A stretch of 35,314 nucleotides of DNA, taken from the NCBI GenBank assembly GCA_003552795.1, contig PUOM01000079.1, forward strand, positions 1 through 35,314. The letters are read 5' to 3'. Position numbers and translations under genes: made by a program. The DNA comes from Halomonas sp. (GTDB lineage Bacteria > Pseudomonadota > Gammaproteobacteria > Pseudomonadales > Halomonadaceae). Under the pieces are notes generated by a model. It was not told the DNA's origin. It was given only the letters and a program-made list of their open reading frames with translations, and made no database searches. Positions 1 through 35,314 of this stretch are shown piece after piece (position 1 is the first letter of the stretch; each line of letters begins with the position of its first letter).

Positions 1-51
1 AAACGCTCATGTGATGCTCCCATCCGGGGGCATCGCTGTTTCTGCGGGACG

Positions 52-77
52 AAAAAAGCCGCCCTCGATGGGGCGGC
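52..77 (-). terminator. Intrinsic terminator of the candidate small RNA
   Basis: On the minus strand GCCGCCC (77-71), a six-base loop and GGGCGGC (64-58) form a perfect 7-bp stem followed directly by TTTTTT (57-52). Confidence 0.85.
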
Positions 78-167
78 GGCAAGACCGTGACTAGCTAATG
101 AGGAGGGAGAAACCACGGCAGCGACTGGCGGGCCCTGCCCTGGCAGTGGCGGCTCATCAACGCCACT
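52..167 (-). ncRNA. Candidate Fur-regulated small RNA (PrrF/RyhB-like)
   Basis: Reading the minus strand from about base 167 to 52 gives a transcript of about 116 nt with the layout of iron-responsive trans-acting small RNAs. It has a 5' stem-loop (CAGTGGCG paired with CGCCACTG), then a largely unpaired pyrimidine-rich stretch containing TTTCTCCCTCCTCATTAG, then a GC-rich hairpin followed by six U. The unpaired part is complementary to Shine-Dalgarno-type sequence (AGGAGGGAG), which would suit blocking of translation starts. Promoter and Fur-like operator lie immediately upstream. From memory, the core ending in TAGTCACGG resembles the conserved core of Pseudomonas PrrF, but I could not run a covariance search. 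What is seen: promoter, operator, hairpins and terminator in register. What is inferred: iron regulation and base-pairing function. The 5' end is estimated from the -10 position and could shift by a few bases. Confidence 0.72.
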
Positions 168-174
168 GGAAACA

Positions 175-203
175 AGAGTAATCATTCTCATTTGCGTCGT
201 CAA
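175..203 (-). promoter_or_regulatory. Sigma70-type promoter of the candidate small RNA
   Basis: On the minus strand the -35 box is TTGACG (bases 203-198) and the -10 box is TACTCT (180-175), with exactly 17 bases between them. This is the best-formed promoter I found in the window. It points away from the AEC permease, whose stop codon lies about 44 bp upstream, and toward the terminator at 52-77. Confidence 0.68.
177..195. promoter_or_regulatory. Fur-box-like operator
   Basis: AGTAATCATTCTCATTTGC matches the 19-bp Fur consensus GATAATGATAATCATTATC at 12 of 19 positions by hand alignment and contains the ATCATTCTCATT core typical of gammaproteobacterial Fur sites. It fills the -35/-10 spacer and part of the -10 box, the position where bound Fur-Fe(II) would block RNA polymerase. 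Confidence 0.66.
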
Positions 204-246
204 TAGTAATGCGAATGTTTTTTATTTAGATCCCTTGGTGGCGGGG

Positions 247-1161
247 TCAGCTCACCAGCCGTAGCCACAGGGGGAGGGTGGCCATGGCCAGCAGGGTCTG
301 GGCGGTGATCAGCGCCGCCATCATCTCGGCGTCGCCGCCCAGCTGTCGGGCCAGGATATAGGCGGAGGTGGCGGTGGGCAGGGCGGCGAACAGCAGCGCC
401 ACATCGCGGCTTACCGGGTCAAGGCCCAGTGCCAGGGCGAGCGCCAGTACCAGGGCAGGCATCAGCCCCAGCTTGATGAGGTTGGTGGCCCAGACGCCGC
501 GGTCGAGCCGCAGCAGCGCTGCGGGGCGCAGCGCCACGCCGACCGCCACCAGGCCCAGCGGCAGGGCGGCGCGCCCCAGCAGTTCCACCGTGGCCGCACT
601 CCAGCCCGGCAGGCCGATGCCGGAAAGGTTCAGCCCGATGCCGATCAGGCAGCCGAGAATCAGCGGATTCCGCAACAGGGCGGTGAGGCTTTTCCCGAGG
701 CTGCCGGCGCCGAGCGTGCCGGCGGCGATAAAGCTCGCGACGCACATGACGTTGACCACCGGCACCATCAGCGCCACGGCAACGGCGGCGACGGTGGCGC
801 CGGGGGTGCCGTGGAGAGCGGCGGCGCCGGCCACGCCAACATAGGTATTGAAGCGCAGGGCCCCCTGAAAGGCCGAGGTGAAGGCGGCCGGGTCCAGGCC
901 CAGCCAGCCGCGCAGCGTCCAGAGCAGGGCGCCGAACAGGCCCATGGCGCCCAGCAGTGCCACGGCCACTCGCCCCACCGGCACCTGGCTGACGTCGGCG
1001 GTGGCCAGGGTCGAGACCAGCATGGCGGGGAACAGCAGGAAGTAGATCAGCCGTTCCAGCCGGGGCCAGAAGTCGCCGCCCGGCTGGCGTAGTCGCCCCA
1101 GCACGGCGCCCAGCAGGATCAGCAGGAAAAGGGGGCCCAGCGCATTCGCCACTCCCGTCAT
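247..1161 (-). CDS. AEC (auxin efflux carrier) family permease
   Basis: About 304 residues, highly hydrophobic with roughly ten predicted membrane segments in two halves, as in the Mem_trans/AEC family. Family members export or exchange small organic acids, amino acids or related metabolites across the inner membrane; the substrate cannot be read from sequence. The start at 1161 (MTGVANALGP) is chosen over the longer open frame because AAGGAGACCGAG precedes it at good spacing, and the 17 extra upstream residues are polar and look non-coding. The gene is divergent from the FixH-like gene, and no strong terminator is visible between its stop and the small-RNA promoter just downstream. Confidence 0.85.
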   Translation of the reverse strand: MTGVANALGPLFLLILLGAVLGRLRQPGGDFWPRLERLIYFLLFPAMLVSTLATADVSQVPVGRVAVALLGAMGLFGALLWTLRGWLGLDPAAFTSAFQGALRFNTYVGVAGAAALHGTPGATVAAVAVALMVPVVNVMCVASFIAAGTLGAGSLGKSLTALLRNPLILGCLIGIGLNLSGIGLPGWSAATVELLGRAALPLGLVAVGVALRPAALLRLDRGVWATNLIKLGLMPALVLALALALGLDPVSRDVALLFAALPTATSAYILARQLGGDAEMMAALITAQTLLAMATLPLWLRLVS

Positions 1162-1272
1162 CTCGGTCTCCTTGGTCGGGTTGCCCTGCGACATCCTTGC
1201 GCACTCTGCCACAGGCGAATGCTGATAAGCTTAACGCGACAACTCCTTTCGTGGACGCCCCTGCCCGCTGCC

Positions 1273-1785
1273 ATGCCGACATCCGCTCACTCCGAACCGG
1301 CGCTTTCGCGCCCTCCGCTGCTGCGCCTGCTGGTGCTGCTCACCCTGGGGACCGTGGCTGTGGCACTCTGGTACCTGGCCAGCTACAGTCTTCGTGGCAG
1401 TGAGGACGTGCACTGGTACCCCGAAGAGGCTGACTGCGAGCTGAGCCAGGGTGCCTGCGGGGCGGCACTGGGCGAGGGCGGCAGCCTGACGCTGGATCTG
1501 GGCGTCGACGGCGAGATCCGGGCGCTGGAGCGCCTGCCGATGACGGTGGCCCTCGAGGGTATCGAGGCGGAGTCGGTGGTGGTGGACTTCATCGGCCGCG
1601 ACATGGACATGGGGCTGCATCGCTATCCGCTGGCCCGGCAGGACGATGGCACCTTCCGTGGCGAGGGGCAGATACCGATCTGCACCGAGACGGTGATGCC
1701 CTGGCGGGCCCGGGTGATCATCGCCACCGAGCAGGGGCGGCTGGGCAGTGGATTCAACTTCGAGGTGGAGAGAAGCCGACTATGA
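1273..1785 (+). CDS. FixH-like single-span membrane protein, possible copper partner of SCO
   Basis: About 170 residues from the ATG at 1273; a start at 1219 is also open but adds a poor N-terminus. One transmembrane segment lies near residues 17-40 (LLRLLVLLTLGTVAVALWYL), followed by a periplasmic domain. That domain has a Cys pair (CELSQGAC), a Met/His-rich stretch (MDMGLHRY) and a third Cys (PICTET). The pattern of a beta-sandwich with a methionine/histidine loop followed by DGTFRGEG resembles FixH/YtkA-type domains. The stop codon overlaps the start of the SCO gene (ATGA), so the two are translationally coupled. I infer a role in copper handling for cytochrome oxidase assembly from the neighbour and the candidate metal ligands. 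The family assignment is tentative. Confidence 0.7.
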   Translation: MPTSAHSEPALSRPPLLRLLVLLTLGTVAVALWYLASYSLRGSEDVHWYPEEADCELSQGACGAALGEGGSLTLDLGVDGEIRALERLPMTVALEGIEAESVVVDFIGRDMDMGLHRYPLARQDDGTFRGEGQIPICTETVMPWRARVIIATEQGRLGSGFNFEVERSRL

Positions 1786-2381
1786 AACGACAGGGACTCT
1801 GGGCGGGCATCGCGCTGATCGTGCTGGTGCTGGGCGTGGGCGGCTACGGCTGGTTCCAGCAGCAGCTCGGGTCCGGCGGAAGCGGTAACGGCAACGGGCT
1901 GACCGGCGGTCCCATCGAGCTGCCCTCGACCCGGGGCGACTTCTCCCTGGCCGAGCTCGAGGAAGATCAGCTGGCGGTGGTGTTCTTCGGCTATACCTAC
2001 TGTCCCGACGTCTGCCCCATGACCCTGGCGGTGGTGCGCCAGGCGCTGGCCGAGCTGGATGAAGCCGGCCGTGAGCGGGTGGTGCCGCTGATGATCTCCG
2101 TGGATCCCGAGCGCGACACCCTGGAGCGCCTGGCGGAGTACACCGGCTACTTCGGCGATGACTTCATCGGTGCGACCGGCAGCGAGGCCCAGCTCGAGGA
2201 GCTCGCCGAGCGCTACGGCGTCATCTGGCGGCGCGTCGAGACGCCGGAGTCGGCCATGGGGTATACCATCGACCACAGCTCATCGCTCTACCTGGTGGAT
2301 CGCGAGGGCACCATCCTGCGGCGGGTGCTCTACTCACCGGCGCCCCATGCGCTGGTCTCCGCGCTCGACGAAACTCTCTGA
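1782..2381 (+). CDS. SCO1/SenC/PrrC family copper chaperone
   Basis: 199 residues. An N-terminal membrane anchor (about residues 5-25) is followed by a Gly/Ser/Asn linker and a thioredoxin-fold domain. The copper-binding CxxxC is present as YCPDVCP (Cys74, Cys78), and the third ligand, His165, occurs in YTIDHSSSLY. FFGYTYCPDVCP and the SVDPERDT strand are family signatures. SCO proteins deliver copper to, or reduce, the CuA site of cytochrome c oxidase in the periplasm. It is coupled to the FixH-like gene by a 4-bp overlap. No oxidase subunit genes are in the window, so its target oxidase is unknown. Confidence 0.93.
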   Translation: MKRQGLWAGIALIVLVLGVGGYGWFQQQLGSGGSGNGNGLTGGPIELPSTRGDFSLAELEEDQLAVVFFGYTYCPDVCPMTLAVVRQALAELDEAGRERVVPLMISVDPERDTLERLAEYTGYFGDDFIGATGSEAQLEELAERYGVIWRRVETPESAMGYTIDHSSSLYLVDREGTILRRVLYSPAPHALVSALDETL

Positions 2382-2406
2382 CTCGCCTCCCGGGCCTGTT
2401 CTGCCA

Positions 2407-2426
2407 GCCCCGCCTCAGCGCGGGGC
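2407..2426. terminator. Hairpin between convergent SCO and PHB depolymerase genes
   Basis: GCCCCGC, a six-base loop and GCGGGGC form a perfect 7-bp stem that overlaps the stop codon of the minus-strand esterase. It could end transcription from both sides, but neither strand has a clean T-run. Confidence 0.45.
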
Positions 2427-3473
2427 TTCCTGCAGGCGATCCATCATCGCCATCAAGGCGCGGACCTGTGTGCCCTCCCGGGTGTCGTGGAGCGGATCCA
2501 TCTGCCAGGTACTCTCGGCGAAGCCCCACCAGTCCCAGCACCCCTGGGGGTTGGCCATGCTGGTCTCGGCCTGGGGGTAGAGCACGACCCGGTCGTGGGC
2601 GGCCGCCCACTCGTTGAGGCCGCTGTGGCGCACGAAGGCCTCGCCTATCTGCTCGGCGCCCATGCCGCAGCCGTGAAGAGCGACCGTCAGGTGGCAGCCG
2701 CCCTCGCCACATGCCTCCGGGACGAACAGATAGCCCTCCGAGTCGAGCCCCTTGACGGCGAAGTCGCTCTGATCGAAGCGTATCAGGTCATCGCTGGCGG
2801 CCACCGTCTCGGCGGCCTCCTCCGCATCAGGCGGCGTGTCGTGTAGCCAGGCCATGGCCTGGCCGGTGAGGTCCTTGCCGCAGCCCAGCAGATGGGTGCC
2901 GCCGCCCTGCCGGCAATCGCCCAGCTCCGTGGCCGGGAGCGGGCTGGCCCGGTGGCCGATCGGCCAGCCGTGGCCGACGTTGTCGCTGGTCATGAAGTGC
3001 AGCTGTGTCTCGGGGCTCCCCAGCCAGCCGGCGAGCTGCTCGGCCAGGGCCGCGCCCAGCGCAGGGGCAACGGTCTCGTCCGCGTCACCGTGCCAGACAA
3101 AGGCGCGCAGTTCGGCCAGTGCCTCGGCGCTGCCCACGCGGTCATGCTCGCGATAGTCGTCCAGGCGCTGCTCGAGTTCATCGAGGGAGGGCGGGCCGAG
3201 GCGGGTGGTCATGCACTGACCCAGGGCGCGCCTCAGGGTGCCCTGGGCGCAGGACCAGGGGCCGGCGCCGAGCACCGCGAGGCCCTGGAAGCGCTCTGGC
3301 CATGCCACCGCCAGCTGGGTGGCCATATAGCCTCCGGACGAGACGCCGATCACGCTGGTGTCGCTCTGCTCCAGCCCCAGCCTGGGCAGGTCGGGAGGGC
3401 GTTCAGCGGCAGCGGGTGTCGCGACGAGGGCCGCCAGCACGAGGCCGGCGGCGGGAAGGGAGGGTGAGGTCAT
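2415..3473 (-). CDS. Secreted PHB depolymerase-type esterase (Penicillium funiculosum-like, permuted catalytic order)
   Basis: 352 residues with a signal peptide (about 1-23, ending TPAAA). The serine hydrolase box GVSSGGYMA places the nucleophile at Ser45, very close to the mature N-terminus. The likely acid is Asp132 in WHGDADETVAP and the likely His is His168 in NVGHGWP. An ALHGC motif and NPQGCWDWWG follow in the C-terminal half. From memory this order (Ser, Asp, His, then the HGC and GCWDWWG elements) is that of the P. funiculosum poly(3-hydroxybutyrate) depolymerase, a circularly permuted alpha/beta hydrolase. Predicted role: extracellular or periplasmic hydrolysis of PHB or related polyesters. 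It starts 5 nt after the FKBP stop codon, so the two are probably co-expressed. Substrate specificity is not proven by sequence. Confidence 0.85.
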   Translation of the reverse strand: MTSPSLPAAGLVLAALVATPAAAERPPDLPRLGLEQSDTSVIGVSSGGYMATQLAVAWPERFQGLAVLGAGPWSCAQGTLRRALGQCMTTRLGPPSLDELEQRLDDYREHDRVGSAEALAELRAFVWHGDADETVAPALGAALAEQLAGWLGSPETQLHFMTSDNVGHGWPIGHRASPLPATELGDCRQGGGTHLLGCGKDLTGQAMAWLHDTPPDAEEAAETVAASDDLIRFDQSDFAVKGLDSEGYLFVPEACGEGGCHLTVALHGCGMGAEQIGEAFVRHSGLNEWAAAHDRVVLYPQAETSMANPQGCWDWWGFAESTWQMDPLHDTREGTQVRALMAMMDRLQEAPR

Positions 3474-3478
3474 GGGGC

Positions 3479-4165
3479 TCAGTCATCAATGACGTCGAGG
3501 AGCTCGACGTGGAAGATGAGGGTCTCATGGGGGCCGATGGGGCCCTGCCCCTGGGCGCCGTAGGCCAGCTCGGCGGGGATCACGATCTCCCAGCTGTCGC
3601 CGACGCTCATCAGCTGCAGCGCTTCCTGCCAGCCGTCGATCACCTGATCGACGCGGAAGCTGACCGGCTCGCCGCGCTCCAGCGAGCTGTCGAAGACGGT
3701 GCCGTCGATCAACGTGCCCTCGTAGTGAACTTCGACGCTGTCCTCGGGGCCGGGAGTGGCGCCGTCACCGGATTCCAGCACTCGGTACTGCAGGCCGGAA
3801 GCGGTGACCTCCACGCCCTCGGCCTCGGCGTTGGCCGCCAGGTAGGCCTCGCCCTCGGCGCGGCTGCTCTCGGCCCGCTCGGCGGCTTCGGTCTCGCGGG
3901 AGGCCATCGCCTGCTCCTGGAAGCGCATCAGGGTCTCGGCCATCTCCTCGTCGCTCATCGCCAGTTCGCCGCCGGCGAAGACGTCCTGGATCGCCTGGGT
4001 AAAGGCATCCACGTCCAGGTCATCGACGTCCTGCTGGATGCTCTGGCCGAGGGTCACGCCCAGGCTGTAGCCGAGGCGCCCCTCGTCGGTCTCCGGCGCG
4101 GCCAGCGCCAGGGGGGCGATGCCGAGCAGGGCGGTCAGGGAAGCGGTGGTCAGCAGTCTCTTCAT
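3479..4165 (-). CDS. Periplasmic FKBP-type peptidyl-prolyl cis-trans isomerase (FkpA/Mip-like)
   Basis: 228 residues. The signal peptide is MKRLLTTASLTALLGIAPLALA. A helical FKBP_N dimerisation region (about residues 28-115) has the usual GYSLGVTLGQSI motif, and an FKBP_C catalytic domain (about 125-226) contains VEVHYEGTLIDGTVFDSS and PAELAYGAQG. It should speed proline isomerisation and chaperone folding of exported proteins. The esterase gene follows 5 nt after its stop, which suggests this foldase may assist that secreted enzyme. Its C-terminus ends in LLDVIDD rather than a lysine-rich tail. Confidence 0.93.
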   Translation of the reverse strand: MKRLLTTASLTALLGIAPLALAAPETDEGRLGYSLGVTLGQSIQQDVDDLDVDAFTQAIQDVFAGGELAMSDEEMAETLMRFQEQAMASRETEAAERAESSRAEGEAYLAANAEAEGVEVTASGLQYRVLESGDGATPGPEDSVEVHYEGTLIDGTVFDSSLERGEPVSFRVDQVIDGWQEALQLMSVGDSWEIVIPAELAYGAQGQGPIGPHETLIFHVELLDVIDD

Positions 4166-4358
4166 GAACGGGCCTTGTGGTTAGGCGCATGGCGCCATGG
4201 CAGGTGTGGTTGGGCGCGTAGCACCATGACGGGAACAGAAGCGATCAGGCGCGAGCGTGCCACCGGTGAATGGAGACCATGGGACTCCTCGGGGGCGGGC
4301 CGGTTCCGCACGACGGCGGTAAAGTGCCGGCCCGGCCACGAGTATCATACCATCCGGA
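4166..4358 (-). other. Intergenic region between teaD and the FKBP gene
   Basis: 193 bp without a convincing gene. A TATGAT hexamer on the minus strand (4349-4344) could be a -10 element for the FKBP-esterase pair, but I see no good -35 and it would leave a leader of about 180 nt. No clear terminator for the tea operon is visible here; GGGCCGG/CCGGCCC arms (4297-4303, 4327-4333) are 23 nt apart and weak. Confidence 0.4.
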
Positions 4359-4802
4359 TCAGACGACCAGGGTGGGGCAGTGGGCGGAGCCGGCCACGCG
4401 CTGGGCCACGCTACCCAGCAGCAGGCTCTTGTCGCCGTTGGTGCCCTGGGCACCGATCACGATCAGATCGCACTCGCGCTTGCGGGCGAAGCGGACGATG
4501 GTGCGCGAAGGCCGGCCGCCCTTGACGAAAGCGCGCAGGCTCTCGGCCGGGACGCCCATCTCGATCGCCTCGCTCTTGGCATGCACGGCGATCTCGGTGG
4601 CGTACTCCTTGAGGGCGTCGTCGGGGATCTCGAGCTTCTCCGGGCGGACCATGGAGAGGGAGGCTTCGAGCAGACTGTGGTGCTTGAAGACGCATAGAAG
4701 GTAAAGCTCGGCGCCGGTCAGCAGCTGCAGGCCGACGCCCTTCTGCAAGGCCTTCAGCGCCCCCTTGGACCCGTCTACCGGGACCAGTATTCGATTGAAC
4801 AT
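4359..4802 (-). CDS. teaD: TeaD-type universal stress protein, regulator of ectoine TRAP uptake
   Basis: 147 residues, a single Usp domain. The C-terminal ATP-binding signature G-x2-G-x9-G-S is intact as [20 protein letters not shown]. It is the last gene of the tea cluster, 41 bp after teaC. In Halomonas elongata the equivalent TeaD binds ATP and restrains TeaABC activity (established knowledge). The assignment here rests on the family, the ATP motif and its position behind teaC. Confidence 0.9.
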
Positions 4803-4843
4803 GGCGTGTCTCCCTGGGGTTTATGGGCTCTGGAAGCCGTGGA

Positions 4844-6127
4844 TCAGCGGAACGCCAGGTCGCGCAGGAAGAGCGCGATCTGCGGGAACATGATGATCAG
4901 CGCCGCGGCCAGCACCAGCATGAAGACAAAGGGTGGCGTGCCGCGGATCACCTCCCAGTAGGGCCGCTTGAAGATGGCGATGGCGGTGAAGATATCGCAG
5001 CCGAAGGGTGGCGTCGCCGAACCTATCGCCACCTGCAGAGTGATCAGCACCCCGACGTGCACCGGGTCGAGGCCTGAGGCGGCGATGGCCGGAGCGAAGA
5101 TCGGCGTCAGCACCAGGATCACCACGATGGGGTCGACGAACATGCAGGCCACGAAGAAGGCTACCGAGATGGCGATCAGCACGCCCACCGGCCCGGCCTC
5201 GTTGACGCCGACCGCTGCGAGTATCGTCTGCGGGATCTGGGCAAAGGAGATGATCCAGGAGAAGCCGTTGCCCACCGCCACCAGGATGAACACCACGGCG
5301 GTGATCAGGCCGGTGGATTTGGCGATGGCGTAGATGTGGTGCAGCTTCAGCGAGCGGAAGACCACGAACTCGAGGAGCACCGCATAGAGGACGCAGGCGG
5401 CGGCGGCCTCGGTGGGGCTGAAGACGCCGCCGTAGATGCCGCCCACGATCAGCACCGGGAAGCCCAGCGGCCAGAGCGCGTCCTTGACCGAGATGGCACG
5501 CTGCTTCCAGCTCGCCCTCGGCTCCGTGGGCACCTTGTTGATGGTGGCGTAGAGGATGCAGTAGGCCGAGAACATGGCCAGGATCAGCAGCCCCGGTCCG
5601 ATGCCGGCGATAAACAGCTCACCGATGGAGGTGCCGGAGATGACGCCGTAGATGATCATGCCGATGCTCGGCGGGATCAGGAAGGCGATATCGCTGGAGT
5701 TGATGATCAGCGCCAGGGTGAAAGGGTCCTTGTAGCCCGCCTTGAGCATGCGCGGGCGCAGCGGCGAGCCCACCGCCACCACGGTCGCCTGGGTGGACCC
5801 GGAAACGGCGCCGAACAGGGTGCAGGAAGCCGCGGTGGATACCGCCAGGCCGCCCTTGATATGGCCCACGAAGCTCATGACCATGTTGATCAGCCGGTTG
5901 GCCGACTGGCCGCGGGTCATGATGTCGGCGGCCAGGATGAACATCGGCACGGCGATCAGCGCCGTGGGGCGGATGCCACCCATCATCTGCTGGATCAGGG
6001 TTTCCATCTGACCAAGCCCGCCAAAGGTCATGTAGAAACCGACAAAGGCCGCCGTGGCCAGGGGAATCATCATCGGGAAGCCGAGCAGCAGCAACACGAT
6101 CATGATGGAAATTATGATGGTCGTCAT
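4844..6127 (-). CDS. teaC: Ectoine/hydroxyectoine TRAP transporter, large membrane subunit
   Basis: 427 residues, DctM family, with about twelve hydrophobic segments across the protein. It begins MTTIIISIMIVLLLLGFPMM and carries the family motifs LFGAVSGSTQATV and FLIPPSIGMIIYG. It forms the sodium-coupled transport channel of the tripartite TeaABC system in the inner membrane. The start lies 32 bp after the teaB stop. Gene order A-B-C-D and length fit the Halomonas elongata tea operon. Confidence 0.93.
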   Translation of the reverse strand: MTTIIISIMIVLLLLGFPMMIPLATAAFVGFYMTFGGLGQMETLIQQMMGGIRPTALIAVPMFILAADIMTRGQSANRLINMVMSFVGHIKGGLAVSTAASCTLFGAVSGSTQATVVAVGSPLRPRMLKAGYKDPFTLALIINSSDIAFLIPPSIGMIIYGVISGTSIGELFIAGIGPGLLILAMFSAYCILYATINKVPTEPRASWKQRAISVKDALWPLGFPVLIVGGIYGGVFSPTEAAAACVLYAVLLEFVVFRSLKLHHIYAIAKSTGLITAVVFILVAVGNGFSWIISFAQIPQTILAAVGVNEAGPVGVLIAISVAFFVACMFVDPIVVILVLTPIFAPAIAASGLDPVHVGVLITLQVAIGSATPPFGCDIFTAIAIFKRPYWEVIRGTPPFVFMLVLAAALIIMFPQIALFLRDLAFR

Positions 6128-6159
6128 GGTGAGATGTCCTCGCTAGGGCTCGATCGGGA

Positions 6160-6747
6160 TCAGACTTCCGTTTCCGTGTCCTTGTAGCCGTCCACCACAT
6201 GGGTCGATAGGTAGACATCCCGGGAGGTCAGGTTCTTGATGGCGGTCAGCAGGTACTGGATCCCGGTGATGGCGAAGCCCAGCGGAACCCAGAGGTAGAT
6301 GATCCACACCGGAATACTGAGCGAGGGCAGCACGCGCCCGCGGCTGTAGATCGTCGAGATATAGCCGATCGAGTAGTAGCAGAGCACGAACATCACCAGG
6401 GCGGTGAACAGGCTGATGAAGATCATCATCCAGCGCCTCCCCCCGGTGGGCACGGCATCGTAGATGGCCGACATGCGGATATGGCGTCCGTGGCGGGCCG
6501 CATAGCCGATGCCCGCGAAGGTGATCATCACGATCAGGATGCGGTTGACCTCCTCGGAGAAGTGCAGGCTCTCGCCGAGGATGAAACGGCTCAGCACGTT
6601 GGCGATGGTGTTGATGGCCATGAGGATCACCCCCATGGCCAGGATCACCGACTCGGTCCGGCTGATCCAGGTGTCGATGGCCCCCAGCGGGCCGGGCAGG
6701 GTCGAGCGGTAGTTCTTCTCGGCAATGTCGTCTTCGTTCATTTCCAT
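6160..6747 (-). CDS. teaB: Ectoine/hydroxyectoine TRAP transporter, small membrane subunit
   Basis: About 195 residues from the ATG at 6747 ([12 protein letters not shown]), DctQ family, with four hydrophobic segments. The 6747 start is preceded by GGAGAGGAG at a 9-nt spacing. The longer GTG start at 6774 (204 aa) has no visible Shine-Dalgarno sequence but cannot be excluded. The small subunit joins TeaC in the membrane and is needed for transport. The DctQ hallmark pattern ([20 protein letters not shown]) is clear. It is separated from teaA by about 195 bp that contain a strong hairpin. Confidence 0.92.
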
Positions 6748-6886
6748 GTCGGCGGGCTCCTCTCCGTTCCCCACGCACGATTCGCACTGTTGTACCTCGA
6801 GAGTACGCCGTCCGGCTTCGCCGTGCCGGCAAGGCTTCCAACGCTGAGTGGCCGCCCGATTGCCGTCGCACGGGTCGTGAAGACAG

Positions 6887-6912
6887 AAGGGGCGGCCTTG
6901 CGGCCGCCCCTT
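6887..6912 (-). terminator. Attenuator-like hairpin between teaA and teaB
   Basis: AAGGGGCGGCC and GGCCGCCCCTT form a perfect 11-bp stem with a 4-base loop, about 30 bp after the teaA stop. On the minus strand the run after it is CTGTCTTC, only partly T-rich, so partial termination or 3'-end protection of teaA mRNA is more likely than complete stopping. It would let the binding protein be made in excess of the membrane subunits. Confidence 0.6.
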
Positions 6913-6943
6913 CGTCTCAGCGGTGATGATGTGTCTGCGACGA

Positions 6944-7963
6944 TCAGTCGTCGGACGTCACCGCTTCCAGGTCGGCGTGGAACTGATCGAGCAGTTCCTG
7001 GCCGCGCTCGCCGGTCATCTCGATGAAGCGCTCCTCGACCTGCGGGGCACGATCGCGGAAGGCCTGGATCTGCTCCTCGTCGAGGCGGGTGACGGTGACC
7101 TCGTCGGAGGACTCCTTGATCTTGGCCAGGGAATCGTCGGCCAGGCCGGAGATGTGCTCGAGGATCAGCTCGTAGGCGTGCTCGCTGGCATCGCGGACCA
7201 GCTGCTGGTCTTCCTCGGAGAGGCTGTTGAAGAAGTCCTGGTTGGCCATCATGGCGGTGGTGAACCAGCCGTGACCGGTATAGACCAGGTTCGGGGAGAC
7301 CTCATAGAGGCCGCCGGACTCGATCCAGAAGATGGGGTTCTCCTGGCCGTCGAGGACGCCCGTCTGCAGGCCGCCGTAGACCTCGCCCCAGGGCAGCGGC
7401 GTGGGGCTGGCGCCGAAGGCGCGATAGGTCTCCGAGAGCAGCGGGTTGGTCATGGTGCGGATGTTCTTGCCGCGCAGCTCTTCCGGCGTGGTGAAGGGCT
7501 CATCCAGAGTGACGATCATCTCGCCTTCCGGATACATCTTGAGCAGCTCCAGGCCCTGCTCGGCGTAGAGCTCCGGGAACATCTCGTTGATGGCCACGCT
7601 GGTGTTGAAGAACTCGATGACGGTCTCTTCATCGGTGGGCAGCAGATAGGGAACGAAGAAGATCTGCGCCTCGGGAATCAGGGAACCGGTGAAGCCGGGT
7701 GACTGGTTGACGAACTGCAGGATGCCGGCCTGGGTCTGCTCCATGATGTCGTCGGACTCGCCCAGCTCGCCGAAACGATAGACCTGCACCGTATTGTCGG
7801 AGTTTTCCTCGACATACTCCTTGAACGCCATGGCGAAGACGTCCTGGACGTCGCCTTCGAACTCCTCGTGGGCGTAGCGCCAGTTGGCGGAGTGGGCGGC
7901 CGCGGACATCCCGAAGAGCAGGGCACCGACGGTGGCCGTGGTCATCAGCTTGGTTGCCTTCAT
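6944..7963 (-). CDS. teaA: Ectoine/hydroxyectoine-binding periplasmic protein of TRAP transporter
   Basis: 339 residues, DctP family, with a signal peptide ending near AAAHSA and a mature protein starting NWRYAHEE. Long stretches match my memory of Halomonas elongata TeaA, including [49 protein letters not shown] and [17 protein letters not shown]. These include aromatic residues and the Glu near the mature N-terminus that line the ectoine pocket in the known structure. The protein binds ectoine and hydroxyectoine in the periplasm for recovery of leaked or external solute under osmotic stress. The ATG at 7963 has AGGGGA upstream at an 8-nt spacing. Confidence 0.95.
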
Positions 7964-8053
7964 TCTTGTAGTCCCCTTACCAGTTTAGTGGTCATGTTCT
8001 TGCGAAAATGACAGGCACGGCGCGGACATGGCGCCCGCACATGTATTTTCAGG

Positions 8054-8590
8054 CTAGCGTGGCCCCGGGGGAGGGTCAAGCGAGGCAATCAGCGTATGGA
8101 GCGTTGAAAGATGGGTTTTTTTCTGCAGCTGGAGAGCGCCTGCCAGGGCTTTTTCGGCGGAGATGCCGACTGCCGGCTGCAGGTCCCCGGTGTCCTCCAG
8201 AGCCAGTCGCTCCAACCGCCCGAGGGCCTCGCGCTCGGCCTCCAGCTCGGCGCGCTTGAGGGTCTCGCGCAGCTCGGCGACCCCGCTGCGGGTCATCGCC
8301 TCCGGCTTCAGCCGGCGGCGCAGCTGGCGTAGCGGCAAGGTGATCTCCTGCTGCCAGCGCCGCACTTCTGCCACGCCGGCTTCCGCCCGGGGGCCGGGTC
8401 GGGCGTCATGCTGCAGCAGCCAGCAGCGCCACAGCAGTTCGCAGACGTCGACGCCGCCCTTGTCCTGCAGGGCCAGGCAGGCCGCCTCGACCCCCGGCCG
8501 ACCATAGAGCGCCAGGGCAAACTCCCACAGTGGCGCCCGGGATAGACGGGCCCGCATGATCGCCGTCATTTCGGTAGAATCGTCGTTCAT
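8054..8590 (-). CDS. TIGR02444 family protein of unknown function
   Basis: About 178 residues from the ATG at 8590 (MNDDSTEMTAIM); the open frame continues to 8656 but would overlap the yheS start, and AGGGAA sits just before 8590. The protein is helical and arginine-rich. The N-terminal LWEFALALYGRPGVEAACLALQDKGGVDVCELLW is the signature of the uncharacterised TIGR02444 (DUF2390) family. Proteins of this family are commonly found beside the YheS ABC-F gene, as here (divergent). No catalytic motif is visible and no function is proposed. It lies 90 bp upstream of teaA on the same strand. Confidence 0.8.
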   Translation of the reverse strand: MNDDSTEMTAIMRARLSRAPLWEFALALYGRPGVEAACLALQDKGGVDVCELLWRCWLLQHDARPGPRAEAGVAEVRRWQQEITLPLRQLRRRLKPEAMTRSGVAELRETLKRAELEAEREALGRLERLALEDTGDLQPAVGISAEKALAGALQLQKKTHLSTLHTLIASLDPPPGPR

Positions 8591-8646
8591 TTCCCTGGTC
8601 GTCGCCGGCATGGCGGCGGCCTCCATGCACTGCCCGTGGAGCTCGC

Positions 8647-10582
<1,936 letters not shown>

Positions 10583-10590
<8 letters not shown>

Positions 10591-10783
10591 GCTGGCCCCT
10601 TCGGGGAGCTGTAAGCTTTAAGCTGTAAGAAAAACCTCCCCTGCTTCGTCGGGAGCTGGAAGCAAAGTCTTGACCCAAGCGGAGGAGGTTTCATGCTGCC
10701 TTCCAGCTTCCAGCTTCCAGCTTCCAGCTTCCAGCTTCCAGCTTCCAGCTTCCAGCTTCCAGCTTCCAGCTTTCAGCTTTCAA
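10583..10783. repeat. Heptanucleotide repeat element between yheS and dtd
   Basis: The whole yheS-dtd gap is built from variants of one 7-mer. On the plus strand there are AGCTGTA (10583), AGCTGGC (10590), AGCTGTA (10607), AGCTTTA (10614), AGCTGTA (10621) and AGCTGGA (10654). These are followed by ten perfect copies of the opposite orientation, CTTCCAG, at 10700-10769, and two degraded copies (CTTTCAG, CTTTCAA). A CCCC-TTC-GGGG hairpin sits at 10596-10606. AAACCTCC (10632-10639) and GGAGGTTT (10684-10691) form an inverted pair inside the element. Copies facing each other would fold into a long hairpin. The stop codons of both neighbouring genes fall within repeat units. Confidence 0.9.
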
Positions 10784-11210
10784 GCAGGAAGGTGACCGGC
10801 CCGTCGTTGACCAGCGAGACCTCCATGTTGGCTGCGAATTCGCCACTCTCCACCTTGGGCCAGGCCGCCTCGGCCCGCTCCAGCAGGAGGTGGAAGAGCC
10901 GGTGGCCCTCGTCGGGCGGCGCGGCGCTGGAGAAGCTGGGCCGCAGCCCCTTGCGGGTATCCGCTGCCAGGGTGAACTGGGAGACCAGTAGCAGGCCGCC
11001 GTCGACCTGCTGCAGGTCGAGGTTCATCTTGCCGTCGGCGTCGCCGAATACCCGATAGTGCAGCAGCTTGTGCAGCAGCCGGTCGATGGCGGCCTCGTCA
11101 TCGTCCTTTTCCACTCCCACCAGGGCCAGCAGCCCGTGGCCGATGGCGCCCACGGTGCGCCCCTCCACGGCCACGCTGGCCCGAGTGACCCGCTGGATCA
11201 GTGCCTTCAT
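10773..11210 (-). CDS. dtd: D-aminoacyl-tRNA deacylase
   Basis: 145 residues, the normal length for the family. The N-terminus [17 protein letters not shown], the SQFTL motif ([12 protein letters not shown]) and the C-terminal Gly-Pro motif ([12 protein letters not shown]) are those of DTD. The enzyme cleaves D-amino acids, and glycine mischarged on tRNA-Ala, from tRNA in the cytoplasm as a proofreading step. Family members usually have NSGPVT; here it is NDGPVT. The last codons and stop (GAAAGCTGA) are part of the heptamer repeat array, so the extreme C-terminus has been shaped by the repeat. Confidence 0.95.
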
Positions 11211-11284
11211 GCCTGCTCTCCCTGAGGTTTCCCGGCGCCGGAGTCCGGCATGCCAGACCCCGGATGCCTCGGTAGTTGTGCCGA

Positions 11285-12130
11285 TTACCAGGCGCGGCAG
11301 AGCATGATATCGCAGTGGGGCTCGGCCAGCAGCTGCTCGGTGATATGGCTCTGACGCCCCAGCTGGCCGCGGCTGCCCAGGGCCAGCAGGTCCGGTGGCT
11401 GGCGGCGCAGCCGGGTCATCAGGACTTCCAGGGGCTCGCCCTGCTCCAGCACCAGCTCCAGGTCCGGCACGTCGTCGAGCTCGGCCATCAGCTGCTCGGT
11501 CTCGCGCTCGAGCTGGATGCGCAGACGCGCCACTTCACGATCCCGCCAGCGGGCATAGTCGCCGTCGGAGCCCAGCTCGCGCTCGCCGGGAATGTCCCAG
11601 GCGTGCAGCAGGGTGAGGCGCGCCTCGGGGAAGCGCTTGAGGGTCTCGCGCAGGGTGTGGCGCGAAGTCAGCGAGAAGTCCACCGGCACCAGGATCTCAC
11701 GCCACTCCTGGCTCGCCAGATGGCTCACCGTGAGCACCGGGCAGGGAGCGCTGCGCAGCACCCGCGCCAGGGTGGTGCCGGCGACGAGATCGGGCTGGCC
11801 GCGCTTGCGGTGGGCGCCCAGCACGATCATGTCCACCTCCCGCTCGTGGGCCTCGCGAATGATCTCGGCGTAGGGGGAGCCGACCACCGTCTGCATCAGC
11901 ACCTGGGGCTCGGGCAGGGCATAATCCTCGCGGATATCGGTCAGCGTCGCCTGCATGTCGGCGACCACGGCCTCCTCCAGGTCGTGGAGTACCCGTCGCG
12001 GCAGATAGGGATCGAGCACGTGGATCACGTCCAGACGGGCGCCCTGCTCACCGGCCAGGCGCAGGGCCCGGGCGAAGGCGGCGCGGTTCTCGGCCGAGAG
12101 GTCGCAGGCGAACAGCAGGGTCTGGGGCAT
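11285..12130 (-). CDS. Tandem-domain universal stress protein
   Basis: About 281 residues from the ATG at 12130 ([12 protein letters not shown]), which has GGAG 8 nt upstream; the longer open frame to 12223 overlaps the thiD 3' end. There are two Usp domains in tandem, about residues 1-145 and 146-281. The first keeps a GAHRKRG...GTT nucleotide-binding-like loop before the SAPCPVLTV strand. The second ends [18 protein letters not shown] and has a weaker ATP motif. It resembles UspE-type proteins and is presumably cytoplasmic with a general stress role. It is unrelated in position to teaD, and its target is unknown. Confidence 0.9.
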
Positions 12131-12177
12131 GGTGGCGGTCTCCGCTTCCAGGAAGGTAAGACCTTCAGGATGGGAGG

Positions 12178-12210
12178 CCGGCGCCGCCCCTGCAAGGGAC
12201 AAAGCGCCGG
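12178..12210 (-). terminator. Possible terminator hairpin after thiD
   Basis: CCGGCGC and GCGCCGG arms (12178-12184 and 12204-12210) enclose a smaller CCCT/AGGG stem, starting 7 bp after the thiD stop. There is no T-run on the minus strand, so this is tentative. Confidence 0.35.
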
Positions 12211-12216
12211 AAAGGG

Positions 12217-13044
12217 CTACCACCAGGCGTGGAAGTGGTGGACCGGGCCGCGCCCCTGACCCACGTCAAGCCGTCGGCTCGCGGCCAGTGCCTCACCCAG
12301 CCACCGCTTGGCACCCGCCACCGCCTCGGGCAGCGAGTCGCCCCGGGCCAGGCGGGCGGCGATGGCAGAGGAGAGGGTGCAGCCGGTGCCGTGGAGGTTG
12401 GCGGTGTCGACTCGAGCGCCCTCCACCCAGAGCGCCTCTGCGGGGGTGATCAGCAGGTCGGGGCACTCCTCTCCGCCAAGGTGACCGCCCTTGAGCAGGG
12501 TGGCGCCGGCGCCCAGGGCCCGCAGCGCAGGGGCCAGGGCCCACATCGCATCGCGATCGCCCGGTGTCGGAACCTCCAGCAGCACCGCCGCCTCCGGCAG
12601 GTTGGGGGTGATCAGGTCGGCCAGCGGCACCAGCACCTCGCGCACGGCGCGGATGCCGGCGTCGTCCACCAGGATGTCGCCGCTCTTGGCCACCATCACC
12701 GGGTCGAGTACCACCCAGCGCGGGCGGCGTCGGGTCAGCGCCTCGCGGATCACCTCGGCCACCTCCCGGCTTGCCACCATGCCGATCTTCACCGCATCGA
12801 TGCGCACGTCATCGAGCAGGGTCTCGAGCTGGACCGCGATGAAGTCGGCCGGGACGGGGTGCACACCGCGGACGCCACAGGTGTTCTGGGCGGTCAGGGC
12901 GGTGATCACGCTGGTACCATAGGCGCCCAGCGCAGAGAGGGTCTTGAGGTCGGCCTGGATGCCGGCGCCGCCGCTGGGGTCGGAGCCGGCGACGGTGAGA
13001 ACGTTGGCAATCATGGGCTTGGGAGTCGAACGAGAATCGGTCAT
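12217..13044 (-). CDS. thiD: Hydroxymethylpyrimidine/phosphomethylpyrimidine kinase
   Basis: 275 residues from the ATG at 13044; an AGGT lies upstream, and an internal ATG at 13014 lacks a ribosome site. The open frame in the track runs further, but that part is only the shadow of yqaA. Signatures are VLTVAGSDPSGGAGIQADLKT near the N-terminus, the VLDPVMVAKSGD strand, and the anion-hole motif HGTGCTLSSAIAA near the C-terminus. It phosphorylates HMP and HMP-phosphate to HMP-pyrophosphate for thiamine synthesis in the cytoplasm. No other thi gene is in the window. It is divergent from yqaA with only 24 bp between the start codons. Confidence 0.95.
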   Translation of the reverse strand: MTDSRSTPKPMIANVLTVAGSDPSGGAGIQADLKTLSALGAYGTSVITALTAQNTCGVRGVHPVPADFIAVQLETLLDDVRIDAVKIGMVASREVAEVIREALTRRRPRWVVLDPVMVAKSGDILVDDAGIRAVREVLVPLADLITPNLPEAAVLLEVPTPGDRDAMWALAPALRALGAGATLLKGGHLGGEECPDLLITPAEALWVEGARVDTANLHGTGCTLSSAIAARLARGDSLPEAVAGAKRWLGEALAASRRLDVGQGRGPVHHFHAWW

Positions 13045-13068
13045 GCGGTTACCTGACAAGAAACGATC

Positions 13069-13500
13069 ATGCTGAGCCTGTTTGTGGTGGCCCTGGTCAG
13101 CGCCACCCTGCTGCCGGGGGGCTCCGAAGTCTGGCTGGCCCGGCTGTGGTGCCTGGGGGAGCCGGCCCTGGTCCTGTGGGCGGTGGCCACCGCGGGCAAT
13201 ACCCTGGGCAGCCTGATCAACGTCTGGATGGGGCGCTATGCGCGCCGCTTCCAGGACCGGCGCTGGTTTCCCGCCTCCCCGGTGGGGCTGGCACGGGCCG
13301 AGCGCTGGTACTTCCGCTTCGGCGAATGGAGCCTGCTCCTCTCCTGGGCGCCGGTGGTGGGCGACCCGCTCACCGTGCTGGCCGGCGTCTTCCGGCTGCC
13401 CTGGTGGCGGGCCATCCTGCTGATCACCCTGGCCAAGGGGGCGCGCTATGCGGTGGTGCTGCTGCTGGCCCAGCAGTGGCTGGCGCCCCTCTGCCAATAA
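13069..13500 (+). CDS. yqaA: YqaA family membrane protein (DedA/SNARE-associated-like)
   Basis: 143 residues with about four hydrophobic segments. SATLLPGGSEVWLA at the N-terminus, AVATAGNTLGSLINVWMGR in the middle and WAPVVGDPLTVLAG later are the conserved motifs of E. coli YqaA, a small relative of DedA/VTT proteins. VTT proteins are linked to lipid flipping or membrane homeostasis, but YqaA itself is uncharacterised. The start is slightly shorter than in E. coli and has a weak ribosome site (AAGAAACGATC). Its promoter must lie within the thiD 5' region. Confidence 0.88.
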   Translation: MLSLFVVALVSATLLPGGSEVWLARLWCLGEPALVLWAVATAGNTLGSLINVWMGRYARRFQDRRWFPASPVGLARAERWYFRFGEWSLLLSWAPVVGDPLTVLAGVFRLPWWRAILLITLAKGARYAVVLLLAQQWLAPLCQ

Positions 13501-13511
13501 GCCAGCCCAGG

Positions 13512-13544
13512 GCCGTGCATGAAACGTCGTCGTGCACAGACGGC
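13512..13544. terminator. Inverted repeat between convergent yqaA and dctM
   Basis: GCCGT (13512-13516) pairs with ACGGC (13540-13544), and GTGCA pairs with TGCAC inside. It lies in the 49-bp gap between convergent genes, so a shared terminator is possible, but there is no T-run and the stem is imperfect. Confidence 0.25.
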
Positions 13545-13549
13545 TCGTG

Positions 13550-14965
13550 CTAGAGCACCGAGGGCAGCCAGGTGGCCAGCCCCGGCATCAGCGCCAGCGC
13601 CAGCAGCATGGCGAGCTGCATGCCGATAAAGGGGATCACTCCCCGGTAGATGGCCGAGGTGGGCACGGACTCCGGCGTGACGCCGCGCAGATAGAAGAGC
13701 GCGAAGCCGAAGGGCGGCGTCAGAAAGGAGGTCTGCAGGTTCACCGCGATCATGATGCCGAGCCAGATCGGGTCGATTCCCATGGCCAGCAGCACCGGCC
13801 CGACGATGGGCACCACCACGAAGGTGATCTCGATGAAGTCGAGGATAAAGCCGAGCAGGAAGATCACCAGCATCACCACCAGAGTGGCGCCCACCACGCC
13901 GCCGGGCAGCGCCTCGAACAGCTCGACGACCAGCTCCTCGCCGCCGAAGGCGCGGAACACCAGCGAGAAGAGCGCCGCGCCGATCAGAATCAGGAACACC
14001 ATGCTGGTGACCTGGGTGGTGGAACGCACCACCTCGCGCAGCACCGGCACGCTCAGGCGGCGGTTGGCCGCGGCCAGCACGAAGGCGCCGAAGGCGCCCA
14101 CCGCCGAGGCTTCGGTGGGGGTCGCGAAACCGCCCAGGATGGAGCCGAGCACGGCGACGATCAGCAGCACAGGGGGCATCAGCCCCTTGAGCAGCAGCGG
14201 CCAGATGCTGCCGGTATGGCCCAGCTCCTTCATCAGGGAGTCGCGGTCCGCCGGCGGAGCGGACTCGGGCTTCAGCCAGGCGGTGATCACCAGGTAGAGG
14301 ATATAGGCGCCCACCAGCAGCAGGCCCGGCACCAGGGCGCCGATGAAGAGATCCCCCACCGAGAGGGTGCGCGGGCTCCACACCCCCATGGAGAGCTGGG
14401 CCTGCTGGTAGGCGTTGTTGAGCACGTCGCCCAGCAGTACCAGGGCAATGGAGGGCGGAATGATCTGGCCCAGGGTGCCGGTGGCGCAGATGCTGCCGGT
14501 GGCAAGCGACGGCGCATAGCCCCGCTTGAGCATGGTGGGCAGCGATAGCAGTCCCATGGTCACCACGGTGGCGCCGACGATGCCGGTGGAGGCCGCCAGC
14601 AGCATGCCCACCAGCACCACGGCGATGCCGAGCCCGCCGCGCAGGGCGCCGAAGGCCAGCGACATGGCGTCGAGCAGTGTCTCGGCGATCCGCGACTTCT
14701 CCAGCAGGACGCCCATCAGCACGAACAGCGGCACCGCCAGCAGCGTCTGGTTGGTCATGATGCCGTAGAGGCGGTTGGGCATGGCGCCCAGGTAGCGTGT
14801 CTCGAAGGGCACCGGCACGCCCAGCTGGATCAGCACATAGCCGATGCCGGCGAAGATAAGGGCGGTACCGGCCAGCGACAGCGCCACCGGGTAGCCCAGC
14901 ATCAGCACGCCACAGACGGCGGCGAACATCACCAGCGGCATGAACTCGAGGAGAGTGGCGAGCAT
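13550..14965 (-). CDS. TRAP transporter large membrane subunit (DctM family, carboxylate/mannitol-type subclass)
   Basis: 471 residues, longer than TeaC because of an insert near residues 200-260. Hydrophobic throughout, with motifs LLAASTGIVGATVVTMGLL and GTLGQIIPPSIALVLLGD. The length and insert match the TRAP subclass annotated for mannitol, chloroaromatic or 2-oxo acids, but the substrate cannot be read here. The start codon overlaps the dctQ stop by one base (TAATG). No binding-protein gene lies beside it; the next gene downstream (yqaA) is convergent. Confidence 0.9.
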   Translation of the reverse strand: MLATLLEFMPLVMFAAVCGVLMLGYPVALSLAGTALIFAGIGYVLIQLGVPVPFETRYLGAMPNRLYGIMTNQTLLAVPLFVLMGVLLEKSRIAETLLDAMSLAFGALRGGLGIAVVLVGMLLAASTGIVGATVVTMGLLSLPTMLKRGYAPSLATGSICATGTLGQIIPPSIALVLLGDVLNNAYQQAQLSMGVWSPRTLSVGDLFIGALVPGLLLVGAYILYLVITAWLKPESAPPADRDSLMKELGHTGSIWPLLLKGLMPPVLLIVAVLGSILGGFATPTEASAVGAFGAFVLAAANRRLSVPVLREVVRSTTQVTSMVFLILIGAALFSLVFRAFGGEELVVELFEALPGGVVGATLVVMLVIFLLGFILDFIEITFVVVPIVGPVLLAMGIDPIWLGIMIAVNLQTSFLTPPFGFALFYLRGVTPESVPTSAIYRGVIPFIGMQLAMLLALALMPGLATWLPSVL

Positions 14966-15513
14966 TACAGGAGTTCCTCATGCTGCGGGGTGTCGTTGGG
15001 CAGTCGGTGGCGGATGATCATCACTTGGCGGATCAGCTGGGCGATGCCCTGGATCAGCAGCAGCGCCATCATCACCAGGATCAGGGTCTTGAGCAGGTAG
15101 ACGCCGGGGATGCCGCCGTCCGGCGAGCGCTCCAGGATCGCCCAGCTGCTGCGCACGTAGGCGAAGCTGCCGATGGCGATGAAGAGCACCACCGGAATCA
15201 GCAGGAAGAGTGTGCCGCAGAGGTCGACCCAGGCGCGGCCGCGGGCCGACATGCGCCGATAGAAAATATCCACGCGAACGTGGCCGTCGCGGCGCAGGGT
15301 CCAGGCGGCACCCAGCATGAAGACGGCGGCATGCATGTACATCACGGATTCCTGCATCACGGTGCTGTGGATGCTGAACACGTAGCGCATTACCACGATG
15401 GCGAACTGCACCAGCATCATAAGGATCACCAGCCAGGCAATGCCGGTGCCGATGCGATCGGTAAAGGCGTCCAGGCCACGGAGCAGGGCCGGTTCGCGGG
15501 CGGGGGAGGTCAT
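14965..15513 (-). CDS. TRAP transporter small membrane subunit (DctQ family)
   Basis: 182 residues with four hydrophobic segments. It begins with a short polar N-terminus and FTDRIGTGIAWLVILMMLVQ, and LRRDGHVRVDIFYRRMS is the typical DctQ loop. It should pair with the adjacent DctM protein in the inner membrane. Upstream lies an 82-bp gap with a 23-bp near-palindrome and then the endonuclease-like gene, not the expected periplasmic binding protein. Confidence 0.9.
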   Translation of the reverse strand: MTSPAREPALLRGLDAFTDRIGTGIAWLVILMMLVQFAIVVMRYVFSIHSTVMQESVMYMHAAVFMLGAAWTLRRDGHVRVDIFYRRMSARGRAWVDLCGTLFLLIPVVLFIAIGSFAYVRSSWAILERSPDGGIPGVYLLKTLILVMMALLLIQGIAQLIRQVMIIRHRLPNDTPQHEELL

Positions 15514-15546
15514 GGGAACTCTCGTGCTGAAGCGGAAACGACGGGC

Positions 15547-15569
15547 ATCATCGCCGATTCGACGATGAT
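15547..15569. promoter_or_regulatory. 23-bp near-perfect palindrome upstream of dctQ
   Basis: Ten-base arms (minus strand ATCATCGTCG and CGGCGATGAT) match at 9 of 10 positions around a 3-base centre, 34 bp before the dctQ start. There is no T-run after it, so it looks more like an operator for a dimeric repressor than a terminator. The regulator is unknown. Confidence 0.5.
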
Positions 15570-15595
15570 CGTCATCCCCGGGGCCTCAACGGCGT

Positions 15596-16432
15596 CTAGG
15601 CGTCTTCGTTTCTCAGCCTGGCGGTCAGCACCTGCAGACAGGCAGGGGGGAGCTGCAGGTCCACGGCGATCGGCAGATGATCCGAGAAGAGGTGGTCGAG
15701 CACCCGCACCTCGGCGGCCTGGAGCGAGTTCGAGAGCAGGATGTGATCCAGCGCCCGGCGCGGCTGCCAGGAGGGGTAGCTGAGCAGCGGGCGCACCGGA
15801 TGCAGCGGCAGCGAGGCGCAGAAGCGCTGATGGCCGTGGAGCTGTTCGGGGGTGCAGTTGAGGTCGCCCATGACCACCACGTGGCGCAGCGGCTGAATGA
15901 TCTCGGAGAGATAGTCGAGCTGGCGCACCCGGGTCCGATGCCCCAGCGCGAGGTGGGCCACGAAGAGGTGCAGGGCGTCGGGACCCTCGCCGAAGCGGGC
16001 GTGGATGGCGCCGCGTCCGGGCAGGGTGCCCGGCAGGCGGTGCTCCTCGATCTGATTGGGGGTCAGTCGCGACAGCAGCCCGTTGCTGTGCTGGGCGATG
16101 CGGCCGAGGTTGCGGTTGAGCTGCTGGAAGTGGTGCGGGAAGCCTCCGCGGCTGGCCAGGTACTCCACCTGATTGACGTTGCTGGAGCGGAAGCTGCCGC
16201 CGTCGACTTCCTGCAGGCCGACGATATCGAAGCGGCCCAGTACTTCGCTGACCATGTTGAGCCGCCGCTGGCGCGTGGGGTGCGGCAGCAGATGCTGCCA
16301 GCTGCGGGTCAGGTAGTGGTGGTAGGCGGAGGTCTGGATGCCCACCTGCAGATTGAAGGTGAGCAGCTTCAGGTGGCCGCCCTCCAGGGGCGGCGTCCTT
16401 GCCTCGGCAAGATGCGACATGTCAGCTGTCAC
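15596..16432 (-). CDS. Endonuclease/exonuclease/phosphatase family protein
   Basis: About 278 residues. The EEP fold motifs are present in order: LLTFNLQVG near the N-terminus, VGLQEVDGG (metal-binding Glu), HLFVAHLALGH, VVMGDLNCTP (catalytic DxN) and FSDHLPIAVDL at the C-terminus. These enzymes hydrolyse phosphodiester or phosphomonoester bonds with Mg2+; the substrate here is unknown. No signal peptide is seen. It follows dsbA directly: GTG starts at 16435 or 16432 overlap the dsbA 3' end, and an ATG at 16420 starts one base after its stop, with AGGAG best placed for 16432. The same gene follows dsbA and cytochrome c4 in Pseudomonas aeruginosa (from memory, PA5488-PA5490). Confidence 0.87.
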   Translation of the reverse strand: MTADMSHLAEARTPPLEGGHLKLLTFNLQVGIQTSAYHHYLTRSWQHLLPHPTRQRRLNMVSEVLGRFDIVGLQEVDGGSFRSSNVNQVEYLASRGGFPHHFQQLNRNLGRIAQHSNGLLSRLTPNQIEEHRLPGTLPGRGAIHARFGEGPDALHLFVAHLALGHRTRVRQLDYLSEIIQPLRHVVVMGDLNCTPEQLHGHQRFCASLPLHPVRPLLSYPSWQPRRALDHILLSNSLQAAEVRVLDHLFSDHLPIAVDLQLPPACLQVLTARLRNEDA

Positions 16433-17057
16433 CACGCTCCTCGCGAACCTTGTCGATCAGCGCGTCGGCGATCTGCGGCATGTTGGCGAGACTGCCGGCC
16501 CCGCTGGGGGTGACCAGATAGCGGCCATCGATCACCAGCGCCGGAACGCCCGTCAGGCGCATGTCGCGCAGTCGCGCGTGGGCCTGGTTGACCTTGCTCT
16601 TGACGGCGAAGGAGCCGAGTGCCTGGCGGGCCTCCTCCTCGCTGACGCCGTAGTCGCTGAAGAAGTCGGCCAGCTCCTCGGGCTCGGTCAGGGGGCGGTT
16701 CTGCTGATGGACGGCGGCGAAGAAGTCGGCGTGGATCGCCTCGACAATGCCCAGCTCTTCGGCGGCGTAGAAGGCCGCCGCGTGCTTGTTCCAGTCGCCG
16801 CCCATGGTCCCGGGCAAGTGCTCCACGCTGACGTCATCCTCCAGGGTCTCGTACCAGGCGGTGATCGGCTCCTGCAGGTTGTAGCAGTGGGGGCAGCCGT
16901 ACCAGAACGCCTCGATGACCTCGATCTGGCCCTCTTCGACGCGGGTCTCGACGGGCTGGGGCAGCACCTCGTAGTGCTGGCCCTCGACCAGCGGGGAAGC
17001 GGTGGCCAGGCTCGAGAAGCCGAGGCCGGCGAGGGCGAACATCAGGGGCTTGAACAT
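16422..17057 (-). CDS. dsbA: Periplasmic thiol:disulfide oxidoreductase DsbA
   Basis: 211 residues from the ATG at 17057, preceded by AAGGAGAG; the longer frame to 17162 has no signal peptide and is not used. The signal peptide is about residues 1-20 (ending LATA). The active site is CPHC (Cys55-Cys58) in EAFWYGCPHCYN, and the cis-proline loop is TGVPALV. It introduces disulfides into exported proteins and is re-oxidised by DsbB. It sits between cytochrome c4 and the endonuclease-like gene on the same strand. Confidence 0.95.
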   Translation of the reverse strand: MFKPLMFALAGLGFSSLATASPLVEGQHYEVLPQPVETRVEEGQIEVIEAFWYGCPHCYNLQEPITAWYETLEDDVSVEHLPGTMGGDWNKHAAAFYAAEELGIVEAIHADFFAAVHQQNRPLTEPEELADFFSDYGVSEEEARQALGSFAVKSKVNQAHARLRDMRLTGVPALVIDGRYLVTPSGAGSLANMPQIADALIDKVREERGDS

Positions 17058-17164
17058 CGTTGACTCTCTCCTTGAAGGGTCCGGGGGACCGACGTCGCTG
17101 CCTTTGAGCCCGTTCCAGCCCGAGGGTTCCATGGCGCATGGCGAGCAGGGGCGACAAGACAACC

Positions 17165-17186
17165 AGGGCGGCCCGCGGGCCGCCCT
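17165..17186 (-). terminator. Hairpin between cytochrome c4 gene and dsbA
   Basis: A perfect 22-bp palindrome with arms AGGGCGGCCCG and CGGGCCGCCCT, followed on the minus strand by the moderately T-rich GGTTGTCTTGTC. It lies 30 bp after the cytochrome stop. Probably a terminator or processing site for the cytochrome mRNA. Confidence 0.6.
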
Positions 17187-17215
17187 GATAGATGGCTGAT
17201 ACGGCGGGCCTGGCC

Positions 17216-17842
17216 TCAGTGCAGGCCGTATACGTAGTTAGCCACGGCTTCCATGTCGTCATCGCTCATCTTGGCGGCGATGTCGCGCATGATATTGGCC
17301 GGATCGTTGTCGCGCTCGCTGGCGGCGAAGTCCTGCAGCGTGGAGACCGTGTACTCCACGAACTGTCCGGACAGGGCCGGGTAGACCGCACTGCCGATGC
17401 CTTCCCCGGTGGGGGTGTGGCAGGCGGCGCAGGCGGGGATGCCCTTGGCCATGTCGCCGGCGCGGTAGAGTTCCTCACCGCGGGCCAGCTGCTCGGCGTT
17501 ATCATCGGGGTCTACCTGGCCCAGATTGGCATCCTGCTCGGCGTAGAACTTGGCCACATCCCAGGCGTCCTGGTCCGAGAAGTCGTCCACCTGGCCGGCC
17601 ATCTCCGGCACCATGCGGTGGCCGTCGCGGATATCCATGATCTGCTTGGCCGTGTAGGACATCTGCTGGCCGGCGAGATGCGGGAAGGAGGCCGAGGGGC
17701 TGATGCCCTCCTGGCCGTGACAGGCGGCGCAGGTCTGTGCCTTTTCGGCGCCTGCGGCCGCATCGGCGTCGGCCTCCAGGTCGGCGTGGGCGGCGCCGAC
17801 GGCGCCCATGGTAATTGCCAGGCTTGCCAGTAACTTTCTCAT
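17216..17842 (-). CDS. Dihaem cytochrome c4
   Basis: 208 residues with a signal peptide (about 1-20, ending AAHA). Two c-type haem sites are present, CAACHGQEG (Cys38-His42) and CAACHTPTG (Cys138-His142), spaced 100 residues apart as expected for the two cytochrome c domains of c4. Candidate Met axial ligands lie in HRMVPEMAG and in the ANIMRDIAAKM region. Cytochrome c4 carries electrons in the periplasm between the bc1 complex and terminal oxidases. It is divergent from engB and upstream of dsbA, an arrangement shared with Pseudomonas. Confidence 0.94.
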   Translation of the reverse strand: MRKLLASLAITMGAVGAAHADLEADADAAAGAEKAQTCAACHGQEGISPSASFPHLAGQQMSYTAKQIMDIRDGHRMVPEMAGQVDDFSDQDAWDVAKFYAEQDANLGQVDPDDNAEQLARGEELYRAGDMAKGIPACAACHTPTGEGIGSAVYPALSGQFVEYTVSTLQDFAASERDNDPANIMRDIAAKMSDDDMEAVANYVYGLH

Positions 17843-18092
17843 CGCTAATCCACTATGCCGTTACGTTATTGACCGGTACGTACCCTGGGTGCCGCCCGGT
17901 TCGAGAGGGGGAACCAGCATCAAGACATCCTATGCTCCAGATCGGCTGGTTCGCGGACGTCGAGGGCGCGGTGGTACACTAGCGTGACCCCGGGTCGCAG
18001 ACAAAAGACACTGTATTATACCGAATCACCCCGGCGGCGTGAATGCAAGCCGCGCCCCGTCTCCCTTCGACTATCGTCAGGATGTCATCGCC

Positions 18093-18698
18093 ATGGCGCG
18101 ACTCAACTATCAGACCGCCCGCTTTCTCACCAGCGCCCCTACCCTGGCCCAGTGTCCGCCGGACAGCGGCGCCGAAGTGGCCTTTGCCGGCCGCTCCAAT
18201 GCCGGCAAGTCCAGCGCCATCAATACCCTGACTCGACAGAAGGCGCTGGCGCGTATCTCCAAGACCCCGGGTCGCACCCAGCTGATCAACTTCTTCACCC
18301 TCGGCGAGGATGCCGCTCGTCGCCTGGTGGATCTGCCCGGCTACGGTTTCGCCAAGGTGCCCGAGCAGGTCAAGCGGGAGTGGCAGCGCCACCTCTCGGA
18401 CTACCTTCAGCGCCGCGCCTCCCTGCGCGGCCTGGTGCTGGTGATGGACGTGCGCCATCCGCTCTCGGAGTTCGACGAGACCCTGCTGGGCTGGGCGGAT
18501 GACAAGGCGATGCCGGTACATATCCTGCTCACCAAGGCCGACAAGCTCAAGCGCGGCGCGGCGGCCAGCGCCCTGCAGCAGGTGCGCTCGCGGCTGCGTG
18601 AGTGGGAGGACCTGGTCAGCATCCAGCTCTTCTCGTCGCTCAAGGGGCAGGGCGTCGAGGAGGCCCATGCGCGCCTCGACGCCTGGCTGATGGACTAG
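18093..18698 (+). CDS. engB: Ribosome-biogenesis GTPase EngB (YihA/YsxC)
   Basis: 201 residues from the ATG at 18093 ([16 protein letters not shown]); an earlier start at 18039 would add 18 residues. All G motifs are present: G1 [10 protein letters not shown]2 region [12 protein letters not shown]3 [12 protein letters not shown]4 TKADK and G5 SSLKG. EngB is a cytoplasmic, usually essential GTPase needed for assembly of the 50S ribosomal subunit. In many gammaproteobacteria it neighbours polA; here polA is absent and a HAD gene follows on the other strand. Confidence 0.95.
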
Positions 18699-18714
18699 GC
18701 TCCGGCTTCCCATG

Positions 18715-18821
18715 GGGTCAGACCCTGAGGCCTCCCCACGAATAGCCGAATAAAATCAACTGCCTGTCGGTATCTCGGTGCGACTTTGCCAGCGTTGGCG
18801 GGCCCTGAGGGGTCTGGCCCC
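18715..18821. repeat. REP-like palindrome pair downstream of engB
   Basis: GGGTCAGACCC (18715-18725) is itself a palindrome with a 1-base centre. About 85 bp on, GGGGTCTGGCCCC (18809-18821) is its inverted counterpart with one mismatch. Both are next to CTGAGG. Paired inverted palindromes between convergent genes resemble REP/BIME elements mobilised by TnpA_REP (RayT) transposases. Confidence 0.45.
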
Positions 18822-18848
18822 GTGGCGGCAGCGACTTGCGCTATCGCA

Positions 18849-19622
18849 CTATCGCCGGCTTTCCAGCCAGCGGATCAGCTCGGGCAGCTCGCGAACGTGG
18901 TCCAGGCGGTGGATGCCGGGGGGGAGGGGGCGGTCGTCGGTACCGATCCAGGCCGCCTGCATGCCCAGTCGCCGCGCCGGCAGGGCGTCCTCCGTCCAGG
19001 AGTCGCCGACGTGCAGTGCCCGCGATGACGGCGCGCCAAGCCGGGCCAGGGCCGCCAGGAAGGGGCGCGGATCGGGCTTGGGGGCGAGCAGCTCGCCGGC
19101 GGCGATGGCCACCGGAAAGTGGCACCCCAGCGGCAGTCGGGAGATCTCCACGTTGCCGTTGGTGATGCTGGCCAGCCGGTAGCGCTGGCCCAGCTCGCTC
19201 AACAGTGCCTCCACCTCGTCGTGGGGCGACACCTCGTGCCTGAGCACCATGAAGCGCTCCATGGCCCGCAGGGCCCAGCCCTCGGCGTGGTCCGGCGCCA
19301 GGCCGTACTCCCCCAGCAGTTCGGTCAGCGCTCGGCGGCGCAGCCAGGTGAAGTCGCCGCGACGCAGCGGGTGCTCGCCGGCCAGGCGACTCCGACGCTC
19401 GATAAATGCCGCCAGCGGGAAGCGCTCGGCGAAGCGGCCGCGGGCCTCCGGATGTCCTGCCGGCGTGCCGCGCCCGCTCAGCTGCGCTTCCAGCCTGCCT
19501 TCAAGCCAGTCGGCCAGGGCCTCATCCAGCCAGGCGTAGTGGCCATCCTCGGTGCGCCGCATCACCCCGCCGTTGTCCCACAGGGTGTCGTCCAGGTCGA
19601 AGGTGATCGCCTCGAGTCTCAC
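18849..19622 (-). CDS. HAD superfamily hydrolase (YigB-like)
   Basis: 257 residues with a GTG start overlapping the xerC stop by 4 bp (GTGA). Haloacid dehalogenase motifs occur in order: motif I FDLDDTLWDN (nucleophile Asp9, acid Asp11), motif II SITNGN, motif III lysine in PKPDPRPF, and motif IV HVGDSWTEDALPARRLG. E. coli YigB, which has the same place after xerC, dephosphorylates FMN and other metabolites; that activity is a reasonable guess here. It is the last gene of the argH-to-HAD run. Confidence 0.9.
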   Translation of the reverse strand: MRLEAITFDLDDTLWDNGGVMRRTEDGHYAWLDEALADWLEGRLEAQLSGRGTPAGHPEARGRFAERFPLAAFIERRSRLAGEHPLRRGDFTWLRRRALTELLGEYGLAPDHAEGWALRAMERFMVLRHEVSPHDEVEALLSELGQRYRLASITNGNVEISRLPLGCHFPVAIAAGELLAPKPDPRPFLAALARLGAPSSRALHVGDSWTEDALPARRLGMQAAWIGTDDRPLPPGIHRLDHVRELPELIRWLESRR

Positions 19623-20557
19623 GATGGTTCCTCGTCGTTTTCCGGGGCCGGGCGGCGCCGTGCCCGCGGGTGGGCGGCATCATAGCTGGCCGCCAGGTGC
19701 TGCCAGTCCAGCCGGGTATAGACCTGGGTGGTGGCCAGGTTGGCGTGACCGAGCAGCTCCTGGACGGCGCGCAGGTCCTGGCTCGACTCCAGCAGATGGC
19801 TGGCGAAAGAGTGGCGCAGGCGGTGAGGGTGCAGGTGCTCGTCGAGACCGCGACGGCGAGCGATCAGCGCCAGGCGCTGCTGGATGGCGCGGTGGCCCAG
19901 GCGGGTGCCGCGCTGGCCGACGAACAGCGCCACTTCGCCGCGGGCCGCCAGGGTCTCGCGCAGCGCGAGCCAGGCCTCCAGCGCAAGGCGCGCATGACGA
20001 CCCACCGGGACCTGGCGGGGCTTGCCGCCCTTGCCGACGACCCGCACCCGCTCGGGCTGCAGGTCGGGAAGGTCGAGGCCCGCCAGCTCGGCCAGGCGCA
20101 GGCCGCTGGAGTAGAAGAGCTCCAGCATGGCCTGGTCGCGCACCGCCAGCGGCGAGCCGTCATGGGGCGTCTCCAGGAAGTGCTTCAGGCGGTCCACGTC
20201 CACCGGGCGTGGCAGATGGCGGGGCTGGCGCGGGGCGCGGGTCAGGGCTACCGGATTGTGGGGCAGTCGACCGGCGGCCACCAGGTGGTCGGCCAGCCGG
20301 GAGATCGCCGAGCGACGCCGGGCCAGGCTTCGGGGGGCCAGCCCGCGCGCGCGCTCTTCGCCCAGGAAGCGGCGCAGCAGGACGGTGTCCAGCGCCCGCC
20401 AGTCGTCGATCTCACGCTCGGCCAGAAAGGCCACCAGGGCAGCGAGATCCCTACGGTAGGCGTCCAGGGTGGCCGGACTGGCCGTGCGCGCCAGCTCGTC
20501 CAGAAAGGCCTTGACCTCTGCGCACAGCGGGCCTGTCAGGGTGGACCGTTCAACCAT
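19619..20557 (-). CDS. xerC: Tyrosine recombinase XerC
   Basis: 312 residues. An N-terminal SAM-like core-binding domain (about 10-100) precedes the catalytic domain. Catalytic residues are Arg154 in SSGLRLAEL, the Lys in VVGKGGKPRQ, His245 and Arg248 in HPHRLRHSFA, His271 in LLGHANLATTQ and the nucleophile Tyr280 in QVYTRL. With XerD it resolves chromosome dimers at dif under FtsK control. The start overlaps the DUF484 stop by 8 bp, and the neighbours (DUF484 upstream, HAD downstream) are the usual xerC partners, which separates it from XerD and from phage integrases. Confidence 0.95.
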   Translation of the reverse strand: MVERSTLTGPLCAEVKAFLDELARTASPATLDAYRRDLAALVAFLAEREIDDWRALDTVLLRRFLGEERARGLAPRSLARRRSAISRLADHLVAAGRLPHNPVALTRAPRQPRHLPRPVDVDRLKHFLETPHDGSPLAVRDQAMLELFYSSGLRLAELAGLDLPDLQPERVRVVGKGGKPRQVPVGRHARLALEAWLALRETLAARGEVALFVGQRGTRLGHRAIQQRLALIARRRGLDEHLHPHRLRHSFASHLLESSQDLRAVQELLGHANLATTQVYTRLDWQHLAASYDAAHPRARRRPAPENDEEPS

Positions 20558-21266
20558 GGCGGGTGGCGTGGCGCACCAGGAGGCGGGCCACCACGTCCCC
20601 CACGTATTCGGTGAAGAGGGTGTCCATGCTGGCGCGGAAGTGCTCGGGGTCGGGGCTGGCCATGATCAGGTAGCCCAGCGGCTCGCCCAGGGTCAGCCGG
20701 GTGATGGCGCAGGAACCTGAGCGGCGCGGGGCCTTGGCGTGGGGCAGCAGCCGCTTCCAGTCGGTGGGGGTGAGGCGAGCGCAGCGGCTGGTGCGGCCGT
20801 CAAGAAGTGCGGCCAGACGCGAGCCGGCATGCTCGTCGAGCACCTGGCGCGGGGCCTGAGGCGGCTGGGGGTCGGCGTCGGTGAGGCTGGCCGGGCACCA
20901 CAGGGCCACCGCCGGCGTGGAGAAGCGTTCGCAGAGCTGAGTGGCCAGGGCCTGGCCCAGGGCGTCGCCGTCCTCGGCCTCCAGCAGCGCCAGCACCAGC
21001 TCCCGGGTGCGGCGGTACTGGGCCTCGTTGTGGCGGGCCGACTCCAGCAGCTGCTCCAGGCGCCGTTCGGTCTGGTCGGCGCGGCTGCGCAGGTCATGGA
21101 CCAGCCGCTCCAGCAGCGAGGTGGCGCCCCGGGCTTCGGGGTGGGGCACCTTGAGCTGCTGGAGCAGCCCCTCGCGACCGACGAAGAAGTCCGGGTGGGT
21201 GGCCAGCCATTCGGCGACCCGGTCCGGGTCGAGGGTCTTGCGCGGTTCGGGAGCGGCTCGTGACAT
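20550..21266 (-). CDS. DUF484 family protein (GAF-like)
   Basis: 238 residues. The N-terminus DPDRVAEWLATHPDFFVGREGLLQQLKVPHP is the DUF484 signature. A coiled-coil stretch (about 50-85) follows, then a GAF-like domain ending in GEPLGYLIMASPDPEHFRASMDTLF. It lies between dapF and xerC, its standard place in gammaproteobacteria; the function is not established. The start is supported by GAGGAAT just upstream, 34 bp after dapF. Confidence 0.9.
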   Translation of the reverse strand: MSRAAPEPRKTLDPDRVAEWLATHPDFFVGREGLLQQLKVPHPEARGATSLLERLVHDLRSRADQTERRLEQLLESARHNEAQYRRTRELVLALLEAEDGDALGQALATQLCERFSTPAVALWCPASLTDADPQPPQAPRQVLDEHAGSRLAALLDGRTSRCARLTPTDWKRLLPHAKAPRRSGSCAITRLTLGEPLGYLIMASPDPEHFRASMDTLFTEYVGDVVARLLVRHATRHG

Positions 21267-21300
21267 GCGAATTCCTCGGCGGTCGCTCTTGCGAGTGGGC

Positions 21301-22134
21301 TCAGATCAGGACGATGCGGCCGTCATAGATGCGCTCGGCGGGGCCGCTCATGGCCAGGGGGGTGCCGGGGCCTCCCCATTCGATGGTCAGCTCGCCACCG
21401 GGCAGCTGTACGTTGACCGGGCTCTCCAGCAGCCCCTGGCGGATGCCGCTGGCCACGGCGGCGCAGGCACCGGTGCCACAGGCCATGGTCTCCCCGCTGC
21501 CACGCTCGTAGACCCGCAGGCGGATCTCATGGGGCGAGAGGATCTGCATGAAGCCCGCGTTGACTCGCCTGGGGAAGCGCGGGTGGGACTCGATGGCGGG
21601 CCCCAGGCGCGCCACCGGGGCGCGGTCGACGTCCTCGACCCGCAGCACCGCATGGGGGTTGCCCATGGAGACGACGCCGATCTCGAGGCGCTCGCCGTCC
21701 ACTTCCAGGGCATGCAGCGGGCGATCCTCGGCGGCGTCGAAGGGCAGCGCCTCCGGGGCGAAGCGCGGCTCGCCCATGTCGACTCGTACCCGGCCGTCGT
21801 CCTCCACCAGCAGCACCAGCGGCCCGCCGGCGGTCTCCACGCGGATCTCGTGCTTGTGGGTCAGGCGCTGGTCGCGAACGAAGCGGGCGAAGCAGCGCGC
21901 ACCGTTGCCGCAGTTCTCCACCTCGCTGCCGTCGGCGTTGAAGATCCGGTAGCGGAAATCCAGGTCCGGATCCCGGGGCGGCTCGACGATCAGCAGCTGG
22001 TCGAAGCCGACCCCGAAGCGGCGGTCGGCCAGGCGGCGGATCTGGTCGTCCTGCAGGCGCGCCCGCTGGGTGACCAGATCGATCACCATGAAGTCGTTGC
22101 CCAGGCCATGCATCTTGGTGAAGTGCAGCAGCAT
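21301..22134 (-). CDS. dapF: Diaminopimelate epimerase
   Basis: 277 residues from the ATG at 22134, which overlaps the lysA stop by one base (TGATG). The two catalytic cysteines are Cys75 in ENCGNGARC and Cys219 in [10 protein letters not shown]. The N-terminal [13 protein letters not shown] is a family hallmark. It converts LL- to meso-diaminopimelate, the precursor of lysine and of peptidoglycan cross-links, in the cytoplasm. It follows lysA, which uses its product. Confidence 0.97.
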
Positions 22135-23405
22135 CAGTCGGCGTCCTCCGGCAGCAGTGACTCGCCGGCCCACAGCTCCTCGAGTCGCTCGCGGCGGCGC
22201 ACCAGGTGGGCGGACTCACCGTCCACCATCACCTCGGCGGGGCGCGGGCGGCTGTTGTAGCTGGAGGCCATCACGAAGCCGTAGGCGCCGGCCGAGCGCA
22301 CTGCCAGCAGATCGCCCGCGCCGATGGCCAGCTGGCGCTCCTTGCCCAGGAAGTCGCCGGTCTCGCAGACCGGCCCCACCACGTCGTAGGTGGCGCTCTC
22401 CCGGGCGCGGCGGGTATCCACCGGCAGGATCGCCTGCCACGCCTGGTAGAGGGCGGGGCGGATCAGGTCGTTCATGCCGGCATCGACGATGGCGAAGTTC
22501 TTGGTCTCGCCGGGCTTGAGGAACTCCACCCGGGTCAGCAGCACCCCGGCGTTGGCGGCGATGGAGCGGCCGGGTTCGAAGAGCAGGGTCAGCCGCTCGC
22601 TGCCCCTCCATCGGGAGAGTCGCTCGAGCAGGGCCGAGGCGTAGTCGAAGGGCGCCGGCGGGTGCTCGTCGCGATAGGGCACGCCGAGACCCCCGCCCAG
22701 GTCCAGATGCTCCACCTCGATACCGCGCCCGCGCAGCGTCTCGAGCAGCACCAGCAGGCGGTCCAGGGCGTCGAGGAAGGGCGCGATCTCGGTGAGCTGG
22801 GAGCCGATATGGCAGTCCAGGCCGGTAACCTTGACGTTGGGCAGGCCGGCGGCCAGCTCGTAGACCGCCAGGGCCTCATCCACCGGGATGCCGAACTTGT
22901 TGTCCTTGAGCCCGGTGGAGATATAGGGGTGAGTGCCGGCGTCCACGTCCGGGTTGACCCGCAGCGACACCGGCGCCACCTTGCCCAGGCGCCCGGCCAC
23001 GGCGTCGAGGCGCTCGAGCTCCGGACGAGACTCGACGTTGAAGCACTTGATGCCGACCTCCAGGGCCCGGGCCATCTCGGCCTCCTGCTTGGCCACGCCG
23101 GAGAAGACTACCTTGGCGGGGTCGCCCCCGGCGGTCAGCACGCGCTCCAGCTCGCCCACGGAGACAATGTCGAAACCGGCGCCCAGCCGGGCCAGCAGGC
23201 CCAGCACGGCGAGGTTGGAGTTGGCCTTCACCGCGTAGCAGATCAGGTGGGGATGGCCACCCAGCGCCTCGGTATAGGCGCGGAAGTGGCGGGCCAGGGT
23301 GGCCTTGGAATAGACGTAGCAGGGCGTGCCGAACTGCTCGGCGATGCGGGTCAGCGGGACCTCCTCGCCGTAGAGTACGCCGTCGCGGTATTCGAAATGA
23401 TCCAT
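22134..23405 (-). CDS. lysA: Diaminopimelate decarboxylase
   Basis: 423 residues from the ATG at 23405 ([15 protein letters not shown]); the longer frame only overlaps lptM and argH. It is a fold-III PLP enzyme: PLP lysine Lys60 in [14 protein letters not shown] loop, [11 protein letters not shown] glycine loop, FEPGRSI, and the substrate/dimer cysteine motif [11 protein letters not shown]. It decarboxylates meso-diaminopimelate to L-lysine. It starts one base after the lptM stop, a standard lptM-lysA-dapF order. Confidence 0.97.
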
Positions 23406-23406
23406 G

Positions 23407-23571
23407 CTAGCTCTCGCTGTCGTCGGGGGCGTTGGCGGCGTCGCGGGGGGCGGGCTCTGCGGCCGCCGGGGCGTCATCGGGCAGGGTGAGCGGGCCCTTC
23501 TGGCCGCAGCCGGCAAGCCCCAGCGTCATCAGCAATGCCAGGCTCAGGGCGGCGAGGGGCAAGCGGCCCAT
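23407..23571 (-). CDS. lptM: Small LPS translocon-associated lipoprotein LptM (YifL)
   Basis: 54 residues, not listed as its own ORF in the track. It begins MGRLPLAAL and has a lipoprotein signal with lipobox LAGC (lipidated Cys22), followed by GQKGPLTLP, the conserved N-terminal mature motif of LptM/YifL. The tail is Ala/Pro/Asp-rich and disordered. In E. coli LptM binds the LptDE outer-membrane translocon and aids its oxidative maturation; the same role is inferred here. Its ATG overlaps the argH stop by one base (TGATG) and its stop is one base before the lysA start, the usual setting for this gene. Confidence 0.9.
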   Translation of the reverse strand: MGRLPLAALSLALLMTLGLAGCGQKGPLTLPDDAPAAAEPAPRDAANAPDDSES

Positions 23572-25001
23572 CAGGTGCCGCTCTCCCGGCCAGGCTCCAT
23601 CGCGCTCAGGGCATCGCGGGCCCGCTGGGCGGCGGCACGTACCTGATCGGGGGCGGTGCCGCCAATATGGTTGCGGGCGGCCACCGAGCCCTCCAGGGTC
23701 AGCACCTCGAAGACGTCGCCCTCGATGACGTCGGAGAACTGCTGGAGCTCCTCGAGGCTCATCTCGGAGAGATCCTTCTGCTGCTTCAGGCCGAAGGCCA
23801 CGGAGAGGCCGACGATCTCGTGGGCGTCGCGGAAGGCCACGCCCTTGCGCACCAGGTAGTCGGCCAGATCGGTGGCGGTGGAGAAGCCGCGGCGTGCCGC
23901 CTCGGCCATCTGCGCCTTCTTGGGCTCGATGGCGGGCACCATGTCGGCGAAGGCCTTGAGGCAGTCCTTGACGGTATCCACGGCGTCGAACAGCGGCTCC
24001 TTGTCCTCCTGGTTGTCCTTGTTGTAGGCCAGCGGCTGGGACTTCATCAGGGTCAGCAGGCTCATCAGGTGACCGTAGACGCGGCCGGTCTTGCCGCGCA
24101 CCAGCTCCGGCACGTCCGGGTTCTTCTTCTGGGGCATGATGGAGGAGCCGGTGCAGAACCGGTCGGGCAGGTCGATGAAGTCGAACTGGGCGCTGGTCCA
24201 GAGCACCAGCTCCTCGCTCATCCGCGACAGGTGCATCAGCAGCAGGCTGGCGAAGGATGTGAACTCGACGGCGAAGTCGCGATCGCTCACCGCGTCCAGG
24301 CTGTTCTCGGCGGGGCGCGCGAAACCCAGCAGCTCGGCGCTGACGTGGCGATCGATGGGATAGGTGGTGCCGGCCAGGGCCGCGGCGCCCAGCGGCATCA
24401 CGTTGACGCGGCGGCGACAGTCGAGCAGACGCTCGTGGTCCCGGGCCAGCATCTCCTGCCAGGCCAGCAGATGGTGGCCGAAGGTGACCGGCTGGGCCGT
24501 CTGCAGGTGGGTGAAGCCGGGCATGATGGTGTCGGCCTCGCGGTCGGCCAGCTCGATCAGGCCGCGGCGCAGGCGGGAGAGCTCGGCGGCGACCCGGTCG
24601 ATCTCGTCGCGCAGGAAGAGACGGATGTCGGTGGCCACCTGGTCGTTGCGCGAGCGGCCGGTGTGCAGCTTCTTGCCGGTAATGCCGATCTTGTCGGTGA
24701 GCCGCGCCTCGATGTTCATGTGCACGTCTTCCAGCGCCACGGACCACTGGAACTCGCCGCGCTTGATCTCGTCGCGAATCTCTGTCAGTCCCGCGATGAT
24801 GGCATCGCGCTCGTCCTCGGTGAGCACGCCGACCCTGGCCAGCATGGTGGCGTGGGCGGTGGAACCCTGGATATCGTGGACGGCGAGGCGTTGATCGAAA
24901 GCGACCGAGGCGGTGAAACGGGCGACGAAGGCGTCGGTGGGCTCGTTGAAGCGGCCGCCCCAGGACTGGTTGGTGCCGGCGGTGGTGGAATCTGCGCTCA
25001 T
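23571..25001 (-). CDS. argH: Argininosuccinate lyase
   Basis: 476 residues from the ATG at 25001; the track's longer frame adds about 98 non-homologous residues. The fumarase/aspartase superfamily signature [12 protein letters not shown] is intact, as are the catalytic TGRSRNDQ and FTHLQTAQP segments. It splits argininosuccinate into arginine and fumarate, the last step of arginine synthesis. It leads the tight minus-strand cluster argH-lptM-lysA-dapF-DUF484-xerC-HAD and is divergent from hemC. Confidence 0.97.
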
Positions 25002-25257
25002 CGGACTGGATATCCTGCGTGACGGGTTGCGGTGAAGCGGGGCCACAGGGCCCCGGCGCCGACGCGGCGGCGCTGGCTGGACATGTCCGGCAGTGTACCA
25101 GAGTCCGCCCGGGGGGTGAGGGGCCGCTCGGGGCGTCGATTTCTCCTGCCCTGCCGGGTGCTTTATGATGACAGCCGATATGCTGTAGCGAACGCCAATA
25201 CTACCGGGCGTCGGCGGTGCTGAACGCCGGCAGGGGAACCGGGACAGGGAGAACCTC
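25002..25257. promoter_or_regulatory. Divergent argH / hemC promoter region
   Basis: 256 bp without a gene. For hemC the best -10 is TATGAT (25164-25169), with a weak -35-like TTCTCC 17 bp upstream (25141-25146). For argH a TACACT on the minus strand near 25097 is a possible -10 without a good -35. No regulator gene or obvious operator palindrome lies here. Confidence 0.4.
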
Positions 25258-26199
25258 GTGCAATCCATCACCAAGCTGCGTATTGCCACCCGCAAGAGTC
25301 AACTGGCCCTGTGGCAGGCCGAACATGTTCGCGACCGCCTCATGGCGATTCACCCCGGCCTGGAGGTGGAGCTGGTGGCCATGTCCACCCGCGGCGACAA
25401 GATCCTCGACACGCCGCTGGCCAAGGTGGGCGGCAAGGGGCTGTTCGTGAAGGAGCTGGAGGAGGCGATGCTCGACGGCCGCGCCGATATCGCGGTGCAC
25501 TCCATGAAGGACGTCCCCATGCACTTCCCCGAGGGGCTGGGCCTCTCGGTGATTCTGGAGGGGGCCGAGCCCACCGACGCCTTCGTCTCCAACCACTACA
25601 AGAGCCTCGACGAGCTGCCCGAGGGGGCGCGCATCGGCACCTCCAGCCTGCGCCGCGGCCTGCAGATGCAGGAAGCGCGTCCTGACTTCGAGGTCCTCAC
25701 TCTGCGCGGCAACGTCCAGACCCGCCTGGCCAAGCTCGACGACGGCGAGTTCGATGCCATCCTGCTGGCCACCTCCGGGCTGAAGCGCCTGGGGCTCGAG
25801 GCGCGCATCGCCATGGAGCTGCCCCCCGAGGTGTGTCTGCCGGCCTGCGGCCAGGGAGCGCTGGGCATCGAGTGCCGCCTGCACGACCCCGAGCTGGTCA
25901 GCCTGCTGGCGCCGCTCGACGATCCGGACACGGCCACCCGGGTGCGCGCCGAGCGCGCCATGAATACCCGTCTCGAGGGAGGTTGCCAGGTGCCGATCGG
26001 TGGCCACGCGGTATTCGAGAACGACGGCCAGACCCTGTGGCTGCGGGCCCTGGTGGGTACCCCGGACGGTACCCGGGTGCTGCGCGCCGAGGGTCGTGGC
26101 TCCATTTATGAACCCGAGGCGCTGGGCATCCGCGTCGCCGAGGAGCTGCTGGAGATGGGCGCCGGCGAGATTCTCGCCGAGGTCTACGGCGCCGAGTGA
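25258..26199 (+). CDS. hemC: Porphobilinogen deaminase (hydroxymethylbilane synthase)
   Basis: 313 residues with a GTG start preceded by GGGAGA. The catalytic aspartate is Asp85 in HSMKDVP, and the cysteine that carries the dipyrromethane cofactor is Cys243 in [23 protein letters not shown] and GTSSLRRG are family signatures. It polymerises four porphobilinogens to hydroxymethylbilane in the cytoplasm. It heads the hemC-hemD-hemX-hemY operon and overlaps hemD by one base (TGATG). Confidence 0.97.
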
Positions 26200-26993
26200 T
26201 GGAGGACCTACCGGTCGTTATCACCCGACCCGGCGAACGGGGCGACGTGCTGGCCGCGGCCATCGAGGCCGGTGGCCTGCCGGTGGCTCGCCTGGAGGCG
26301 CTGCGCCTGGAGGCACTGCCCGAGACGGCGGAGCAGCGCGGCGCCTGGCTCGATTTCGACCAGTTCCGGCGGGTGGTGGTGGTAAGCCCCTTCGCCGCCG
26401 AACGACTGGCCGATGCGCTGGACCGTTACTGGCCCCAGCTGCCGGTGGGCATCGACTACTATGCGGTGGGGGCGGCCACCGCCGCCGCGCTGCACCGGGC
26501 GCTCGGGGTGCGGGTGCATGTGCCGCCCGCGGCGACCGGCGAGGACACCAGCGAAGCGCTGCTGCAGCTGGGTTCCCTGCAACGCCTGGACGATGAAAGG
26601 GTGCTGCTGGTGGCCGGCGAGGGGGGGCGGGCCCTGCTCGCCGATACCCTCGCCGAGCGCGGCGCCCGGGTGACGCGCCTGGCGGTCTATCGCCGCATCC
26701 CGCTCTCTCCCTCTCCCGGCATGCGGCGCCGTCTGGCCCGGGGCGAGTTCTGCGCCCTGGTGGTCAGCAGCGGAGAAATTCTCGAACATCTGGCAAGATG
26801 GTGTCCGGGTGCCGCCTTGAACCAACCGCTAATCGTTTCCAGCACTCGGTTGGCTACACTGGCCGGCAAGCTGGGGTTCCGTGCCCCTGTCGTGGCGTCC
26901 GGCGCCACGCCGGCCGCGCTGACGGCGGCCTTGGCCGCCGCCTGTCACCCGCAGGAAGCCGATGTCGATCAAGACGATCTCGAAAAGGGCTAG
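26199..26993 (+). CDS. hemD: Uroporphyrinogen-III synthase
   Basis: 264 residues from the ATG at 26199; a GTG one codon earlier is equally open. The family is poorly conserved, but PVVITRPGERGDVLAAAIEAGG at the N-terminus, VVVVSPFAAERL, YYAVGAATAAAL and ALVVSSGEILEHL fit HemD. It closes hydroxymethylbilane to uroporphyrinogen III with inversion of ring D. The position directly between hemC and hemX makes the call secure. Confidence 0.94.
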   Translation: MEDLPVVITRPGERGDVLAAAIEAGGLPVARLEALRLEALPETAEQRGAWLDFDQFRRVVVVSPFAAERLADALDRYWPQLPVGIDYYAVGAATAAALHRALGVRVHVPPAATGEDTSEALLQLGSLQRLDDERVLLVAGEGGRALLADTLAERGARVTRLAVYRRIPLSPSPGMRRRLARGEFCALVVSSGEILEHLARWCPGAALNQPLIVSSTRLATLAGKLGFRAPVVASGATPAALTAALAAACHPQEADVDQDDLEKG

Positions 26994-27000
26994 CGACAAG

Positions 27001-28476
27001 ATGAGCAAGCAATCACAAGAGCAGGACGAACAGAAGGCGTCTGACGGCGCGCAGTCGGCGACCTCGGGCGGCGACGCCGGCAAGGGCAACCAGCAGAGCC
27101 GGCGACGTTCGCGACGCTACGACAAGGGCGGCGCATCGGGCGGTGCTCAGGGAGCTGCCGGGACGGCCAAGCCTGACGATACGCCAAACCGGTCGGATGA
27201 CGCCGCGCAGGGCGTCTCCACGCAGGGCGTCTCCACGCCGGACGCTGCTACCTCGACCGGTGCCGCCGACAAGGGTGACAGGTCCGCGGCAGCAGGCAAG
27301 CCCGCGGCCCAGGCCTCCGGCGGGTCGGATGCCAAGGCGTCGGGCGAGGGCGCGTCCCCCCCGGCCTCCGGCGGCGGCAGCGGTGCGTCTGCTGGCGGCA
27401 GCGCTAGCGCTGCCCACTCCGGCGGCGGCGCGGGCGGCGGCAAGGGCGGCAAGGCGGGGCTCGCCGCCATCGTGCTGGTGATCCTGCTGGCCATCGCCGT
27501 GGTGCTGTTCGCCTGGCAGGCGTGGCAGAAGCTCGATGCCCAGCAGGCGCGCATCAGCGAACTGGAATCCGCCTCCGGGCAGTTCGCCAGCGCCTCGGAC
27601 CTGGCGGACCTGGAGAGTCGCCTCGATCAGGGCGAGAGTGAGCGCGATGCCGCTCTCGACGGTGCCATCGAGGCGCTGCAGGGCGAGTTTGCCGACTACC
27701 GCGGCGAGGTCAACCAGACCCTGGACCAGGTGCTCGACGAGCTCTCCAGCGAGCAGGAGACCGATGAGCGCGACTGGCTTCACGCCGAGGCCGCCTACCT
27801 GCTGCGGCTGGCCAACCAGCGCCTGCAGCTGGAGCGCGACGTGACCGGCGCCGCGGCGCTGCTGCGCACCGCCGATGAGCGCCTGCGCGAGGCGGACAAC
27901 CCCTCGCTGGTGCCGATCCGCCGCGAGATCGCCAGCGAGCTTGCCGCCCTTGAGGCCGTGCCGCGGGTCGATCGCACCGGGCTGTGGCTGTCGCTCAACG
28001 CCCAGCAGCAGCAGATCGCCAGCCAGCCGCTCTCCCAGGAGGTCGAGGAGGTCACCGTACGCTCCGGCATGGAGGAGGCGCCCACTGGCACCTGGCAGCA
28101 GCAGCTCTCGCGCTTCGGTCAGGAGCTCAAGGAGCTGGTCACCATTCGCCACCACGACGCCGAACTGGAGGCGCTGATCACCCCCGAGCAGGAGTCCTAC
28201 CTGCGTCAGAGCGTGCGCCTGGTACTCGAGCAGTCCCAGCTGGCGCTGCTCAAGGAGGAGCAGGAGCTCTTCGAGGCGAGCCTCGACAAGGCCCTGACCC
28301 TGATCGAGGGCTACTACGATACCGATGCCTCCGGCGTGCAGTCGGTCACCGAGCGCCTGCGCGAGCTCAAGGCCCAGGCGATTCGCCCTGAGCTGCCGGA
28401 CATCAGCGGCTCCCAGCAGGCTCTGGCCACCTTCATCGAGCGTCGCTTCGAGGCGCGCCGGGGAGATGACGCATGA
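27001..28476 (+). CDS. hemX: HemX-like membrane protein
   Basis: About 491 residues from the ATG at 27001; an ATG at 26962 inside hemD is also in frame, but AAAAGGG lies better for 27001. The first 150 or so residues are low-complexity (Gly/Ala/Ser/Asp) and contain a 15-bp tandem duplication (QGVST twice). One transmembrane helix follows (AAIVLVILLAIAVVLFAW), then a periplasmic coiled coil (SELESASGQFASASDL...) and the conserved HemX domain (LHAEAAYLLRLANQRLQLERD). Often annotated as uroporphyrin-III C-methyltransferase, but no methyltransferase motif is present. A scaffold role in haem synthesis is only assumed from its operon. Confidence 0.9.
   Translation: MSKQSQEQDEQKASDGAQSATSGGDAGKGNQQSRRRSRRYDKGGASGGAQGAAGTAKPDDTPNRSDDAAQGVSTQGVSTPDAATSTGAADKGDRSAAAGKPAAQASGGSDAKASGEGASPPASGGGSGASAGGSASAAHSGGGAGGGKGGKAGLAAIVLVILLAIAVVLFAWQAWQKLDAQQARISELESASGQFASASDLADLESRLDQGESERDAALDGAIEALQGEFADYRGEVNQTLDQVLDELSSEQETDERDWLHAEAAYLLRLANQRLQLERDVTGAAALLRTADERLREADNPSLVPIRREIASELAALEAVPRVDRTGLWLSLNAQQQQIASQPLSQEVEEVTVRSGMEEAPTGTWQQQLSRFGQELKELVTIRHHDAELEALITPEQESYLRQSVRLVLEQSQLALLKEEQELFEASLDKALTLIEGYYDTDASGVQSVTERLRELKAQAIRPELPDISGSQQALATFIERRFEARRGDDA
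27208..27237 (+). repeat. 15-bp tandem duplication in hemX
   Basis: CAGGGCGTCTCCACG occurs twice in direct succession within the low-complexity N-terminal part of hemX and encodes QGVSTQGVST. It keeps frame, so it is length variation in a disordered region. Confidence 0.85.
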
Positions 28477-29831
28477 GAAAGCTGATCCTGATCGTCGTCC
28501 TGGGTCTGGCGCTCGGCGCGCTGTTCGGCCAGCTGATGATGTCGGTACCCGGCTACTGGCTGGTGCGCGTCGGCGATACCTCGGTGCAGACCTCCTTCTG
28601 GTTTGGCCTGGTGATCCTGCTGACGGGCTTCCTGGTGCTGCACTTCGCCCTGCGCGTGCTGATGCGCCTGACCCGCCCGGTCTCGCGGTTCAAGGTGTGG
28701 AACAGCCGCACCCGCAACCGCAATGCCATGAAGCGCACCGTGCGCGGCCTGGTGGCGCTGGCCGAGGGGCGCTGGAAGAAGGCCGAGAAATCGCTGGTCA
28801 AGGCGGCAGACGACTCCAGCACCCCGCTGGTCAACTACCTCTCCGCGGCGCTGGCGGCCCACTATCAGGGCCGCTTCGACCAGGCCGATACCCTGCTCAA
28901 GCGGGCACATCTGAGCACCGAGGGCGCCGATACCGCGGTGGGCATGATGCAGGCTCAGCTGATGCTGGACCGCCAGCAGTATGAGGAGGCCCTGGCCATC
29001 CTCACCCGCCTGGACCGCCAGCTGCCCAACCACCCCCAGGTGCTCAAGCAGCTCAAGCAGGCCTATCTCAGCGTCAGCGACTGGGACGGCCTGCGTCGCC
29101 TGATGCCGCGCCTGGGCGCCCAGCAGCTGATCTCGAAGGAGGAGCGTGACCAGCTCGAGCAGCGCGCCTATCGCGAGCTGATCGTGCGCGAGGCACGCGA
29201 GGGCAGCGATATCGAGAAGGTGCGCGGTCTGTGGGCCGACATGCCCGACCACCTGCGCGGCAATATCGAGCTGATCGCGCTCTACGCCGAGGCGCTGGTG
29301 CGTGGCCACCAGGAGCCCATCGCCGAGCGGCTGCTGCGCCACTCCCTCAAGGAGCACTGGGACAGCCGCCTGGTGCTGCGCTACGGCCTGCTCGACGTGG
29401 ACGCCGCCCGCCAGCTGGTCACCGCCGAGAAGTGGCTGCAGGAGCGGCCCAACGATCCGGACCTGCTGCTGACCCTGGGGCGCCTGGCGCTGCGCAACGC
29501 CTACTGGGGCAAGGCCCAGGAGTACTTCGAGGCGAGCCAGCGCCAGCGCCCCAGCGGCGTGGTCTGTGCCGAGCTGGCGCGGCTCCACGCCAACCTGGGC
29601 GAGCACAACAAGAGTCAGCTCTTCTACCGCCAGAGCGTTGAGCTGCTCGACAAGTCGCTGCCCTCCCTGCCCCAGCCCCGTGAGGACAAGGACGTGCTGG
29701 CCGAGAAGACGCCCTCCCATGCCAAGGCCAAGGCGGCTGTTTTCGAAAGCGGGCAGGCGGATGCCAGCGCCGACGCCGCCGACAAGAAGGACGACAAGGC
29801 CGGCAAGAAAGACGAGAAGAAGTCGGCCTGA
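28473..29831 (+). CDS. hemY: HemY-like TPR membrane protein
   Basis: 452 residues, starting within the hemX stop (ATGA overlap). Two N-terminal transmembrane segments (about 3-22 and 42-65) enclose a short loop with PGYWLVRVGDTSVQTSFW, the HemY_N signature. They are followed by TPR-like helical repeats (about 90-390) and a charged Lys/Asp/Ala tail. This is the gammaproteobacterial HemY of unknown biochemical role, not the protoporphyrinogen oxidase also called HemY in Bacillus. It ends the hem operon just before a strong terminator. Confidence 0.93.
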   Translation: MRKLILIVVLGLALGALFGQLMMSVPGYWLVRVGDTSVQTSFWFGLVILLTGFLVLHFALRVLMRLTRPVSRFKVWNSRTRNRNAMKRTVRGLVALAEGRWKKAEKSLVKAADDSSTPLVNYLSAALAAHYQGRFDQADTLLKRAHLSTEGADTAVGMMQAQLMLDRQQYEEALAILTRLDRQLPNHPQVLKQLKQAYLSVSDWDGLRRLMPRLGAQQLISKEERDQLEQRAYRELIVREAREGSDIEKVRGLWADMPDHLRGNIELIALYAEALVRGHQEPIAERLLRHSLKEHWDSRLVLRYGLLDVDAARQLVTAEKWLQERPNDPDLLLTLGRLALRNAYWGKAQEYFEASQRQRPSGVVCAELARLHANLGEHNKSQLFYRQSVELLDKSLPSLPQPREDKDVLAEKTPSHAKAKAAVFESGQADASADAADKKDDKAGKKDEKKSA

Positions 29832-29866
29832 GGCACGGCGGCCCCTGGCCGCCATGCCACCACTCG

Positions 29867-29897
29867 AAAGGGGGCGCCGGATGGCGCCCCCTTTTTT
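29867..29897 (+). terminator. Intrinsic terminator of the hemCDXY operon
   Basis: AAAGGGGGCGCC and GGCGCCCCCTTT pair perfectly around a 4-base loop and end in TTTTTT. This is a textbook rho-independent terminator, 36 bp after the hemY stop. Confidence 0.93.
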
Positions 29898-29922
29898 CAA
29901 GGCTATTTCATGTGCACAAGAA

Positions 29923-29949
29923 GGCGGGGCTGCCGATGGCAGCCCCGCC
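29923..29949 (-). terminator. Intrinsic terminator of the MscS-family gene
   Basis: A perfect 12-bp stem, GGCGGGGCTGCC with GGCAGCCCCGCC, around a 3-base loop, followed on the minus strand by TTCTTGTG. It lies 30 bp after the channel gene's stop. Confidence 0.75.
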
Positions 29950-29978
29950 CTGGGTGGTGAAGAAACGAGTCGGGCACT

Positions 29979-32288
29979 TCAGTCCTCGTCGAAGTCCCCC
30001 TTGAACTCGGGGTTGGGCTTCGAGCGCGGGTCCTCCTCGCCGGCTCGGCTGCTCTCGCCGGAGCGGGGCTGGCCGCCGGGGCGCCCGTCGATGTCGAAGG
30101 GCTGCTGCATGACGCGCAGGTTGCCGGGAGGCGCCTCGCCCTCCTTGCCGACACCGAAGTAGAGGGTGGTGTGGGGGAAGGGGATCTCGATGCCCTTGGC
30201 GTCGAAGTGCAGCTTGACCAGGCGGTTGAAGGCGCGGCCAACGGCCCACTGGGTGCCCGGGGTGGTCTTGATGCGCACGCGGATGTTCACCGAGCTGTCG
30301 GCCAGGGCAATGACGCCGGCCACCTCCAGCGGGGCGAGGATGTTCATCTTGTGCTCCTCGTCCACCGCCAGCTCGTCGAAGGCCTCGCGCAGCGCCACGA
30401 TGGCGTCGTCGATGCTCTCCCGGTAGGCGATGCCGTACTCGCCCACGTGGTAGCCGAACTCGCGCATGTAGTTGGAGACGGTATCCACGCTGGAGAAGGG
30501 CACGATATGGTAGGTGCCGTTGAGGTCGCGGATGCCTACCGAGCGGATGCTGAGCCGCTCGGCGACCCCGGTGACGCCGCCCACCGTGACCACGTCGCCG
30601 GTGTTCATGGCGTTCTCCACCTGGATGAAGACGCCGGTGATGATGTCCTGGACCAGCTTCTGGGCGCCAAAACCGATGGCCAGGCCCAGCACACCGGCAC
30701 CGGCGATCAGCGGGCCGATATTGATGCCGATCTCCGCCAGCACGATCATCGCCGTGATGGTGACCAGGGCGATGGCCAGGGCGTTGCGGAACAGGGTCAG
30801 CAGGGTCTTGGCCCTGGCGTCGGGTTCGCCGGTGCCGGTATCCGGGTTGAGCTTGTGCTCGATCAGGCTGGCCAGCGACAGCCAAAGCCCGATGGCGAAG
30901 GCCAGGATCACCGCCACGCTGACCAGCTTGCCGACCAGGCCGCTGCCCGCGTCGGAGGCGTACCAGGCGGCCAGGTCGAAGGCGCCCCAGGCGTCGAGTA
31001 CCAGCATGATCACCAGCACCACGATGACGGTGCGGATCAGTCGCAGGGCGTTGGGCACATAGCTGTTGAGGCGCGGCTCCAGCAGCGGCAGCTTGAGTCG
31101 CAGGTCATCGGAGAGCCGAATGCGCCGGCCGATGGTCTGGGTGAGGAAGCTGGAGAGCAGCAGGCCCACCACCACGGCGGCGATGGTCTTGAGGGTGGCG
31201 AAGAGCACGAAGGGCAGGGCGTCCACCGGGCGCGTCAGGGTCACCGTCAGCACCATGACGAAGTAGGCCAGGGCGAAGAGGTGCCAGGTGCGCGCAAAGA
31301 GCTGCAGGGCGATGCGGCTGGCCGTCATGGTGGCGCGGCTGGCCTTGTCGTTGATGGCATCGCGCAGGCGCTTGCGGTTTCTGAGCACCACGATCACCGC
31401 GTAGAGGAAGGCCCCCACCATGATCAGGGTACCCAGGCCCTGCCCCACCGCCATGGAGACATAGGCGTTGACCAGCGGAACCACCACCATCAGACCGTAG
31501 CCCACCAGGCCGATCAGCCGGGCGAGCCAGCGATTCCAGTAGGAGGCCTCCGTGGCGGCGATGGGCAGCAGGCGCAGCCCCTCGTAGCGGGAGGCAAACA
31601 GCATGCGCACCGCCGCCTTGAGGAGCTCGATCACCAGGAAGGCGTTGAGGAACAGCGAGGCGCGGGTGGAGAGTTCGCCGGTCTCGCCGATGGCGAAGGT
31701 GGCGATCAGGTTGCCGCCCAGGTAGGCGAAGGCCACGACCAGCACGTCCACCACGGCGGCCAGGGCCACGCAGATCACCAGGCGCAGCACCGGCGTCAGG
31801 CCTTCACCGTTGAGGGACCACTGGCTGACGCCGGTGAACAGGGGGCGTGCCAGGCGGCGGAAAGCCACGAAGAGCAGGAAGGTGGCGACAATCACCAGCC
31901 CCAGGTTGATGGCGGCGCTGGTGAAGGCCTCGACGTCGAAGGTGCTCTCCAGGTCGCTGTCGAACATGCCGCCGACGGCGCCGACGATGGCCGTGAACTG
32001 GCTGCCGACATCGCTGGCGACCTGGCTGGTGATCTCGGCCAGCTGTCGGGGCAGCGAGAGCTGGGCCTGCTCGGCTGGCGGCGGCTCGGCGTCCGCGGCA
32101 TCCGCCGCGCCGCGCAGCTGGTCGATCAGCTGCTGGCGGGTCTGCTCGTTCTCGAGCAGGTCGGCCAGAGTGGCGTTGGCCGTCGGCTGCTCCTCGTCGG
32201 CCATCTGCGCCTGGGCCGGGCCGGCCAGCGCCAGCAGGGCGATCAGCAGCCAGCCGAGCAGCAGGGTTAGGGATCGCAGGGGATTCAC
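29979..32288 (-). CDS. Large MscS-family mechanosensitive channel (YbiO-like)
   Basis: 769 residues from the GTG at 32288 (VNPLRSLTLLLGW), chosen because GGAGGT precedes it at 7 nt; the longer frame to 32441 has no signal peptide. A signal peptide (ending AGPAQA) is followed by a periplasmic helical segment and about ten transmembrane helices. The MscS core has the pore helix GAGVLGLAIGFGAQKLVQD and the beta domain IQVENAMNTGDVVTVGGVTG, and the C-terminal tail is acidic. The size fits E. coli YbiO. It would open under membrane tension to release solutes on osmotic downshock, a sensible partner function to ectoine uptake in a halophile. Confidence 0.92.
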   Translation of the reverse strand: MNPLRSLTLLLGWLLIALLALAGPAQAQMADEEQPTANATLADLLENEQTRQQLIDQLRGAADAADAEPPPAEQAQLSLPRQLAEITSQVASDVGSQFTAIVGAVGGMFDSDLESTFDVEAFTSAAINLGLVIVATFLLFVAFRRLARPLFTGVSQWSLNGEGLTPVLRLVICVALAAVVDVLVVAFAYLGGNLIATFAIGETGELSTRASLFLNAFLVIELLKAAVRMLFASRYEGLRLLPIAATEASYWNRWLARLIGLVGYGLMVVVPLVNAYVSMAVGQGLGTLIMVGAFLYAVIVVLRNRKRLRDAINDKASRATMTASRIALQLFARTWHLFALAYFVMVLTVTLTRPVDALPFVLFATLKTIAAVVVGLLLSSFLTQTIGRRIRLSDDLRLKLPLLEPRLNSYVPNALRLIRTVIVVLVIMLVLDAWGAFDLAAWYASDAGSGLVGKLVSVAVILAFAIGLWLSLASLIEHKLNPDTGTGEPDARAKTLLTLFRNALAIALVTITAMIVLAEIGINIGPLIAGAGVLGLAIGFGAQKLVQDIITGVFIQVENAMNTGDVVTVGGVTGVAERLSIRSVGIRDLNGTYHIVPFSSVDTVSNYMREFGYHVGEYGIAYRESIDDAIVALREAFDELAVDEEHKMNILAPLEVAGVIALADSSVNIRVRIKTTPGTQWAVGRAFNRLVKLHFDAKGIEIPFPHTTLYFGVGKEGEAPPGNLRVMQQPFDIDGRPGGQPRSGESSRAGEEDPRSKPNPEFKGDFDED

Positions 32289-32527
32289 GCGGTGACCTCC
32301 ATCTCTTGGCGTGTGGGCGATGGGTCGTGTCGGGGTGGGGCTAGCGGTATGTTCTCGGCATGATACTGGCTTTCCTCGTCGACCACGACCCGGGCTGTCG
32401 AGATGGCATGATGCTGTACAGTCCGTGTTCGCCCTGGGCAATCGTGTCGGGCGTCCGGCCGGTCGTGCGATACTGGCGGGACGCCGTCCGGGGGCGGTGC
32501 AGAGAGGCCGAGTGACGGGGGAGAACC
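32289..32527. other. Divergent intergenic region, MscS gene / crcB pair
   Basis: 239 bp without a gene. An inverted pair GGCGTCC/GGACGCC about 22 bp apart lies near 32450-32490 on the crcB side. I looked for the fluoride riboswitch (crcB motif) and did not find its conserved sequence. No strong promoter is evident on either strand by eye. Confidence 0.4.
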
Positions 32528-32911
32528 ATGGGGATCAGTTTGCTGCTGGTGATGGCCGGTGGCGCGGCAGGGGGGATGGCACGCCTGGCGGTGGGCAATG
32601 TGGTGAGCCGGCGCCTCGGCACGGCCTTCCCCTGGGGGACTCTGGCGGTCAACCTCAGCGGTGCCCTGATCATTGGCCTGCTGGCGGGCCTTGCCGGCAT
32701 GCCGCTGCCCGGCGAGGAGCCTCGCGTGTGGTTGCTGCTGGCCATCGGAGGGCTGGGCGGCTACACCACGGTATCGTCCTTCAGTCTGCAGACCCTGACC
32801 CTCTGGCAGCAGGGCCGGCCGCGGGCGGCCCTGGCCAACGTGGCGGCGACCCTGCTGCCCGGCCTGGCCGCGGTGGCCGTCGGCGCCTGGCTGGCGGGAG
32901 GCCTGGCGTGA
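32528..32911 (+). CDS. crcB: Fluoride channel Fluc/CrcB, first of a tandem pair
   Basis: 127 residues with four transmembrane helices, the family size. The family signature near residue 75 reads IGGLGGYTTVSSFSLQT (usual form GFCGGFTTFSTF), and the N-terminal GGMARLAVGN and WGTLAVNLSGALIIGLL match CrcB. Fluc proteins are dimeric fluoride channels that protect enolase and pyrophosphatase by letting F- out of the cytoplasm. The ATG has GGGGGAGAACC upstream. The stop overlaps the second copy's GTG start (GTGA). Confidence 0.92.
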   Translation: MGISLLLVMAGGAAGGMARLAVGNVVSRRLGTAFPWGTLAVNLSGALIIGLLAGLAGMPLPGEEPRVWLLLAIGGLGGYTTVSSFSLQTLTLWQQGRPRAALANVAATLLPGLAAVAVGAWLAGGLA

Positions 32912-33303
32912 TCGACTGGCGAGCCTACGCGGCGGTGGGAGCCGGCAGCGCCCTGGGCACCGGACTTCGCTACCAGATCAGCCTGCTGCTGCTGGCGCTG
33001 CCCGGCCCCTGGTTTCCCTGGGCGACTCTGGCGGTCAACGTGCTGGGCTCCTGGTTGATCGCCTTCTTTGCGGCCCTGGCCGCTGGCCGCCTGCAGGGTC
33101 GGGTGGCGCGCTGGCAGCCCTTCCTGGTTGCGGGCTTCTGCGGCGGCTTTACCACCTTCTCGCTGTTCGGCCTCGAGGTCGTCCAGCTGCTGGCCCAGGC
33201 GCGGCCGAGCGCCGCCCTGGGCTACGGCCTGGCCAGCGTGCTGCTGTGGCTGGCCGCTGCCTGGCACGGCCACGGGGTGGGGCAACGGCTGACGGCGGCC
33301 TGA
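32908..33303 (+). CDS. crcB: Fluoride channel Fluc/CrcB, second of a tandem pair
   Basis: 131 residues from the GTG at 32908; the longer frame in the track runs through the first crcB out of frame. Four transmembrane helices; ALGTGLRYQIS, FPWATLAVNVLGSWLIAFF and GFCGGFTTFSLFGLE are the CrcB signatures, here closer to the usual Phe-rich form than in copy 1. The 4-bp overlap means coupled translation. The two may form a heterodimer, as paired Fluc genes in some Gram-positive bacteria do, or two homodimers. Confidence 0.92.
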   Translation: MIDWRAYAAVGAGSALGTGLRYQISLLLLALPGPWFPWATLAVNVLGSWLIAFFAALAAGRLQGRVARWQPFLVAGFCGGFTTFSLFGLEVVQLLAQARPSAALGYGLASVLLWLAAAWHGHGVGQRLTAA

Positions 33304-33307
33304 GGAC

Positions 33308-34615
33308 TCACTCGGGGATCTGCCAGCTGTCGGGACACTCGGCACGGGGATAGAGCCGCTGGGCGGTGGTGGCGTTGCGTCGCTCGACCCACCGCGTCCT
33401 GTCGCCGTCGAGGCTGGCCAGCAGGGCATCGCCGGGATGGCGCACGGTGAGCAGGACCCCGTCGTCCTGCCGCCTCACCGCGTAGCGCGGGGCCAGTGCT
33501 GCCAGCAGTGAGTCGAGCTTCTCCGGCCGGTGGTCGACCACCAGGCGCAGGCGCAGCGCCTCGCCGTCGATCAGGTTGGCGTGCAGGCCGGCGTCGGCGA
33601 GCCGGGCGAATATCTCGGCCATCCGCGTCTCGTCCAGAAAGCCGCCATCCCGAGGGCTGACGTCGAGCAGCACCTGATCATCGCGGAGCATGCAGGCGGG
33701 CTGGCGGTCGCCTTCACCGGCCTCGGGGCCGATGATGCTCGGCGGCGCCTCGGGCTCGAGGAAGGAGCGCACCGTCAGCGGGATATCGCGGCGCTGGAGC
33801 GGTGCCAGGGTGCGCGGGTGGATCACCTTGGCGCCGTGCCAGGTCTGCTCCAGCGCCTCCGTGTAGCTCAGGCGGGAGATCTGCCGCGCATTGGTGAAGC
33901 GCCGCGGGTCGGCGTTGAAGAGCCCCGGCACGTCCTTCCAGATGGTGAGCTCTGCGGCGCCCAGGCACTCGGCGAGGATCGCCGCGCTGAAGTCGGAGCC
34001 CTCGCGGCCCAGGGTGGTCATGGCGCCGTCCGCGGTGGCGCCAATGAAGCCCTGGGTCAGCAGCAGCGACTCATCCTCGGCGGCGGTCCTGACGATACGT
34101 TCTCGGGTGGTCTCCCAGTCGATCTCGGCGGCCTGGTGGCGGTCGTCGGTGATGATCAGCTCCCGGGCGTCGCACCAGCGGGTGGGGATGCCGCTCGCGT
34201 TGAGCCAGGCGGCCAGCAGGGTGGTGGAGAGCAGTTCGCCAAAGCCCACGGTCTGGTCATAGTGGAAGGGATAGGGCGCCTTCCGATGGGCGGCGTGGGC
34301 GGCATCCAGCTCCGCCAGCCGCTGTTCCAGCGCGTCGGCCGCCGGCGAGCCCGGGCCAAACAGCGCCTCGGCCACCGCCAGGTGGTCGTGGCGAATCTCC
34401 GCCAGTCGCCGTCGATAGCTTGCCTCGTCCGGCTTCCGGGCCGCCTGCAGCAGCGCCTCCAGGGCGTTGGTGGTCTTGCCCATGGCCGAGGCGACGAGGG
34501 CCCGGGGGCGCTCGCTCTCCGGGGACAGCAGCGCCGCCAGGCGGCGGATGGCCTCGGCGTCGCCGATCGAGGCGCCGCCGAACTTGTAGACACTGCGGTG
34601 TGCGACCTGCGTCAT
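33308..34615 (-). CDS. Divergent aspartate kinase
   Basis: 435 residues from the ATG at 34615, with GGAGGG 8 nt upstream. The amino-acid-kinase domain is complete: VYKFGGASIGDAE at the N-terminus (most aspartokinases read KFGGTS), SAMGKTTNALE, FGELLSTTLLAAWL, LGREGSDFSAAILA and IWKDVPGLFNADPR. The C-terminal region (about 300-435) has two stretches (DVSPRDGGFLDETRMAEIFARL, LRLVVDHRPEKLDSLLAAL) that look like weak ACT domains. It should make aspartyl-phosphate for the aspartate family. Its neighbour nspC belongs to a polyamine route that consumes aspartate semialdehyde, so a dedicated supply role is plausible. I leave the symbol blank because it may not be the housekeeping LysC. Confidence 0.88.
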   Translation of the reverse strand: MTQVAHRSVYKFGGASIGDAEAIRRLAALLSPESERPRALVASAMGKTTNALEALLQAARKPDEASYRRRLAEIRHDHLAVAEALFGPGSPAADALEQRLAELDAAHAAHRKAPYPFHYDQTVGFGELLSTTLLAAWLNASGIPTRWCDARELIITDDRHQAAEIDWETTRERIVRTAAEDESLLLTQGFIGATADGAMTTLGREGSDFSAAILAECLGAAELTIWKDVPGLFNADPRRFTNARQISRLSYTEALEQTWHGAKVIHPRTLAPLQRRDIPLTVRSFLEPEAPPSIIGPEAGEGDRQPACMLRDDQVLLDVSPRDGGFLDETRMAEIFARLADAGLHANLIDGEALRLRLVVDHRPEKLDSLLAALAPRYAVRRQDDGVLLTVRHPGDALLASLDGDRTRWVERRNATTAQRLYPRAECPDSWQIPE

Positions 34616-34722
34616 CACGCACTCCCTCCACGATGGCTTTCCTCCACCTTAGAGGCCGGGGCCGCCGCGGGAAAGGGCGGCGTGCCGAGGGCGGCGCGGC
34701 TCGTCGGTTGCCAGAACGCAGT

Positions 34723-34743
34723 GAAGCCCCGCGAGGGGGCTTC
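34723..34743 (-). terminator. Hairpin after nspC
   Basis: GAAGCCCC and GGGGCTTC pair perfectly around a 5-base loop, 31 bp after the nspC stop and before the aspartokinase gene. There is no long T-run on the minus strand (ACTGCGTT), so termination may be partial and some read-through into the kinase gene is possible. Confidence 0.6.
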
Positions 34744-34773
34744 AGGGTCGTGCCAGGCCGTGCGGCAGTCGGC

Positions 34774-35314
<541 letters not shown>

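Follow-up and report, generated by a model that had tools for sequence, protein, structure and literature searches.

The closest described systems are the small RNAs PrrF1 and PrrF2 of Pseudomonas aeruginosa (Rfam RF00444), which share with the RNA described here a Fur box over a sigma70-type promoter, a length of ~115 nt, 5' hairpins, a CU-rich core, an intrinsic terminator, and the predicted targets Fe-SOD, acn, and sdh. Among PrrF targets sdhC has been validated, and acnA, acnB, and sdh are shared with RyhB (PMC8534726). In Halomonas bluephagenesis, according to a review, the PrrF1 scaffold of P. aeruginosa has also served as an engineered tool (PMC13414033). In this study, we analyzed a stretch of 35,314 nucleotides from Halomonas sp. 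(hereafter the window). Our findings confirm that positions 52-203 of its minus strand hold a real gene for a small regulatory RNA, one without prior annotation. Judged from its sequence, this RNA is a diverged relative and homologue of Pseudomonas PrrF that scores under the Rfam cut-off. We consider it highly probable that the locus is a single-copy, Fur-repressed gene for a trans-acting, PrrF-homologous sRNA, sparing iron by pairing with the mRNAs of iron enzymes. We file it as a new, divergent member of the PrrF kind; a literature search, with most subscription journals outside its reach, found no paper on a native halomonad PrrF.

The promoter reads on the minus strand as a -35 element TTGACG (203-198), conserved in the family, a spacer of 17 bases (197-181), and a -10 element TACTCT (180-175), as an earlier note on this DNA had described them. 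The -10 element is weak, agreeing with TATAAT at three of six bases, and a consensus promoter scan did not report the promoter of this RNA; relatives (e.g. L056) carry TATATT in the same register. Between and over the two hexamers, at 177-195, lies a Fur box, GCAAATGAGAATGATTACT. Its presence had been recognized correctly, yet the match to the consensus is 13 of 19 positions and not 12; by itself this score is modestly unusual, being equaled in ~2% of shuffled regions. Sequence and family alignments add an upstream Fur-like half, ATTCGCATTACT, at 205-216 (minus strand), and its family consensus, ATTCTCATTTG, makes an inverted repeat with CAAATGAGAAT of the Fur box across the -35. The family promoter consensus is ATTCTCATTTG-N-TTGAC-N-CAAATGAGAATGATT, with the inverted repeat spanning the -35. 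The models that found the relatives were built without the promoter, and a Fur-box-like site nonetheless recurs upstream. Among 149 relatives, the best 19-base Fur match upstream averages 12.99 versus 10.04 in dinucleotide shuffles, and in 91 of the 149 matches it falls at -19/-20 of the model start, with a second cluster near -54 in others. As far as sequence alone can tell, the Fur box sits directly over the promoter in the window and its position is fixed in the family. Genes for both Fur and Hfq occur in the window's genome and in the six relatives checked. With iron plentiful, Fe2+-Fur on this box would keep the gene silent; with iron short, Fur would leave and the RNA would be made.

The putative transcript, its 5' end deduced from the -10, occupies 168-52 of the minus strand and would be ~117 nt long, close to the ~116 nt first estimated; model matches span 51-203 and 50-174. 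From its 5' end it comprises, all on the minus strand, a hairpin CAGTGGCG-TTGATGAGC-CGCCACTG (144-168; loop 152-160), a second hairpin with a conserved GCCAGT in its loop (113-143), a CU-rich core or seed region, TTTCTCCCTCCTCATTAGCTAGTCACGGTCTT (81-112), and an intrinsic terminator recovered by a terminator scan, with a GC stem of 7 bp followed by six T (77-52). The core is near-invariant across the family alignment, the window's copy carrying an extra A. The earlier note had named a family alignment as a check, and this bears out both the 5' hairpin and the terminator that it had described. Over 112 aligned RNAs, standard pairs fill 91% of cells versus 75% in shuffles, and both-side changes are seen in 20 of 24 pairs. 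Such both-side changes occupy 419 cells; shuffles give 92.6 and slid controls between 20 and 98. The alignment was fitted to the model, and so leans towards its structure, but the slid controls have the same relatedness among their sequences. Helix 1 (the 5' hairpin) has both-side changes in 7/8 pairs with 96% of cells paired, helix 2 (the second hairpin) in 6/6 with 84%, and helix 4 (the terminator) in 7/7 with 99.5%; all three are well supported as covarying helices. A short third helix drawn by RNAalifold was rejected, having no covariation support.

Once made, the RNA would act through its core (CUCCUCAUUAGCUAGUCACGG), which, with Hfq, would pair with the ribosome-binding regions of the mRNAs for Fe-superoxide dismutase, aconitases, and succinate dehydrogenase; pairing would block translation and trigger decay, sparing iron. 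Complementarity was scored at translation-start regions against decoys, that is, dinucleotide-shuffled cores, with duplex energies that ignore mRNA accessibility. On this scale Fe-SOD leaders of 33 relatives average -24.5 kcal/mol versus -16.3 for decoys (z -5.0, 0/150 decoys as good), reaching z -6.0 in a wider region, and several match nearly the whole core, e.g. GACTAGCAACGAGGAGAAAC or CCGTGAATAGCAAGGAG. The leaders of Mn-SOD, an enzyme that needs no iron, give z -2.0, about Shine-Dalgarno level. For acnA of relatives the value is z -2.9 (0/150 decoys as good), with CCGTGACAGGAGG present in several. For sdhC of relatives it is z -2.4 (4/150 decoys), confined to the start-codon region CCGTGAATAGCAA; the wide region, dominated by GC-rich upstream DNA, has no signal relative to decoys, and a signal seen after narrowing the region counts for less. 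Energies computed for long stretches of mRNA with no decoy cores for comparison were discarded, being uninformative in a genome this rich in GC. In the window's own genome the sole standout is acnB, whose leader CACTAGCAATGAGGG precedes a GTG start (3/300 decoys as good); Fe-SOD and acnA do not rise above decoys there, sdhC was not found in the 87%-complete assembly, and the acnB leaders of relatives, taken together, do not exceed decoys (19/150). Computed complementarity of the core to target start regions is distinct for Fe-SOD and acnA of relatives and less so for sdhC; in the genome itself it is seen with acnB alone. As a separate observation, the GTG start of sdhC is complementary to the local core both in halomonads (L300-L308) and in pseudomonads (L298, L299), with both sequences changed. 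Of the two cores, that of PrrF gives the better pairing at the pseudomonad start, whereas at the halomonad start they differ only a little; a covariation of RNA and target between families is possible.

The core had also been described as unpaired, and this detail is doubtful: in the minimum-energy fold of the window RNA part of it, CUCAUUAGC...GUCAC, is base-paired to the 5' arm. The best seed-open fold is less stable than this closed one by 8.1 kcal/mol and the unpaired probability of the seed is 0.004, energies of the isolated RNA that ignore Hfq; the prediction is that the RNA masks its seed with its 5' arm. Across the clade the closed fold is favored less strongly, by 1.8 kcal/mol on average. 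In the window RNA, complementarity between the 5' hairpin loop and the core extends up to 9 nt and into the stem. Among RNAs with the core CUCAUUGCUAG the loop is UUGAUGAG, and in 57 of 61 of them 7 to 9 nt are complementary to the core, whereas those with CUCAUCAAGCUAG have a different loop and rarely such complementarity. The predicted contact is the TTGATGAG/core pairing, which may reflect self-masking or one ancestral accident kept by descent. Because covariation backs the local 5' hairpin, both open and self-paired states may exist. A speculative extension, to which we give only limited credence, would make the UUGAUGAG loop of Halomonas, Billgrantia, and Vreelandella a built-in antisense to the seed, the RNA a latent regulator opened by Hfq or by its target, and the promoterless tandem copies described below multi-seed read-through RNAs. 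If so, these copies would form long PrrH-like RNAs, of up to four units, in some relatives.

The same fold feeds the alternative that survives best, although we regard it as unlikely: a drifted PrrF homologue, still Fur-controlled, with its seed locked in the self-paired fold, weak pairing to the usual targets, and little iron-sparing left in this strain. The closed fold, the weak -10, the extra A in the core, and an own Fe-SOD and acnA at decoy level all point that way, and the first, second, and last of these are, together with a score of 37.9 versus 90 bits (see below), among the points against our preferred explanation. Drift of this kind, however, fits poorly with a promoter, Fur box, hairpins, core, and terminator that are all intact and with an own acnB that pairs well through the core, and the folding energies invoked for it leave Hfq aside. 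That target evidence in the genome itself amounts to one gene could suggest a Fur-controlled RNA acting mainly on mRNAs other than those of iron enzymes, or a sponge, or a small-peptide gene. Against the Fe-SOD complementarity in 33 species this is very improbable, and no conserved reading frame or ribosome-binding site was noticed on inspection of the alignment.

With regard to ancestry, no Rfam model passes its gathering score in the window. RF00444 aligns end to end (model positions 1-150, window 51-203) at 37.9 bits, E 5.3e-5, under its gathering score of 90 bits; the Rfam cut-off therefore overlooks this RNA and no automatic annotation arises, yet such a score is a curator's cut-off and not a biological trait. 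The locus, with E between 5e-5 and 9e-5, is the only match in the whole 2.87-Mb assembly, and 14 control genomes gave none. The conserved PrrF core, UCUCCUCAU...GCUA(A/G)UCACGGU, is present in the window RNA. The Rfam comparison suggested beforehand thus came out for PrrF, below 90 bits, and not for RyhB or NrrF, whose models have no match to the window at E up to 1; besides PrrF only a spurious THF-II match appeared (57-78, E 0.37), which covers the GC terminator only and was set aside as chance. The resemblance of the core to Pseudomonas PrrF, pointed out in the earlier note, is borne out, and "halomonad functional equivalent" was right but understated, the RNA being a PrrF homologue. A halomonad model made without the window recovers window 50-174 with a score of 87.7 bits (E 1.3e-23 for a search of 272 kb from the window's genome), and nothing comparable elsewhere in those 272 kb. 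Promoter, core, and terminator are conserved in related genomes, and a model of the RNA only (13 halomonad RNAs, promoters left out) matches 149 of 151 Halomonadaceae genomes, covering 23 of 24 genera. A core-pattern scan of named genomes has Halomonas, Billgrantia, Vreelandella, and one Halovibrio record among the matches listed; a core match in a Chloroflexi MAG (L206), with neither hairpins nor Fur box around it, was dismissed as chance.

An iron-regulated RNA of independent origin could have converged on the RyhB/PrrF role, as BrrF reputedly did; the latter does not itself carry a Fur box and has been described as unlike any known Fur-regulated sRNA (PMC7377471). The low RF00444 score and neighbors unlike those of cut-off-passing PrrF loci would agree with such a history, which is nonetheless most unlikely, as the RF00444 alignment is full length and takes in promoter, core, and terminator. 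Moreover, other halomonad genera have intermediate cores (CUCAUCAAGCUAGUCACGG) and reach RF00444 scores of up to 73 bits, the best among 20 halomonad loci tested, which builds a bridge from halomonads to the sequences that pass the cut-off. In an order-wide sample the gathering score is passed by one family only, f21, presumably the Pseudomonadaceae. Several other families of the order (f2, f7, f20, f35, f37, and f38; loci L003 and L018 of genome G037, L262, L263, L265, and L268) also gave PrrF matches below the threshold, many of them arranged as tandem pairs or triplets, and PrrF RNAs appear to be spread more widely than the Rfam cut-off would suggest.

The window's genome has one locus for this RNA, other family members up to four. 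Two matches at the ends of contig C176 were rejected as extra copies since this contig is mirrored and its start overlaps the window by 121 bases, making them the window locus; the contig (G000; L052, L053) is 49.3 kb long, its two ends mirror each other over 12 kb or more, and this is probably an assembly artefact. Matches on contig C27 were rejected as weak and terminator-driven. Elsewhere, L056 (G189) holds four tandem copies 183-187 bases apart (576-1251), of which only the first has the TTGAC/Fur box promoter; the second to fourth would depend on read-through from it, like PrrH of P. aeruginosa. In one genome (G195, L062) the first copy is immediately followed by a degenerate second one. 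L055 (G136) and L054 (G151) have three and two full copies, respectively, at a spacing of ~1.33 kb, which points to a larger unit having been duplicated in tandem.

Upstream of the gene, an ORF at 247-1212 (minus strand), which from its sequence we take to encode an AEC-family transporter, adjoins the sRNA gene at each of the 42 Halomonas-type loci examined; trmB or thiG is present in 12 of these short loci. Downstream, the window's genome has trmB and thiG, as read from contig C176, whose start overlaps the first 121 bases of the window. Across the family, further genera included, 64 of 80 stretches carry AEC and/or TrmB, while the other 16 keep the RNA with none of AEC, TrmB, or ThiG. None of the three neighbors the f21 PrrF loci that pass the cut-off, so the earlier remark that the flanking genes are not those of prrF was right. 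Its position directly downstream of and co-directional with the AEC gene would allow the locus to be nothing more than a terminator preceded by chance promoter-like sequence, where the AEC transcript ends and no RNA of its own is made. This is scarcely credible: ahead of the terminator the 5' hairpins covary and the core is near-invariant, the locus has its own promoter and a Fur-box-like site whose place is constant throughout the family, and there are the 16 stretches just mentioned.

Overall, the reading as a putative Fur-controlled, iron-sparing RNA of PrrF type with neighbors other than those usual for prrF is supported by every available test. From PrrF and RyhB we infer transcription, control by Fur and iron, Hfq dependence, and a repressive outcome; by this analogy, the RNA very probably shuts down iron-using enzymes under iron shortage. 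The Halomonas family would thereby gain its family-wide missing iron-sparing RNA, and PrrF would extend beyond Pseudomonadaceae. As target leaders are conserved, a single strain would suffice for a direct test of the mechanism. A PrrF1 scaffold borrowed for use in Halomonas, an industrial chassis, would meet there a native PrrF of related core, and the two would share targets or compete for them. Among known systems, RyhB of Escherichia coli is alike in the Fur repression, iron sparing, and target class predicted for this RNA, and NrrF (Neisseria), BrrF (Burkholderia), and ArrF (Azotobacter) have the same role as that predicted here. PrrF1 and PrrF2 differ in several respects: their CU-rich core UCUCCUCAUCA.GCUAAUCACGG is changed to CUCAUU(A)GCUAGUCACGG in halomonads, where the 5' loop is complementary to the core and the neighbors are AEC and trmB-thiG. 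Finally, pseudomonads have two PrrF copies, whereas the window's genome has one and its family 1 to 4, some downstream copies being promoterless, copy number not being a functional criterion for a PrrF.
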